From Pyrinomonas methylaliphatogenes (GTDB taxonomy: Bacteria > Acidobacteriota > Blastocatellia > Pyrinomonadales > Pyrinomonadaceae), in the NCBI RefSeq assembly GCF_000820845.2, contig NZ_CBXV010000002.1, forward strand, positions 62,001-126,000: 64,000 bases of DNA, written 5' to 3'. This document shows positions 1 through 64,000 of the stretch, piece by piece. Each line of letters starts with the position of its first letter. Within the stretch, counting starts at the first letter, position 1. A program made the translations under genes and the position numbers. The notes under the pieces were generated by a model. That model was not told where the DNA came from. It saw nothing but the letters and a program-made list of their open reading frames with translations, and did no database searches.

Positions 1-862
1 ACGATTGGCCGAAGTCGAATGTGACAGGCGTGCTCGTATGGACGAAGATGCCGTAACCACGACTGCTCAGGAAGAAAGGGATGGGCTTGTACATGAGTTG
101 CGATTGCGCGCCCATCGCGTCGCGCGTGTAGAGCACGATCTTCTGCCCGCGTTTGTTCAGCCGCGTGAAGGATTCGCCGCAACCGAAGATCTTCTCGTCG
201 GGCGCAAGCTCGAAACTGGCGGCGACGCTGTGTGTAAGATCGCGCGCGCGCCGGACGAACGAAAACGGCGTCGGAGTCGAAAAGGTCGCTGGATCGTTGA
301 GCCCTTGCGTGCGCGTCAGAAGGCGACCGTTTCGGTCATAGAACTCTATTCGCCAAGGATCCTTGATGAGCCGCACACGCCCATATGGACTCGTATAGGT
401 CACGCCTTGCGCCGTCTGCTCGATCTTCCACGAGCCGTCGTGCGGCGGAACGGAGACGAGCATCAACGACGGTTCATCTTTGATCTCGACGGCGCGCGTC
501 GCAAAACGCAACCTTATGGTGCGCGGACTGACGAAAGTGATGGCGAACGGAAGGGCCGGATCTTGGTCATATTCGGTTGCGGGAAACTCGTTCGACCGAA
601 CCCGCACAAATGGCAGGTCTATCTTATTGAACGACATGCTCGGCTGTCGCATGTATCTGGTCCATTCGAGCGTGCCCCTCCCCGTCGCCGGATCAAAACC
701 GATGACGCGATCCGCGATGAAATAGACGTTCTCCAACTTGCGGAAGTCTTCGCTTATATCGACCACATCGCCGAGCACTTGAGCCATCGAACGATCACGA
801 AGCATCAATAGCAAAAGAGAGATGAGGATCGCGCGCGCGATCTTCAAGCGACGAACAGTCAT
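1..862 (-). CDS. Secreted glycoside hydrolase family 31 protein, N-terminal part (cut by window edge)
   Basis: The minus-strand frame opens at an ATG at 862 and stays open for 287 codons to the window edge, so only the N-terminus is seen. It begins with a signal-peptide-like stretch (basic MTVRRLK, then ILISLLLLML, then SMAQ). The following beta-rich region ends with FGCGESFTRLNKRGQ and then KPIPFFLSSRGYGIFVHT, which match the N-terminal galactose-mutarotase-like domain of GH31 alpha-glucosidases and alpha-xylosidases. The catalytic (beta/alpha)8 barrel and its Asp nucleophile would lie left of the window, so substrate cannot be judged. An AGGAGG lies about 17 nt upstream, rather far. It follows the TPR gene on the same strand with a 92 nt gap and may be co-transcribed. 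The family call is fairly firm; xylosidase versus glucosidase is open. Confidence 0.75.
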   Translation of the reverse strand, partial: MTVRRLKIARAILISLLLLMLRDRSMAQVLGDVVDISEDFRKLENVYFIADRVIGFDPATGRGTLEWTRYMRQPSMSFNKIDLPFVRVRSNEFPATEYDQDPALPFAITFVSPRTIRLRFATRAVEIKDEPSLMLVSVPPHDGSWKIEQTAQGVTYTSPYGRVRLIKDPWRIEFYDRNGRLLTRTQGLNDPATFSTPTPFSFVRRARDLTHSVAASFELAPDEKIFGCGESFTRLNKRGQKIVLYTRDAMGAQSQLMYKPIPFFLSSRGYGIFVHTSTPVTFDFGQS

Positions 863-954
863 TGCGCTAGACCTATTTTCCTCCTCGGATAAAGATCGAG
901 TGAACGTTCAAAGCCAGTCCACGAATTCAAGCGCGCCCAGAAGAGTTGACCCAA

Positions 955-2130
955 TCAGAAGCGATCGGATGCCGGCCCCTTCCCTTTTTCGGCAGCCTTC
1001 GTCTGAGGCGCGACTTGCTCGGGCGTCGGTTGGTTCCTCTGCTGCTCCGCGTTGAGCTGTTCGATGATCGCGCGCTCCCGTTCAGCATCCGCCGTGCGTT
1101 TGAGCCGGTAATACAAGCGCGCGAGCATGACATGCGCCGCGGTGAACTTCGGCATCTTCTCCACCACGCGCTCCAGCAACCTGACGGCCTCTTCGATCTC
1201 GCCTTTAGCCTGCGCCAGTTGGGCCATTTGATAGAGGACGCTGCCGTCATCCGGGCGCAACGCCAAAGCCTTCTGCAGATAGGTCGCCGCCTCATCCAGC
1301 CGCCCATCCTCGCGGTATAACCAGCCGAGACGCGCATTCGCATTGAAGTCGCGCGGATTCACCTCGAGCTCGGCGAGATATTCCTTGATCGCTTGTTCGC
1401 GATTGCCGGAGAAAAGGTACGCATTGCCGAGTTGCGAATGCAGGGTCGGCAGGCGCGGATTGAGCTTCTTTGCTTCGGAAAGTTCGGCGATGGCTTGCGG
1501 GAACTCTTTGGCGGCAAGGTGCAACGCGCCGATGATCAGATGCGCTTCAGCCGAATCCAATTGCCGGAAGACCTTGTCAACCAAGACGGCAGCCGGCTCG
1601 AGCTGGTTGGCGCTCAAATAGGCGTGAGCGAGCGCATATGCCGCGCCGAGATTATCTGGCTGCGCGCGATAGACCGCCTCCAATTCGCGGATCGCATCCG
1701 GCAGTTTATCGAGCTGGTACAAGCACAAACCGAGAAGCAATCGCGCTTGGTAGTTGTTCGGCTGCACGGCCACCACTTGCGCCAATTCTTGGCGAGCGAG
1801 ATCGAACTGCTCCGTCTGAAAGTACGCGATCCCGAGGTTCAAACGGACGGCGTGCTGCGTCGGCGCAACCGTCAAAGCCTCCTTGTAAAGCTTGATCGCT
1901 TGATCGTAACGCCCAAGCCGCGCATAGACGACGCCAAGATTGGATAACGCTTCGACGCGCCGCGGCGCGAGTCGTAAGGCGTTCTCATAAGCGGCCCGCG
2001 CGCCCTCCAGATCGCCCTTCTGCTGCAATTCGACTCCGCGCGCGATGTCGTTTTCAACCTGCCGCGCGATCTCGCCTCCCTGCTGAGGGGCGACGATCGC
2101 GATCGAGATGAGCAAAAAGGCTGCGATCAT
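955..2130 (-). CDS. Exported tetratricopeptide-repeat (TPR) protein
   Basis: This 391-residue protein starts with a hydrophobic leader (MIAAFLLISIAIVAP), suggesting export. From about residue 25 to 350 it consists of consecutive 34-residue TPR units with the usual W/L-G-Y-A-A-F-P pattern, for example ALSNLGVVYARLGRYDQAI and SQLGNAYLFSGNREQAI. The last roughly 40 residues are charged and low in complexity. TPR arrays are protein-binding scaffolds; nothing here names a partner. It lies just upstream of the secreted GH31 gene on the same strand, so a role in the periplasm or at the cell surface is an inference. No enzymatic domain is visible. Confidence 0.85.
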   Translation of the reverse strand: MIAAFLLISIAIVAPQQGGEIARQVENDIARGVELQQKGDLEGARAAYENALRLAPRRVEALSNLGVVYARLGRYDQAIKLYKEALTVAPTQHAVRLNLGIAYFQTEQFDLARQELAQVVAVQPNNYQARLLLGLCLYQLDKLPDAIRELEAVYRAQPDNLGAAYALAHAYLSANQLEPAAVLVDKVFRQLDSAEAHLIIGALHLAAKEFPQAIAELSEAKKLNPRLPTLHSQLGNAYLFSGNREQAIKEYLAELEVNPRDFNANARLGWLYREDGRLDEAATYLQKALALRPDDGSVLYQMAQLAQAKGEIEEAVRLLERVVEKMPKFTAAHVMLARLYYRLKRTADAERERAIIEQLNAEQQRNQPTPEQVAPQTKAAEKGKGPASDRF

Positions 2131-2248
2131 CCGCGCTCTTCGGGCGGCCCCGACGGGCCGCAGAAGTCCTTAAAGAATGCGAAGCGGAGACTTTCTTCGA
2201 TAATCGAGCAAAGTATAACACCGAAAACCTGCCGCGCCAAAGCTCGTC

Positions 2249-2512
2249 GTCAACTCCGCGCATCTGGTGATCGAAGCTCACGTTCGGCGACTGCGCGCGC
2301 GTCAACTCCACGCATCTGTGGATCGAAGGCATCGCGCCTTGAGACTCGCGTTATGACCGAAGTCAACTCCACGTATCTGTGGATCGAAGGGATAGCCGCG
2401 ATCCGGGCATCGATCCGGTGGCGTCAACTCCACGTATCTGAGGATCGAAGGCAATTGGCGACGCGGATAAGATCACGGATGACGTCAACTCCACGTATCT
2501 GAGGATCGAAGG
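2249..2512. CRISPR. Short CRISPR-like array, five repeats, no cas genes in the window
   Basis: Five 28-29 nt repeats begin at 2249, 2301, 2362, 2423 and 2484. The common core is GTCAACTCCACG, then ATCTG, then GGATCGAAGG. The last four are spaced exactly 61 nt apart, that is 29 nt repeats with 32 nt non-identical spacers; the first interval is 52 nt and the first repeat is the most diverged. Repeats 2 and 3 contain a perfect TCCAC/GTGGA stem with a 6 nt loop; repeats 4 and 5 have one mismatch in it. Repeat length, spacer length, central stem and the GT...GGAT layout resemble type I-E arrays. No cas gene is in the window, and other gene borders here carry unrelated spaced repeats, so a non-CRISPR origin is possible. 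Confidence 0.5.
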
Positions 2513-2607
2513 GTTCGCTATCAAATCGGCCATGGGCGAAGTTGAACTTTGCTTTTGGCGTTCCGATCGGCGAAAATAATCGCTTCGGATCGGACCCGAG
2601 TTTCTCG

Positions 2608-3489
2608 ATGATGATCTCTTTAGCCAACAACCTGCGGACGACGCTCTCGATGATCAAAATCGAGCATACGCTCTTCGCGTTGCCGTTCGCTTTCTTGGGG
2701 GCCGTGCTGGCAGCTAATGGCTGGCCCACCGCACGGCAAATCGTCTGGATCACGCTGGCGATGGTCGGAGCGCGCTCTTGCGCGATGGCCTTCAATCGCA
2801 TCGTCGATCGCGAGTTCGATGCGCAGAATCCGCGCACGCGCATGCGCGAATTGCCGACCGGGCGCGTCTCGCTCCGTTTCGCGCGCGCCTTTACGATCGC
2901 TTCTGCCGCGCTCTTCCTGCTGGCGGCGGCGATGCTCAACCGTTTGACGCTGCTGCTTGCGCCCCTGGCGCTCGCGAGCGTGCTCTTTTATTCGTACACG
3001 AAGCGCTTTACGTCGCTCTCTCATCTCGTGCTCGGTTGGTGCCTGTCGATCGCGCCGACCGGCGCTTGGATCGCCGTGCGTGGCGCGCTCGACAGTCGCG
3101 TGCCGCTGCTCCTTTCGCTCATCGTGCTCCTATGGACAGCCGGGTTCGATATCCTCTACGCTTGTCAGGACTACGATTTCGACCGTCGCGCGGGGCTCTT
3201 TTCGATCCCGGCGCGGTTGGGGATCGCGCGCGCGCTCTGGATTGCGCGCGCATTGCATGGCGGGGCGTTCGCGGCGCTTCTGGCGCTTTACGCGGCGACG
3301 CGACTGGGCGCGCTTGCGCTCGTGGGCGTCATCGCGACGGGCGCGCTTCTCGTTTACCAACACCGCTTGGTGCGCGCCGACGATCTGAGCCGCTTGAACA
3401 CGGCATTTTTCACGACCAACGCTTTCGTCAGCGTCATACTGTTCGTCACTTTCGGCGGAGCGGCGCTCCTCGGGCACCTGAACCGATGA
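2608..3489 (+). CDS. mqnP: UbiA-family prenyltransferase of menaquinone synthesis (MqnP-like)
   Basis: This is a polytopic membrane protein of 293 residues if started at ATG 2608; an upstream ATG at 2542 adds 22 unconserved residues and is less likely. Two aspartate-rich motifs of UbiA prenyltransferases are present: NRIVDREFD near residue 63 and DYDFD near residue 190. These bind Mg2+ and the polyprenyl diphosphate. The family attaches a prenyl tail to an aromatic acid in the membrane. Because mqnE and mqnD follow on the same strand, the likely acceptor is 1,4-dihydroxy-6-naphthoate of the futalosine pathway rather than 4-hydroxybenzoate. It starts about 95 nt after the CRISPR-like array. 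Confidence 0.85.
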
Positions 3490-3601
3490 GGTCAACCGCT
3501 GGCGCAAAAGGATTTCAAGTGATCGCTAAAACCTCTGCGGATCGAGATCGAAGCGCCGATGCGGTCGCAGAGGGGCGAGAAACCCGTTAACGAGAAGGGC
3601 T

Positions 3602-4729
3602 ATGGAATTTTCACACGATCCGAATTTAAATCGCATCGCGGAGAAGGTCGAAGTCGGCGAAAGGTTGTCGTTCGAAGATGGGCTGGCGCTATTTGCCACG
3701 GATGATCTGACGGCGCTCGGCAAACTGGCCGATCGCGTTCGACGCAAGCTGCACGGGCGACGCACCTACTTCAACGTCAATCGCCACTTCAATCCGACCA
3801 ACGTCTGCTACGTCGATTGCAAGTTCTGTAGCTTCTATCGCAAGCCGCGCGCCGCCGATGCCTACACGCACAACATCGAAGAAGCCGTGCGCATCGCGGG
3901 CGAAGCCGTGCGCGAAGGGGCAACCGAACTGCACATCGTCGGCGGTTTGAACACGAAGCTTCCTTTCTCATACTTCACGGACCTGCTGTCGGCGATTAAG
4001 CGCGCCTATCCGCAACTTCACTTGAAAGCCTTCACGATGGTCGAACTCGACCATTTCGCGCGCTTCTACAAAATGTCCGACGAAGAGGTGATCGGACGGT
4101 TGAAGGAAGCGGGGATGGACTCGTGCCCGGGAGGCGGCGCGGAGATCTTCCGCGAACCCGTGCGCTCGCTGCTGTGCGCGCACAAGTGCGATGCCGACCG
4201 TTGGTTAGAGCTGGCGGGCAAAGTCCATTCCTACGGCATCAAAACCAACGCGACCATGCTCTACGGTCACATCGAATCGCACGAGGATCGTGTGGACCAC
4301 CTCGTGCGCTTGCGCGAACAACAGGACCGCTCGGGCGGGTTCCAATGTTTCATCCCGCTCGCCTTCAACCCGCAAGGGACGCAGCTTGCGCATCTGCCGG
4401 GGCCGTCTGGGATAGACTCGCTGAAGACGATCGCCGTCTCGCGCCTGATGCTCGACAATTTTCCGCACATCAAAGCCTACTGGGTGATGCTCGGCAAGCG
4501 CCTGGCGCAAGTCGCGCTCCATTATGGCGCAAACGATCTCGACGGGACGATCACCGAAGGGAGCGAACTGACGGAAGCCTATTCGGTCGAAGCGAACCAT
4601 GAAGTGAAGATGACCAAGCGCGAGATCGTCGCGCTCATCGAAGAGGCCGGCTTCGAAGCCGTCGAGCGCGATACGCTCTATCGCCCCGTCGCGCGCGAAC
4701 CGAAGGCGCTTGAACTAGAGACCGTCTGA
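3602..4729 (+). CDS. mqnE: Aminofutalosine synthase, radical SAM enzyme MqnE
   Basis: This 375-residue radical SAM protein carries the Fe-S motif CYVDCKFC (Cys 69, 73, 76) followed by SFYR. MqnE hallmarks include HIVGGLN, the GGGAEIF loop near residue 180, and [10 protein letters not shown]. MqnE joins 3-[(1-carboxyvinyl)oxy]benzoate to the adenosyl moiety of SAM to give aminofutalosine, the second committed step of futalosine-dependent menaquinone synthesis. Its length fits the family. It lies between the prenyltransferase gene and mqnD; mqnA, mqnB and mqnC are not in the window. It could be confused with MqnC, but GGGAEI and the C-terminal region favour MqnE. Confidence 0.92.
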
Positions 4730-4759
4730 AGCTTCCGAACAGCCATTACGAAAGCCGCG

Positions 4760-5542
4760 ATGTTCAACGATCAGTTGGATCAGTTGCCGACAGCCGCGCG
4801 CTTCTCGCGTCGCGCGGAGAATTACGCGAGATACCGCCCCGGATATCCCGAAGCGTTGCTCGATCTATTGGCGATGGAGACGGGATGGACCTCTGCCGCT
4901 GCGGTCGCCGATATCGGATCGGGCACAGGAATTTTGTCCGAGATGTTCTTGCATCGGGGCAACGTCGTCTACGGCGTCGAGCCGAACAGCGAGATGCGCG
5001 CGATGGCCGAGAAGCTCCTGCGCTCCTATCCGAATTTCAGAAGCATCGCGGGTGTAGCCGAGAACACCGGCTTGTCAGCGCGCAGCGTAGATTTCGTCAC
5101 CGCAGGACAAGCCTTTCACTGGTTCGACCGCGACCGCGCGAAAGCAGAATTCGCGCGCATCCTGCGCCCAGCGGGTTGGATCGTAATCGTTTGGAACCAT
5201 AGGCGGCGCGAGCGCACCCCTTTCCTTCGCGCCTACGACGTCCTGCTCCGGCGCTTCGGCACGGACTACGAAAAGGTCGCGGCGGAGAATATCGACGAAG
5301 AGGATCTGCGCCGCTTCTTCGACGCCGAATATCGCGTCGCAACCTTCGAGAATTTTCAAACGCTCAATGCCGAGGAACTCAAGGGAAGATTTTTATCCGC
5401 ATCCTACGTCCCGCTCGAAGGCGATCCGCGATTTGCCGAAATGATCGCCGAACTCAAGCGCATCTTCTCAGAACATGAGACGGGCGGGACGGTCACGCTG
5501 GAGTATGACACAAAGGTCTATTACGGGCGCATTCGGAATTGA
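4760..5542 (+). CDS. Class I SAM-dependent methyltransferase
   Basis: This 260-residue protein has a Rossmann-type methyltransferase fold. The N-terminal [18 protein letters not shown] is typical of UbiE/BioC-like cytosolic methyltransferases. The SAM-binding motif I is [12 protein letters not shown] (about residues 49-60), the acidic strand end is VYGVEPN, and [11 protein letters not shown] is the usual post-II segment. The substrate is unknown. It lies between mqnE and mqnD on the same strand and its end overlaps the longest reading of the mqnD frame. A role as the menaquinone C-methyltransferase (MenG/UbiE step) is possible from context, but the sequence is closer to the general type-11 family than to UbiE. 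Confidence 0.85.
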
Positions 5543-5595
5543 GCTTGAGATGGCGAAAGGTGGATAATTTTAGGGATCACCTTCGGGGAGCAGGG

Positions 5596-6444
5596 ATGAG
5601 CGAAAAGACACGCACCATCACAGTCGCGCATTCGCCCGATTCGGACGATGCGTTCATGTTCTACGCACTGGCGACCAACAAGATAGATACGGGCGAACTG
5701 CGTTTCGAACACGTCCTCAAGGACATTCAAACGCTCAACGAGAGCGCGCGCCGTGGCGAATACGACGTAACGGCGATAAGCTTTCACGCTTACGCTTACA
5801 TCGCCGACCGCTACGCGCTTCTTCCCTGCGGCGCTTCGATAGGCGAGCGCTACGGCCCGATCGTCGTCGCGCGCGCGCCCTACGCGCCGGAAGAGATCGC
5901 GCGGCTCAAAATAGCCGTGCCCGGGACGTTGACGAGCGCCTTTCTCGCGCTGCGCATCTTCTGCCCGGCGTTCGAGTACGAGGTCATCCCCTTCGATCAG
6001 ATCATCACCGCAGTTCAACAAGAGCGTTGCGACGCCGGATTGCTGATCCACGAAGGTCAACTCTTCTATCAGAGATTGGGACTGCACAAAGTGCTCGATC
6101 TGGGCGAATGGTGGTATGAGCGGACATCGCTTCCGCTGCCGATGGGAGGCAACGCCGTTCGGCGCGACCTCGGTCACGATCTGATGCGCCGCATCGCGCG
6201 CTATTTGCGCGACAGCGTCCGCTACGCGCTCGATCACCGCGAAGACGCGCTCCACTACGCGATGAACTTCGCGCGCGACATGGACGAGCGACTGGCCGAC
6301 GATTTCGTTCGCATGTGGGTCAACGAGTGGACGCTCGATTACACAGAGCGCGGACGCGAGGCGGTCCAACGCCTGCTCGACGAAGGAGCGGCGCGCGGCA
6401 TCATCCCGCACCGCGTCCGCGTCGAGTTCGTCGAAGCCGACTGA
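5596..6444 (+). CDS. mqnD: 1,4-dihydroxy-6-naphthoate synthase MqnD
   Basis: The protein has 282 residues from ATG 5596, which is preceded by GGGGAGCAGGG. The frame is open back to 5539, but that extension overlaps the methyltransferase and is not conserved in type. The fold is that of periplasmic-binding-protein-like MqnA/MqnD enzymes. The N-terminus reads [14 protein letters not shown], the MqnD form of the substrate loop, followed by [10 protein letters not shown] and YGPIVVAR. MqnD converts cyclic dehypoxanthine futalosine to 1,4-dihydroxy-6-naphthoate, the acceptor prenylated in the next step. The upstream prenyltransferase and MqnE support the assignment. MqnA is the related alternative, but the [11 protein letters not shown] motif favours MqnD. 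Confidence 0.88.
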
Positions 6445-6454
6445 TCCCTTTCAG

Positions 6455-7219
6455 ATGCTCGCCAAACGCATCATCCCATGCTTGGACGTTGACGCCGGGC
6501 GCGTCGTCAAAGGCATTCGCTTCGTCTCGTTGCGCGATGCGGGCGACCCCGTGGAACAAGCCCGCCGATACGACGAAGAAGGCGCCGATGAACTCGTTTT
6601 TCTCGACATCACGGCCTCGGCGCACAAACGCGAGATCGTCGCCGAACTGGTCCGCCGCGTCGCCGACGAAGTTTTCATTCCGTTCACGGTCGGCGGCGGA
6701 TTGAATTCCATCGAGGATTTCCGCGCCGTGCTCCGCGCGGGCGCAGACAAAGTCTCGATCAACACGGCGGCCATCCGCCGCCCTGAACTGATCAGCGAAG
6801 GAGCCGAGGTCTTCGGCAGCCAGTGCATCGTCGTCGCCATCGACGCGCGTCGAAGAGATCCAGAGGATGCGCAGAGGGGCTGGGAGGTCTTCACTCACGG
6901 CGGGCGTCGCCCGACCGGCGTGGACGCGGTCGAGTGGGCCGCGCGCGCTGAACGATTGGGAGCGGGCGAAATACTTCTGACGAGTATGGACCGCGATGGC
7001 ACGCTCGATGGTTATGATACGGAACTGATCCGCGCCATCTCCGAAACGGTCAAGATCCCCGTCATCGCGTCGGGCGGAGCGGGTAAACTCGAACATTTCT
7101 ACGAAGCGATAGCGAACGGCGCGAGCGCCGTGCTCGCCGCCTCGCTCTTCCATTTCGGCGAATTGAAGATCGCCCAAGTGAAAGATTACCTACGCGCGCG
7201 CGGCGTGGTCGTTCGCTAG
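6455..7219 (+). CDS. hisF: Imidazole glycerol phosphate synthase, cyclase subunit HisF
   Basis: This is a 254-residue (beta/alpha)8 barrel with both catalytic aspartates at the expected places, Asp11 ([10 protein letters not shown]) and Asp130 (VVAIDARR). Phosphate-binding loops FTVGGGL, ASGGAG and AASLFHFGE are present. HisF takes ammonia from HisH and closes PRFAR to imidazole glycerol phosphate and AICAR. The gene starts 10 nt after mqnD ends and lies 3 nt before hisIE, so the mqn and his genes here probably share a transcript. Its partner hisH is about 17 kb away in the other his cluster. Confidence 0.97.
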
Positions 7220-7222
7220 AAA

Positions 7223-7963
7223 ATGCCGAAGACCAGCGAGAACGTGCGGCAAAATCTATCGCCAACCGACCTTCAAAAGAAGATGGGAACGATGAAGAGC
7301 ACGGATGAGTTGAAATATGATGCGCAAGGCCTGATCCCGGCCATCGTGCAAGATGCGGAGACGGGCGAAGTCTTGACGCTCGCTTACATGAATCGCGAAA
7401 GCCTCCGCCGGACGATCGAAAGCGGTGAGACCTGGTTCTGGTCCAGATCGCGCAATGAACTGTGGCATAAGGGCGCGACTTCGGGCAATACGCAGCGCGT
7501 CGCCGAAATAGTCGCCGATTGCGATGGCGATGCGCTGCTCGTGCGCGTCCATCCGACTGGCCCAGCCTGTCACACGGGCGCTCGCTCATGCTTCAACGCC
7601 TCCCTGAGCGGCGCGGAGGCCGCCAGCGAAAAGGCGCACCGCCCGAACCTGGGCGAAACTTTGCGCAAACTCTACGCCGTCATCGAGAGCCGGCGGCGTG
7701 AGCGCCCGGCAGGATCGTACACGACCTACCTCTTCGACGAAGGGCTGGACAAGATCTTGAAGAAGATCGGCGAAGAATCCGCCGAAACGATCATCGCGGC
7801 GAAGAGCGGCGAACGCACCCAGGTCGTTCTCGAAGTCTCCGATCTCGTCTACCATCTGCTGGTCATGCTGGCCGAACGCGGCATCCCGCTCGACGAGATC
7901 GGCGCCGAACTGGACCGGCGAGCGGCGAAACGATCGAACGGGGAAGATCGAGCGAAAAGCTAA
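7223..7963 (+). CDS. hisI: Bifunctional phosphoribosyl-AMP cyclohydrolase / phosphoribosyl-ATP pyrophosphatase HisIE
   Basis: This is a two-domain protein of 246 residues. Residues about 30-135 are the HisI domain, with [19 protein letters not shown], the DCDGDALL metal site and Cys/His ligands in [12 protein letters not shown]. Residues about 145-230 are HisE, with SYTTYLF and the helical KKIGEESAE metal-binding motif. Together they perform the second and third steps of histidine synthesis. The first 20 or so residues are not typical, and ATG 7292 ([10 protein letters not shown]) may be the true start. It follows hisF by 3 nt. Confidence 0.95.
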
Positions 7964-8019
7964 AACGGCTTCTCCAGTTAGACGGAGTGCCCGTTCGATG
8001 CAATTGAAGCGCGGCGCCC

Positions 8020-8826
8020 ATGCCGCATCGAAAGAGACTCGATATGCAGAGAGCAGAACTCGAAAATCTACTCGAATTCGCCGTCCGTATCGCGCAAGCC
8101 GCGGGCGAAGTGACGCTGCGCTATTTTCAACGCGCCACCGCCGAACGCAAAAGCGACGGCTCTTTCGTCACGGCGGCAGATCGCGAAGCCGAAAGGCTCT
8201 TGCGCGAAAGGATCGAGGAACGCTTCCCGCAAGATGCCATCCTCGGCGAAGAAGAGGGCGCGCGCGCCGGAAGCTCCGACCGATGCTGGGTCATAGATCC
8301 GCTCGATGGGACCTTCTCCTTCGTCCATGGCGTGCCGCTCTATGGGACGCTCATCGCGCTCGAAGTCGAAGAGGAGCCGATCCTCGGAGCGGTCCACCTG
8401 CCGGCGCTCGGCGAGACGGTCTACGCGGCGCGCGGAATAGGCTGCTTCTGGAACGGCGCTCGCTGCCAGGTCTCGAACGTCTCTAGATTGGAAGAAGCGC
8501 TGCTGCTTGCCACCGATTTCGGCACATGCGAACGTTATGGTTTCGGGCGCGCGGCGGAAGCGCTCCAGCATCGCGCGCAGGCCCGCCGCACATGGGGCGA
8601 TTGCTATGGCCACATCCTGGTCGCCACAGGACGCGCCGAGATCATGCTCGATCCGGTCATGAACCACTGGGATTGCGCCGCGCTTCTCCCCATCCTCGAA
8701 GAAGCGGGCGGCACCTTCACCGATTGGCGGGGGACGAAGACGGCGCGCGGCGGCAATGCCATCTCGACCAACGGCGCGCTGTTCGAAGACGTGATGAAGA
8801 TCATCGGCAGCGCTCCGCAGATCTGA
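8020..8826 (+). CDS. hisN: Inositol-monophosphatase-family histidinol-phosphatase (HisN-like)
   Basis: This 268-residue protein (or 260 from ATG 8044) belongs to the Mg2+-dependent inositol monophosphatase family. The metal ligands are visible in GEEEG, WVIDPLDGT followed by FSFVHG, and MNHWDCAALLPILEEAGG. Family members hydrolyse inositol phosphate, PAP, fructose bisphosphate or histidinol phosphate. The position after hisF and hisIE, and the lack of any other histidinol phosphatase in the window, point to histidinol phosphate. The substrate call is therefore from context, while the family is certain. Confidence 0.8.
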   Translation: MPHRKRLDMQRAELENLLEFAVRIAQAAGEVTLRYFQRATAERKSDGSFVTAADREAERLLRERIEERFPQDAILGEEEGARAGSSDRCWVIDPLDGTFSFVHGVPLYGTLIALEVEEEPILGAVHLPALGETVYAARGIGCFWNGARCQVSNVSRLEEALLLATDFGTCERYGFGRAAEALQHRAQARRTWGDCYGHILVATGRAEIMLDPVMNHWDCAALLPILEEAGGTFTDWRGTKTARGGNAISTNGALFEDVMKIIGSAPQI

Positions 8827-9400
8827 GCCATAAAGCCACGCTTCTAGAATGAGATCCGCTCTCTCGTATCACTAAGACCCATCGACATGAACAGAATGTC
8901 ATCTGTAGCACATTGACTCTCGGGCGCGCCCGCTCTCGCGCGGGCGGTCCTCGCTTTTATCGCAGAAATTCAAGCTTTTCATCGATTTAAGGCGTTGCCC
9001 GAAGACGGCACGACGCTTGCTGGGCGATTGGGTGACGTTTGCTTGCGACGAGCAAGGTCCACAGGACGTTAAGCGGGACGTGCGAAGCGATTCAAACGTC
9101 CCGCTCGTTGATTACGCCGCCGTACTTTTGAAGCTGGCGGTTTTCAGTGGGGGCGCGAAGTGGCTATGGCTGGCCCTCTGGTCAGAGCCTCCCAAAAAGA
9201 GAGCAAGCGAGGGCACATGAGCGCCATAAATTAAGATGGTGCGGTGTCGCTTGATCCGAGCGCCCAAGGCGATCGCGCCTTCCAAATATCGGCGATCTCT
9301 CGATCTTTTGAGGGGAGAGCGCCAGTAGTCTTTCAGCGTCTTTGTTCCGCAGCGATGTTTGATTCCGGAATTAAACAGTAAAGCGAGGGTAAAGAGAGAG
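8827..9400. other. Intergenic region with two hairpins, no convincing gene
   Basis: No supported gene lies in these 570 bases. A GC-rich stem CGCCCGC/GCGGGCG spans 8927-8946 and is followed by GTCCTCGCTTTT, a possible terminator for the hisN-side operon. A perfect 10-bp stem AGCGGGACGT/ACGTCCCGCT spans 9072-9105 with a 14 nt loop and no T-run, so it is not an obvious terminator. A 67-codon frame at 9017-9220 has no recognisable protein features. The promoter of the radical SAM gene should be here but no clear -35/-10 pair was seen. Confidence 0.5.
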
Positions 9401-11443
<2,043 letters not shown>

Positions 11444-11468
11444 TCTGCCCTTAGTACCGACTCGAGCG

Positions 11469-11503
11469 AACCCCGTGAGCGTGCAGCTCACGGGGTTCTT
11501 TTA
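11469..11503 (+). terminator. Rho-independent terminator after the radical SAM gene
   Basis: A perfect 12-bp stem AACCCCGTGAGC/GCTCACGGGGTT with a 5 nt loop is followed by CTTTTAT, 26 nt after the radical SAM stop codon. Confidence 0.9.
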
Positions 11504-11699
11504 TGGTCTCTCTGCCACGCATCATCCACCATCTTGCTGATTTAACCTTGCCCATCATCGTTCGATCTTCGACGCGCGTATCAAGTGAGGAAGCTTACCG
11601 CCCGCTTTGCCAGCCGCCAATCGGGCTCTGCGCTTTGCATCTTTGGCGAAACTGTTGCATCATCACTAATCGGCCTTCACGTCGAAGGGCTCAAGCAAG

Positions 11700-12497
11700 A
11701 TGATCCGCATACTTTTGACTAACGACGACGGCATACATTCCGACGGTCTCATAAAACTGGAAGAGGCGCTACGCGAAGTTGGGGACGTGTTCGTCGTCGC
11801 GCCGGAATCCGAGATGAGCGGCGCATCGCACAGTTTGACGCTCGCGCGACCGCTGCGCATCCGCCAGATAGACGAGCGCCACTGGACCGTCGATGGAACG
11901 CCGACCGATTGCGTGACGCTGGCGCTCCATAAGATTCTGACCGGAGAATTGCGGCCACACATTTGCGCTTCAGGGATCAATCATGGCGGCAACTTGGGCG
12001 ACGACGCCACCTATTCGGGCACGGTCGCGGGCGCGCTCGAAGCGACGATACTTGGCGTCCCCGGGCTGGCCTTCAGTTTAGTCGCGCGCGAGAATTTCGA
12101 CTTCACCGAAGCGGCGCGTTTTGCCGTCATCGCCGTGCGCAAGGCTTTGACCGAAGGGTTGCCTGAAGGCACGTTCCTCAACATCAACATCCCAGATGGG
12201 CCGATCCGTGGCGTGCGCGTGACGCGACAGGGGATCAAGAACGCGCGGCCAGTCATCTCCGAGCACATAGATCCGCGCGGGCGACCATATTTTTGGATCG
12301 GCGAAGAGATCCTCGAGTGGGACGCGGCGGAAGGGACGGATTACTGGGCGGTTCAGCAAGGCTTCATCTCCGTCACGCCGATGCGCAGCGATCTGACAAA
12401 CCATCAGGCGATCCCTGCGCTCGCCTCATGGGATCTATTGGATTTGAACGGTCATATCGCGGTCCAGAATTTGAGTCCAGCATCGACGAGGGAGTGA
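11700..12497 (+). CDS. surE: 5'/3'-nucleotidase SurE
   Basis: This 265-residue protein begins MIRILLTNDDGIHSDG, with the NDD metal-binding site of SurE. It continues with VVAPESEMSGASHSLT and SGINHGGNLGDDATYSGTV, both family signatures. SurE is a divalent-metal nucleotidase acting on nucleoside monophosphates. The pairing surE-pcm, with pcm starting a few bases after the surE stop, is widespread in bacteria and is linked to stationary-phase survival. Confidence 0.95.
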   Translation: MIRILLTNDDGIHSDGLIKLEEALREVGDVFVVAPESEMSGASHSLTLARPLRIRQIDERHWTVDGTPTDCVTLALHKILTGELRPHICASGINHGGNLGDDATYSGTVAGALEATILGVPGLAFSLVARENFDFTEAARFAVIAVRKALTEGLPEGTFLNINIPDGPIRGVRVTRQGIKNARPVISEHIDPRGRPYFWIGEEILEWDAAEGTDYWAVQQGFISVTPMRSDLTNHQAIPALASWDLLDLNGHIAVQNLSPASTRE

Positions 12498-12500
12498 CGG

Positions 12501-13196
12501 TTGAACCTTTCTGCGCCAACGTTCGCTTTGCCTCAAGACTTTCGCCTCGCGCGCGAGCGCATGGTCGAACGATTGCGGGTTCACCATTTGATACGCGACG
12601 AACGAGTCCTCGCCGCGATGCGCGAGATACCGCGCCATCTGTTCGTCCCTGAAGCGTTGCAGAGCCGCGCCTACGGCGACCATGCGCTGCCGATCGAAGC
12701 GGGACAGACGATCTCGCAACCCTATATCGTCGCGCGGATGACCGAGCTGCTCGCGCTCGACCGACAGAGCCGCGTGCTCGAGATCGGCGCCGGTTCCGGA
12801 TACCAGACCGCCATTTTGGCTCGCTTGGCCGGGCAAGTCTACTCGATCGAACGCATCCCCGAATTAGCGCGCAGCGCACAAGCGCGCATCAGGCATTTGG
12901 GCATCTACAACGCGACGGTGAAATGTTTCGATGGAACGCTCGGCTGGCGCACGCACGCGCCATATGATCGCATCCTGGTGGCGGCGAGCGGTCCGGAGGT
13001 CCCTGAACCGTTGCTCTTTCAGTTGAAAATTGGAGGAAGGCTCGTCATGCCCGTCGGAAACTCGCCCGAAGGCCAGCGCCTGACGCTCGTTATGCGAACC
13101 GAGCGAGGATATGTGCGCGAAGATCATGGCCCGTGCGCTTTCGTGCCGCTCATCGGGCGTTACGGCTGGACCAGCACGAACTCAAGAAAGGGCTAA
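12501..13196 (+). CDS. pcm: Protein-L-isoaspartate O-methyltransferase Pcm
   Basis: The protein has 231 residues if started at TTG 12501, which is preceded by GAGGGAG that overlaps the surE stop. The next ATG (12561) would remove the conserved FRLARERMVERL region, so the TTG is preferred. Family signatures are RDERVLAAMREIPRHLFVPE, the SAM motif VLEIGAGSGYQTAIL and a GGRLVMPVG segment. Pcm repairs isoaspartyl residues in damaged proteins by carboxyl methylation. Confidence 0.93.
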   Translation: MNLSAPTFALPQDFRLARERMVERLRVHHLIRDERVLAAMREIPRHLFVPEALQSRAYGDHALPIEAGQTISQPYIVARMTELLALDRQSRVLEIGAGSGYQTAILARLAGQVYSIERIPELARSAQARIRHLGIYNATVKCFDGTLGWRTHAPYDRILVAASGPEVPEPLLFQLKIGGRLVMPVGNSPEGQRLTLVMRTERGYVREDHGPCAFVPLIGRYGWTSTNSRKG

Positions 13197-13356
13197 TTCA
13201 ACCTCGATCACGCCCCGCGCATAGAGAAGAAGCGATTTGAAACGAAGGCGGCTCATTTCTCATCCCAAAGCGCGATCGACGCGCAGCGGTTCCAAAGTTT
13301 GAGATGAAGTCGGATCGCCCATCGGCGCTCGATCCTGAATCGAAGGGTTCTAAACC

Positions 13357-14019
13357 ATGGAGATCATACACGAGTTCATTCATCAATTGAAGGAATATCT
13401 CGACCCGCGCACCATCGCCGCGGCTGGGTATCTCGTCCTCTTCTTCGTCGTCTTCGCCGAGACCGGGCTGGCCGCCGGATTCTTTCTCCCGGGCGATTCG
13501 CTGCTCGTCGTCGCCGGTCTCTTCGCCGCCAAAGGCGATCTCAGCCTCTTCGTTCTGCTAAGTTCGCTCTTTTTCGCCGCCGTCGCGGGCGACGCCGTAG
13601 GATATCTGACCGGAGCCAAACTTGGCCCGCACATCTTTAACCGCCCCAAATCGCTCCTCTTCCGCCCGGAACATTTACAACGCGCGCATGACTTTTACGT
13701 GCGCCATGGCGGGAAGACGATCATCATCGCGCGCTTCGTCCCCATCATCCGCACCTTCGCGCCGATCGTCGCCGGAGCGGCCCAGATGCCCTATCGGCAG
13801 TTCGTCATCTACAACGTCTGCGGCGGTTTCCTGTGGGTCTTCAGCATGATCTTGACCGGCTACTTTCTCGGAAGCGTGATCCCCGATCTCGATCAGCATA
13901 TCGAAAAGGTCGTCATCGTCGTCGTCGCGCTCAGCCTCTTGCCGCCCATCGTCGAACATTTGAAGATCAGGCGCGCGCGCTCGCGGCGCGAAACGGCCCC
14001 GACCAAAGATTTGACATGA
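13357..14019 (+). CDS. DedA-family integral membrane protein
   Basis: This 220-residue membrane protein has the DedA/VTT-domain pattern: an amphipathic start, then FAETGLAAGFFLPGDSLL with the conserved acidic and proline residues. It is followed by GDAVGYLTGAKLG, the RFVPIIRTFAPIVAG re-entrant region and C-terminal membrane helices. DedA proteins are proton-coupled transporters, and several act as flippases for undecaprenyl phosphate or phosphatidylethanolamine. The specific substrate cannot be read here. Its last codons overlap the promoter of the following tRNA gene. Confidence 0.93.
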   Translation: MEIIHEFIHQLKEYLDPRTIAAAGYLVLFFVVFAETGLAAGFFLPGDSLLVVAGLFAAKGDLSLFVLLSSLFFAAVAGDAVGYLTGAKLGPHIFNRPKSLLFRPEHLQRAHDFYVRHGGKTIIIARFVPIIRTFAPIVAGAAQMPYRQFVIYNVCGGFLWVFSMILTGYFLGSVIPDLDQHIEKVVIVVVALSLLPPIVEHLKIRRARSRRETAPTKDLT

Positions 14020-14039
14020 CTCGCGCGCCCCTCTAAAAT
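14011..14039 (+). promoter_or_regulatory. Sigma-70-type promoter of tRNA-Pro
   Basis: TTGACA at 14011-14016 and TAAAAT at 14034-14039 are separated by 17 nt, and the tRNA starts 12 nt later. The -35 box lies inside the end of the dedA gene. Confidence 0.85.
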
Positions 14040-14050
14040 CATCTTTCCTT

Positions 14051-14127
<77 letters not shown>

Positions 14128-14136
14128 TTTCAACAG

Positions 14137-14168
14137 ATGGGGCTCAAACGAGTTTGAGCCCCATTTTG
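14137..14168 (+). terminator. Terminator after tRNA-Pro
   Basis: An inverted repeat ATGGGGCTCAAAC/GTTTGAGCCCCAT is followed by TTTT only 10 nt after the tRNA CCA end. Confidence 0.85.
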
Positions 14169-14207
14169 AATTTCGCGATGCTTTCTCCCCGCTCCTGACG
14201 TATCGTC

Positions 14208-14618
14208 TTATTTTTGTGGCTTTTCGTGGCGTTCGCGCAGTTTTTTGAACTCCTCCTGCAGCGCGGCCAACTCATCGTCGGTCATGCTCTCCAGGTCCAC
14301 CAGCCGTGTGCGCGCTTTCTCAACCGCTCGGATCAGCTCGTCGAGCTTCAGATGGATCGCCTTCGCATCGCGGTTCTGCGTGTTTTGGATGAGAAAGACC
14401 ATCAAGAAGGTGATGATCGTGGTCCCCGTGTTGATCACCAACTGCCAAGTATCCGAATAGCGAAAGATCGGACCGGTCAAAGCCCAAACGAGGACGATCA
14501 ACACGGCGAAGATGAAAGCCCAAGCCGACCCCGAGAATTCGGCGACTTTGGCGGCGAACCGGCGGAAAAGCTCGCGCACAGACTTATCGTTGCTCTTCTG
14601 GCCCATTTTAGTCTCCAC
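14208..14618 (-). CDS. Low-affinity iron permease family protein
   Basis: This 136-residue protein has two membrane helices (about 30-52 and 60-80; FAVLIVLVWALTGPIF and TIITFLMVFLIQ). The signature WQLVINTGTTIITFLMVFLI, then QNTQNRD and AIHLKLDELI, matches the small Fe-permease-like family (PF04120). The C-terminal third is a charged, probably coiled-coil tail. Despite the family name, iron transport by the bacterial members is not well established. It stands alone between the tRNA terminator and queD. Confidence 0.85.
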   Translation of the reverse strand: METKMGQKSNDKSVRELFRRFAAKVAEFSGSAWAFIFAVLIVLVWALTGPIFRYSDTWQLVINTGTTIITFLMVFLIQNTQNRDAKAIHLKLDELIRAVEKARTRLVDLESMTDDELAALQEEFKKLRERHEKPQK

Positions 14619-14687
14619 ACCTCATTCACGATCACTCGGTCGAGCCGATGAGAGCCACTACGCGCTATTTAACGAGGGGAGAGCGGT

Positions 14688-15071
14688 TCAATCGATCTGA
14701 TAGGTTGCGACGCTCGTCGGCGTCTCGAAACAACGGACTTTGTAGATCTGCACGCGCTCGTCGCTGATGCGGGCTGCGATCTGCTCCAAGATGTAACGCG
14801 CGAGGTTCTCCGCCGATGGGTTCAGCTCACGATCGAACGGCGGGATCTCGTTGAGATTCCTGTGGTCCAACCGCTCTATCACCTCATCGGCTGCCGCCTT
14901 CAATTCGGCGAAATCGACGAGCAGCCCGATCTCGTTCAATTTGCGCCCGCGAGCGTAGATCTCGACCTTGTAGTTATGACCATGAAGATTTTCGCACTTC
15001 CCCTTATAACCGCGCAGTTGATGGGCGCTCGAGAAGTTGCGTTCGATCATCACCTCAAAATAACCGTTCAT
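14688..15071 (-). CDS. queD: 6-carboxy-5,6,7,8-tetrahydropterin synthase QueD
   Basis: This 127-residue protein of the PTPS fold has the zinc-binding histidines in SSAHQL and NLHGHNYKV, the catalytic Cys in GKCENLHG, and LDHRNLNE followed by a PSAEN segment. This is the QueD type: it converts dihydroneopterin triphosphate to 6-carboxytetrahydropterin for queuosine or other deazapurines. No other que gene is in the window. It starts 34 nt downstream of the helicase stop on the same strand. Confidence 0.92.
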   Translation of the reverse strand: MNGYFEVMIERNFSSAHQLRGYKGKCENLHGHNYKVEIYARGRKLNEIGLLVDFAELKAAADEVIERLDHRNLNEIPPFDRELNPSAENLARYILEQIAARISDERVQIYKVRCFETPTSVATYQID

Positions 15072-15105
15072 TTTGCATCCCTTCGAATCGATTTCCCGAT
15101 TTAGA

Positions 15106-17076
15106 TTATCCGACCGTCATATCCTCAAAACAAAACGCGCGACGCGCCTCCTCCAGATCCGAAGTGACGCGCATCGGCGGAAGGCTTCGCCAGAAGATAC
15201 GCCCATAGGGTTTAGTGCGCAGGCGTGGATCGAGGATGGCGAGGATGCCGCGATCGGTCGAACTTCTGATCAGCCGCCCCAACCCCTGTCTCAGGGCGAT
15301 GACGGCTTGCGGCACGCTATACTCGTAAAAACTCGAACCGCCCTCCTCATCGATCGCCCGTTGCCGTGCCGCGATGACCGGATCCGTCGGCACGGCAAAT
15401 GGGAGCTTGTCGATGATAACGCATGAGAGCTGCCGTCCGCGCACATCGACTCCCTGCCAGAAGCTGGCGGTGGCGAAGAGCACGGCGTTCGGCGTCTGGC
15501 GAAACCTCTCCAAGATCCCGCTTCGACTCATGCTCCCCTGAACCAAACAAGGATACGGGATCCGCGCGGCCACCCGCTCATAAAGCGCGCTCATGCTCAC
15601 CACGCTCGTCGAAAGGACGAAAGCGTGCCCCTCGGTGATCCGCAAGAGGCGGCAGATCTCTTCGACCGCGGCCTCGATCCACTCAGGCGTGCGCGGATCC
15701 GGAAGATGCGACGGCAGATAGAGCACCGCCTGCCTTCGATAATCGAAGTTCGATGTCGCGATCAATTCATCGGCATCCTTCGGAAGACCGAGGCGCTGGC
15801 GTATGTAACCGAAGCTTCCGCCGCTCGTCAAAGTCGCAGAAGTGAGGATGATCGGCTTGACTCGCTCGAAGAGCTTCTCCGCCAATAACCCCGAAACATC
15901 GATCGGCGAAGCATGAAGGAACGCGCCTGCGCCGCGTCGCTCCAACCAATAGACGTAGGACCGATCGCTTCCTTCGACGATGAACGAGAGGTCGAAACGG
16001 ATCTGCCGCACGCGCCGCAACATGCTCTCCACTTCGGGCGGCGGATCCGGCATCGCGTCGAGCATCGTCTCGAGCCTTTCGAGCGCGCCATCGAGCGCGA
16101 GATACGCTTCACCGAGCGGCGTCGGCTCGATCTCGCCGTTTCTCGATCGGCGCGCGAAAGCCTCGGCAAAGAGCGGGAGACGCCCCTCGTCGCCGCGCTC
16201 ATCCTGAAATCCCATCCAAAACCGCTCATTCATCGCGCCGATGCGCGCGGCGATCTTCGTCAACTCGCGATTGAGCTCAACATCGGTGATCGGCAACATA
16301 TTGAGATCGTTGAGCAGATCGGCGATCTGATAGCTAGAGACCTGCGAGCCGAAATATTCTGAGGCGACATCTTCGATCAGATGCGCCTCATCGAAGATGA
16401 CGGCTCCGTAGTCGGGGATGACTTGGCCATATTCATCGCCACGCAGCGCGAGATCGGCGAAGAACAGATGGTGATTGACGATGATGATGTCAGCATCTTG
16501 TGCGCGCTGGCGCATGCGCGTGATGAAGCAAGCGTTGAAGTCGTCGCACTTCTGGCCCAGGCAGATCTCCGAACGCGCATCGAGGTGGCGCCAGAAACCG
16601 AAATTCTCGGGCAGATTCGCCAATTCACCGCGATCGCCGGTGTCAGTCCTCTTCGCCCAGCGACGGATCTCATCAAAGTAGTTCAAATCCTCGAACCCTT
16701 CGAGGATCGGCGCCGCTTCGGCGCGCTTGAAGCGGTGGAGGCAAAGGTAGTTGTTGCGCCCCTTCATGTATGCGGCGTTGAATTTTCTCGGCAGAACGCG
16801 CTGCAGGAAGGGGATGTCCTTCTCCATCAACTGTTCCTGTAGATTCTTCGTCCCCGTCGAGATGACGACGCGCATCCCTTGCGCCGTCGCAGCGGCGATC
16901 GCCGGAACCAGATAAGCGAGCGTTTTGCCTGTGCCCGTCTCGGCCTCGACGATCAGGTGGCGCCGCTCCTCGAAGGCGCGCAACACAGCTTCGGCCATCT
17001 CGATCTGGCCGGGCCGGTACTCGTATTCGGGATGCGCGCGCGCGATCAACCCATTTGGTCCGAAGATCTCTTCCAT
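15106..17076 (-). CDS. DinG/XPD-like ATP-dependent DNA helicase
   Basis: This 656-residue superfamily 2 helicase has Walker A AETGTGKT (about 45-52), a DEAH box, and motif VI QGLGRLIRSSTDRG near the C-terminus. Cysteines in NNYLCLHR, ICLGQKCDD and NACFITRMRQ lie between motifs Ia and II, where the XPD/DinG family binds a 4Fe-4S cluster. These are 5'-3' helicases acting in repair and on replication obstacles. The length fits bacterial DinG-like proteins without the exonuclease domain. It lies between queD and glyA on the same strand. Confidence 0.92.
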   Translation of the reverse strand: MEEIFGPNGLIARAHPEYEYRPGQIEMAEAVLRAFEERRHLIVEAETGTGKTLAYLVPAIAAATAQGMRVVISTGTKNLQEQLMEKDIPFLQRVLPRKFNAAYMKGRNNYLCLHRFKRAEAAPILEGFEDLNYFDEIRRWAKRTDTGDRGELANLPENFGFWRHLDARSEICLGQKCDDFNACFITRMRQRAQDADIIIVNHHLFFADLALRGDEYGQVIPDYGAVIFDEAHLIEDVASEYFGSQVSSYQIADLLNDLNMLPITDVELNRELTKIAARIGAMNERFWMGFQDERGDEGRLPLFAEAFARRSRNGEIEPTPLGEAYLALDGALERLETMLDAMPDPPPEVESMLRRVRQIRFDLSFIVEGSDRSYVYWLERRGAGAFLHASPIDVSGLLAEKLFERVKPIILTSATLTSGGSFGYIRQRLGLPKDADELIATSNFDYRRQAVLYLPSHLPDPRTPEWIEAAVEEICRLLRITEGHAFVLSTSVVSMSALYERVAARIPYPCLVQGSMSRSGILERFRQTPNAVLFATASFWQGVDVRGRQLSCVIIDKLPFAVPTDPVIAARQRAIDEEGGSSFYEYSVPQAVIALRQGLGRLIRSSTDRGILAILDPRLRTKPYGRIFWRSLPPMRVTSDLEEARRAFCFEDMTVG

Positions 17077-17149
17077 CCCCCGTTTCCCACGATCCGTCGG
17101 CCCTCTAAGCGCTCCGCAGGGCGCGGCGCATTTAGCTTTCGCCCATCAT

Positions 17150-18454
17150 CTAATCGGCATGGATCGCCTCCCTTTCCGCGACTCGCCTTCGCAGCCGTCT
17201 CGGATAGAGCGGGAAGCGCGCGGCCAAATCCTGCACTTCGCGTCGGACGCGACGGCGCACCTCTTCCGATTCCGGCTCATGCAGGACTTCGGCGATCAAG
17301 CGCGCGATCTGGCGCATCTCCTCTTCTTTCATGCCGCGCGTCGTGACGGCGGGCGTCCCGATCCTTATTCCGGAGGCGATGAAAGGCGAATTCGTATCGA
17401 ACGGGATGGTGTTCTTGTTGACCGTGATGCCTGCCGCTTCGAGTGCCTTTTCCGCCGCTTTGCCCGTAATCCCCTTGCCGTTCATGAACACGTCAACGAG
17501 GATCAGATGATTGTCCGTTCCGCCCGAAACGAGACGGAAACCGGACGCCTGCAACTCTTCGGCGAGAACTTTCGCGTTGCGGACTATCTGACGCTGGTAC
17601 TCTTTGAAATCCTCGCGCAACGCTTCGCCGAAGGCGACCGCTTTGGCCGCGATGATGTGGACCAGCGGCCCACCCTGCACGCCCGGAAAGAGCTTCTTGT
17701 CGATCTCTTTGGCATGCTCCGCGCGACAGAGGATCAATCCGCCGCGCGGCCCGCGCAAAGTCTTGTGCGTCGTCGTCGTCACGTAATCGGCGTGCGGTAT
17801 GGGCGACGGGTGCAGTCCGGCGGCGACCAATCCGGCGATGTGCGCTATATCGGCCATGACGCGCGCGCCCGTAGCTTGCGCGATCTCGCCGATGCGTGCG
17901 AAATCTATCGTTCGCGGGTAGGCCGACGCGCCGCAGACGATCAGCTTCGGGCGATGCTCCTCAGCGAGCCGCGCAAGCTCGTCGTAATCTATCTGCTCCG
18001 TCTCGCGCGAGACGCCGTAATCGACGATCTTGTAGCTGATGCCCGAAAAGTTCAGCGGATGCCCGTGCGTCAAGTGACCGCCGTGCGAAAGGTTCATGCC
18101 GAGCACCGTGTCGCCGTAGTTGAGCGCGGCGAGGTAAACGGCCATGTTCGCCTGCGCGCCGCTGTGCGGTTGAACGTTGGCGTGATCGGCGCCGAAAAGC
18201 TGTTTGGCCCGATCGATGGCCGCTTGCTCGACCACATCGACGAACTCGCAACCGCCGTAGTAACGTTTGCCCGGATAACCTTCGGCATATTTGTTAGTGA
18301 AGACCGACCCCATCGCTTCGAGCACGGCTTCGCTGACGAAATTCTCCGAAGCGATCAGTTCCAAGCCTTCAGCTTGTCGCCGCACTTCGTCATCGATGGC
18401 CTGACTGATCAACGGGTCAACTTCGGCAAGTGGGGCATTTCTCCAATCACTCAT
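17150..18454 (-). CDS. glyA: Serine hydroxymethyltransferase GlyA
   Basis: This 434-residue PLP enzyme has typical landmarks: [40 protein letters not shown] and the cofactor lysine in [15 protein letters not shown]. GlyA interconverts serine and glycine while charging tetrahydrofolate with a one-carbon unit. The start is supported by AAGGAGATCGAG directly before ATG 18454. It lies 43 nt downstream of rpiB, an arrangement often seen in bacteria, so the two are probably co-transcribed. Confidence 0.97.
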
Positions 18455-18497
18455 CTCGATCTCCTTAGCGGAATCTCCGTCGAGAGGCTTCGCTCCG

Positions 18498-18950
18498 TTA
18501 ACTCGAACTTTGAACTCTCTCCATCGCTTCTATCTTCTCAACGCGCGCGCGATGACGCCCCCCGGCAAACGTCGCACTGAACCATGCGCGCACGATGCGC
18601 TCGATCTCATCCGGCGGAGTAGTGCGCGCGCCGATCGCCAGCACGTTGGCGTCGTTATGTTCGCGCGCGAGTCGCGCAATCTCCGCATTCCACGCGACGA
18701 CCGCTCTGATCCCCGGCACCTTATTGGCCGCGATCGCCATTCCTGCGCCGGAGCCGCAGACGAGCACGCCTTGATCTGAATCCCCGCGCCTGATGCTCTC
18801 GGCGACGAGCCGCGCGAAGTCGGGATAATCGACCGACTGCGTCGAATGCGTGCCAAAATCGACGTAGTCTAAGCCGAGTTCGCGAAGCAGAGGCTTCAAA
18901 CTTTCCTTCACTTCATAACCGGCATGATCGCTTGCGAGCGCGACCTTCAT
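18498..18950 (-). CDS. rpiB: Ribose-5-phosphate isomerase B
   Basis: The conserved N-terminus [16 protein letters not shown] starts at ATG 18950, giving 150 residues. The frame stays open to 19130 but that extension has no RpiB features and runs towards divergent proS. Active-site features are SDHAG, the [13 protein letters not shown] phosphate loop (with a serine before GAGM in place of the usual catalytic-cysteine region), and [12 protein letters not shown]. RpiB interconverts ribose 5-phosphate and ribulose 5-phosphate. Confidence 0.94.
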
Positions 18951-19198
18951 CGCGAAGATCTTTGACCTCACGCGGAACGGAAGTTGAAACGACCCGAGCC
19001 GTTGATGGTACATCACGCTCCCCTTCGAGGCAACGTCGGAGAGGGAGATCGTTCTCGCCTCGATTCGAGCGATCGAAGGCGCGGAAGCTTCATAGATCCG
19101 ACGGCGCGCTAGAGGATTGCCATTCGGCACGTTCTTAAGCGAAAATGTCCGTTCATCTAAACCCGCGATTGGAAGGATCGAGAGAATTCAAACATCCT

Positions 19199-20950
19199 AT
19201 GCGTTGGTCACACTATTTCATCCCAACATTGCGCGAAGATCCGGCTGATGCCGAGGTCGTCTCGCATAAACTGCTCCTCCGCGCAGGCATGGTCCGCCAG
19301 CTCGCGGCAGGCATCTACTCATACTTGCCGCTCGCCTATCGCGTCATGCAGAAGATCATGGCGATCATACGCGAAGAGATGAATCGCATCGGCGGTCAGG
19401 AGTTTCTTCTCCCGGCCCTTAACCCGCGCGAGATTTGGGAAGAGTCGGGTCGCTGGACCGCGATGGGCGACAACATGTTCCGCCTGCGTGATCGCAAAGG
19501 CGCGGATCTTTGCCTCGGCATGACGCACGAAGAGGTCTTCACCGCCATCGCGCGCGACGAACTGCGCTCTTATCGCCAACTGCCGCAGATCTGGTATCAG
19601 ATCCAAACCAAATTCCGCGACGAGCCGCGTCCCAAATCGGGACTTCTTCGCGTGCGCCAGTTCATCATGAAGGATTCCTACTCGTTCGACGTCGATCGGG
19701 CTGGTCTCGATCGCGCTTACGAACTTCACCGCGAAGCGTACTGCCGCATCTTCGACCGCTGTGGATTGAAATACACGGTCGTGGAAGCCTCTTCCGGCGC
19801 GATGGGCGGGTCCGAATCGAGCGAGTTCATGGTGCGCACCGAGGCTGGCGAAGACATGATCGTCGTTTGCGAAGCCTGCGGTTACGCCGCCAATCTCGAA
19901 AAGGCCACGTCGCGCATCGCCCCGATCGAAGATGCGCCGGGCCCAGACGCGCCCGAAGAGTTTCCGACCCCGGGCGTGCGAACGATCGAAGATCTCACGG
20001 TCTTTCCGGGCGGCGCACCCGCCGACAGGCAGATTAAAACGCTCGTCTACATGATGAGCGCCGAAGATGGCCCGCGTCCGCTGCTCGCCTTACTTCGCGG
20101 CGATCATCAGTTGCACGAGACGAAACTTTCCGACGCGCTCGGCGGCGTCGCCGTTCGTCCGGCCCACCCGGACGAAATACGCGACCTGCTGGGGGCGAGC
20201 GCCGGCAGCCTCGGCGGCGTGCGGGCCAAAGAGATCGCGCGCGCCCGGGGGCGCGAGCTCCGCATCGTCGCCGATCTGGCGCTGCGCGGGCGGCGCAATA
20301 TGACGACCGGAGCAAACCGCGACGATTATCACCTGCGCGGCGTTGACGTCGAACGAGACATCGCGGTGGACCAGTGGGCCGATTTGCGCATCGTCAATTC
20401 GGGCGAAGGCTGTCCGCGCTGCGAAGGTGGCACGCTCGAAGTCTTCAAAGCGCTCGAAGTGGGCCATATCTTCAAGCTCGGGACGAAATACTCTGAGTCT
20501 ATGGGCGCGACCGTGCTCACGCCCGAAGGCAAAGAGGTGCCAATCGTCATGGGCAGCTACGGCATCGGCGTCGAACGCGTGATGGCGGCGGCCATCGAAC
20601 TGCACCACGACGCTGATGGCATCATCTGGCCCGAGACGATCGCGCCGTTTGACGTGATCGTGACCGTCACGAACATCAAGGATGACCGAATGCGTGAAGC
20701 TGGGGAGCGCCTCTACGCTGAACTGCGCGGGGCGGGCTTCGATGTTCTCCTCGATGATCGAGACGAACGGGCCGGCGTGAAGTTCAAAGACGCTGATTTG
20801 ATCGGTGTGCCCTACCGCCTCACGGTCGGGAAGAAGATCGCCGATGGCGCGGTCGAGATCTTTCAACGGCGGACCAAGCGGGCGAGCGAAGTCCGCCTTT
20901 CGGAAGCCGTCGCGCGTTTGCGCGAGCTCAAAGCGCAGAGCCGCCCGTGA
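19199..20950 (+). CDS. proS: Prolyl-tRNA synthetase (bacterial type)
   Basis: The conserved N-terminus [13 protein letters not shown] begins at ATG 19199, giving 583 residues; an in-frame ATG at 19145 would add 18 unconserved residues. Class II motifs are present: the motif 2 region [17 protein letters not shown] followed by the TSFD-type KDSYSFDVD, and motif 3 [10 protein letters not shown]. Between them is the YbaK-like editing (INS) domain of bacterial ProRS, roughly residues 220-400, followed by the anticodon-binding domain. It ends before a GC-rich hairpin at 20958-20984 and is divergent from rpiB. Confidence 0.97.
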
Positions 20951-20957
20951 AGAAACG

Positions 20958-20984
20958 GGAGGGCAGGGCTGCGCCCTGTCCTCC
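20958..20984. terminator. GC-rich hairpin after proS
   Basis: A 12-bp stem GGAGGGCAGGGC/GCCCTGTCCTCC with one G-T pair and a 3 nt loop begins 7 nt after the proS stop codon. There is no T-run, so it may be an RNA-stabilising or Rho-dependent end rather than an intrinsic terminator. Confidence 0.45.
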
Positions 20985-21091
20985 GATGAAACTACGCATC
21001 ACGCCGCTGATCTTTGCGCGATCAAACGGATGGGTCAACCAACGACTATCGAACGATCAACGTCGCGCGATTCACCCCCATCACCTGCCGC

Positions 21092-21850
21092 CTACTCCTC
21101 ATCATGCCTCCGGTTGATGAGGCTGGCGACGAAGCCTGCGCCGAAGCCGTTGTCGATGTTGACGACGGTGACATTGGAAGCGCACGAGTTGAGCATTCCA
21201 AGAAGGGCAGCCAACCCGTTGAAGGAAGCGCCATAACCGACGCTCGTCGGCACGGCAATGACCGGCACGCGCACAAGGCCACCGACCACCGATGGCAGCG
21301 CGCCTTCCATGCCGGCGGCGACGATGATCGCGCGCGCGCCTCTCAAACGCTCACGTTCGGCTAACACGCGATGGATCCCGGCGACGCCGACATCCCAGAT
21401 CCGTTCGACGCGATTGCCCATCGCTTCGGCGGTCAATGCCGCCTCTTCAGCTACGGGTATATCGCTCGTCCCGGCGGTGACGACGGCGATCGTCCCTCGC
21501 CCGCGGTCGGTTCGGTCGCGCCAGATGCGAATCATGCGCGCCGCCTCATGCCACTCGGCTTCGGTGCAGATGTTGCGCACTTCGCCGAAGGTGTCGGCAT
21601 CGGTGCGCGTCACCAGCACGTTGGGCGCGCGCCGGACCAGCCGTTCGACGATCTCGACGATCTGGCGGCGCGTTTTGCCCAATCCGAGCACCACTTCCGG
21701 GAACCCCTGCCGCGCGGCGCGCGCATGATCCACCCGCGCATGGCCTATGTCTTCGTAGTGCCACTCAGAGATCAAACGTGCTGCTTCAGCGGTCGTCAAT
21801 TCGCCGCGCCGGTAGCGTTCGAGGATCCTTTCGATCTCCTTCACATTCAT
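21092..21850 (-). CDS. larB: Nickel-pincer cofactor biosynthesis protein LarB (PurE-like)
   Basis: This 252-residue protein has the LarB layout: a short helical N-terminus ([16 protein letters not shown]), then a region ending in [20 protein letters not shown], then a PurE-like C-terminal domain with [15 protein letters not shown] and [13 protein letters not shown]. LarB carboxylates and hydrolyses nicotinic acid adenine dinucleotide in the first step of the nickel-pincer cofactor of lactate racemase-type enzymes. The partners larC and larE are not in the window. It is convergent with proS and divergent from ubiX. Confidence 0.92.
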
Positions 21851-22006
21851 CGCTGTCGAAGACGTCTACGAATCCCGATCACCAGATCCGAGTAGGGCCG
21901 AATCTCCACTCCTGGCCGATCGGCTGAGATTGTAACATGCGCGCCGCCTCGCCGCCGCCCGCGCTCGCTTTGACATAATGGCAGCGCTCAGCGGAAACTT
22001 CCGTCC

Positions 22007-22609
22007 ATGGAACTCACCGTCGCGATCACAGGCGCATCTGGAGCGATCTATGGCTATCGCACGCTGATCCAGCTTGCGGCGAGCGGCGCCGTCGAACGCA
22101 TCAACCTGATCCTCTCGGAGACGGCTCTTACCGTGATTCGCGTCGAACTCGGCGCGGACCTGCGCGACGCCAATGGCCGTCGCATCAACGAATGGCTCGG
22201 CCTGCCGCTCGAGTCGAAACTGATCCAATTGCACCGGCTGGACAATCTGGCCGCGCCGCCGTCTTCAGGATCCCATCCGCAAGCCGGCATGATCATCGCG
22301 CCCTGCTCGATGGGCACGCTCGGCGCGATCGCTTCAGGAGCGGGGACGAACTTGATCCATCGTGCGGCTGACGTGACGCTCAAAGAGGGGCGCACGCTCG
22401 TGCTCGTCCCGCGCGAAGCGCCATACAACGCCATCCACTTGGAGAACATGCTGAAGCTCGTGCGCGCTGGGGCGCGCATCATTCCAGCGAGCCCCGCTTT
22501 CTATCACCGCCCGCAGACTATAGAAGAACTGGTTGACCATCTGGTTTATCGCATCCTGGACCAGTTCGGCATCCCCCATAGCCAGCGGACGCGCTGGGGC
22601 GGAGCTTAG
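22007..22609 (+). CDS. ubiX: UbiX-family flavin prenyltransferase
   Basis: This 200-residue flavoprotein has the family signatures AITGASGAIYG at the N-terminus, APCSMGTLGAIASG in the middle, and VLVPREAPYNAIHLENM followed by PASPAFYHRP. UbiX prenylates FMN to prFMN, the cofactor of UbiD-type decarboxylases. No ubiD gene is in the window. A decarboxylase using prFMN is needed in the late futalosine pathway, so a link to the mqn genes is possible but not shown by position. Confidence 0.93.
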   Translation: MELTVAITGASGAIYGYRTLIQLAASGAVERINLILSETALTVIRVELGADLRDANGRRINEWLGLPLESKLIQLHRLDNLAAPPSSGSHPQAGMIIAPCSMGTLGAIASGAGTNLIHRAADVTLKEGRTLVLVPREAPYNAIHLENMLKLVRAGARIIPASPAFYHRPQTIEELVDHLVYRILDQFGIPHSQRTRWGGA

Positions 22610-22634
22610 CGGGAAACTGCGCGCACACAAAACG

Positions 22635-22701
22635 AAAGGGGCCATGATGTCGGTGCTGACAGAGCGATTGCGTAATGCAGACCGGCGCCATGATGCCCCT
22701 T
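22635..22701. repeat. Imperfect inverted repeat between convergent genes
   Basis: AAGGGGCCATGATG near 22635 and CATGATGCCCCTT near 22689 form an imperfect inverted repeat between ubiX and the convergent gene at 22768. It may serve as a shared transcription end; no T-run is evident. Confidence 0.35.
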
Positions 22702-22767
22702 ACGCCCGATCGAAGTCTCCGATCACCGAGACAAAGCGGTCAGCTTCGATGCAGAGGGCCGCGCGCT

Positions 22768-23580
22768 TCATGGTTTCGGTTTGGTCGGCTGAGGTTTCTG
22801 CTCCTTTTGCTCAGGCCCTTCCTCTTCAATGACGCGAACCTTACTGCGGAAGCGCTCAAAGTCCGTATAGCGCACACGCATACGCACATGCACCGTTTGC
22901 CCATTATCGAAAGTTAACACGTCGTCCGCATAAGTGTAGGTCGGAAACCAGTAACGCCCGTCTATGTTTTCGCGGTAGGTCTCAAAGGTCGGGAATCGCT
23001 GTTTGCCTTCGGGCACGCCCTTGCCGCGCGCCTTGACTATTTGTAGATCACGATCATCGACCCAGATGCGCCCTTGAAAGAAACGCTCTTTGGACTTCTT
23101 CGGATCTGGCATGACCTTCGGCGCGACATCGAAGACGTAAGTATCGATCTCGTCTATCCTCTCCTTGCCGACGTAGGTGAAATTGTACTTGTCGATCTTC
23201 GATGCTTCGAGCGCGAAAGGCTCGATGCCGCCGAGATCCTCAAGATCTTCGGGCGTGACGGTGATCTCCGTCAGGGTCGGCACGGGGAAGAAGATGATCT
23301 TCTCGTAACGGTTGCCCTGATCGTCGAAGACGAACTGTGACACACGATGATATTCGCCCGTGATCTGCCCGCCCATGCCGATGGTCTGGATGACAGCATC
23401 GCGTTTGAAACTATATTGATTGAGCGCCTGCCGAAATTCCGTCTCTTTGGCCGCGAAAGCGCGAATGATCGCTTCGATGTTCGGCGGCGCTCCGCCTGCG
23501 TTTGAAACCGCGCTCTGCGCGAAGGTTTGCGCCGGCCATAAAAACAGGGCGAAGAGGAAGATTGAAACTCGTTTGATCAT
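22768..23580 (-). CDS. Secreted protein of unknown function, possibly LolA-like outer-membrane lipoprotein-carrier fold
   Basis: This 270-residue protein has a clear signal peptide (MIKRVSIFLFALFLWPAQTFAQ). The mature part is beta-rich with alternating hydrophobic strands (YNFTYVGKERIDEIDTYVFDV, RIWVDDRDLQIVKARGKG, RYWFPTYTYADDVLTF). This pattern resembles the LolA/LppX-like fold and periplasmic proteins common in Acidobacteriota. The last 20 residues are Glu/Gln/Pro/Lys-rich. I do not recognise a specific family. It is downstream of hisH on the same strand, about 200 nt away, and probably separately expressed. Confidence 0.75.
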   Translation of the reverse strand: MIKRVSIFLFALFLWPAQTFAQSAVSNAGGAPPNIEAIIRAFAAKETEFRQALNQYSFKRDAVIQTIGMGGQITGEYHRVSQFVFDDQGNRYEKIIFFPVPTLTEITVTPEDLEDLGGIEPFALEASKIDKYNFTYVGKERIDEIDTYVFDVAPKVMPDPKKSKERFFQGRIWVDDRDLQIVKARGKGVPEGKQRFPTFETYRENIDGRYWFPTYTYADDVLTFDNGQTVHVRMRVRYTDFERFRSKVRVIEEEGPEQKEQKPQPTKPKP

Positions 23581-23678
23581 AGCCGTCCTACGTCTCGCGC
23601 TCGTTCAGGATGGCAAGATTTGAGATGCCTTCGCTCGCGCTTCACGTTGCCGTCGCAGTCGTCCAAGTCAAAACCGGG

Positions 23679-23777
23679 CGTCCCCCTTCTTCCGACAGTT
23701 CACCGCGCAATATCCGGCGCGACCGAGAAGGGGCTCAGCCCCGTTCGTCCCTCTTCTTCCGACAGTTCGCCGCGCAA
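23679..23777. repeat. Pair of 32-nt direct repeats downstream of hisH
   Basis: Two near-identical 32 nt copies (30 of 32 bases) start at 23679 and 23746, 67 nt apart, sharing CTTCTTCCGACAGTTC and CCGCGCAA. The second copy lies immediately beyond the hisH stop codon. Between them is a small GGGGCT/AGCCCC hairpin. Confidence 0.85.
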
Positions 23778-23784
23778 ATCAGCC

Positions 23785-24408
23785 TCAGCGCACCGGTTCG
23801 GGCGCGATTGCGGCGAAGTTGAGCAGAAGCCTGAGCCCGACCGCCTGACTCTTCTCCGGGTGGAACTGGACGCCGTAGATGTTGCCGCGCGCGACCACGG
23901 AGGCGTATCTTGTGCCGTATTCCGTCTCGCCGATGATGTCCTCTTCGTCCGCAGCGTCGCAGTAGTACGAATGGACGAAATAGAAGAAGGCGTCGTCTTC
24001 GATACAATCGAAGAGCGGATGCGGCGCGCGTTGATGCACCTGATTCCAACCGACCTGCGGCACGCGCAAGCCTTCAGCGAAACGCCGCACGTGACCGCGC
24101 AGCAGTCCCAGTCCAGCCACCGGACCGAATTCTTCGGAGGATTCGAAGAGCATCTGCATGCCAACGCAAACGCCGAGAAGCGGCACGCCCTGTTCAACTC
24201 GCTCTTTTACCAACCGGTCCAGACCGCGCTCTTGCAAAGCGCGCATGCACGCGCCGAAAGCGCCGACGCCGGGCAGCACCAACCGTTCGGCCTCGCGCAA
24301 GACTCGTTCGTCTCCGCTCAGCAGCGCCGCGCAACCGGCGGCCTGAAAGGCCTTCTCAACCGAGCGTAAGTTTCCAACGCCGTAATCGATGATCGCAACT
24401 CGCGTCAC
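23785..24408 (-). CDS. hisH: Imidazole glycerol phosphate synthase, glutaminase subunit HisH
   Basis: A GTG start at 24408, preceded by AGGAAGAGGCGTT, gives 207 residues with the expected N-terminus TRVAIIDYGVGNLRSV. The longer open frame to 24744 overlaps hisB and is not conserved. The glutaminase nucleophile Cys is in LLGVCVGMQMLF, and the His-Glu pair is in GVQFHPEKS. HisH supplies ammonia to HisF, which is encoded in the other his cluster. It is the last gene of the hisZ-led operon. Confidence 0.95.
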   Translation of the reverse strand: MTRVAIIDYGVGNLRSVEKAFQAAGCAALLSGDERVLREAERLVLPGVGAFGACMRALQERGLDRLVKERVEQGVPLLGVCVGMQMLFESSEEFGPVAGLGLLRGHVRRFAEGLRVPQVGWNQVHQRAPHPLFDCIEDDAFFYFVHSYYCDAADEEDIIGETEYGTRYASVVARGNIYGVQFHPEKSQAVGLRLLLNFAAIAPEPVR

Positions 24409-24464
24409 AACGCCTCTTCCTTTTCGCGGTTCCGAGTCCAGCCGATCGAAGTCCCGCGTTTCGA

Positions 24465-25070
24465 TCAAAGCACGCCCTTCGTGCTTGGCACGCCCGGCAC
24501 GCGCGGATCGAGCTCGACGGCGCGCCGGAGCGCACGCGCGACCGCTTTGAAACATGCTTCCAGAACGTGATGCGTGTTGCGTCCGCGCAGAAGGTCTATG
24601 TGCAGGTTGCAACGCGCTTCGTGCGCGAACGAACGCCAGAAGTGCTCGGCCATCTCGACCGAGAAGTTGCCGATCTTTTGCCGTCTGGTCGGCAGGTTGT
24701 AGACGAAATAGGCGCGTCCCGACAGATCCACGACGGCGCGGCAAAGCGCTTCATCCATCGGCACAGTCGCTTCGCCGTAACGCGCGATGCCCTTCTTCTC
24801 GCCAAGCGCTTGAGCGAAGGCTTGACCGAGCGCGATGCCGACATCCTCGATCGAATGATGATCGTCAACCTGTAGATCGCCGCGACATTCCACTTCGAGA
24901 TCGAACAAGCCATGGCGCGCGAACAGTTCGAGCATGTGATCGAAAAAGCCTATGCCGGTCAAAATGCGCGCTTCCCCCCGCCCATCGAGCGCAATATGCA
25001 CGCGCACTTGCGTTTCGAGCGTTTGCCGTTCGATCCGCGCCGAACGGCTTTGCGCTTTGACATCCATCAT
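24465..25070 (-). CDS. hisB: Imidazoleglycerol-phosphate dehydratase HisB
   Basis: The start at ATG 25070 is preceded by AAAGGAGACTCG and gives 201 residues; the open frame extends to 25145 but without a comparable ribosome site. The two Mn-binding histidine motifs of the family are visible: FFDHMLELFARHG and DDHHSIEDVGIALG in the first half, and HFWRSFAHEA with RGRNTHHVLEACFK in the second. It is the monofunctional dehydratase without a phosphatase domain, in agreement with a separate HisN-like phosphatase elsewhere. Confidence 0.96.
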   Translation of the reverse strand: MMDVKAQSRSARIERQTLETQVRVHIALDGRGEARILTGIGFFDHMLELFARHGLFDLEVECRGDLQVDDHHSIEDVGIALGQAFAQALGEKKGIARYGEATVPMDEALCRAVVDLSGRAYFVYNLPTRRQKIGNFSVEMAEHFWRSFAHEARCNLHIDLLRGRNTHHVLEACFKAVARALRRAVELDPRVPGVPSTKGVL

Positions 25071-25141
25071 CGAGTCTCCTTTCGCCACTTGCGCCGCGAC
25101 CGCAGCGCGAAGATAGCAGGCGTTCGACAACCGAGCTTCGT

Positions 25142-27547
25142 TCAACTTCGCGCGAAGATTTCGCGCAGCGCTTCGATCAAAAGATCGTTCTCTTCAGGTC
25201 TGCCGACGCTCACGCGAAAACAGTCGGCGAGCATCGGATAGCCGCTCACGTCGCGGATGAGTATGCCGCGCCGCAACAATTCATCGTAGACGCGACGCGG
25301 TTCAATCCTCGAGCGAACGAGGATGAAGTTCGCCTTCGACGGGACGGGAGAGAGTCCGCTTATCTCCTGCAACGCTTCGAAGAGCCGCTCCCGTTCGCGG
25401 ATCAACGCCTGGACCAGCGGCAGAAGCTCAGCGTCGTACATCTCGAGCGCCACCTCCGCCGCGATCTGCGAAAAGGCGTTGAGGTTGTAGGGAAGCACGG
25501 CTTTGCCGATCTCGCGCGCAATCTCCGGCGCGGCGAGAGCGTAACCGACGCGCCAACCGGCCATCGCCATCGCCTTCGAGAAGGTGCGAAAGACGATCAA
25601 GTTCGGATGCGCGCGCAAGAGGTTGGCCGCCGATCGTTCGGCGAACTCGAAATAGGCTTCATCCACGACGATGAGACCGCTTGCTTTTTCGAGCAAGCGA
25701 ACGAGATCATCCTCCTCGATTACGCCGCCCGTTGGATTGTTGGGCGAGCAGATGATCGTTAAGTCCGGGTCTTCGCGCTCGATCGCACGGCGAAGCGCAG
25801 CGACATCGAAGGTCAGCCGTTCAGTGAGCGGCACGCTCAACACGTCCGCTCCCAGAACCGTGGCGATCTGTCTGTAGAGAGCGAAAGTCGGTTCGGACAA
25901 AAGCGCGCGGCGACCTTCACCGAGCGTGACCATCATGGTCGCCTGAATCAGCTCGTTCGACCCGTTGCCGACGATGATCCCCTCTTCGTCCCAACCGGCG
26001 AAGGCCGCAAGTTTTCGCCGCAACTCTACTGGCACGAAATCCGGATAGCGCGACCAAGCGCGCCGTTCGAAACGTCGCAGAGCTTCGCGCTTGATCCTTT
26101 CGGGCGCGTCGAACGGGTTCTCGTTCTGATTCACTTTGATGGGCGCGCGCTCGGAGCGCAACGTGTAAGCGCGGAGTTCGCGGACGCGCGGCTTGATCCG
26201 CTTCAAAGCGACGCGCAAACCATCATCCATCGTCGCCGAAACATCCTGCGTCGCTTGCTGGTCCAGTCGGATGAGCGCCGAGCGTGCGTGCGCTTCCAAG
26301 CCTTCGGCGCGCGCGAAAACGGCGATCATCCGAGCGGTGCGTTCGAGTTCCTCTCTGGAGTAGCGAAGCATGCTCGCGCGGCGCGTGAAATCGTAAACGC
26401 CGAGCGCGGACGAAAAACGCGCCGCTCCGCCCGTTGGCAGCACATGATTCGGACCGGCGAAATAATCGCCGACGACTTCGGGCGTGTAAGCTCCGAGGAA
26501 GATTGCGCCCGCATGCTTGATCTTGTCAGCGATGGCTTCCGCATCGCGCGCGATGATCTCCAGATGCTCCGGCGCTAGTTCGTTCACCACCGCGCACGCC
26601 TCATCCATATCGCCGACGACGATGAGCGCGCCGTAGTTTCTGAGCGAAGCTTCGACGATCGCGCGCCGCGGCAACATTTCGAGTTGAATTTCGATCTCGC
26701 GCCGAACCGCATCGGCTAAATCGCCCCGCGTCGTCACGAGCACGACCGCCGCCTCCTCGTCGTGCTCGGCCTGGGCCAGCAGATCGGCTGCCACGGAGCG
26801 CGCATCCGCCGTCTCGTCGGCGATGATGGCGACCTCGCTCGGGCCGGCGATGGAATCGATCCCGACGACGCCGAAGACGAGCCGCTTCGCCGCGGCGACG
26901 TACTTGTTCCCCGGCCCGGTGATTTTGTCAACGCGCGGCACGGTCCGTGTGCCGTAGGCGAGCGCGGCGATGGCCTGCGCGCCGCCCACTTTGTAAACTT
27001 CGCTCACGCCAAGCTCGACCAGCGCGGCGGCGACCGCCGGATTTTCGGCGAGCGTTTGTGGCGGGGTGGCGACGACGATCCGTTCGACGCCGGCGACCTG
27101 CGCGGGGATGACGTTCATCAACACTGACGATGGATAGCTGGCCGTTCCGCCCGGCACGTAGAGTCCGGCCCGTTCGATGGGGCGCACGCGCTGGCCCAGC
27201 CGCGTTCCGTTCGAGCGCATCTCCCAAGAACGTTCGCGCTGCCGTTCGTGAAAGGCGCGGATGCGCCGCGCAGCCTCACGCATCACGTCGCGCACTTCGC
27301 GCTCCAAACGCGCCGCCGCATGATGCAACTCATCTTCGCTCGCGCGCAATCTATCGCACGTCAGTTCGACGCCATCGAAGCGCGCCGTATACTCGATCAA
27401 AGCCTCATCGCCTCGGCGCTTCACGTTTTCGATGATGGCGGCGACCTCTCGCATAAGATCCGCATCGAGCGCCACGTTACGCCCAGCGATACGTTCCAAT
27501 CTCGCTCTTCTCCGCTGCTTCTCGTCTGCCCCTATGAGTTCGATCAT
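25142..27547 (-). CDS. Fused histidinol dehydrogenase / histidinol-phosphate aminotransferase (HisD-HisC)
   Basis: One uninterrupted frame of 801 residues starts at ATG 27547. Residues about 1-425 are HisD, with GPGNKYV, IAGPSEVAIIAD, APEHLEI and a GPNHVLPT segment. Residues about 440-801 are HisC, with IKVNQNENPF, CSPNNPTGG, VVDEAYFEF and the PLP lysine in FRTFSKAMAMAGWRVGY. No stop separates them; an internal ATG at 26230 begins the HisC part but has only a weak upstream site. The fused enzyme would perform the aminotransferase step and the final two-step oxidation to histidine. The start overlaps the hisG stop as ATGA. The upstream open extension to 27724 lies in hisG and is ignored. Confidence 0.93.
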   Translation of the reverse strand: MIELIGADEKQRRRARLERIAGRNVALDADLMREVAAIIENVKRRGDEALIEYTARFDGVELTCDRLRASEDELHHAAARLEREVRDVMREAARRIRAFHERQRERSWEMRSNGTRLGQRVRPIERAGLYVPGGTASYPSSVLMNVIPAQVAGVERIVVATPPQTLAENPAVAAALVELGVSEVYKVGGAQAIAALAYGTRTVPRVDKITGPGNKYVAAAKRLVFGVVGIDSIAGPSEVAIIADETADARSVAADLLAQAEHDEEAAVVLVTTRGDLADAVRREIEIQLEMLPRRAIVEASLRNYGALIVVGDMDEACAVVNELAPEHLEIIARDAEAIADKIKHAGAIFLGAYTPEVVGDYFAGPNHVLPTGGAARFSSALGVYDFTRRASMLRYSREELERTARMIAVFARAEGLEAHARSALIRLDQQATQDVSATMDDGLRVALKRIKPRVRELRAYTLRSERAPIKVNQNENPFDAPERIKREALRRFERRAWSRYPDFVPVELRRKLAAFAGWDEEGIIVGNGSNELIQATMMVTLGEGRRALLSEPTFALYRQIATVLGADVLSVPLTERLTFDVAALRRAIEREDPDLTIICSPNNPTGGVIEEDDLVRLLEKASGLIVVDEAYFEFAERSAANLLRAHPNLIVFRTFSKAMAMAGWRVGYALAAPEIAREIGKAVLPYNLNAFSQIAAEVALEMYDAELLPLVQALIRERERLFEALQEISGLSPVPSKANFILVRSRIEPRRVYDELLRRGILIRDVSGYPMLADCFRVSVGRPEENDLLIEALREIFARS

Positions 27548-28203
27548 CCTTCTCGCTCCGACGCTCGACCGAGCGCGGCGATCAACTCCGCCATCGCTTC
27601 GGCCTTCAGTTGATAGCTGGCGCGGTTGGCGACCAACCGCCCCGTCGATTCCGCGATCACCTCGACCACCTGCAAACCGTTCTCCGCGAGCGTCCGCCCC
27701 GTCTCGACCAGATCGACGATGCAATCGCTCAGACCAAGCACCGGCGCGAGTTCGACCGAACCGGCCAACTCGATGATCTCCACCGGAATGCCGCGCCGTC
27801 CGAAATGTGCCGCCGCGATGCGCGGGTACTTGGTCGCCACGCGCAACATGCCGAGATTGCGCGTAACATCGTCAGGCCCCTTCGCCGCGACGGCGATGCG
27901 ACATCGGTTGATGCCCAGATCGAGGGGCTGCAAAACGTCCGCCTCGGCTTCCATCAACACATCCCGCCCGACGATGCCACAATCGGCAATGCCGTGCTCG
28001 ACGTAAACCGGAACGTCAGCCGGTTTGACGAAAACGAGACGATAGCGCCCGCGGCGATCGTATGCCGTTAAACGGCGCGAGCCATTGAGGGTCTCATCGA
28101 GCTCAATGCCGGCACGCAGAAGAAGGCGCTGCGCCTCCTCTTGCATACGCCCCTTGGCGAGAGCGATCGTCAACTTTGTCAACTCTTCCCGTTCCATCCG
28201 CAA
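27544..28203 (-). CDS. hisG: ATP phosphoribosyltransferase catalytic subunit, short form HisG
   Basis: This 219-residue HisG lacks the C-terminal regulatory domain of the long form. Signatures are ALAKGRM at the N-terminus, DCGIVGRDVLME in the PBP-like fold, and the PRPP-binding region GSVELAPVLGLSDCIVDLVETG. The short form needs HisZ for activity and feedback control, and hisZ lies just upstream. The stop codon overlaps the hisD-hisC start, which suggests translational coupling. It catalyses the first step of histidine synthesis. Confidence 0.96.
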   Translation of the reverse strand: MRMEREELTKLTIALAKGRMQEEAQRLLLRAGIELDETLNGSRRLTAYDRRGRYRLVFVKPADVPVYVEHGIADCGIVGRDVLMEAEADVLQPLDLGINRCRIAVAAKGPDDVTRNLGMLRVATKYPRIAAAHFGRRGIPVEIIELAGSVELAPVLGLSDCIVDLVETGRTLAENGLQVVEVIAESTGRLVANRASYQLKAEAMAELIAALGRASEREG

Positions 28204-28231
28204 TCTCCGAAAAGAGGACGCCCCTTGCGTT

Positions 28232-29335
28232 TCAGAACTCGATCAACACACGTTCATCCGCTTCCCTTAACCGCAAAGCCGAACGGAATAGCGCGATCCG
28301 ATCTTCATCGCGCAATCGCGCGCCGCCATCCCCTGCATCTTGCGCACCACGGCGACGCCAAAGCACGTCGGTCAGAGAGTCGAGGTCGAAGATGAAGCCG
28401 ATCGCCGGTTCCGCGCGCCCGAAGTTCGCCGTTAGACCATCGTAACGACCGCCGTTCCCCACTCTCACGCCCAACCCGCGGACGTATATGCGAAAGACCA
28501 GCCCCGTGTAGTAATCTAGCTCCGAAACGTCGCCCAAATCGATCTCGAAACTGTCGGCCAGACCGAGCGCCTCGAGAGCCCGCCAAAGCGCCTCTAAGTT
28601 TTCGAGCGCACGACGCGAACGCTCGTTGACGATCAGATGGCGCGCGCGATCGAACATCTCGCTCTTTCCGGCCAAACGAGTCAACTGCGCAAAAGCGATG
28701 CAATCTTCCGCCGGAGCGTAGGGAGCGAGAAACTCGCGCAGCTCCGAAGCGTTACGCGCATCGATCAACTGCCGCAGATGCTCGCGCGCCGTCTCATCAA
28801 GTTTCAAGTTCTCCGCGACGCCATTGAAGACCTCGACGTCGTTCAACGTGATGCGATAGTCTCCCGCGAGACCCAAACGGCGTAAGATCTCCGCTGCAAT
28901 CAGCAGGACCTCGAGATCGGCGTTCACCCCGCGCGCGCCGATCAACTCGCAACCGAGATGCGTCGTTTCACGCCGCCACTCGGCGTGCGAGCGCGGACGC
29001 TGATGGAACACGGTCGCCGCGTAACAGAAACGCAAAGGCCGCGCCCTTTCAGCAAAAAGCGTCGCCGCCGCGCGCGCCACGCTTGAAGTGATGTCCGGGC
29101 GCAGAGCGAGCAACCGCCCATCGGTATCCGTAAACCGGAAGGCGCGATGCGCTTGGCTGCGCCCCATGCCGCGTTCGAAAAGGGCATAATAGTCGATGGT
29201 CGGCGTGACGATCTCCTCGTAAGACCAACCGCGGAAAACCGCCATGGCGAGATCCTCAACGTCGCGACGCAAACGAGCTTGCGAGCCGAAGTAATACTTC
29301 ATCCCAACCGGGATCTTCGATAGCGGTTCGCTCAT
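28232..29335 (-). CDS. hisZ: ATP phosphoribosyltransferase regulatory subunit HisZ
   Basis: This 367-residue protein resembles the catalytic core of histidyl-tRNA synthetase: motif 2-like LRFCYAATVFHQRPR, motif 3-like GNGGRYDGL, and ALRPDITSSVARA. It has no anticodon-binding domain and lies next to short-form hisG, so it is HisZ, the regulatory partner that confers histidine sensing, not a true HisRS. It is the first structural gene after the his leader, with GGAG 9 nt before ATG 29335. Confidence 0.95.
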   Translation of the reverse strand: MSEPLSKIPVGMKYYFGSQARLRRDVEDLAMAVFRGWSYEEIVTPTIDYYALFERGMGRSQAHRAFRFTDTDGRLLALRPDITSSVARAAATLFAERARPLRFCYAATVFHQRPRSHAEWRRETTHLGCELIGARGVNADLEVLLIAAEILRRLGLAGDYRITLNDVEVFNGVAENLKLDETAREHLRQLIDARNASELREFLAPYAPAEDCIAFAQLTRLAGKSEMFDRARHLIVNERSRRALENLEALWRALEALGLADSFEIDLGDVSELDYYTGLVFRIYVRGLGVRVGNGGRYDGLTANFGRAEPAIGFIFDLDSLTDVLWRRRGAQDAGDGGARLRDEDRIALFRSALRLREADERVLIEF

Positions 29336-29350
29336 CTTTGCTCCAAACTG

Positions 29351-29388
29351 AAAGGCCTGCTGCGAATCATCCTCGGCAGCAGGCCTTT
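29351..29388 (-). terminator. Attenuator hairpin in the his leader
   Basis: A perfect 13-bp stem pairs 29351-29363 with 29376-29388 (AAAGGCCTGCTGC and its complement) across a 12 nt loop, between the leader peptide and hisZ. On the transcribed strand it ends in CCTTTCAGTTT, a modest U-rich tail. A competing pairing is possible: the leader's GGCGGCAG (29436-29429) can pair with CTGCTGCC (29382-29375) and block the stem, the classical antiterminator logic. Confidence 0.75.
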
Positions 29389-29414
29389 TAGATTCAGCTC
29401 AATCTTTCAGCGAT

Positions 29415-29495
29415 CTACAGCAAGACCTCTGCCGCCACCTCCGCTCCGCGCGGATGATGCACGTGATGGCGATGGTTCAAGAGGTCGCGGCACAT
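29415..29495 (-). CDS. hisL: His operon leader peptide (HisL-type), 26 residues
   Basis: A short minus-strand frame runs from ATG 29495 to a TAG at 29415 and encodes a 26-residue peptide containing NHRHHVHHPRG, that is five histidines in seven residues. It lies between a good promoter (29559-29588) and a terminator-like hairpin, 80 nt before hisZ. Ribosome stalling on the His codons when charged tRNA-His is scarce would favour the antiterminator and let transcription enter the operon. The function is inferred from the classical his attenuation model; the His run and arrangement are seen directly. Confidence 0.82.
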   Translation of the reverse strand: MCRDLLNHRHHVHHPRGAEVAAEVLL

Positions 29496-29558
29496 AGGAC
29501 TTACCGGAAACCTTCGACTGCTGACGCCACCTACTGAAGTAGCGTCCAGCTTCGGGTT

Positions 29559-29588
29559 CTTATAGCCGAGAGAGGAGGCCTCTGTCAA
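29559..29588 (-). promoter_or_regulatory. Sigma-70-type promoter of the his operon
   Basis: On the minus strand TTGACA (29588-29583) and TATAAG (29564-29559) are separated by 18 nt. Transcription would start near 29552, about 57 nt before the leader peptide ATG. Confidence 0.75.
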
Positions 29589-29830
29589 ACGAGCGAAAAC
29601 ACGCCTCCAATCTCAAAGCGCCCAGAGCCTCTCTTAGACTGGTTATGAACCCGCCATCGCAGCGCGGCGCTTTCGCTTAAGCTGGCCGTCACACTAAAGA
29701 TCGCTGCGAAGCGAGATCGCTTTGCAGCTTGATCGCGCAAGGACCGCCGCGCAAACGGACGAAGTCCGCCCACCCAACAACTCCCGCCACAAGCACCCAA
29801 CCGCCGGCCCTCACGCAAGCTTCTCAGGCG

Positions 29831-29965
29831 GACTTCTGTGCGGGCTGGCCCGATTGCCTAGTGATCGAGATAGGGCGGCTCCGAACCTCTGTGCGGGCGT
29901 GGCCTGATTGGATGGGCAGAGACAAGACCGTCCGCGCCGAACTTCTGTGCGGGCGTGGCCCGATT
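29831..29965. repeat. Three spaced direct repeats of about 26 nt in a gene-free stretch
   Basis: Copies start at 29831, 29884 and 29940 and share CTCTGTGCGGGC or CTTCTGTGCGGGC followed by GTGGCC and GATT. The intervals are 53 and 56 nt. The rest of the gap between the his promoter and 30105 shows no gene. Confidence 0.8.
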
Positions 29966-30104
29966 TTTGCATCCCTTACCCAATGGACCATCCCGATTGC
30001 ATCGAAAGCATACGTGAACGGAGATGGGACGATGACTCCCGCTCCCTCAGTCTGCAGATTCGAAGCGAGGGAGAGGGACGATAACGATAAGGAGAACGAA
30101 GAGA

Positions 30105-30380
30105 ATGATTCTCGACATCCTAGGTTGGATCGTCTTCGGATTGATCGTCGGATTGATCGCCAAGGCGATCATGCCCGGCAAAGATCCCGGCGGCGCGATC
30201 GTCACCATCGTGCTCGGCATCGTCGGCGCGATCATCGGCGGTTTCATCGGGCGAAATTTACTCGGAAGACACGATGTCAACGAGTCATTTTCGCTGACCG
30301 GCCTGTTGCTGGCGGTGCTCGGCGCGATCATCGTGCTGGCGATCTATCGCTTGGCGACGGGTCGTAGCCTGCGCGCCTAA
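30105..30380 (+). CDS. GlsB/YeaQ/YmgE-family small membrane protein
   Basis: This 91-residue protein has three hydrophobic helices and the family signature GWIVFGLIVGLIAK, then MPGKDPGG, then GIVGAIIGGFIGR. The start follows AAGGAGAACGAAGAG. Members are called transglycosylase-associated or stress-response membrane proteins; their real function is unknown. It is a single gene, followed by a weak CCAAAGG/CCTTTGG hairpin at 30414-30440. Confidence 0.9.
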   Translation: MILDILGWIVFGLIVGLIAKAIMPGKDPGGAIVTIVLGIVGAIIGGFIGRNLLGRHDVNESFSLTGLLLAVLGAIIVLAIYRLATGRSLRA

Positions 30381-30852
30381 AGGGCCCATTTAGGTCACGC
30401 GCGAAATTTGAGACCAAAGGCGCGCTTGGTCGGCCTTTGGCTATCGGTGAGAGTTTTTGTGCCTCAGATGAAGAGGCGAAGATCCGCTCTCCCCGAACCA
30501 TCTGCGATTCGCCCTCGCTACTTTTCCACACCTGTGCGCCCTCTCGAAGGAAGCTATCCGCTTGATAGAGAAAGGGCTCCTCACACACCGCCCATCGCGC
30601 GGATTTCCGTTCGCCGATCGTTCGCCTAATATCCAATCGAAACCGATTACCTCAAGTATATCTTCAAGTTAGCTCACCGAAGTGCTGAGCGGTGAAGTCT
30701 TTACAGCCACGCCCGACCCGTGCTAAAGTCTGCCCGCCTTTGCCGTCTAAGTGATTATGTTGCAAAGGTTTATGAAGGGGCGCGCCACACCCAGTAGTAT
30801 GGTTCGCCGATTGTTCGCCCAAGATATTGAGTTTTTGAGAAGATCAAGGCCG
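30381..30852. other. Intergenic region without a recognisable gene
   Basis: Apart from a CCAAAGG/CCTTTGG hairpin at 30414-30440, possibly ending the small membrane-protein transcript, nothing convincing is seen. The promoter of the phosphohexomutase gene should be in the right half; no strong -35/-10 pair was found. Confidence 0.4.
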
Positions 30853-32235
30853 ATGGGCATCAGGTTCGGAACATCTGGATGGCGAGCGATCATCGCCGAA
30901 GATTTCACGTTCGCCAACGTGCGGCGCGTGACGCGCGCTATCTGCCGATATCTTGCCCACGACGCGCAGCGGCGGTTGATCGTCGGGCATGACACGCGGT
31001 TCTTGGGCGAACGATTTGCCGAAGTCTGCGCCGAGGAGGCGGCAATCTTTGGCTTCGAGGTTCTATCGTGCGCTGGGCCGACGCCGACGCCGGCCATTGC
31101 AGCGGCCATCTGCGATCGGCGAGCCTCAGGCGGGATCAACTTCACCGCTTCGCACAATCCGCCCGAATACAACGGGATGAAGTTTTCGACCGCTGATGGT
31201 GCGCCGGCCCTCCCCGACATCACGCGGCGTATTGAAGAGCTGATCGAAGCGGACGACGGGAGCGGTCCGGTGGCGAAAGGTCGGGTGGACACATATGATG
31301 CGCATGCCGCTTATTTTGCCTCGTTGAGCGCCAAGGTCCGGTTCGATCTGATTGCGCGCGCGCGCGCGCGATACGCCTATGATCCGCTATGGGGCACAGG
31401 GCGTGGTTATCTTGATGCGTTGCTTCGCGAACACGGTTTAGAGGTCATCACCGTGCACGATTGGCGCGATGTGCTCTTCGGCGGACGCGCGCCAGAAGCC
31501 GATGAGGATCATCTAGCGGAACTTCGCGCGATCGTGCGCGAGCGCGGATGCGCGCTTGGGCTTGCAACCGATGGCGATGCCGATCGTTTCGGGATTCTCG
31601 ATGGCGACGGCACATTCATCACGCCGAACCAGATCATCGCGCTGCTCTTCGATTATCTAGCGGAATCTCGCGGCTGGACCGGCGGGGTTGCGCGATCGGT
31701 CGCGACGTCGCATCTTGTCGATCGCGTAGCGCAAGCGCGCGGGCTGCCAGTTTATGAGACGCCGGTTGGGTTCAAGTATATCGGCGAGCTGATCGTCGCC
31801 GACAAGATAATCCTCGGCGGAGAGGAATCCGCCGGGCTTTCGATCAGAGGTCACTATCCGGAAAAGGACGGTATCCTCGCCTGCCTTCTCGCGGCGGAAG
31901 CGGTTGCGGCGCGCGGCGCCAATCTACGCGAGCAACTCGAAGAGATTTACGCTCGCGTCGGGCGCGTCGTGTCGCGGCGCACGGCGGTGCGTTTGACACC
32001 GAATGTGCGCGAAGTTTTGGCGGAGAAGTTGAAGCGAGACGTGGCGAAGATCGGCGGGCGGCGCGTCGCCGCCATCAACCGACTCGATGGGACGAAGTTC
32101 ATCTTCGAGGACGGATCATGGCTGCTGATGCGTCCATCGGGGACGGAACCTTTGGTCAGAATCTACGCTGAATCAGATTCAGAACGAGACGTGGAGGTGC
32201 TCCTTGAACAGGGTCGCAAATACATACTGGAATGA
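30853..32235 (+). CDS. Phosphoglucomutase/phosphomannomutase family protein
   Basis: ATG 30853, preceded by AAGGCCG, gives 460 residues beginning MGIRFGTSGWRAIIAEDFT; the open frame to 30751 is unconserved. The catalytic phosphoserine loop is TASHNPPEYNGMKF, the Mg-binding loop is DGDADR, the sugar-binding loop is GGEESAGLS, and the C-terminal phosphate-binding loop is RPSGTEPLVRIYAE. The family moves phosphate between C1 and C6 of hexoses (or amino sugars); the exact substrate cannot be read. The downstream FtsB-like gene overlaps its end. Confidence 0.92.
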   Translation: MGIRFGTSGWRAIIAEDFTFANVRRVTRAICRYLAHDAQRRLIVGHDTRFLGERFAEVCAEEAAIFGFEVLSCAGPTPTPAIAAAICDRRASGGINFTASHNPPEYNGMKFSTADGAPALPDITRRIEELIEADDGSGPVAKGRVDTYDAHAAYFASLSAKVRFDLIARARARYAYDPLWGTGRGYLDALLREHGLEVITVHDWRDVLFGGRAPEADEDHLAELRAIVRERGCALGLATDGDADRFGILDGDGTFITPNQIIALLFDYLAESRGWTGGVARSVATSHLVDRVAQARGLPVYETPVGFKYIGELIVADKIILGGEESAGLSIRGHYPEKDGILACLLAAEAVAARGANLREQLEEIYARVGRVVSRRTAVRLTPNVREVLAEKLKRDVAKIGGRRVAAINRLDGTKFIFEDGSWLLMRPSGTEPLVRIYAESDSERDVEVLLEQGRKYILE

Positions 32236-32617
32236 TCAACGTCTGCGCACTCAACGCCCGGTCCCAAGGACCTTTGCGCCCACCTCATTACATGCCGTTG
32301 ACGAGAGGGTCGCGCATGCGCGCGCGCGTGTGACATCGCGCCAGCGCATCTTCCCCTCATGGGCCTTCTTCGTCATGATCATGCTGGCCACATTTGCGCT
32401 CTGCATTTCCGTCAACATGCGCACCTACGCGGAACTGCGCACGGCGACGGAGCAGCATGAGAGCGTGCGCGCCGAAGTCGAAGCGTTACGCGAGGGCAAC
32501 GCCGATCTGCGCAAGGAGATCGAGCGGTTGCGCACAGATCCGCGGGCGATCGAACGTGTGGCGCGCGAGCAGATGAACATGCTGCGCCCGAACGAGATCA
32601 TCGTGCCGGTGGAATGA
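32204..32617 (+). CDS. Septum-formation initiator family protein (FtsB/DivIC/FtsL-like)
   Basis: This 137-residue protein starts at TTG 32204, which has a strong GGAGGTG site 4 nt upstream and overlaps the phosphohexomutase gene by 32 nt. It has a basic cytoplasmic N-terminus, one membrane helix (about 48-67, SWAFFVMIMLATFALCISV), then a heptad coiled coil with ELRTATEQHESVRAEVEALR, and ends with the DivIC/FtsB-like DPRAIERVAREQ segment. This topology is that of the small bitopic divisome proteins that form the FtsQLB complex. FtsL and FtsB cannot be told apart safely. Confidence 0.8.
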   Translation: MNRVANTYWNDQRLRTQRPVPRTFAPTSLHAVDERVAHARARVTSRQRIFPSWAFFVMIMLATFALCISVNMRTYAELRTATEQHESVRAEVEALREGNADLRKEIERLRTDPRAIERVAREQMNMLRPNEIIVPVE

Positions 32618-32775
32618 ACTGCGACGGTGCGCTCGAGTTCGAGCCTTCGCGCCCTTTGCGCGCGTGAGGGCGCTTTGCGCCCGCCATTCGGCAAAAGGTT
32701 GCGTCCGGCAACAAATGCGGCGATCTTCGGCTCCTCTCTTCAATCGCGCTGCGCTCTCCTGAGCTGATCACGCGG

Positions 32776-32805
32776 TTGACACTATTCGTGCGCGTCAATT
32801 AATAT
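32776..32805 (+). promoter_or_regulatory. Sigma-70-type promoter upstream of methylmalonyl-CoA mutase
   Basis: TTGACA at 32776-32781 is followed by TTAATA (17 nt spacing, 32799-32804) or TAATAT (18 nt spacing, 32800-32805). The mutase start codon is about 70 nt downstream. Confidence 0.8.
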
Positions 32806-32874
32806 CGGGTTAAGTCTTCGCGCGCAGCTTACACGACCCCATCGCACGGCAACTCGAAACCAGAAAGGGATCCT

Positions 32875-34557
32875 ATGTCGAAGATCAAACAGATCACTAC
32901 GCCGGACCAGGAGATGGTCGAACGATGGGAGCGAGAGACGCTCGAACCGGCTCTGCGCCGCATGCCAGAACGCAAAGAGCGATTCGAGACCGTCTCGCTC
33001 GAAGAGGTCAACCGCCTCTACACGCCTGCCGATCTTGCCGAGATAGACTTCGCGCGCGACATAGGTTTTCCCGGCGAATTCCCGTACACGCGCGGCATCC
33101 ATCCGACCGGCTACCGCGGCAAGCTCTGGACCATGCGCCAGTTCGCCGGTTTCAGCACGCCCGAAGAGACCAACGCCCGCTTCAAATACTTGATGTCGCA
33201 AGGGCAGACGGGGCTCTCGGTCGCCTACGATCTGCCGACCTTGATGGGCTACGATGCCGATTCGCCGATGGCGGAAGGCGAAGTCGGAAAGTGCGGCGTT
33301 TCGGTCTCGTCGCTCGCCGACATGGAGATCCTTTTCGACGGCATCCCGCTCGAAGAGGTGACCGTCTCGCAGACGATCAACGCGCCGGCCTTCGTGCTTC
33401 TGGCGATGTACTTGGTGGTCGCCGAAAAGCAAGGGGCCGACTGGCGGAAGATCTCCGGCACGCTGCAGAACGACATCCTGAAAGAGTACATCGCGCAGAA
33501 GGAGTGGATCTATCCGATCCGTCCGGCGATGAAGCTCGTCATCGACACGTTCGAGTTCTGCTCCGAACACGTGCCCCGATACAACCCGATCTCGGTCAGC
33601 GGTTACCACATACGCGAAGCGGGCGCAACTGCGCTTCAAGAACTCGCCTTCACGTTGCGCGACGGCATCGAGTATGTCGAATGGGGCGTGCGCGCCGGGC
33701 TCCCGGTGGATCGTTTCGCGCCGCGCATCTCGTTCTTCTTCAACGCGCACAACGACTTCTTCGAAGAGATCGCCAAGTACCGGGCGGCACGCAAGATCTG
33801 GGCGCACGTGATGCGCGAGCGGTTCGGCGCGCAGGATCCGCGTTCGATGACGCTTCGCTTCCACACGCAGACGGCGGGCGTCTCTTTGACCGTACAACAG
33901 CCGCTGAACAACATCGTGCGCGTGGCGATTCAGGCTCTGGCCGCCGTGCTCGGTGGAACGCAATCGCTGCACACCGACGCTTACGACGAAGCGTTGGCTC
34001 TTCCGACCGATCAAGCTGCGCTGATCGCGCTGCGCACGCAGCAGATCATCGCCGAGGAGACGGGCGTGGCGAACACGGTCGATCCGCTCGGCGGTTCTTA
34101 CTTCGTCGAAGCCTTGACGAAGAAGATGGAGGATGGCGCTTACGACTATTTCGCCAAGATCGACGAGATGGGCGGCATGGTCGAAGCGATCGAAAAAGGC
34201 TTCCCGCAGCGCGAGATCCAGGAGTCGGCCTATCAGTATCAGAAGGCGGTCGAGCGCGGCGATCAGGTGATCGTCGGCGTCAACAAGTACGTCATGGAAG
34301 AAGAGCCGATGAAGGTTGACATTCTGGTGATCGACGAAAGCGTGCGCGATCGCCAAGTCGCGCGGCTCGAACAGGTGCGCGCGCGCCGCGATGGCGGGCG
34401 CGTGGCCCGCACGCTGGACCAGTTAAAGCGCGCTGCCGAGCGCGGCGAAAACATCATGCCCGCGACGCTCGAAGCCGTGCGCGCCTACGCCACGCTGGGC
34501 GAGATCTGCGACGCGCTGCGCGATGTCTACGGCGTGTATGAAGAACCGGCGTTCTAG
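32875..34557 (+). CDS. Methylmalonyl-CoA mutase, large (catalytic) subunit of the split type
   Basis: This 560-residue TIM-barrel subunit has the family landmarks [57 protein letters not shown] and [16 protein letters not shown]. It stops before the cobalamin-binding domain, which is encoded separately at 34693. Together they isomerise methylmalonyl-CoA and succinyl-CoA using adenosylcobalamin, linking propionate and odd or branched-chain degradation to central metabolism. The start follows AGAAAGGGATCCT. Related mutases (isobutyryl- or ethylmalonyl-CoA) share the fold; RGIHPTGY and sequence length favour methylmalonyl-CoA. Confidence 0.93.
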
Positions 34558-34692
34558 TCCCGGTCGCCTGAAACCGCGCGGGCGGCGAACCGGAGTCGGC
34601 GAACTTCGAAGTCGATCTCCGATCCGATGGAAGACTCTCCTCGTAGAGCGATCGCCGTCTGCAAGACCATGACGAGCGGTCGTTGACTTACC

Positions 34693-35097
34693 ATGAGCGA
34701 ACGAAAGATTCGTGTTCTGATCGCTAAACCCGGACTCGACGGGCACGATCGTGGGGCCAAGGTGATCGCGCGCGCGTTGCGCGATGCCGGCATGGAAGTG
34801 ATCTACACGGGCTTGCGCCAAACGCCGGAGATGATCGCGGCGGCGGCGGCGCAGGAAGATGTCGATGCCGTCGGCATCTCGATCTTGAGCGGCGCGCACA
34901 ACACCTTGTGCCCGCGCATCGTCGAACTGCTGCGCGAGCGCGGGATGCATGACTGTCTGGTGATCGTCGGCGGCATCATCCCGCAAGAGGACATCCCGCG
35001 CCTCAAAGAGCAAGGCATCGCCGAAGTCTTCTTGCCTGGCACTTCGACCGAAGAGATCATCAGGTTCTTGCGCGAAAACGTCCGCCCGCGCACCTGA
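34693..35097 (+). CDS. Methylmalonyl-CoA mutase, cobalamin-binding small subunit
   Basis: This 134-residue Rossmann-like B12 domain has the DxHxxG base-off motif in [11 protein letters not shown], followed by SILSGAHNT and VGGIIPQED. It lies 135 nt after the large subunit and completes a two-protein mutase, the layout typical of archaea and some bacteria; many bacteria have the domain fused to the catalytic subunit. Confidence 0.94.
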
Positions 35098-35145
35098 CTT
35101 CATGGAGACGGAAAAGGCGGCGCCGAGCGAACAACCGACGCCCGA

Positions 35146-35398
35146 CTTTCAATCGAGCGAAGATTTTCCCGACGAGTCCGCAAGCTCGCGCTCTTTGAGC
35201 GAGCTTTCAATCGAGCGAAGATGCCAGAAGATAGAGATTCACGCATCATCACCGACGGTCTCCAGAACGGATCTACCGTGTAACCGCTTCCGATGCCAGA
35301 GGATAGAGATTCGCGCATCACCACCGCCGCATCATCGCATCATCGCATCGGCATTGGCATCTCGATGCCAGAGGATAGAGATTCGCGCATCATCACCG
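35146..35398. repeat. Two families of spaced direct repeats overlapping the enoyl-CoA hydratase start
   Basis: A 35-nt unit (GATGCCAGA, A or G, GATAGAGATTC, then CGCATCA) occurs at 35220, 35292 and 35364, exactly 72 nt apart. The third copy contains the start codon and first ten codons of the hydratase, so the other two are copies of a gene start. Just upstream, the 19-mer CTTTCAATCGAGCGAAGAT occurs at 35146 and 35204, 58 nt apart. Confidence 0.9.
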
Positions 35399-36012
35399 AG
35401 CTAAGTCCACCTTTTGCCATCATTCGCTTCAACCGTCCCGCCGAACGGAACGTGCTTTCCGAAGAGGTACGCTCACGCCTCGACGCGATCCTTTCCGCGC
35501 TCATCCCGCGACATGATGTGCGCGCGCTCATCTTCACCGGAACGGATGATGTTTTCTCCGCCGGCGCGGATCTGCGCGAGCTGGTGGGTTTGACGCCAGC
35601 GGCGGCGCGCGATTTCGCCCTGCGTGGTCAAAGGTTGATGCAACGGATCGCGGATGCGCCGCAAGTGACCATCGCGGCGATCAACGGCTACTGCATGGGG
35701 GGCGGGTTGGATTTAGCGCTCGCTTGCGACCTGCGCATCGCCAGCCCGGGAGCAGTCTTCGCCCATCCGGGCGTCGCGCTCGGCCTCATCACGGGCTGGG
35801 GCGGCACGCAACGCCTGCCGCGTCTTGTCGGTCCAGCGCGTGCGTTCGAGATCATCCTGACGGCGCGGCGCGTCAACGCGCAAGAAGCGCTCGAGATGGG
35901 ATTGATCAACCAGATAGCGGCCAATCCGCTCGAGGCAGCATGTGCCTTCGCAAATGGACGCAATCGCGGACGGAGATCGCGTTCAACTTTCGCGCCCGAC
36001 CAAAGATTCTGA
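35365..36012 (+). CDS. Enoyl-CoA hydratase/isomerase family protein, C-terminally truncated
   Basis: From ATG 35365 the protein has 215 residues; the frame is open to another repeat-borne ATG at 35293. The crotonase core is intact: FTGTDDVFSAGADLRELVG, the oxyanion region INGYCMGGGLDLALACDLRIA, and GLITGWGGTQRLPRLVG with a catalytic-type Gly-Thr-Gln. The usual length is about 255-260 residues; here the last third collapses after NQIAANPLEAAC into a basic tail (NGRNRGRRSRS). The stop lies 7 nt before the end of the convergent DUF499 gene of the island, so the 3' end was probably lost when the island arrived. Activity is doubtful because crotonases need the C-terminal helices to trimerise. Confidence 0.75.
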   Translation: MPEDRDSRIITELSPPFAIIRFNRPAERNVLSEEVRSRLDAILSALIPRHDVRALIFTGTDDVFSAGADLRELVGLTPAAARDFALRGQRLMQRIADAPQVTIAAINGYCMGGGLDLALACDLRIASPGAVFAHPGVALGLITGWGGTQRLPRLVGPARAFEIILTARRVNAQEALEMGLINQIAANPLEAACAFANGRNRGRRSRSTFAPDQRF

Positions 36013-36019
36013 AAGCCCA

Positions 36020-38791
36020 TCAATCTTCCCGTTCGATCCTCAGCTTATCACCGATTTCCAATTCGCCGAGAATCTGGCCCAATTCTTGGACGAAGCTCGC
36101 TTCGATGTCGCCACCCACCGTCACCGAAAGATCGATGCCGAGCTTGAGATCTGTGCCGGAACGGAGCTTCGGCACAAGGCGCGTCCCTAACCGATTCCAA
36201 ACTTCAGGCGGGATGACGCCGACCAGTCGGATAGTCCTCTTCCGCGCTTCGGGCGCCGGTGCCTGAACGGTTACGGACGGTCCGAGTGGCGGCTCCGGCG
36301 TAGGCGGCCTAAGCGGCATCGGCGGTTGCGGTGGTCCTGCTTCACCCTCCTTGAGTCTCTGGGCCTTGGCTTTCGTCAGCAAGAAACTCTCCGAATCGAA
36401 AGCGATCTCCTCAACGGGGACGACCTCTTGAAACCAGATCCGCTCGTAAGTTCCGTCAGGTTTCGCGCCTTGTGCGAAACCGAATTCCCCGCGCGAAACG
36501 AAATCGACGATCCTGCTGCGCAGCGTCTCGTCCGGATCAAGGAGCCGCGTGAGCGAGCCGTTGAGGAAACTTTGTCTGAAGCTGGCGAGCGGCCATGCGC
36601 CAGCTTCTTTGAGCGTGGGCGGCCAATGTCGCTCGATGTAACCCGCGCCTACCGTTTCGCTCAACAACCCTTCGGTTTTGAGAGTCGCGATGATCCGGCC
36701 ACACAAGGTTTCGCCGCTCGATGAATGTCCAGCGCCGAGATCGATGACTTTCAAGCCATCCGATGCTCCCCCGGGCTCGTAGATGACGATGAAGCGGTAT
36801 CCGCCCCACACCTCATCTTTGGCCGCTTCCGTCGCTTGTTTGACCTTCGTGGAGATTTCGGCGCGCTCACGCGGATCGAAATCGCTGCCAAGGACGCCTT
36901 CTGCGACTTCTGCCGCAACTCGTTCCCAAGCGAGCATGAGTTCCACCTTCTCCTGAAGATCACGGCCCGGCTTCTTGACGCACCAGATCAAAGCTGCTGG
37001 GTAAAGTCTGGGCGATTTGCCACGCTGCCTGGTCCAGTCAGCGAGCTGCTGACGAAAAGATGGGTCGGCGGACCACTCGATTTCAGGGTCGATGAGCACG
37101 AGCGTGAGCTTGGGATTGTCTGGGATATCGCTTCCGTCCTTCGGAAACGGCACGATGGGGATCTGCGCTCCGCGCCGAAATTCGCTCTCGACGAGCTTGC
37201 GCATACTTGGCTTGATCTCGGTTTCCTCATCAAGCGACGCCCGCCGATCGTTGACCACTTTTCTTAATGTCGGCTGATAGCCGATCTTGAACCCATCCGA
37301 ACCGACTCGGCGGATGAAGTAAGCTCTCTCTTCCAACGCGATGGCGGCGTTGTCGATCGAAGTCGTATCGACGCCGGGCTCGCCCAACGCGAAACGCAAT
37401 TCCGGAAGATGAGCCACCCGGTCGGTCTGACCTCCGGATGATTCGAACAGGATCGTCGCGCCGACGCGACGGTGAATGTCGCGCAAAACGCCACTCGTAC
37501 CGGCATCTAAAGCTCGCGCATGAGAGTGTTCGCCAGCGACGTCCGTTTCAATCGCCGCCAACAAGCGCGCGTCGCCGAGCTGGCCCAAGATGGTGCTGCG
37601 GAATGCCGGATCATGTAGCGGCGCTGAGCCGAGCGTCAACAAAGGTTCTCTCCGCGCCTGCGTGAATCCATCACGGTACGCCCAAGCGATCCACTGGGCC
37701 AGCATTGCGAGAGTTCCTCGTGTTTGTTGATATTGCACGAGAGCTTGCCACTTCCGTTGAAAGACCGAGAGCGTCGCCGGATGGAACGGATAAGAGCTCT
37801 CGAAGCGTTGCTGCAAGAGGGTACGCGCCCTGCTCTCCGTCGCAGCGGCATCGACGGCCGTCCACTCCGGCGGAAGTTGCGCTCGCCGCTCGAAACACCA
37901 ATCGGCAAAGGCTTTCGCCACTCTCCTTCGCATGCGTTCATCGCCCAAGTCCTCGAAGAGCCTCCGCCGGACTACTTCGCTGATCTCCGCCTCATCGTTG
38001 GCGATGAGATCCCTTGCCACCCGCCGGACCACCTTGGTGATCCGCTCCTGCCACTGAAGATCCCAATCGGTCATCTCCACTTGACTTCGCGGCAAGCTGA
38101 TCACGGCGGCGCCGCAAGTCGTCCCGGTCATCGCGACCGTGAGGTTCTGGATGAAGGCGTGAAAAGGTTCGGCGAACTGGCGATGGCGATTGACGAAGTT
38201 GAGCACCTCATCGAAGAGGATAAGCACCGGCGCGTTTGCCGCTTGGAAGACGCGAGCGAGCGCTTCTGTCCCCGGCGGAGCGTCGAGCGCCGCGCTGCCG
38301 AGCGCTTGGACGCCCAGATCGCCAGCGAGTTGACGGGCGATGTCGATCCAAGGCGTTTCGCGCCCCTCTTGTGGATCCCAAGCGTTGCCGACAAAGACGG
38401 CGACGCGCGCTTCGGGAACGCAAGCAAGTTCGCTTGCTTGCAAAAGATCGGCGACGCCTGAATATTCACCAGCTTTGGGACCGCTTCGCGCCAGATGATA
38501 AAGAGTCGTGAGCGTATGAGTCTTTCCCCCGCCGAATTGCGTGATGAGCGTCAGCACAGGCGCCGTATCGTCGGTGCGGCCCGCGAGTCGGCGAAGGACC
38601 ATTCGGACGTGCTCGCGCAGCGCGCGGGTCCAACAAGTGCGCGCGAAGAACTGCACCGGATCGCGGTAATCTTCGGGCGCGGTCCCGGCAACGACTTGCT
38701 CCAATGCGATGGCGAATTCATCGGGATTGAAGGAGCGCCCCTCGCGAACTTCCTTGCGCGGTGTAACGATCTTATACCAAGCTTCCATCAT
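36020..38791 (-). CDS. DUF499 P-loop ATPase of a helicase-methylase-ATPase defence island
   Basis: ATG 38791 is preceded by CGAGGAG and gives 923 residues; the longer frame to 38842 runs through a repeat-like stretch and is less likely. The N-terminus TPRKEVREGRSFNPDEFAIAL is typical of DUF499 proteins. Walker A is FGGGKTHT (about 87-92) and Walker B is LILFDEVLNF (about 190-199). Residues 820-850 are a proline-rich linker before a small beta domain. DUF499 ATPases recur beside DUF1156 methylases and SNF2 helicases in predicted antiviral loci. The role is inferred; whether it remodels DNA or regulates the other two proteins is unknown. Confidence 0.85.
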   Translation of the reverse strand: MMEAWYKIVTPRKEVREGRSFNPDEFAIALEQVVAGTAPEDYRDPVQFFARTCWTRALREHVRMVLRRLAGRTDDTAPVLTLITQFGGGKTHTLTTLYHLARSGPKAGEYSGVADLLQASELACVPEARVAVFVGNAWDPQEGRETPWIDIARQLAGDLGVQALGSAALDAPPGTEALARVFQAANAPVLILFDEVLNFVNRHRQFAEPFHAFIQNLTVAMTGTTCGAAVISLPRSQVEMTDWDLQWQERITKVVRRVARDLIANDEAEISEVVRRRLFEDLGDERMRRRVAKAFADWCFERRAQLPPEWTAVDAAATESRARTLLQQRFESSYPFHPATLSVFQRKWQALVQYQQTRGTLAMLAQWIAWAYRDGFTQARREPLLTLGSAPLHDPAFRSTILGQLGDARLLAAIETDVAGEHSHARALDAGTSGVLRDIHRRVGATILFESSGGQTDRVAHLPELRFALGEPGVDTTSIDNAAIALEERAYFIRRVGSDGFKIGYQPTLRKVVNDRRASLDEETEIKPSMRKLVESEFRRGAQIPIVPFPKDGSDIPDNPKLTLVLIDPEIEWSADPSFRQQLADWTRQRGKSPRLYPAALIWCVKKPGRDLQEKVELMLAWERVAAEVAEGVLGSDFDPRERAEISTKVKQATEAAKDEVWGGYRFIVIYEPGGASDGLKVIDLGAGHSSSGETLCGRIIATLKTEGLLSETVGAGYIERHWPPTLKEAGAWPLASFRQSFLNGSLTRLLDPDETLRSRIVDFVSRGEFGFAQGAKPDGTYERIWFQEVVPVEEIAFDSESFLLTKAKAQRLKEGEAGPPQPPMPLRPPTPEPPLGPSVTVQAPAPEARKRTIRLVGVIPPEVWNRLGTRLVPKLRSGTDLKLGIDLSVTVGGDIEASFVQELGQILGELEIGDKLRIERED

Positions 38792-38812
38792 CACTCCTCG
38801 TGTCTCTGTGAC
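38792..38812. repeat. Possible remnant arm of a CACAGAGACAC-type repeat before the DUF499 start
   Basis: On the minus strand GTCACAGAGACACGAGG precedes the DUF499 start codon. It resembles the CACCACAGAGACGCAGAGG arm of the palindrome inside the DUF1156 gene and even supplies the ribosome-binding GAGGAG. Confidence 0.45.
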
Positions 38813-38838
38813 TATTTTCCACCGTTCCCTGTTGACCT

Positions 38839-41800
38839 TCATCTCGGCACGGCCAGAAGCATAGCATCCACGAGGCGCTTTTCCTCGCTACCCTTCGGGT
38901 AGAGCGCCGAAAGCGCGTTCGCCAACCGGAGGAAATCTGGTCCGCGTTCCATCTCAGCCTTGAGCAGCCCTCGCAAGGCAGCCGACTGTCCGCTCGACTG
39001 TAGGAGCATGGCCGTGTGAACGCGGTCAAGCGTCGTCACCTCTTCTTCACCATCGAACCTGAGGGGGGAGTCTTTCTCCGCCGAGAGTTTCTTGTTTCCT
39101 CTCCGTTTTCTTTGCCTCTGTGGTGGCTCTTCCGTCTCTTGAAAAAGCGCTTGCTGGAGCTTCTTCTGTGAATCTTCATCGCCCCAAATGGCGCGCCGAT
39201 CACCGCCGTCCTTGCCAAGAAGTTGCTCGGCGCGCTCAGGAAGCGGAAGCAACCTCACCATGCCTCTTTCGGTCTTGATGATGCGCTCTTCCCACCTCGG
39301 CAGGTCAATGCCCAACGGCTGCGCAAAGCGCCGCACGACATCGAAGGGCAAGGAGAAGCCCTTGCCTACCACAGAGGTCGCCGAATCTTCATCTTCTAAA
39401 TCTTCCAACCCTTCGTCTTCCTCCGCGCCCTCTGCGTCTCTGTGGTGATCCTCTCCCTCCGTGCTCTGGAGCGTCCAGAGGAAAAGCGCCGTGAGCCGCG
39501 CATCCTCTTCGAGCGCGCCAACGCTGCCATTCGCGGAGCGCGCCTCGGCGACGCCGAGCACCTGTGTCAGCGCCGCGCGGCCCACCGCCTCCCAGACCTT
39601 CTCGAGGAACTCCTCAAGCTTGACCTCTCGCCCCTCGGCGGTCTCCACTCGGGAGAATCGGCTGAAGATCTCGAGCGCCGGGCCGATGCAGGCGAACACT
39701 AAATCCGCGCCGCGGATGCCTTCGCCCTGAAGGCGCTCCATCCAGTCCGAGACGCGCTGCGGCAATTCGCGCAGCACGTCGCCCCAATCGCCCACCGGCG
39801 CGTCCTCGGGCCGCGGGCGGCAGATGAGGTGAACGCTGGTGGCGAGAGCCGCGGATTCCTGCGAACGCAAGCGGCCTGGACGTTCCGTGGCGATGGGCCA
39901 CGAGCCGGTGATCGTCCAGCCGCCGCGGATCATGCCGGAAAGGAGCGCCTCCCAGCCTTCGGTCGTCTTGTGGGCGAAGACGACGGAACCTATCCCGTCC
40001 TCGCGCAGGACGCGGCGGCCCTCGGCGAAGGCCTTGGCCATCGCTTCCTCGTAGAACGCCCGGTCCTTGGGCCGGCCGTCTTCGGTCTCCGAACGCTCGT
40101 TCTGCACCGCTTCTCTTGTCTTGGGCGTGAGGGGATTCGTTGGATCAAACGGGTCGCGCAGGAGCGGATGGCCCGGCAGCGCGCGCTTGAGCCAGACGAG
40201 GAAGAAGTCCGAGAGGTCGGCGTAAGGCACCGCGTCGTAGTAGGGCGGATCGGTGAACCAGACGTGAGCGGTCTCGTCGGGGAGTGGGTGCTCGGTGGCA
40301 TCGGCGGGCTGGACTTGGCCGGTATGCGACCGCGTTAAGGCAAATAGCTCGACAACATCGGCCATCGCTTCCACAAGCTCCGGAAACTCTTCTTCGTTGA
40401 CGACCGGGACCATCTCTAAAAAGTCCCAGACGATCGGTAGCGCTTGCCTAGCGAAAGTGCCACGAGGTGCCTGGGTGCTTGAGATCCAAGATACGAGAGA
40501 AGACAAACGTTCCGCCTGTTTCGATATGGCCACCGCCATCGCCGCCCGCACCGCCTCGCCGTCCGCGCCGGGGCGCTCACGGGCGAGCCTCGCCAGCGTC
40601 ACCAGCGCCACCTTCTGCCGCGCCGTGAAGAGGTCGCCCCACTGGAGCATGCCGTACTTCTGCACGCTGAACGCACGGCCCGCACCCGAGCCGCCGCCGG
40701 CGGGTGTCGGCTCATCCGGCACCGGGCACAAGGAAGGCAAAAGTGAAAAGGAAAAAGGAAAAACGGTATGGCCCGCCTCTTGGTTTTTGCCTTTTTCCTT
40801 TTGCCTTTTTCCTTTTTCTCGCTCCCACTCGTCAAGAATCGCCTTGAGCCGCTTCTGCGCCTGGCAGACGGCCTGATAATCGCGCTCGGTCGGCAGGCGG
40901 TAGTGCCGCCCGCTCTCGCCGGGCTTGAGCGTGACCACCGCCAAGAGTCGCGCGCCGCCTGTGCGCTGGCCTTTCTCATCGAACACCACGTCCGCTCCGC
41001 CGCGCTGGGCCGCGAGCTGCGCGCGAACGCGCTCTGGAGTCAACACCGCGCGGCAGCAGAGGCACGTCGCTCGGGCGCGCGACACCGTGCCGCCAGACAC
41101 CTCCCTTTCGCTCTTCGGCTCGAAGATCTCGAACTCGACGCGCGGCGGCTGGCCTTCCGGTCGCTCGACTCGAGGCCTGAGCGCTCGCTTGCGGCTGGCC
41201 CTCTTGCAGAGCCAGAACGAGCGCACCAGCGGAATCTCCGCCCCGCAGTTCGGCGCTTCGCAGCGCACCGTCCGCGCCCAAAGGTAGGCGATGGGTACCG
41301 CGCCATCCTCGTCTTTGGGGTAAAGCTCGGCAAGTTCCTTTTCCGCCTCGCGCTTGATCTCGGCGCCGACGCGCCGAAGCTCCTCGGCCAGCCCCGGGCC
41401 GTGGCGTGGGATCTCCTCGAGCATCACCTTGAGGATCAGGCACGCCACTGGGTTGAGGTCGCTCGCGAACGCCTCGCAGCCGACGCGCAAGGCTTCGAGC
41501 GGGATCGAGCCGCCTCCGGCGAACGGGTCCACCACCAGCGGCGGCTCCGCCGGGTAGGCCGCCTTCACCAGCGCCCGGGCGATCTCCAGATAGGTGCGGT
41601 TTGCCGCTAGGTCCCAGTTAGCAAAGTCAGCGATAAAGCGAAGCAGCGCCCGGCGTAGATCTTCATCATCAGAGCCAATCAGACCTTGCACACGCGGGAG
41701 CATCTCGCGCGCTTTGGCCTTGAAATCTTCGGGACAGAGCGGATCGCACGGATCTGGGAAGAGCAATCCCAACAGCACCGCGCGGCACGAAGCCAAAGGC

Positions 41801-41931
41801 CGCCGCGCCCACCACAGGTGCAGCGTGCTCGGGTGGCCGTGGCGGATGGATTTTTCCCGCGCCGCGTGCTTCGACACTTCGGCGATGGGAAAATCGACTT
41901 CGGCGAGACGTTTGCAGCTTTTAGGGATCAT
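38839..41931 (-). CDS. DUF1156 DNA methylase of the defence island
   Basis: ATG 41931 gives 1030 residues; a GTG at 41943 is the alternative. The N-terminus RLAEVDFPIAEVSKHAARE, then HGHPSTLHLWWARRPL, is the DUF1156 signature. The SAM-binding motif is VVDPFAGGGSIPLEAL (near 135) and the amino-methylase catalytic motif is WFTDPPYYDAVPY (past the middle), so adenine or N4-cytosine methylation is expected. Two Cys clusters (CEAPNCGAEI and TCLCCRAVL) suggest zinc ribbons. The gene carries palindromic in-frame insertions at 39368-39446 and 40731-40819, and a single repeat arm near 39117. It lies between the helicase and the DUF499 gene, the latter possibly coupled. Confidence 0.88.
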   Translation of the reverse strand: MIPKSCKRLAEVDFPIAEVSKHAAREKSIRHGHPSTLHLWWARRPLASCRAVLLGLLFPDPCDPLCPEDFKAKAREMLPRVQGLIGSDDEDLRRALLRFIADFANWDLAANRTYLEIARALVKAAYPAEPPLVVDPFAGGGSIPLEALRVGCEAFASDLNPVACLILKVMLEEIPRHGPGLAEELRRVGAEIKREAEKELAELYPKDEDGAVPIAYLWARTVRCEAPNCGAEIPLVRSFWLCKRASRKRALRPRVERPEGQPPRVEFEIFEPKSEREVSGGTVSRARATCLCCRAVLTPERVRAQLAAQRGGADVVFDEKGQRTGGARLLAVVTLKPGESGRHYRLPTERDYQAVCQAQKRLKAILDEWEREKGKRQKEKGKNQEAGHTVFPFSFSLLPSLCPVPDEPTPAGGGSGAGRAFSVQKYGMLQWGDLFTARQKVALVTLARLARERPGADGEAVRAAMAVAISKQAERLSSLVSWISSTQAPRGTFARQALPIVWDFLEMVPVVNEEEFPELVEAMADVVELFALTRSHTGQVQPADATEHPLPDETAHVWFTDPPYYDAVPYADLSDFFLVWLKRALPGHPLLRDPFDPTNPLTPKTREAVQNERSETEDGRPKDRAFYEEAMAKAFAEGRRVLREDGIGSVVFAHKTTEGWEALLSGMIRGGWTITGSWPIATERPGRLRSQESAALATSVHLICRPRPEDAPVGDWGDVLRELPQRVSDWMERLQGEGIRGADLVFACIGPALEIFSRFSRVETAEGREVKLEEFLEKVWEAVGRAALTQVLGVAEARSANGSVGALEEDARLTALFLWTLQSTEGEDHHRDAEGAEEDEGLEDLEDEDSATSVVGKGFSLPFDVVRRFAQPLGIDLPRWEERIIKTERGMVRLLPLPERAEQLLGKDGGDRRAIWGDEDSQKKLQQALFQETEEPPQRQRKRRGNKKLSAEKDSPLRFDGEEEVTTLDRVHTAMLLQSSGQSAALRGLLKAEMERGPDFLRLANALSALYPKGSEEKRLVDAMLLAVPR
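39368..39446. repeat. Palindromic element inserted in frame in the DUF1156 gene
   Basis: A 79-nt segment bounded by perfect 9-nt inverted ends ACCACAGAG/CTCTGTGGT, with the longer arm CACCACAGAGACGCAGAGG on the coding strand. It is read in frame as a His/Asp/Glu-rich stretch (HHRDAEGAEEDEGLEDLEDE) unlike the rest of the protein. Such CACAGAG-type palindromes are widespread intergenic repeats in several phyla. Confidence 0.7.
40731..40819. repeat. A/G-rich palindromic element inserted in frame in the DUF1156 gene
   Basis: On the plus strand an A/G-rich arm (AAGGAAGGCAAAAG, then GAAAAGGAAAAAGGAAAAA) is followed about 30 nt later by a T/C-rich arm (GTTTTTGCCTTTTTCC, then TTTTGCCTTTTTCC). They form a long imperfect hairpin. 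The coding strand reads it as a Lys/Gly-rich then Phe/Leu/Ser-rich insert of about 30 residues. It is sharply different in base use from its surroundings. Confidence 0.7.
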
Positions 41932-41987
41932 GAATACTCTCACGATGTGGACGTATGTGCGAACTTGTCTATAGGTTCATCGGGCGT

Positions 41988-42081
41988 CATGATGCATCTC
42001 AGTAGTCGGCGCGATTCGGTTCCAAACCGATCAAGAGGTCGCACACGCCGCGCCATGATGCATCTCAGTAATCGGCGCGAT
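41988..42081. repeat. 28-nt direct repeat duplicating the 3' end of the helicase gene
   Basis: Copies at 41988-42015 and 42054-42081 differ at one base and are 66 nt apart. The second contains the last codons and TGA stop of the helicase gene; the first is the same end repeated beyond it, in the same frame (66 nt is 22 codons), again encoding RADY-stop. Confidence 0.9.
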
Positions 42082-45000
42082 CCTCGCGCACCTGCATCGA
42101 TCTGATCAAGTCATCCACCGAAAGGTAGTAGTGCTCCACTTTCGTCACTTCATGCCACGGGAAGCGGGCCGGATCTTTGATCGGCTCCTGAAGTTTCGGT
42201 TCGGACGCGCAATCGGTGACGATGTACAGCCAATAGCAATCGCGCCGGTCTTCAGCCACGCGGCGTTCGTTCGGCGTGAGCAGGATGGTGCCTGTCGCAC
42301 CCGCTAAACCCTTCACTTCGATGAGGCGTAGTTCGCCAGAGCTGAGATCCAAGCTCGTGATGTCGTAGCCCAAGTTCTTCTCGTGAACATCGAAGACTTG
42401 ACGGCCCTGCGCCCTCTCGTACTCCATCACGACGCGCATGGCCGTGGCTTCGGTTTCAGGATTGGGTTGCAAGCGTCGCACCTCGAGCGCTTGGCGCTCG
42501 GGATGGGGCAATACGAGCACGCTGGCGATGCGCTCAACATCTTGAAGCGTGAGCGAGCGCTGTCGCCCTAGCTCCCTGCGCCGCCGATCCCGTCGCTGAA
42601 GAAGCTCCGCGTGGCGTGTTTCGGCCATCGCGAGCCGCCCTTCGGCGCCCTGCTCGCCGCGGTTCACCGCTTCCTGCGCCCGCCCGATCTCTTCGTCGGC
42701 GCGTTGCAGTAGCTCCGTGAGAGCGAGTTCGACATGCGCGGCAATGCGCTCGATTTCACTCAAGCGCTCGCTGCGCGTGTCTTCGAGAAAGGGCATAAGC
42801 GCATGCTCATTGAGCCAAGCCGTGACCTCGCCAGCTTCAACGACGGCGGGCAGCGTCTCTGGCGGGTTTGCGGGGATGAAATTCCCGAGAAGGTTTGGCT
42901 CGCGCAGGCTCGGCTCGCCATTGGTCGGGATTTCGACCGCAAACAATCGCTCGTGAATGACCTGGCCCAGGCCGTCCACCACCCGGGCACGGTAGAAATC
43001 CACCCGCGCCGGCGCATCGTGCTGGAGCGAATAGAAGGTCGCTCCTTTGCGAAACTCCTCGAGCGCTTTCGCGTGGATGTGGCGGCGGATGGCTTCAAAG
43101 AGAGCGTGTCCGGGCGTCACCCATTCTAGATTATGCTTTTCGGCGATCTCTCGATCTGTCGAGAAACGCGGGTATTTTTTGACTAAAGGTGACAGTCGCC
43201 AGCCCGGCTCATTCTCGTGTTGGTGTAGCGCCGGGGGAGTCCTTCCCGGATCGAATGTGTGAGGAAGATCGGGAACAGGTTTGAGCGTGAACGAGACAAA
43301 CTCGGACGCCTCTTGGATGAATCGCGCAATGGTTTCGGGAATAACGCGCCGCTCTTGGGCGCGGGCGCGGCGTTCGATCAGCATTTCGAGATTGAGCCTC
43401 TTCGTGGCTAGCCCTTCAAGGGCATTTTGGCAGATGCGGCGAAACTCGCGTTCATCCACGTTCCGAAGCAACCGCTCCTCAAGATCGGCGTCACCGAGCC
43501 GCCCAGCGTAATAGTCGCGCAGCACCCGTTCCACATAAGCTGCCGGTAGAACCTCGCCGACCACATTGAACACGGCATCATCATCAAGGGCATTACGGAT
43601 CTCCTGAAGCTTGTCCAAGAGTCGCTGCAACACCCGGCCCTCGATGGTGTTGGTCGCGACGAAGTTGAAGATCAAGCAGTTTTTGCGCTGACCGTAGCGG
43701 TGGATGCGACCGATGCGCTGCTCGAGCCGGTTCGGGTTCCACGGAATGTCGTAGTTGACAAGGATGTGGCAGACCTGAAGATTGATGCCTTCTCCCGCCG
43801 CATCGGTGGCGATCAGGATCTGAATAGCACCTTCGCGAAATTGCTGCTCGGCGTACAGACGTGTTTCAGGCTCGTCCCGCGTGCCGGGCCTCATCCCACC
43901 GTGAATGCAACCGACGCGGAAGCCCCACGATCTGAGTCGTTCGACCAAGTAGTCGAGCGTGTCTCTGAATTCGGTGAAGATGAGCAGCCGTTTCTCCGGG
44001 TCGTTGAAGAAACCCTCCTGCTGAAGCAACTCTCTCAGCTTGGAGAGCTTGGCTTCGGCGCCCGATTGTTCGACGGCGCGCGCCTGAAGGGCTAGCGCCT
44101 TCAACTCTTGAATCTCGTCATAGACCTGCTGGGCGTTGCTGGCAAGCGTGACGGCCTCGAGCGCTTTTTCGAGGCGTTCGCGCTCGCTCTCTTCCATCTC
44201 CTCCAGTTCGTCCGAATCAGGAAGGTATGGGGGAGCCGACGGCGCAAGGTCTTGGGCCCGCTTCAAGCTCTCCTCCAAGCGTCTGGCCCTGTTTTCGAGC
44301 GAGCGCCGCATGGCGTAGGCGCTCGAGGCTAACCGCCGCTGATAAAACGACATCAAGAAGCCGACGGCACGAGCACGCGGGTCGTCGCCCTGGTCGGCGG
44401 CCCTAGCGCTCTGTTGTTTGACGAAGCGGGTCACGCCGCGATAGAGATCAAACTCCGCCCCGTCAATGTGAAACTCTACGGTGTGCGGAATGCGTTTTGT
44501 GAAGATCTTCTCCGCTACCCACATCCCATCTGGCCGACGCTCCGGGAAATAGACCATGGCCTCCTTCGTGCGGCGTAGGTAAAAGGGCGCGCGGCGCTGA
44601 TTCATCGCCTCGCGGATGGATTTCACGTCGGCGTAGGCATCGGCATCGAGAAGTCGGAGAAAGAGGCTGAAATTCTCCGGGTCGCCCTTGTGCGGTGTGG
44701 CCGTAAGAAGAAGCATGTGATCCGATTGATCGCGCAAAAGCTCACCCAGCTTGTAACGCTGGCTCTTATGGCTCTCGTCGGAAGCCGACATGCGATGCGC
44801 TTCATCCACAATGACCAGATCCCAGTGGACCTGGCGCAGACCGGGTAGGATCTCTTCGCGCTTGGCCAGGTCGAGCGAAGTGATGACTCGCTTCTGGTCC
44901 AGCCACTGGTTGATACCGAATTGCCCTCGAATGTCACTGCCTTTGAGAACGATGAACTGCGCCTCGAATTTCTCCTTCAGCTCACGCTGCCATTGGAAAG

Positions 45001-45487
45001 TCAGATTGGACGGGCAGACGATGAGAATCCGCTCCGCCAAACCTCGCAGCTCAAGCTCGCGGATCAATAGGCCCGCCATGATCGTCTTCCCTGCGCCCGC
45101 ATCATCGGCGAGCAGGAACCGAACGCGCGGAAGCTTGAGTAAATAGTCATAGACCGCTTCGAGCTGGTGCGGCAAAGGGTCAACGCGAGAGATCGAAAGG
45201 GCGAAGTATGGGTCGAACTCGTAAGCGATGCCCAGAGAATAGGCCTGCAATCCAAGCCGCAGGAGCCGGCCATCCCCATCGTAGGTCGAGTGAGAATCAA
45301 TAATGGTCAGACTTTCCAGATCGGATTTAGCCAAAATCACCTTGCGAAAACGCCCCGACTTCACGCCGACCAGTCCCAACTCCCACATATCAGGGCCGAT
45401 CGCTTGCACCGATTCCACGCGCATCGGCTCATCGAAAAGTGGGCCTGTCAAAACTTGATCCTGCTTCGGCACTGAACCGCCGTTCAT
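42065..45487 (-). CDS. SNF2-family helicase with C-terminal DUF3883-like domain, defence island
   Basis: ATG 45487 follows GGAGGAGATATTTG and gives 1140 residues. The two-lobed SNF2/RapA-like motor shows Walker A DDAGAGKTIMAG (about 128-139), VDEAHRM, LLLTATPHKGD, and in lobe 2 LIFTEFRDT, ATDAAGEGINLQ and RIGRIHRYGQ. Long helical regions follow. The last 110 residues (GYDITSLD, then LRLIEVKG) look like DUF3883, a domain with a PD-(D/E)xK-nuclease-like pattern found in restriction and defence proteins. It is the first gene of the three-gene island and resembles the DISARM DrmD helicase. Substrate and mode are unknown. Confidence 0.87.
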   Translation of the reverse strand: MNGGSVPKQDQVLTGPLFDEPMRVESVQAIGPDMWELGLVGVKSGRFRKVILAKSDLESLTIIDSHSTYDGDGRLLRLGLQAYSLGIAYEFDPYFALSISRVDPLPHQLEAVYDYLLKLPRVRFLLADDAGAGKTIMAGLLIRELELRGLAERILIVCPSNLTFQWQRELKEKFEAQFIVLKGSDIRGQFGINQWLDQKRVITSLDLAKREEILPGLRQVHWDLVIVDEAHRMSASDESHKSQRYKLGELLRDQSDHMLLLTATPHKGDPENFSLFLRLLDADAYADVKSIREAMNQRRAPFYLRRTKEAMVYFPERRPDGMWVAEKIFTKRIPHTVEFHIDGAEFDLYRGVTRFVKQQSARAADQGDDPRARAVGFLMSFYQRRLASSAYAMRRSLENRARRLEESLKRAQDLAPSAPPYLPDSDELEEMEESERERLEKALEAVTLASNAQQVYDEIQELKALALQARAVEQSGAEAKLSKLRELLQQEGFFNDPEKRLLIFTEFRDTLDYLVERLRSWGFRVGCIHGGMRPGTRDEPETRLYAEQQFREGAIQILIATDAAGEGINLQVCHILVNYDIPWNPNRLEQRIGRIHRYGQRKNCLIFNFVATNTIEGRVLQRLLDKLQEIRNALDDDAVFNVVGEVLPAAYVERVLRDYYAGRLGDADLEERLLRNVDEREFRRICQNALEGLATKRLNLEMLIERRARAQERRVIPETIARFIQEASEFVSFTLKPVPDLPHTFDPGRTPPALHQHENEPGWRLSPLVKKYPRFSTDREIAEKHNLEWVTPGHALFEAIRRHIHAKALEEFRKGATFYSLQHDAPARVDFYRARVVDGLGQVIHERLFAVEIPTNGEPSLREPNLLGNFIPANPPETLPAVVEAGEVTAWLNEHALMPFLEDTRSERLSEIERIAAHVELALTELLQRADEEIGRAQEAVNRGEQGAEGRLAMAETRHAELLQRRDRRRRELGRQRSLTLQDVERIASVLVLPHPERQALEVRRLQPNPETEATAMRVVMEYERAQGRQVFDVHEKNLGYDITSLDLSSGELRLIEVKGLAGATGTILLTPNERRVAEDRRDCYWLYIVTDCASEPKLQEPIKDPARFPWHEVTKVEHYYLSVDDLIRSMQVREDRADY

Positions 45488-45934
45488 CAAATATCTCCTC
45501 CGAATTGCGAAAGGTAGCGCCGCGCGGACACGTTAAGGTGTCGGATCCCGCATGTCGCCAAAGATGAGGCGCGACACATGTTCTCTTTTCAGTTAAAGCT
45601 TAAAAGAGCTTCGAACAGGCGCGCTATATGGCCAGAACCGGCCCCAAGGAATTATCTACGCAGTGTCCCATAAATCAAGTCGGTCCCTTCAAGGCCGAGA
45701 TGTTCGGTCATTCACCAAGCCACACTTCCCTGTTAAGGCTGAACCGCAGAAGACCTCTTCTTCTCTAGTCAAGCCACAATTTGCTAGAGATGAACACATC
45801 GGTGATACTCTCTGATTCAACGATCGTTCAAAGATCCCGCCTGCAGAGTCTCCTTACCGTCATGGCTTGACACCGCACTGCTACCATCTTAGACTGCTCG
45901 TTCGTTATAACGACAGTCCGCTGCGAGGGATCCG
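45488..45934. other. Gap between the defence island and the ATP-grasp gene
   Basis: No gene or repeat was recognised in these 447 bases. The region should hold divergent promoters for the helicase (minus) and the ATP-grasp gene (plus), but no convincing -35/-10 pair was seen. It reads noticeably more AT-rich than its flanks, as expected at an island edge. Confidence 0.4.
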
Positions 45935-46897
45935 TTGTTCAGCTCGAAGAGCAGACCGATCGCCATCTTCTACGAACATCCGGACTGGTTCCGGCCGCTC
46001 TTTGCCGAATTGGACCGCCGCGCGATCCCTTATGTGCGGCTCGATGCCCGTTGCCACCGTTATGATCCGCAGACGCGCGCCGAAGATTACGCGCTCTTCT
46101 TCAACCGGATGAGTCCGTCGGCCTACTTGCGCGGCGTGGGTCACGCCATCTTCTACACGCTCGGGCTGCTCGAACAACTCGAACGTTCGGGCGTGCGTGT
46201 CATCAACGGCGCCGAAGCCTTCAGGTACGAGATCTCCAAGGCGCGACAGTTGCAGCTTCTCGCTTCGCTCGGACTCGACGCGCCGCGCGCTCACGTCATC
46301 AACTGCGCGGATCAAGCGCTCGAAGCGGCGCGCGAACTGCGCTTCCCCGTGGTCGTCAAAGCCAACATCGGCGGAAGCGGCGCCGGCATCGCGCGCTACG
46401 ACACGCCGGACCAGCTTGCGCGCGCCGTCGAGAACGAACGCCTCGATCTCGGCATCGATGGAACGGCGCTGGTCCAGGAGTTCATCCCGGCGCGCAACGG
46501 TCACATCACGCGCGTCGAGACGCTCGGCGGGCGTTATCTTTACGCCATCAACGTCTATTCTTCCGCCGACAACTTCAATCTCTGTCCGGCTGATGCATGT
46601 CAAACGACCGACGGCGTCGAACTCGCGCGCAGCGCGTGTCCGGTTGATGCGCCGAAATCCGGGTTGCGCGTGGAAGCTTACACGCCGCCCGCGGAAGTGA
46701 TCGCGGCGGTCGAGCGCATCGCGCAAGCGGCCCACTTGGATGTCGGCGGGATCGAATACATCGTGGACGATCGCGATGGGCGCTTGTACTACTACGACAT
46801 CAACGCGCTCTCGAACTTCGTCGCCGATGCGCCGCGCGTCGTCGGATTCGATCCCTTCGCGAAGCTGGTCGATTTTCTCGTGGCGGAGGCACGCTGA
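45935..46897 (+). CDS. ATP-grasp (RimK-like) ligase
   Basis: The start is TTG 45935 after GAGGGATCCG; 320 residues. The ATP-grasp fold is shown by FPVVVKANIGGSGAGIARY (glycine-rich loop with the ATP-contacting lysine), LVQEFIPARNGHITRVETLGG, and the metal-binding end GGIEYIVDDRDGRLYYYDINALSNF (Glu and Asn ligands). Such enzymes join a carboxylate to an amine or thiol through an acyl phosphate. The substrate is unknown. Its stop overlaps the start of the next gene (TGATG), so it is translationally coupled to the flavin monooxygenase. Confidence 0.87.
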   Translation: MFSSKSRPIAIFYEHPDWFRPLFAELDRRAIPYVRLDARCHRYDPQTRAEDYALFFNRMSPSAYLRGVGHAIFYTLGLLEQLERSGVRVINGAEAFRYEISKARQLQLLASLGLDAPRAHVINCADQALEAARELRFPVVVKANIGGSGAGIARYDTPDQLARAVENERLDLGIDGTALVQEFIPARNGHITRVETLGGRYLYAINVYSSADNFNLCPADACQTTDGVELARSACPVDAPKSGLRVEAYTPPAEVIAAVERIAQAAHLDVGGIEYIVDDRDGRLYYYDINALSNFVADAPRVVGFDPFAKLVDFLVAEAR

Positions 46898-47949
46898 TGC
46901 GTTACGGTTACTGGCTGCCGGTCTTCGGCGGTTGGCTGCGCAACGTCGAAGATGAGAAGATGGAAGCGAGCTGGGCTTACGTCAGCAAGCTCGCGCGCCG
47001 CAGCGAAGCGCTCGGGTATGATCTGACGCTCATCGCCGAACTGAACTTGAACGACATCAAAGGCGTGGACGCCCCTTCGCTCGATGCGTGGTCCACAGCG
47101 GCGGCGCTCGCCGCCGTCACCGAACGGCTCGAACTGATGGTCGCCGTGCGTCCGACGTTTCACAACCCGGCGTTGCTCGCCAAACAGGCAGCCAACATCG
47201 ATCACATCAGCGGCGGACGGCTCTCGCTCAACGTCGTCGCTTCGTGGTGGGCTGAAGAGGCGCGCAAATACGGCGTGCAGTTCGAACAACACGATGACCG
47301 TTACGCGCGCACGGCGGAATGGATCGAACTGGTCGATCGCCTGTGGAAAGAGGATCACTTCTCTTTCGAGGGGCGTTACTACAAGGTCGAAGATGCCGTG
47401 CTGCAACCCAAGCCGCTCGCGCGCCCGCGCCCGACGATCTACGCCGGCGGAGAATCGGAAGCGGCCAAAGAGATGATCGCGCGCCTGTGCGATGCCTACG
47501 TGATGCACGGCGATCCGCCCGACAAGATCCGGCGCAAGATCGAAGACATGTCCGCAAGGCGCGAGCGGCATGGCTTGCCATCGCTCAAATTCGGCGTCGC
47601 CGCTTACGTCATCGTGCGCGACACGGAAGAAGAGGCACAGCGCGAGCTACGGCGCATCACGGACGTGCGCCAATCGGCGGCTGGATATGCCAACTATCAA
47701 CAGTGGCTCGCCAACACGCAGCTCGAGCAGCGCGTTTCGCTGGAAGATTATTCGGTGTCGAATCGGGGATTGCGCTCCGGTCTCGTCGGCACGCCGGAAC
47801 AGGTCGCCGAGCGGATCGACGCTTTCGAGGCCGTCGGCGTCGATCTGCTCTTGCTCCAGTTCAGCCCGCAACTCGAGGAGATGGAACGCTTCGCCGAGAC
47901 GGTGATGAAGCTCAGAGGGGAGAACAGTTTCCTCGCTGTCAGCCACTAG
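46897..47949 (+). CDS. LLM-class flavin-dependent monooxygenase (SsuD-like)
   Basis: This 350-residue bacterial luciferase-like TIM barrel has MRYGYWLPVFGGW at the N-terminus, then LMVAVRPTFHNPALLAKQAANIDH (kept as the FMN-contacting strand), SGGRLSLNVVASWW and the YAGGESEAAK phosphate-binding region. It most resembles FMNH2-dependent alkanesulfonate and dimethylsulfone monooxygenases. A flavin reductase partner is not in the window. The one-base overlap with the ATP-grasp gene suggests both act on one substrate, possibly a small sulfur- or amino-containing compound; this is inference. Confidence 0.87.
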   Translation: MRYGYWLPVFGGWLRNVEDEKMEASWAYVSKLARRSEALGYDLTLIAELNLNDIKGVDAPSLDAWSTAAALAAVTERLELMVAVRPTFHNPALLAKQAANIDHISGGRLSLNVVASWWAEEARKYGVQFEQHDDRYARTAEWIELVDRLWKEDHFSFEGRYYKVEDAVLQPKPLARPRPTIYAGGESEAAKEMIARLCDAYVMHGDPPDKIRRKIEDMSARRERHGLPSLKFGVAAYVIVRDTEEEAQRELRRITDVRQSAAGYANYQQWLANTQLEQRVSLEDYSVSNRGLRSGLVGTPEQVAERIDAFEAVGVDLLLLQFSPQLEEMERFAETVMKLRGENSFLAVSH

Positions 47950-47964
47950 TCAGCCCCACTTGAA

Positions 47965-48002
47965 AACGCCTTGCGCGCTTTGGCAAGGCGTTCTTTTCTT
48001 TT
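47965..48002 (+). terminator. Terminator after the monooxygenase gene
   Basis: A perfect 9-bp stem AACGCCTTG/CAAGGCGTT with a 10 nt loop is followed by CTTTTCTTTT, 15 nt after the monooxygenase stop. Confidence 0.88.
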
Positions 48003-48066
48003 GCGAAATCTCGCGCGAGCGGCTTCCCTTTCACGGGATTTGCGCGCTTTGGCAAGGCGTTCTTTT
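47971..48066. repeat. Terminator arm duplicated 69 nt downstream
   Basis: An identical 27-nt segment (TTGCGCGCTTTGGCAAGGCG, then TTCTTTT) occurs at 47971-47997 and 48040-48066. The first copy is the 3' half of the terminator; the second lacks the upstream arm. Confidence 0.9.
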
Positions 48067-48134
48067 GCGAAGGTCATCACGTCTGAACCAGCGCGCCCGA
48101 TCCATCTCCGGTCCAGCAGTTCTTCGCTGGCCGA

Positions 48135-48911
48135 TCACCTCTGCGTTCGCGACAAGAATCGCGCGATGCCTTGACGACAATCTTCGGTCATGCGCGCGAT
48201 CGCGTTTGTATCGGCGCCGGAGCGCAAAGCCGCCTCGAACGACATGCCGTCCATCTGGTAGAGCAAGCGTTTTGTGAGCACGACGGCAGAGCGGCTCCGA
48301 TCGGCGAATGTCGAAGCGTAGCGCTCGACCTCCGAAGCGAAGCTTTCATCGGGGAAGACGCGGTTGATCAATCCGATCCGTTCCGCTTCGGCAGCGCTCA
48401 ACTCTTCACCTCGCGCGATCAATTCGAAGGCCCGTTTCTCCGACACGTTGCGCCGTAAGATGGCCATCACCATCGCCGGCACGAATCCGATCTTCACTTC
48501 CGGATACCCGAACCGCGCCGATTCGGCGGCGAGGACGATATCGCACGCGGTCGCCAGACCGCAGCCGCCCGCCAGCGCGCGCCCGCGCACAGCCGCGATG
48601 ACGGGAATGCGCACGCGGCGAATGTTGAGGAAAAGCTCCATGAGCGTTTCGGCGTCCCGCAAGTTCTCAAGGATGGAACGCTCGGCGATGCGCTCGAGTT
48701 GCCGAAGGTCGGCCCCGGCGCAGAAATCCTTGCCCGCGCCAGTGATGATGACGGCGCGCACCGCTTCGTCGGCATCGGCCCGTCGCAACGCCGCATTCAA
48801 GCCCGCGACCAACTCGTCATCGAGCGCGTTTCTCTTCTCCGGGCGATTGAGAGTGATGACGGCGATCGCCCCGTCGATCGTGTAAAGGATCGGTCCAGTC
48901 GCTTCGTTCAT
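48135..48911 (-). CDS. Enoyl-CoA hydratase/isomerase family protein
   Basis: This 258-residue full-length crotonase has LNRPEKRNALDDEL, the first oxyanion region GKDFCAGADLRQL, and AAVRGRALAGGCGLATACDIVLA followed by EVKIGFVPAMV. The C-terminal helices (FLSRTQR end) are present, in contrast to the truncated paralogue at 35365. It probably hydrates enoyl-CoA in fatty-acid or branched-chain breakdown. It follows the epoxide-hydrolase-like gene by 24 nt on the same strand. Confidence 0.9.
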   Translation of the reverse strand: MNEATGPILYTIDGAIAVITLNRPEKRNALDDELVAGLNAALRRADADEAVRAVIITGAGKDFCAGADLRQLERIAERSILENLRDAETLMELFLNIRRVRIPVIAAVRGRALAGGCGLATACDIVLAAESARFGYPEVKIGFVPAMVMAILRRNVSEKRAFELIARGEELSAAEAERIGLINRVFPDESFASEVERYASTFADRSRSAVVLTKRLLYQMDGMSFEAALRSGADTNAIARMTEDCRQGIARFLSRTQR

Positions 48912-48935
48912 CTTTTCGCCCCCGCGAGAGTCGAA

Positions 48936-49853
48936 TCAGAAGGACATTTCGAGAAAACGCAAAAGCGCATCGTTGACTTCGATCGGCGATTCCTGCTGCA
49001 CCCAATGCCCGGTCGTCGGCAACCTCACCTCCATGTAGGGAGCATCGATGAGATCGCGCACGCCCGCCACAGTTTGCGGCAGAATGGCGAAGTCGCGCTC
49101 GCCATAGATGAACAGCGTCGGCACGCGCACGCGCCCCGCCGCAGTCTTTACGCCGCGCAACAACGCGACCAAACTGGCCCACAATATGGCCCGGTTCGCG
49201 CGATAGTAGTTGAGCGCTGCGGTCAAGGCGCTGAGGCCGTTCGCTTGACGAAGCGCCAATTTGTAACACGCGAGATCTTCATCAGTGAAAGTGCCGCGCC
49301 GCGCCGTGCGTTTGAAGAGGCTTTCGAGGAGGGCGAAATCGCCAGCTCCGATCAACAACTCAGGCAAATAGGGAAGCTGAAAGAAGAACGCATACCAACT
49401 GCTGAGGGCTTGCGCCCAACTCATGTTCTTCAGCCAGACGGCCAATGGCGGGACCTGCAACGCGGCGAGCTTCCACACCGCCTCTGGACAACTCTGGGCC
49501 ACCGCCCAAGCGATGGCTGCGCCCCAATCGTGCCCGACTAGACCAGCGCGCTCGACGCCGAAGTGGCGGATCAAACCGACCACATCTTCGACGAGCGCAG
49601 CGAGGCGATATTCGCCCAACCCTTTCGGCTTATCGCTCAAGTTGTAGCCGCGCAGATCGGGCGCGACGACGCGATACCGCTCGCCGAGCGCGAGCAACTG
49701 GTAGCGCCATGAATACCAACATTCGGGGAAGCCGTGAAGCAGTAAGACTAATGGTTCGCCTTCGCCTCGCTCGACGTAATGCAAGCGCACGCGGCCAACC
49801 TGCGCATAGCCGTGGCGCAAAGGGCGCTTCGAACCTTTCAACTCATCTCCCAT
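48936..49853 (-). CDS. Alpha/beta-hydrolase, epoxide-hydrolase-like
   Basis: This 305-residue protein has the oxyanion motif LLLHGFPECWYSWRYQ, APDLRGYNLSDKP, and the nucleophile elbow GHDWGAAIAW with an Asp nucleophile, as in soluble epoxide hydrolases and haloalkane dehalogenases. A cap region with SWYAFFFQLPYLPE follows, then YGERDFAILPQ with the acid and TTGHWVQQESP with the catalytic His. HGFPE and GHDWGA favour epoxide hydrolase. It lies within a minus-strand run of genes for CoA metabolism. Confidence 0.88.
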   Translation of the reverse strand: MGDELKGSKRPLRHGYAQVGRVRLHYVERGEGEPLVLLLHGFPECWYSWRYQLLALGERYRVVAPDLRGYNLSDKPKGLGEYRLAALVEDVVGLIRHFGVERAGLVGHDWGAAIAWAVAQSCPEAVWKLAALQVPPLAVWLKNMSWAQALSSWYAFFFQLPYLPELLIGAGDFALLESLFKRTARRGTFTDEDLACYKLALRQANGLSALTAALNYYRANRAILWASLVALLRGVKTAAGRVRVPTLFIYGERDFAILPQTVAGVRDLIDAPYMEVRLPTTGHWVQQESPIEVNDALLRFLEMSF

Positions 49854-49933
49854 CTTGTCCGAAACAGACGGCTGATCCCAACGCCTCTCGAATCGACCGA
49901 ATTGGCCCGACCGAGCGGCCCATCGAGAGGCGG

Positions 49934-50284
49934 TTAACTTTCGAGCAGACCAAGCGCACGCGCTTCATCGTCCGGGATCTCGATCTCCATGCGCAAAAGC
50001 GCTGTTGAAAAGGTCTTCCCCTGCGCATCGGTCATCAAAGAGACGGTCCCGCCGCCGCCCAGACTCTCATGCAGCAGGAAGTTGAGCGCGCACAGGTTGG
50101 GCAACTCGAACCGCTCGACTCCGCCGCGGCAGATGCCTTTGAAATGCTCGCGCACGCGCTCAGCCGTCACTTCGCGCACAAGTATCGGATAATACTCCTC
50201 ACGCAACGCGATCAGCCCGATGTTGGCCGTATCGCCCTTGTCGCCAGAACGCGCATGGGCCAATTTCAAAAGCTTAATTCGCAT
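49934..50284 (-). CDS. AtuA-related protein (C-terminal AtuA-like domain)
   Basis: ATG 50284 gives 116 residues beginning RIKLLKLAHARSGDKGDT, the hallmark of the small AtuA-related proteins. They match the C-terminal part of acyclic terpene utilisation protein AtuA (DUF1446). The open frame extends to 50317 without conserved sequence. The function is unknown; such proteins are usually found beside a large DUF1446 partner and acyl-CoA enzymes. Here the partner is not adjacent, but an enoyl-CoA hydratase and a hydrolase follow on the same strand. Confidence 0.85.
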   Translation of the reverse strand: MRIKLLKLAHARSGDKGDTANIGLIALREEYYPILVREVTAERVREHFKGICRGGVERFELPNLCALNFLLHESLGGGGTVSLMTDAQGKTFSTALLRMEIEIPDDEARALGLLES

Positions 50285-50359
50285 AGCTTCGCCGAAACGA
50301 TAGGCGATGAGGGGCACGCTTTACGCTGCAGCGTCGTCCATCACCCGATCGCCATTCGC

Positions 50360-51154
50360 TCACCTGATGACTCCCGCAAGCGGGCTCGATGCGCTCGCGT
50401 AAAGCCGCTTCGGCATGCGTCCCGCAAGATAGGCCAGGCGTCCCGCTTCGACCGCAAGGCGCATCGCGCGAGCCATCTGTTCGGGATGTTGCGCTTCGGC
50501 GATCGCCGTGTTCATCAAGACCGCGTCCGCCCCGAGCTCCATCGCGATCGCCGCGTCGCTCGCCGTTCCCACGCCCGCATCGACGATCAGGATCGCATCG
50601 GGCAACTGCTCGCGCAGGATGCGCAGGTTGGTCGGGTTCTGCACGCCCAAGCCGGAACCGATCGGCGCCGCAAGCGGCATCACGGCAGCGCACCCTACAT
50701 CCAAAAGCTTCTTGGCGACGATGAGATCATCCGTGACATAAGGGAGCACGACGAAATCCTCTTTGACGAGAATGCGCGCCGCTTCGATCGTCTGCTCATT
50801 ATCGGGGAAGAGCGTCGTCTGATCGCCGATCACTTCGAGCTTGATCCAGTTTGTGCCGAGCGCTTCGCGCGCCAAACGAGCCGTTCGCACAGCCTCTTCG
50901 ACCGTATAACAGCCGGCTGTGTTCGGCAGGATCATCAACTTCGGGTCCAGATGATCGAGGAAAGATTCGACTCTTCGGTCCAACGGCACGCGACGGACGG
51001 CGACCGTGACGATCTCCGCGCCCGAAGCCGCATGTGCCGCTTTCATCTCCTCGTAGCTACGATACTTCCCCGTCCCGACGATGAGCCGCGATTTGAATCG
51101 CCGCCCGGCGATCTCCAAAGCCTCATCGAAAATTGCCGATCTTGTCGCAATCAT
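50360..51154 (-). CDS. thiG: Thiazole synthase ThiG
   Basis: This 264-residue (beta/alpha)8 enzyme has [14 protein letters not shown], the catalytic lysine in [10 protein letters not shown], and the phosphate loops [12 protein letters not shown] and [27 protein letters not shown]. ThiG condenses deoxyxylulose phosphate, dehydroglycine and ThiS thiocarboxylate to the thiazole of thiamin. thiS lies upstream. No thiamin riboswitch was recognised upstream. Confidence 0.96.
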
Positions 51155-51238
51155 TGAAAGCCTCGCCTCATACGTGGTCTGCTCGCCTTCAACTCTACCA
51201 CCACCACACCCCTGAGGCGAAGCGAGGGGCTTTGAGTT

Positions 51239-51541
51239 TTAAGACGAACGATCGAGATCGAACAGGCGATGAGCGGAGAGCTTCCCGCCAAATCCGCCGC
51301 CGACGAAATGCACGATCTCGATCCGATCGCCCTCGCGCAAAACGGTCTGCGGCCAATCGGCGCGCCGTATGACCTTACGGTTCAATTCGACGGCGATCCT
51401 CTCCGGAGCAAGCTCCAGCTCCTCGAGCAATCGGCTGAGAGTCAGACCTTCGGCGATCTCACGCTCTTCCCCATTGACGATGACTCGCACTCTGCCCACA
51501 TCCCGCTTAAGATTTTGCACCGAGCTGGAGAGAGTTTCCAC
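51239..51541 (-). CDS. thiS: Sulfur carrier ThiS with C-terminal extension
   Basis: This small ubiquitin-like protein has a core VRVIVNGEEREIAEGLTLSR, then LLEELELAPERIAVELN, then GDRIEIVHFVGGG. The reading frame starts with GTG 51541 and a shorter GTG start at 51490 fits typical ThiS better. Normally ThiS ends at its Gly-Gly, whose carboxylate is adenylated and thiolated by ThiF. Here 17 further residues (FGGKLSAHRLFDLDRSS) follow VGGG, so a cut or a second GG would be needed. It lies between an unknown gene and thiG. Confidence 0.82.
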   Translation of the reverse strand: METLSSSVQNLKRDVGRVRVIVNGEEREIAEGLTLSRLLEELELAPERIAVELNRKVIRRADWPQTVLREGDRIEIVHFVGGGFGGKLSAHRLFDLDRSS

Positions 51542-51543
51542 AT

Positions 51544-52296
51544 TCAGGCGTGATGAATCAAGCGGCGCAACTCGGCGCGGTGACCGTCTGCGCTCGCCTC
51601 GATCAGGATCGCGGCGCGGCCCGCCGTAAAGTGCGGAATCATGAGACGCAAAGTGGCGATCCCGTTATGGTCCGTGCGCGTGTTGAAGATGGTAGGCCGG
51701 AAGGTGGTCCCGAGGATCTTGACTTTCACAAAGGCGTTTGGAATCGCGCATGAGGGGCCATAACCGACGCGCACCGAAAGGACGACCGTCTCACCTGCGC
51801 GGAAATCGCGCTCCTCTAATAAAGAGAGTTGCAGATCATCGACGGACGAGGCAGGCAGATCGAGCCACGCGCTCGACTCCGAGCCGTTGGCTGGATGAGG
51901 GGCAAAGCGCGGCGCAACCTCAACCGTTGCGTCCGCGCTTTGCGCTTTTTTTTTGAGCGCTCCGCTCTCGCCGCCGCGCCGCTTGCCCTTGTGGGCAGAA
52001 GCGCCGTTGCCGTCAGCGCCCATCTGTTTGCCCATACGCCGCAGATCCTCTATCCGCCCCGCACGAATCGCGGCGCAGATCAGCTTATGCTGCCGTTGCA
52101 AACGCTCGATGAGCGCTGCTTCGTCAACCTTCCCATCAGTCATCAGATCATCGTAAGAGGTGCGTTTGCTGGCGAGGATCTCACCACCAACGTAGACGAG
52201 CGAAACGATGAGGCGCGCCTTCAACCCCTTGTCCTCTGTCTGTACATGGTAGATGGTGCCGTCAAACTCGATGTCCGTGTTGTATCCGGGAATCAC
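51544..52296 (-). CDS. Unknown two-domain protein upstream of thiS
   Basis: A GTG start at 52296 gives 250 residues. The N-terminal domain (about 1-90) contains NTDIEFDGTIYHVQTEDKG and LIVSLVYVGGEILASKRTSYDDL, a conserved-looking block that I associate with hypothetical proteins of Acidobacteriota. A low-complexity Lys/Arg/Gly/Ala segment (about 95-130) leads to a C-terminal beta-sandwich-like domain (VKVKILGTTFRPTIFNTRTDHNG, with LRLMIPHF), similar to Ig-like or carboxypeptidase-regulatory folds. No signal peptide. A possible promoter, TTGACC and TAGTTT 17 nt apart, lies at about 52360-52400 on the minus strand. No function is assigned. Confidence 0.7.
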   Translation of the reverse strand: MIPGYNTDIEFDGTIYHVQTEDKGLKARLIVSLVYVGGEILASKRTSYDDLMTDGKVDEAALIERLQRQHKLICAAIRAGRIEDLRRMGKQMGADGNGASAHKGKRRGGESGALKKKAQSADATVEVAPRFAPHPANGSESSAWLDLPASSVDDLQLSLLEERDFRAGETVVLSVRVGYGPSCAIPNAFVKVKILGTTFRPTIFNTRTDHNGIATLRLMIPHFTAGRAAILIEASADGHRAELRRLIHHA

Positions 52297-52598
52297 TTCA
52301 TCAAACCTCGCACAGGTGACCTAGGAGGCAAACAGGCTGGGTGCTCCCCTGTCCGCCGGAAGCACAGAGCAAAAACTACCACACACTTTTAAAACGGTCA
52401 ATTACCTGTTTAACACGCCCGCCCCTTAGTAGAGGCGAAGTCGTCATCACCGCCGAAGACCGAGCGCCTGCGAGCCCTTCTCATCTCGGTGACGGTGCTT
52501 GACACTCATTGGAGCATGCACTACGATTCACTTGTGCAACGATTCTCAATCTCCGAACAGGTCGTTGACTGCCGTGCCCTGCGATCGGGCGGAGGAAG
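52297..52598. other. Divergent promoter region between the unknown gene and nuoA
   Basis: No gene is seen. On the plus strand it holds the nuo promoter (52499-52527). On the minus strand a weaker TTGACC/TAGTTT pair precedes the unknown gene, followed by a GTGCT/AGCAC hairpin in its leader. Confidence 0.55.
52499..52527 (+). promoter_or_regulatory. Sigma-70-type promoter of the nuo operon
   Basis: TTGACA at 52499-52504 and TACGAT at 52522-52527 are separated by 17 nt, 72 nt upstream of the nuoA start. Confidence 0.7.
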
Positions 52599-53063
52599 AT
52601 GATGTTCGACCTGAAAGCTTACTTGCCAATCCTATTGATGTTCATCGTCGCGGCTGGATTTGCCGTCTCACAAGTTCTCATCTCGCAACTGATCGGTCCG
52701 AAGCGTCGCACGCCAACCAAACTCATGCCTTACGAGTGCGGTAAAGATCCGGTCGGATCGGCGCGCGAGCGTTTTTCGGTCAAGTTCTATCTGGTCGCGA
52801 TGATCTTCGTGCTGTTTGACATCGAGTTGATCTTCCTCGTCCCGTGGGCGGTAGTCTTCAAGCGGCTGGCCGGGCCGGAGTTCGGTTTGGGCACGCTCAT
52901 GTACGTCGAGATGATGCTCTTCATCGCGCTGCTCTTTGTCGGCTTCGTCTACATCTGGAAGAAGGGCATCCTCGATTGGAGCCAGGCGGCGCGGCAGGAG
53001 GCCGAAGCCGAGGCCGAGATGCTCGCCGGCCAGAGCGGAGAGAGGTTGCGTCGGGCAGCTTGA
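52599..53063 (+). CDS. nuoA: NADH-quinone oxidoreductase subunit A
   Basis: This 154-residue membrane subunit has three helices and the family signature [24 protein letters not shown], then [16 protein letters not shown]. Its start follows GGAGGAAG. The C-terminal 30 residues are longer and more acidic than usual ([13 protein letters not shown]). First gene of the nuo operon. Confidence 0.95.
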
Positions 53064-53113
53064 GGGCACCGACGTTTTTGGTCCGTTACGGACGGTATAT
53101 CGAGGGGAGAGCT

Positions 53114-53743
53114 ATGGGACTAGAGAACATTCTGACCGAATCGTTGCCGGAAGTGCTGACGACGCGGCTCGATTCGCTGGTCAACTGGGCGCGCAAGTCG
53201 AGCCTCTGGCCAGCGACCTTCGGGCTCGCGTGTTGCGCCATCGAGATGATGAACGCGACGAGTTCGCGCAACGATCTGGCGCGGTTCGGAGCCGAGGTCT
53301 TTCGCGCTAGCCCGCGTCAGGCGGACGTGATGATCGTCTCGGGGCGCGTCTCGCGCAAGATGGCTCCCGTGCTGCGCCGCATCTACGACCAGATGCCGGA
53401 GCCGAAGTGGGTCATCTCGATGGGCGCGTGCGCCACGTCGGGCGGCGTCTTCGACAACTACGCCATCGTGCAGGGCGTGGACAAGATCGTGCCCGTTGAC
53501 GTCTACATTCCGGGTTGTCCGCCGCGCCCTGAAATGCTCGTGCACGCCATTATGATGTTGCAGGAGAAGGTGGCGAAAGAATCGTTGCGCGACCGCAAGG
53601 ACGCACCCGAAGAAGAATCGCGCCACGCCGTTTTGCCGGGCACGCTGCCCGTCACGGACCAGACGACGCGCGAGGCCAACGTCGTGCCGGAGTCGCGCCC
53701 GTACACGATCGCGTCGCGCCATGAACGGCGACGCTCTTCATAA
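53114..53743 (+). CDS. nuoB: NADH-quinone oxidoreductase subunit B
   Basis: ATG 53114, preceded by GAGGGGAGAGCT, gives 209 residues. The cysteines that ligate cluster N2 are in [20 protein letters not shown] and [10 protein letters not shown]. NuoB passes electrons from the hydrophilic arm to quinone. The C-terminal 40 residues after the core are an extra hydrophilic tail. The frame is open upstream into nuoA, but that part is a shadow. Confidence 0.96.
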
Positions 53744-53765
53744 GATTTGAACGAACGGGTGATCA

Positions 53766-54284
53766 ATGGCCGAAGAGCAGAAGAGTGCGCAGAAAGTCGC
53801 GCCGCTGCCGCTCGCGCAGCTGGTAGCGGCGCTCAAGCGTGAGCATCCCGAATGGATCAGCGAAGTGCGCGAAGCGCTTGGCGAGACGACCATCATCGTC
53901 CCGCGCGAACACCTGATCGAACTCTGCCGCTACCTGAAGACGACGCCCGGATATGACTTCAACATGCTGGTTGACATCTGCGGCGTCGATCGCGGGCCGG
54001 AAGAAGAACCGCGCTTCGAGGTCAACTACCATCTCTTCTCGACGGTGAGCTATCACCGGTTGCGTCTGAAAGTTTTGCTCAACGAAGACGACGTGCATGT
54101 GCCGACGGCGACGGTAGTGTGGCGCACGGCCAACTGGCACGAGCGCGAAACCTACGACATGTTCGGCATCATCTTCGATGGGCACCCCGATCTGCGGCGC
54201 ATCCTCTTGCCGGAAGATTGGCAAGGACATCCGTTGAGAAAGGATTTCCCGCTGCGCGGCTATGAACCGTACAGCTTGAAGTAG
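53766..54284 (+). CDS. nuoC: NADH-quinone oxidoreductase subunit C
   Basis: This 172-residue peripheral subunit has the 30-kDa family pattern FNMLVDICGVD, YHRLRLKV and the signature WHERETYDMFGIIFDGHPDLRRILLPEDW followed by HPLRKDFPL. NuoC and NuoD are separate genes here. Confidence 0.95.
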   Translation: MAEEQKSAQKVAPLPLAQLVAALKREHPEWISEVREALGETTIIVPREHLIELCRYLKTTPGYDFNMLVDICGVDRGPEEEPRFEVNYHLFSTVSYHRLRLKVLLNEDDVHVPTATVVWRTANWHERETYDMFGIIFDGHPDLRRILLPEDWQGHPLRKDFPLRGYEPYSLK

Positions 54285-54314
54285 GCGCGATAGGGCGTTT
54301 CGGAGAGGACGCCG

Positions 54315-54893
54315 ATGGCAACGCAACTGACGCAATCGTTCACGGTCGCCGATCTCGAAGCTCTGCCGGAAGACGGCAACAGGTATAAGCTGATCGGAGG
54401 CGAACTATTCGTGTCGCGCGCGCCACGCCTTTTCCATCAACTGTCGCTAAAAAACATCCTCGGGCCACTTTTCGTCTTTCTCGAAGAGAACCCGATCGGC
54501 GTGGTCATTCCGGAGCCGGGCGTCATCTTCGGCGAACACGATGCGGTGCAGCCCGACATCGTCCTCATCTCGGCGGAGCGGTTCGATGAAGCCGTCTCTC
54601 CAGATGGCGAGCTGATCGCCGCGCCGGATCTGGTGATCGAGATACTTTCGCCGGACAAACAGAACGCGCGGCGCGATCGCGAGTTGAAGCGCAAGCTCTA
54701 CGCCGCGCACGGCGTGAAGGAGTGCTGGATCGTGGACCAGCTCGCCCTGCGCGTGGAAGTTTACCGTCTCGGACCGGAAGGGTTGAAGCTCGCCGAAACG
54801 CGCGACGTAGGCGAGCAGGTGACATCGCCTTTGCTGCCCGGTTTCAGTCTGCCGGTGGCGAAGATCTTCAAGTTCTCTGTGAGCAAACGATGA
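54315..54893 (+). CDS. Uma2-family (DUF820) protein embedded in the nuo operon
   Basis: This 192-residue protein has the Uma2 signatures ALPEDGNRYKLIGGELFVS, AVQPDIVLISAER and PDLVIEILSPDKQNARRDRELKRKLYAAHGVKECWIVD. These carry the conserved Asp-Glu-Lys pattern of this PD-(D/E)xK-related family. The family is widespread and often multi-copy in Acidobacteriota and cyanobacteria, with no settled function despite the endonuclease label. It sits between nuoC and nuoD; its stop overlaps the nuoD start (ATGA), so nuoD translation is likely coupled to it. Confidence 0.88.
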   Translation: MATQLTQSFTVADLEALPEDGNRYKLIGGELFVSRAPRLFHQLSLKNILGPLFVFLEENPIGVVIPEPGVIFGEHDAVQPDIVLISAERFDEAVSPDGELIAAPDLVIEILSPDKQNARRDRELKRKLYAAHGVKECWIVDQLALRVEVYRLGPEGLKLAETRDVGEQVTSPLLPGFSLPVAKIFKFSVSKR

Positions 54894-56110
54894 GCACGAC
54901 CGTTCGGAACATTCCGCCGCAGTTTGAAGTCATCGATCGTCCGCTCGAGACGCAGATGACCCTTTCGATGGGTCCGCAGCACCCTTCGACGCACGGCGTG
55001 TTGCGCCTGGAGTTGGTGCTCGACGGCGAGATGGTCGTCAAATGCGTGCCCGACATCGGCTATCTCCACACGGGGATGGAGAAGCTGTTCGAGTACAAGA
55101 AATACCAACAAGGCATCGTCATCACGGACCGGATGGATTACTTGAATCCGCTCGGCAACAACTTGGGCTACGTGATGGCGATCGAAAAGCTTCTGCAACT
55201 GGAGATCCCCGAACGCGCGCAGATCATCCGCGTGATGATGTGCGAGCTGCAGCGCATCGCCTCGCACATGGTCTGGTTGGGAACGCACGCGCTCGATCTC
55301 GGCGCGATGTCGGTCTTCTTCTACGCTTTCCGCGAACGCGAGAAGATCCTGAACTTGATCGAAGCGGCGTCGGGCGGGCGTTTGACGCCGTCATACTTCC
55401 GCGTCGGCGGCTTGATGATGGATCTACCGCCGGGGTTCGAGCGGCGCGTGCGCCAATTTCTCGATACTTTCCCCAAAGCGCTCGACGATTTTCACACGCT
55501 GTTGACTGAAAACAAGATCTTCCAAAAGCGCACGCAAGGGATCGGCGTCATCTCCGCCGAAGATGCCATCGACTGGGGCGTCACCGGCCCATCGCTTCGC
55601 GGAAGCGGCGTCAAGATCGACGTGCGCAAAACGAACCCGTATTCGGGTTACGAGACCTACGACTTCGAGATCCCGGTCGAAACCGGCGGCGATGTCTGGT
55701 CGCGCTACCTGGTGCGGATGCGCGAACTCGAAGAATCGTTGAAGATCATCCGCCAAGCGCTCGACCGCCTGCGTCCCGGTCCGGTCAAAGCGGATGCGCC
55801 GAAGGTGGTCTTGCCCGAGCGCGAAGCGATGAAGACGCACATGGATGCGCTCATCCATCACTTCCTGATCATCGCCGAAGGCTTCAACGTGCCGCCCGGC
55901 GAGGTCTACCACGCGATCGAAGGCTCTAAAGGGGAGCTCGGCTTTTACATCAAATCGGACGGTGGACCGCGCCCGGCCCGCGTGCACGTGCGCGCGCCGA
56001 GCTTTGTGAACCTTTCGGCGCTGCCGCATATGGTCCAAGGCGAGATGATCGCCGATGTGGTCGCCGTGATCGGTTCGATCGACATCGTGCTCGGAGAGAT
56101 CGATAGATGA
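54890..56110 (+). CDS. nuoD: NADH-quinone oxidoreductase subunit D
   Basis: ATG 54890 overlaps the uma2 stop and gives 406 residues. The signature MTLSMGPQHPSTHGVLRLEL, PDIGYLHTGMEKL and the C-terminal KGELGFYIKSDGGPRPARVHVRAPSF (49-kDa subunit) are present. NuoD forms the quinone pocket with NuoB. The upstream open frame belongs to uma2 and is a shadow. Confidence 0.96.
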   Translation: MSTTVRNIPPQFEVIDRPLETQMTLSMGPQHPSTHGVLRLELVLDGEMVVKCVPDIGYLHTGMEKLFEYKKYQQGIVITDRMDYLNPLGNNLGYVMAIEKLLQLEIPERAQIIRVMMCELQRIASHMVWLGTHALDLGAMSVFFYAFREREKILNLIEAASGGRLTPSYFRVGGLMMDLPPGFERRVRQFLDTFPKALDDFHTLLTENKIFQKRTQGIGVISAEDAIDWGVTGPSLRGSGVKIDVRKTNPYSGYETYDFEIPVETGGDVWSRYLVRMRELEESLKIIRQALDRLRPGPVKADAPKVVLPEREAMKTHMDALIHHFLIIAEGFNVPPGEVYHAIEGSKGELGFYIKSDGGPRPARVHVRAPSFVNLSALPHMVQGEMIADVVAVIGSIDIVLGEIDR

Positions 56111-56155
56111 TGGGCATTTGGGAGATCGAATCTTCGTGAACTTCCCTGGTGAATC

Positions 56156-56662
56156 ATGAACCCGTTACCGAAAGAGATCGAAGAGGAGATTCAAAGCTTT
56201 TCGCCGGAAGTCGAGGCCGAAATAGATCGGCACATCGCCAAGTATCCGGTCAAGCGGTCGGCCATCTTGCCGATCATGTTCATCGTCCAGCGCGAGCGCG
56301 GCTATCTGGATGCGGCAGGCATCGCCTACATCGCGCGCCGGTTGGATTTGACGATCACGGACGTGTGGGAAGTCGCCACTTTCTACACGATGATCAATCT
56401 GAAGCCGGTCGGCAAGTATCACATTCAGGTCTGCCGCACGCTCTCGTGCCAACTGCTTGGCGCTGAAAAGATCGTCGAGCACATCTCGAAGAGGCTCGGC
56501 ATCAAGCCGGGCGAAACGACCCCCGATGGGCGCTTCACGCTCTCGTGGGTCGAATGCTTGGGTTCATGCGGCACGGCTCCGGCGATGCAGATCGGGTTCG
56601 ACTACTACGAGAACCTGACGCCGGAGAGAGTCGATGAGATTCTGGATTCGTTGAAGGAGTAG
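56156..56662 (+). CDS. nuoE: NADH-quinone oxidoreductase subunit E
   Basis: This 168-residue thioredoxin-like ferredoxin has the 2Fe-2S ligands in VCRTLSCQLLG and VECLGSCGTAPAMQIG. It has the usual helical N-terminus (AILPIMFIVQRERGYL). It is the 24-kDa subunit of the NADH module. Confidence 0.95.
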   Translation: MNPLPKEIEEEIQSFSPEVEAEIDRHIAKYPVKRSAILPIMFIVQRERGYLDAAGIAYIARRLDLTITDVWEVATFYTMINLKPVGKYHIQVCRTLSCQLLGAEKIVEHISKRLGIKPGETTPDGRFTLSWVECLGSCGTAPAMQIGFDYYENLTPERVDEILDSLKE

Positions 56663-56673
56663 ATCGGGTGAAC

Positions 56674-56779
56674 GGTGATGAGTGGCAGGTGACAGCGATG
56701 CACAGGGTCGCCCTTCATAAGGGCAACCTCGAACCGACGGACCACGGACTTAAATCCCCTGGCCCTACCACCCATCGCC
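56674..56779. repeat. Palindromic element between nuoE and nuoF
   Basis: GGTGATGAGTGGCAGG at 56674 and CCTACCACCCATCGCC at 56764 are inverted copies (13 of 16 bases), enclosing a smaller GCCCTT/AAGGGC hairpin. The roughly 105-nt unit resembles a small mobile palindrome. It does not end in a T-run. Confidence 0.6.
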
Positions 56780-56799
56780 AGTCGCCCCGCTGAGAAGTT

Positions 56800-58110
56800 A
56801 TGCGTATCGAAGCTATCGGTTGCGAACCGCTTCTGCTGGCGCGGTTCAATCTCGAAAACTCGCGTTCGCTCGAAACCTACCGGCGACACGGCGGCTACGA
56901 AGCGCTGCGCAAAGCTCTGACCACGATGTCGCCCGACGACGTGATCAACGAAGTCAAGAAGTCGGCCCTTCGTGGGCGCGGCGGCGCAGGTTTCCCGACG
57001 GGCACGAAGTGGAGCTTCGTTCCGAAAGATTCGCCCAAACCGAAATACGTCGTCTGCAACGCGGACGAATCCGAACCGGGCACGTTCAAAGATCGCTACT
57101 TGATGGAGCGCGATCCGCACATGCTGATCGAAGGCATGTTGATCGCCGCTTACGCGCTCGGCGCGCGCACCGCCTACTGCTACACGCGCGGCGAGTACAA
57201 GTACTTGATCGACATCATGGACCAGGCGATCGAAGAGGCGCGCGCCGCCGGATTGGTCGGCGAGCGCATCCTCGGCACCGACTTCTCCTGCGAAGTCTAC
57301 ACGCACACGGGCGCGGGCGCTTACATCTGCGGCGAAGAGACGGCGCTTTTGAACTCGCTCGAAGGTCTGCGCGGACATCCGCGCATGAAGCCGCCTTTTC
57401 CAGCGGTCGCGGGGCTTTACGGGTGTCCGACCGTGGTCAACAACGTCGAGACGCTCTGCGCCGTCCCGTGGATCATCATGCACGGCGGCGACGCTTACCG
57501 CAGCTTGGGTACCGAGAAGAGCGGCGGAACCAAGCTCTGGTCCGTCTCGGGCCATGTCAAGTATCCGGGCGTTTACGAACTGCCGATGGGATACGACGAC
57601 ATGGAGAAGTTCATCATGGAGGATTGCGGCGGCATCCCGAACGGGCGCAAGCTCAAGGCCGTCATCCCTGGCGGCTCGAGCGTCTACATCATGCGCGCCG
57701 AAGACATCATCGGCAAAGACGTGCGTATGGACTACGAAGGGCTGGTTGCCGCTGGCTCGATGGTCGGCTCGGGCGGCTTTATCGTCATGGACGATACGGT
57801 TGACATCTTCGAATCGACTAAGAATCTGATCGAGTTCTACAAGCACGAATCGTGCGGCTGGTGTACGCCATGCCGCGAGGGGACCGACTGGCTGGTCAAA
57901 GCCTTCAAACGCATCGCGCGCGGCGAAGGGCGCCCCGAAGACGCTCAACTGCTGCTTGACCTTTGCGACAACATCGAAGGTAAATCCTTCTGTCCGTTGG
58001 GCGACGCGGCGGCGTGGCCGATTCAGTCGGCGATCAAGCGATTTCCCGAAGATTTCAAGCGTCACCTGCTCCCGCTGGCTGAACAAGAGCGCGTTCCAGC
58101 CGTCGCCTGA
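56800..58110 (+). CDS. nuoF: NADH-quinone oxidoreductase subunit F
   Basis: This 436-residue subunit has the NAD-binding GRGGAGFPTGTKWSF, the FMN-binding segment VCNADESEPGTFKDR, GAGAYICGEETALLNSLEG, and the N3 cluster ligands ESCGWCTPCREGT with a distal Cys in DNIEGKSFCPLGD. It accepts the hydride from NADH. The N-terminal 15 residues are slightly atypical. Confidence 0.96.
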   Translation: MRIEAIGCEPLLLARFNLENSRSLETYRRHGGYEALRKALTTMSPDDVINEVKKSALRGRGGAGFPTGTKWSFVPKDSPKPKYVVCNADESEPGTFKDRYLMERDPHMLIEGMLIAAYALGARTAYCYTRGEYKYLIDIMDQAIEEARAAGLVGERILGTDFSCEVYTHTGAGAYICGEETALLNSLEGLRGHPRMKPPFPAVAGLYGCPTVVNNVETLCAVPWIIMHGGDAYRSLGTEKSGGTKLWSVSGHVKYPGVYELPMGYDDMEKFIMEDCGGIPNGRKLKAVIPGGSSVYIMRAEDIIGKDVRMDYEGLVAAGSMVGSGGFIVMDDTVDIFESTKNLIEFYKHESCGWCTPCREGTDWLVKAFKRIARGEGRPEDAQLLLDLCDNIEGKSFCPLGDAAAWPIQSAIKRFPEDFKRHLLPLAEQERVPAVA

Positions 58111-58203
58111 AATAGAGCGACGTGCGAGGCACCCAAAGGGCGAGAGTTTTTTCAGTGAGAATGCCACCGTGCAGCGAACCACAGTCAATCAAATAGAGAG
58201 ATC

Positions 58204-60504
58204 ATGGCGGAACTAGTCAAAGTCACCATCAACGGCGAAGTTTACGAGGTCGAAAAAGGCCGGTTGTTGATCGACGTGTGCCGCGAGAAGGGGCATGCCG
58301 TGCCGTCGTTCTGCTACTACGCAGACCTTGCGCTGCAAGCTTCGTGTCGCATGTGTCTGGTGCGCATCGAGAAGATGCCGAAGCTGCAAACTTCCTGCAC
58401 CGTCACCGTCACCGACGGCATGGTCGTCACCACCGAGTCTGAGGAGATCGAAAAGGCGCGGCGCGGCATGCTCGAATTCTTGCTCGCCAACCACCCGCTC
58501 GATTGTCCGGTTTGCGATCGCGGCGGCGAGTGCGAGTTGCAAGAACTGACGTTCGATTGGGGCAATCTCGAGGAACGCTTCATCGAACCGAAGAACTATC
58601 AGCCCGAACGCTATCTGTCGCCGATGGTCGCCAACGATCCGCAACGCTGCATCCTCTGCAAACGCTGCACGCGCGTTTGCGATGAGTGGATGGGCGAAGA
58701 GGCGATCGAAGCGGGCGGGCGCGGCGTGGCGACCATCATCAGCGCCTATGGTGACTGGCTCAACTGCTCGCAGTGCGGCAACTGCATCGAGGTCTGCCCG
58801 ACCGGCACGCTGCTCGATGCGACCTATCGCCATCAAGCGCGCCCGTGGGAGCTTGTGCGCACGGTTTCAACCTGCACCTTCTGCTCCGACGGATGTCAAT
58901 TGGCGCTCGGCGCGCGCGGCGAAGAGGTGCTGCGCACGGTGGCGCGCGACCGCTACGTCAACGGCATCAACGGCGAGTTCCTGTGCGTCAAAGGGCGTTT
59001 CGCTTCGCACCCGTTCGTCAATCACGAAGCGCGCCTGCGCACGCCGATGATCCGCTACCGCAAGGGCGGCAAACTCGTCCCGGCCACGTGGGATCAAGCC
59101 ATCGAGTTCGTCGCGCAACGCCTCTCCGCCATCAAGGAAGAGCACGGGCCACAAGCGATCGGCATCGTCGGCAGCCCGCGCTTGACCAACGAAGCGAACT
59201 ACACGCTGTTGCGCTTCGCGCGCGATGTCATCGGAACGGAGCACTACACGGCGACCGATGCTTTCTCGCTCGTCCCCTTCTTCGAGAACATGGGCGCGCC
59301 GCTCGCCACGCACCGCGACATACGTTACGCGCAGACCATCCTGCTGATCGGCGGCGAACCCGAAGAACTGCAACCGCTGACCGGCAAACAGATCCGCCAA
59401 GCCGTGCGCAACGGCGGCGCGCGCTTCATTCTGATCAACAGCGTGCCGATCCGCTTGAAGAAGAACGCCGCGCAGTTCGTCCACGTTCGTCCCGGAACCG
59501 AAGAGGCGGCGCTCCTAGCGCTTGCCGACGCCGACAGCGTCGAATTCGCCGCGCGCAAGATGGGCGTCGAAACGAGCGAGATCGAACAGGTCCGCCGCGC
59601 GCTCAGCGAAGCGCAAGGCACCGTCGTGATCGCGTTCGGCGAGTTGAGCCCCGCTGCGCAGAAGATCGTGGCGCAGCTGCCATACATCTACGCGGATGAC
59701 CGCCGTCGCTTCTTGTTCCACCCGCTGCCTCTTTTCAACAACAGCGTCGGCGTCCACGACATGGGGTTGATGAGCGGCGCGATGACGGCCACCGAGATGC
59801 TCGACGCCGCAGGCAAAGGTGTCCGCGCTCTGTACGTCGCCGGGAGCTTCCTGCAGCAACACTTGAAGGGGCGCGAAGAGGCGCTCAGCAAGCTCGACCT
59901 TCTCGTCGTCCAAGAACTCTTCGAGACCGCGACGACCGAGTATGCCGACGTCGTGCTGCCGGCGGCTTCGTTCGCCGAAGTCGATGGCACGTTCACGAAC
60001 AACGCCGGACAGGTCCAGCGCGTGCGCCAAGCGATTCCGCCCGTTCATCTATCGAAACCCGATTGGCTGATCGTCGCTTCGGTGGCCGAAGCGATGGGCG
60101 CTCGATTCGGCATCGAACTATCGGCGAGCGCTATCTTCCGCGACATCGCGGCCAACGTTCCGGCCTATCAGGGCTTGCGGTATCCGTTGCTCAAGGATGA
60201 ATCGCGCCCAGTTCAGGTCAAACACGAGATCGCCCAACGGCGCGACATCAGCGGCGAGATCGAAACGCTGCGCGCGACGATCGCGCAGGCAGATGAAACG
60301 GCGGCGAAGATCACGGAGACGCCGCCCGTCGGACACGAACTGTTCAAGCTCGGCACGTTAACCGAGAAGCTGCCGCAATTCCATTATCTGGCGGCGGGCA
60401 ATCCGAAGCCGGAGAACACGCTCGCTTCGTCGCCGCTCGTGCAGTTGACGATCGACGCGGCGCTGCGCAGACAAAGGCAAGAAATGGCCCTAGCTGGCGA
60501 TTGA
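58204..60504 (+). CDS. nuoG: NADH-quinone oxidoreductase subunit G
   Basis: This 766-residue subunit has an N-terminal 2Fe-2S domain (PSFCYYADLALQASCRMC), the His/Cys N5 region NHPLDCPVCDRGGECELQ, and ferredoxin-like CILCKRCTRVC and CSQCGNCIEVCPTG. The molybdopterin-oxidoreductase-like domain starts with CTFCSDGC. This is the standard NuoG layout with no extra NuoI-like module fused. Confidence 0.96.
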   Translation: MAELVKVTINGEVYEVEKGRLLIDVCREKGHAVPSFCYYADLALQASCRMCLVRIEKMPKLQTSCTVTVTDGMVVTTESEEIEKARRGMLEFLLANHPLDCPVCDRGGECELQELTFDWGNLEERFIEPKNYQPERYLSPMVANDPQRCILCKRCTRVCDEWMGEEAIEAGGRGVATIISAYGDWLNCSQCGNCIEVCPTGTLLDATYRHQARPWELVRTVSTCTFCSDGCQLALGARGEEVLRTVARDRYVNGINGEFLCVKGRFASHPFVNHEARLRTPMIRYRKGGKLVPATWDQAIEFVAQRLSAIKEEHGPQAIGIVGSPRLTNEANYTLLRFARDVIGTEHYTATDAFSLVPFFENMGAPLATHRDIRYAQTILLIGGEPEELQPLTGKQIRQAVRNGGARFILINSVPIRLKKNAAQFVHVRPGTEEAALLALADADSVEFAARKMGVETSEIEQVRRALSEAQGTVVIAFGELSPAAQKIVAQLPYIYADDRRRFLFHPLPLFNNSVGVHDMGLMSGAMTATEMLDAAGKGVRALYVAGSFLQQHLKGREEALSKLDLLVVQELFETATTEYADVVLPAASFAEVDGTFTNNAGQVQRVRQAIPPVHLSKPDWLIVASVAEAMGARFGIELSASAIFRDIAANVPAYQGLRYPLLKDESRPVQVKHEIAQRRDISGEIETLRATIAQADETAAKITETPPVGHELFKLGTLTEKLPQFHYLAAGNPKPENTLASSPLVQLTIDAALRRQRQEMALAGD

Positions 60505-60831
60505 AGATCGGGCGCATCCTCGATTGAAGCTTGCGGCGATGCCTCCCGGGGCGGTGCGAGCGAGGCGTTGAAAAAGCGTGCGGTTTCGCGCCTCTGCGAA
60601 GGTTTTGTTTGCGCGAGGCAGACGGCCCCGCGCCGCGAAAGATAAACACATGAGCATCGCGCGAGGAGATCGGCCTCCTCAACGCGGAAGCGGCGCATGG
60701 CTCGGTTTAAAGGAGTTCCGAGCGATGGCGATGCCGATCTTACGGCGTTGTTTGGCTTTCGCTCGCTTGCGCGCGCAAGTCCCGATTAGTACCATAACTC
60801 GTTTTTCTGTCACCGATCCGGTAGGTTCGCC
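60505..60831. other. Gap between nuoG and nuoH without a gene
   Basis: No reading frame with recognisable features or remnant of nuoI is seen in these 327 bases. No clear promoter or terminator was found. Confidence 0.45.
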
Positions 60832-61887
60832 ATGGACTTGAGCAACCCTTACATCCAAGCCGCGCTGCAGTTTCTGGCCATCTTCATCACTTTCAACGTC
60901 GTCTTGATGATCGTCGCCTACACGGTCTTGGCTGAGCGGCGCATTCTCGGCTTCATCCAAGGACGTTTGGGGCCGAATCGCGTCGGGCCGGGCGGCGTAT
61001 TGCAACCGTTCGCCGATCTCCTGAAGTTCATCTTCAAAGAGGAGATCGTGCCCGATAAATCGACGCGCTTCGTCTATTTCCTCGCGCCGCTTATTGCGGT
61101 GACGGCGGCGATGATGACGCTGATCGTCTATCCGTTCGGCCCGCGCGTCACGCTTCCCTACTTCGGGCAAGTCGAATTGGTGATCGCGCGGTTCGACATC
61201 GCGCTCCTTTACGTTCTAGCCGTCACCTCGATCGGCGTTTACGGCATCGCGCTTGCCGGTTGGGCTTCGAACAGCAAGTACAGCTTGATGGGCGGTCTGC
61301 GCTCTTCGGCGCAGATGATCTCTTATGAGCTTTCGTTAGGGCTATCGCTCGTCGGCGTCATCTTGATGAGCGGGACGCTCGATCTATACGAGATCGTCGA
61401 GCAGCAATCCGGCTGGTATGGATTCAAGTGGAACATCTTCCCGCAGTTCATCGGCTTCGTCGTCTATTTGACGTCGGCGATTGCCGAGACCAACCGCGTG
61501 CCATTCGATCTACCGGAAGCCGAGACCGAACTGGTCGCCGGATTCCATACGGAGTATAGCGCGCTCAAATTTGCGCTCTTCTTCATGGCCGAGTATATCA
61601 ACATGTTCACCGTCTCGGTCTTGGCGACGACGCTCTTTCTGGGCGGCTGGAACGTGCCCGGACTTGCGCTGCTGTTCTCTCCGGGGTCGATTCCTTTCGC
61701 CGTTTTCAGCGTCATCGGCTTCTTCGTCAAGGTCTTCTTTTTCCTCTTCCTTTACATCTGGCTGCGCGGGACGCTGCCGCGCTTCCGGTTCGATCAGTTG
61801 ATGAGTTTCGGGTGGAAGTTCCTGCTGCCGGTCGCGCTGCTCAACGTCGTGCTGACGGCGACGCTCGTCTGGCTGGGCGTGTTGTGA
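60832..61887 (+). CDS. nuoH: NADH-quinone oxidoreductase subunit H
   Basis: This 351-residue membrane subunit contacts the quinone tunnel. Signatures are ERRILGFIQGRLGPNRVGP, DLLKFIFKEEIVPD, YGIALAGWASNSKYSLMGGLRSSAQMISYE and NRVPFDLPEAETELVAGFHTEYS. Eight or so hydrophobic helices are evident. It follows nuoG after a 327 nt gap. Confidence 0.96.
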   Translation: MDLSNPYIQAALQFLAIFITFNVVLMIVAYTVLAERRILGFIQGRLGPNRVGPGGVLQPFADLLKFIFKEEIVPDKSTRFVYFLAPLIAVTAAMMTLIVYPFGPRVTLPYFGQVELVIARFDIALLYVLAVTSIGVYGIALAGWASNSKYSLMGGLRSSAQMISYELSLGLSLVGVILMSGTLDLYEIVEQQSGWYGFKWNIFPQFIGFVVYLTSAIAETNRVPFDLPEAETELVAGFHTEYSALKFALFFMAEYINMFTVSVLATTLFLGGWNVPGLALLFSPGSIPFAVFSVIGFFVKVFFFLFLYIWLRGTLPRFRFDQLMSFGWKFLLPVALLNVVLTATLVWLGVL

Positions 61888-61948
61888 TGAAAGCTGAGCG
61901 GTTCGATCTTCAGCTCGAATGAAGGAAAGCTTGAACTTCGATTAAACG

Positions 61949-62521
61949 ATGACGATTCTGATCTTTCTGCTGCTTGCCGCGCTGACCGTAGGCTGCGCCA
62001 TCGCGATGGTGGCGCAACGTAATCCGCTCTACAGCGCCATCGCCCTGATCGGCGTCTTTCTCGGCATGGCTGGAATCTACGTGACGCTGGCCGCGCCGTT
62101 CATCGCGGCGATTCAGGTGATCGTCTATGCGGGCGCGATCATGGTGCTCGTCGTCTTCGTCATCATGCTTCTGAACGTCGAAGAGGAGGTGCGCCGCCCG
62201 ATCCGCTTGCGCTATTTGATCCCGCTCGGCGTCTTTCTCGCCGCGCTGCTCTTTGCCGAAACGGCCTTCATCATTTACTTCATCGAAACTTCGGCATACA
62301 ACCCGCCGCCAGCGACGCAGTCAAACGTCGGGCTGACGGCTTCGGTCGGCACGGGGCTTTTCACGAAATACCTTTTGCCGTTCGAGATCACGTCGCTTTT
62401 GATCCTGATGGCGATCGTCGGCGCCATCACTTTGGCGCGGCGCGTCCCCGCGCTCGAAGTGGGCGGCAGGAGGATGCAAGCGGCGACAACTGAAAGCGAA
62501 AAGCCGAGCGCCGCCGATTAA
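61949..62521 (+). CDS. nuoJ: NADH-quinone oxidoreductase subunit J
   Basis: This 190-residue membrane subunit has AAPFIAAIQVIVYAGAIMVLVVFVIMLLN, the third-helix signature of NuoJ, and a hydrophilic C-terminus. It follows nuoH directly, where nuoI would normally stand. Confidence 0.94.
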   Translation: MTILIFLLLAALTVGCAIAMVAQRNPLYSAIALIGVFLGMAGIYVTLAAPFIAAIQVIVYAGAIMVLVVFVIMLLNVEEEVRRPIRLRYLIPLGVFLAALLFAETAFIIYFIETSAYNPPPATQSNVGLTASVGTGLFTKYLLPFEITSLLILMAIVGAITLARRVPALEVGGRRMQAATTESEKPSAAD

Positions 62522-62605
62522 CGCTCTTACGGCTCGGGACCTTTGTCCCAGCAAACGGAGAGGAGATCGAATCGGTCCACCTCGCGTTCGAGAGGTATTG
62601 AAAAG

Positions 62606-62908
62606 ATGGTTCCGCTATCCTGGTATCTGGCTCTTTCCGCCGTGCTCTTTACCATCGGCGCGGCGGGCGTCATCATCAAGCGCAATGCGATCGCGATGTT
62701 CATGTGCATCGAACTGATGCTCAACGCGACCAACATCACGTTCGTCGCCTTTTCGAGCTTCTTTCGCGACGTGACGGGCCAGCTCTTCGTCTTCATCGTG
62801 ATGACGGTCGCAGCGGCGGAAGCGGCGGTGGGACTCGGCATCATCATCGCCATCTTCCGCAATCGCCTGTCGCTCGATGTCGACGATGCGAGCGTGCTCA
62901 AATATTGA
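62606..62908 (+). CDS. nuoK: NADH-quinone oxidoreductase subunit K
   Basis: ATG 62606, preceded by AGAGG, gives 100 residues with three helices and the signature [18 protein letters not shown] containing the membrane glutamate, plus [16 protein letters not shown] with the second. The open frame to 62543 is unconserved. Confidence 0.95.
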
Positions 62909-63026
62909 TTCAAAGTTCTCGACGGCTTTCGAGTCGCTTTCGCTACATCTACGGCGCGCGCCGTTCGCCATGACGTTTAAGCTGGGCTGAACGCTGCGCC
63001 GCAGTTCGAACCTTCTGGATGCTGCC

Positions 63027-64000
<974 letters not shown>

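Follow-up and report, generated by a model that had tools for sequence, protein, structure and literature searches.

A putative histidine attenuator upstream of a hisZ-led operon in Pyrinomonadaceae (Acidobacteriota)

Described his attenuators and the hisZ locus

Attenuators of his operons are known from Proteobacteria, and in E. coli, as textbooks describe, attenuation operates alongside feedback inhibition of ATP phosphoribosyltransferase by histidine. His leaders have also been reported before hisZ in bacilli (PMC2965389), and his attenuators have been reported in the B. cereus group, in relatives of C. difficile, and in Erysipelotrichales (PMC9413887, PMC4833913). As of 2010, almost none of the attenuators in Acidobacteria had an assigned function (PMC2965389), and we found no report of his attenuation in this group in the openly accessible literature.

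The stretch of DNA analyzed here, referred to as the window, is 64,000 nt long (G000:C2:62001-126000) and comes from a 3.79-Mb genome of the family Pyrinomonadaceae (Acidobacteriota). A preliminary description had proposed that a promoter, a 26-codon leader with five His codons in seven, a 13-bp terminator, and a competing antiterminator precede hisZ; all of these elements are where that description placed them, on the minus strand. We interpret the locus, with a probability of about 0.9, as a histidine-specific, ribosome-mediated transcription attenuator of the hisZ-hisG-hisDC-hisB-hisH operon. This is a known type of switch, now in a phylum with almost no function-assigned attenuators.

All genes of the operon are on the minus strand. 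The first, hisZ (28232-29335, start at 29335), encodes the regulatory subunit of ATP phosphoribosyltransferase and matched TIGR00443 with 287 bits (cut-off, 272). It is followed by a short-form hisG (27544-28203; TIGR00070, 197 bits, 219 amino acids), by hisD and hisC fused in a single frame of about 801 amino acids (25142-27547; TIGR00069 and TIGR01141 both above cut-off in one open reading frame), by hisB (24465-25070; HisB models above cut-off), and by hisH (23785-24555; TIGR01855, 234 bits with a cut-off of 105; HisH domain at residues 53-249). In the relatives in which both hisD and hisC were found, the two genes either stand apart or share a few bases, and thus the fusion looks particular to the genus or species of the window. 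Within Pyrinomonadaceae there is a split between genomes with hisZ and a short hisG (31 of 119) and those with a long hisG without hisZ (about half of the hisG-bearing genomes). No hisG match was obtained in a further 53 of the 119 genomes; its absence even from some nearly complete genomes suggests histidine auxotrophy.

The -35 element TTGACA (29588-29583) and the -10 element TATAAG (29564-29559), both on the minus strand and separated by an 18-nt spacer, were identified by direct reading. The automatic promoter scan, whose rule requires T as the final -10 base, missed this promoter. The leader frame (29495-29415, minus strand), MCRDLLNHRHHVHHPRGAEVAAEVLL, has 26 codons followed by TAG, with five His in codons 8 to 14. 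It was the only ATG frame of at most 60 codons with five His in seven codons in the window, and 60 dinucleotide shuffles of the window yielded no frame with five His in seven codons. A chance origin of the His-rich leader is excluded.

Like enterobacterial hisL (RF00514), the locus has a His-rich leader, mutually exclusive antiterminator and terminator pairings before the first his gene, and a promoter just upstream. It differs from hisL in that its His codons are interspersed (HRHHVHH) rather than in one run, in that it has no supported 1:2 pause hairpin, in that its first gene is hisZ and not hisG-long, and in that the Rfam model does not detect it. The preliminary description had suggested a check against this model; Rfam His_leader had no match in the window at gathering or lax thresholds. 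Nor did it match any of 20 leader loci tested or, at cut-off, any of 162 genomes of the class, while the E. coli positive control was detected. Microrna-model matches on the terminator palindrome in the lax Rfam scan were dismissed as chance.

A further likeness, by description, is to the His leaders before hisZ and hisS* in bacilli and to those of the his operons in C. difficile and Erysipelotrichales, which also combine a His leader on a hisZ-led operon with a predicted terminator and antiterminator (PMC2965389, PMC9413887, PMC4833913); unlike these, the window belongs to another phylum. The earlier characterization of the attenuator as lying outside the classical phyla is apt with respect to Acidobacteriota, but His leaders outside Proteobacteria, including before hisZ, had already been reported in the same three studies. 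It had also been suggested that an attenuator before a HisZ/HisG-short operon gives two layers of control. The attenuator does precede such an operon, but this is not special, because E. coli has both layers and a His leader is present as well in HisG-long relatives that lack hisZ. In Firmicutes, histidine supply likewise controls his genes, through the histidine T-box riboswitch and the HisR repressor. Unlike a histidine T-box, the proposed reader of the signal here is a ribosome on the leader frame; there was no Rfam T-box match in the window, in which the sole match above gathering score was a tRNA.

Competing hairpins and the proposed switch

The two competing pairings share one arm, and statements on pairing in the window are by direct reading, because MAFFT put region 2 of the window row in the wrong place. 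Region 2, the 5' arm of the antiterminator (29434-29422, minus strand), lies within leader codons 21 to 25 and ends 4 nt before the leader stop codon. Region 3 (29388-29374, minus strand) serves as both the 3' arm of the antiterminator (29387-29374) and the 5' arm of the terminator (29388-29376). Region 4 (29363-29351, minus strand) is the 3' arm of the terminator and is followed by an interrupted U tract (29350-29345). The terminator stem, AAAGGCCTGCTGC with GCAGCAGGCCTTT, is GC-rich and has 13 bp, and CAGUUU follows it; this tract (UUUCAGUUU) is weaker than the U tracts of relatives. In the antiterminator, CGGCAGAGGTCTT pairs with AAGGCCTGCTGCCG through 13 pairs with one bulged base. The predicted energy of this duplex, -23.4 kcal/mol, was equalled by 1 of 200 shuffles.

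On the geometry and energies of these pairings, ribosome stalling, termination, and a response to histidine would proceed as follows. RNA polymerase would initiate at the TTGACA/TATAAG promoter, with a ribosome trailing on the 26-codon leader. A shortage of His-tRNA would stall the ribosome at codons 8 to 14 and leave region 2 uncovered; free region 2 would then pair with region 3, no terminator would form, and the operon would be transcribed. When His-tRNA is plentiful, the ribosome would reach the nearby stop codon and cover region 2, and region 3 would instead pair with region 4, stopping transcription before hisZ.

In equilibrium folds the antiterminator had a probability of 0.67 to 0.68 for a transcript ending after region 3. 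The terminator had a probability of 0.86 to 0.89 once region 4 was present and of 0.86 with region 2 hidden. At equilibrium the full transcript favors the terminator even with region 2 free, and read-through would thus depend on timing. A classical 1:2 pause hairpin could be drawn from GACCTCT/AGAGGTC, which match over 7 bp around the His codons, but it is not supported by the fold, in which its equilibrium probability was 0.

The terminator stem ends just 15 nt before the hisZ start, and this proximity, together with the interruption of the U tract in the window genome, could also point to control of the translation of hisZ rather than of transcription, with the hairpin hiding or exposing the ribosome-binding site. 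Such variants have been described for some attenuators (PMC9413887). However, the GGAG before hisZ lies outside the stem, and in relatives, where uninterrupted T runs follow the stem, its distance from hisZ reaches up to 385 nt, an arrangement that fits a terminator and not a lock on a ribosome-binding site. We consider control of hisZ translation unlikely.

Conservation among relatives

The 31 Pyrinomonadaceae genomes with hisZ provided 32 hisZ upstream regions. The reading of the locus as a his attenuator had been proposed to stand or fall with conservation among close relatives, and in these relatives the His-rich frame has been retained, as has the hairpin pairing. A complete His-rich leader with 5 to 11 His was found in 28 of the 32 regions, two of the leaders lying farther upstream owing to inserts; the antisense control gave none. 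Three of the other four regions (L048, L002, and L009) are truncated by contig ends. The L048 region begins one base inside the leader and, by eye, reads THHHHSHHHARHHG. L002 and L009 keep the terminator, and L002 also keeps the end of the leader and region 2. In L002, from a relative of the same genus, region 3 is altered and, by eye, regions 2 and 4 have changed to match it; the His-codon part of this leader lies beyond the contig end. When all 20 amino acids were compared in 360-nt upstream regions, His alone was enriched: it was so in 26 regions, compared with 2 for the runner-up and 0 on the antisense strand. An exact TTGACA, a spacer of 17 to 18 nt, and a TATAAR-like box precede 26 of the 28 family leaders.

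The fourth region, L010, lacks a leader. There the same kind of terminator follows a LysM-like gene, as would be expected if the hairpin merely ended an upstream transcript and had no connection with the His-rich frame. In the window, however, the gene upstream of the attenuator is divergent (30105-30380, plus strand), and in the 28 regions the terminator has been kept together with the His-rich frame, the promoter, and region 2. That the hairpin simply ends an upstream transcript is therefore highly improbable.

His-rich peptides can bind metals. The conserved frame might accordingly be thought to encode a small protein with its own role in trans, such as metal binding, and there is precedent in a Sinorhizobium Trp leader peptide that acts in trans (PMC7298713). 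We give very little credence to this explanation: across the family it is mainly the His content that is kept and not the rest of the peptide, the lengths range from 24 to 44 codons, and the frame sits in front of his genes, coupled to competing hairpins.

Both pairings of the proposed attenuator were also evaluated among relatives. The pairing of the terminator 5' arm with a segment inside or just past the leader frame, that is, the antiterminator duplex, outperformed shuffled sequence in 23 of the 28 leaders at the 5% level (median z, -2.5). The covariation check that the preliminary description had called for was carried out on a 27-sequence alignment, in which no shuffle of 500 equalled either helix. 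The terminator helix was 92.3% paired, and six of its pairs showed double changes. The antiterminator was 82.1% paired (score, 0.188 versus 0.129), its covariation being due largely to a small number of clades; in a subset of 18 sequences lacking these clades the signal was not above column shuffles. Sliding the partner by one base in the 18-sequence subset lowered antiterminator pairing from 90% to below 40%. Comparison of these sequences thus establishes the leader, the promoter, and the two competing pairings as conserved sequence features.

A covariance model was built from these same 18 relatives, leaving out the window and its genus. Its best match in the window was 29472-29345 (29.6 bits, E = 6e-8), and the next was the same palindrome on the opposite strand (E = 0.04). 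A scan of the window's own genome with the model gave no second clear copy.

Leader-peptide attenuators elsewhere in Acidobacteriota

His leaders are not confined to operons led by hisZ. In Pyrinomonadaceae with a long HisG and no hisZ, a His-rich mini-frame lies shortly upstream of hisG in 18 of 19 loci, with other flanking sequence. The automatic antiterminator test was positive in just 2 of 17 of these HisG-long leaders, which are AT-rich, and the script probably chose the wrong terminators. In other classes of Acidobacteriota, an ATG mini-frame with four or more His within eight codons was present at most 900 nt upstream of hisG in 31 of 60 genomes (opposite strand, 0 of 60), and antiterminator pairing beat shuffles at the 5% level in 19 of the 31 leaders tested. 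By inspection, these mini-frames often precede a hisI-like frame. In families of Blastocatellia other than Pyrinomonadaceae, no His leader was found upstream of hisZ or hisG. Acidobacteriota probably make wide use of ribosome-mediated his attenuation, which the Rfam model fails to detect.

These results assign a function to attenuators in a phylum for which the 2010 survey had almost none (PMC2965389), and the leader set and covariance model can be used for tracing his attenuation in other phyla. Attenuation of this kind implies that coupled transcription and translation serve as a regulatory device in Acidobacteriota, a soil phylum. We lean toward the view that the his attenuator is one of a broad, hitherto undescribed set of leader-peptide attenuators in Acidobacteriota. 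Its members would be the His leaders, found in several classes and upstream of either type of hisG, and leaders for Trp, Cys, and Tyr that resemble them in the layout of promoter, leader, and terminator, among them the Tyr leader of the phenylalanine hydroxylase gene.

The leaders for other amino acids surfaced, before matching genes, when the genomes of the class were scanned with the His-leader covariance model. Trp leaders (MKTSNYNSRTINAAWYWWSVNVGG... and ...YANWYWRVTS...) precede DAHP synthase/trpE and trpE (L261, L262, and L263). A gene for a PLP-dependent, cysteine-synthase-like protein, followed by a JAB-domain gene, is preceded in another family of the class by a leader frame containing CCCC or CCC (L264 and L265). 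A leader containing Cys and Arg, together with a terminator, was observed before a peroxiredoxin (AhpC/TSA) gene (L266:203-338).

In Pyrinomonadaceae, a Tyr-rich leader with a consensus like YRYYYYYGPLSARRDGRAMGCR occurs about 210 to 500 nt before the gene for phenylalanine hydroxylase (PF00351; L301-L320 and L267), a gene absent from the window genome. This leader was found in 17 of 20 Pyrinomonadaceae genomes (antisense, 0 of 20), in most cases accompanied by a promoter-like motif and a strong terminator, and the antiterminator was significant in 9 of the 17. From its sequence, the arrangement looks like tyrosine-sensing attenuation of a tyrosine-making enzyme, which converts phenylalanine to tyrosine.
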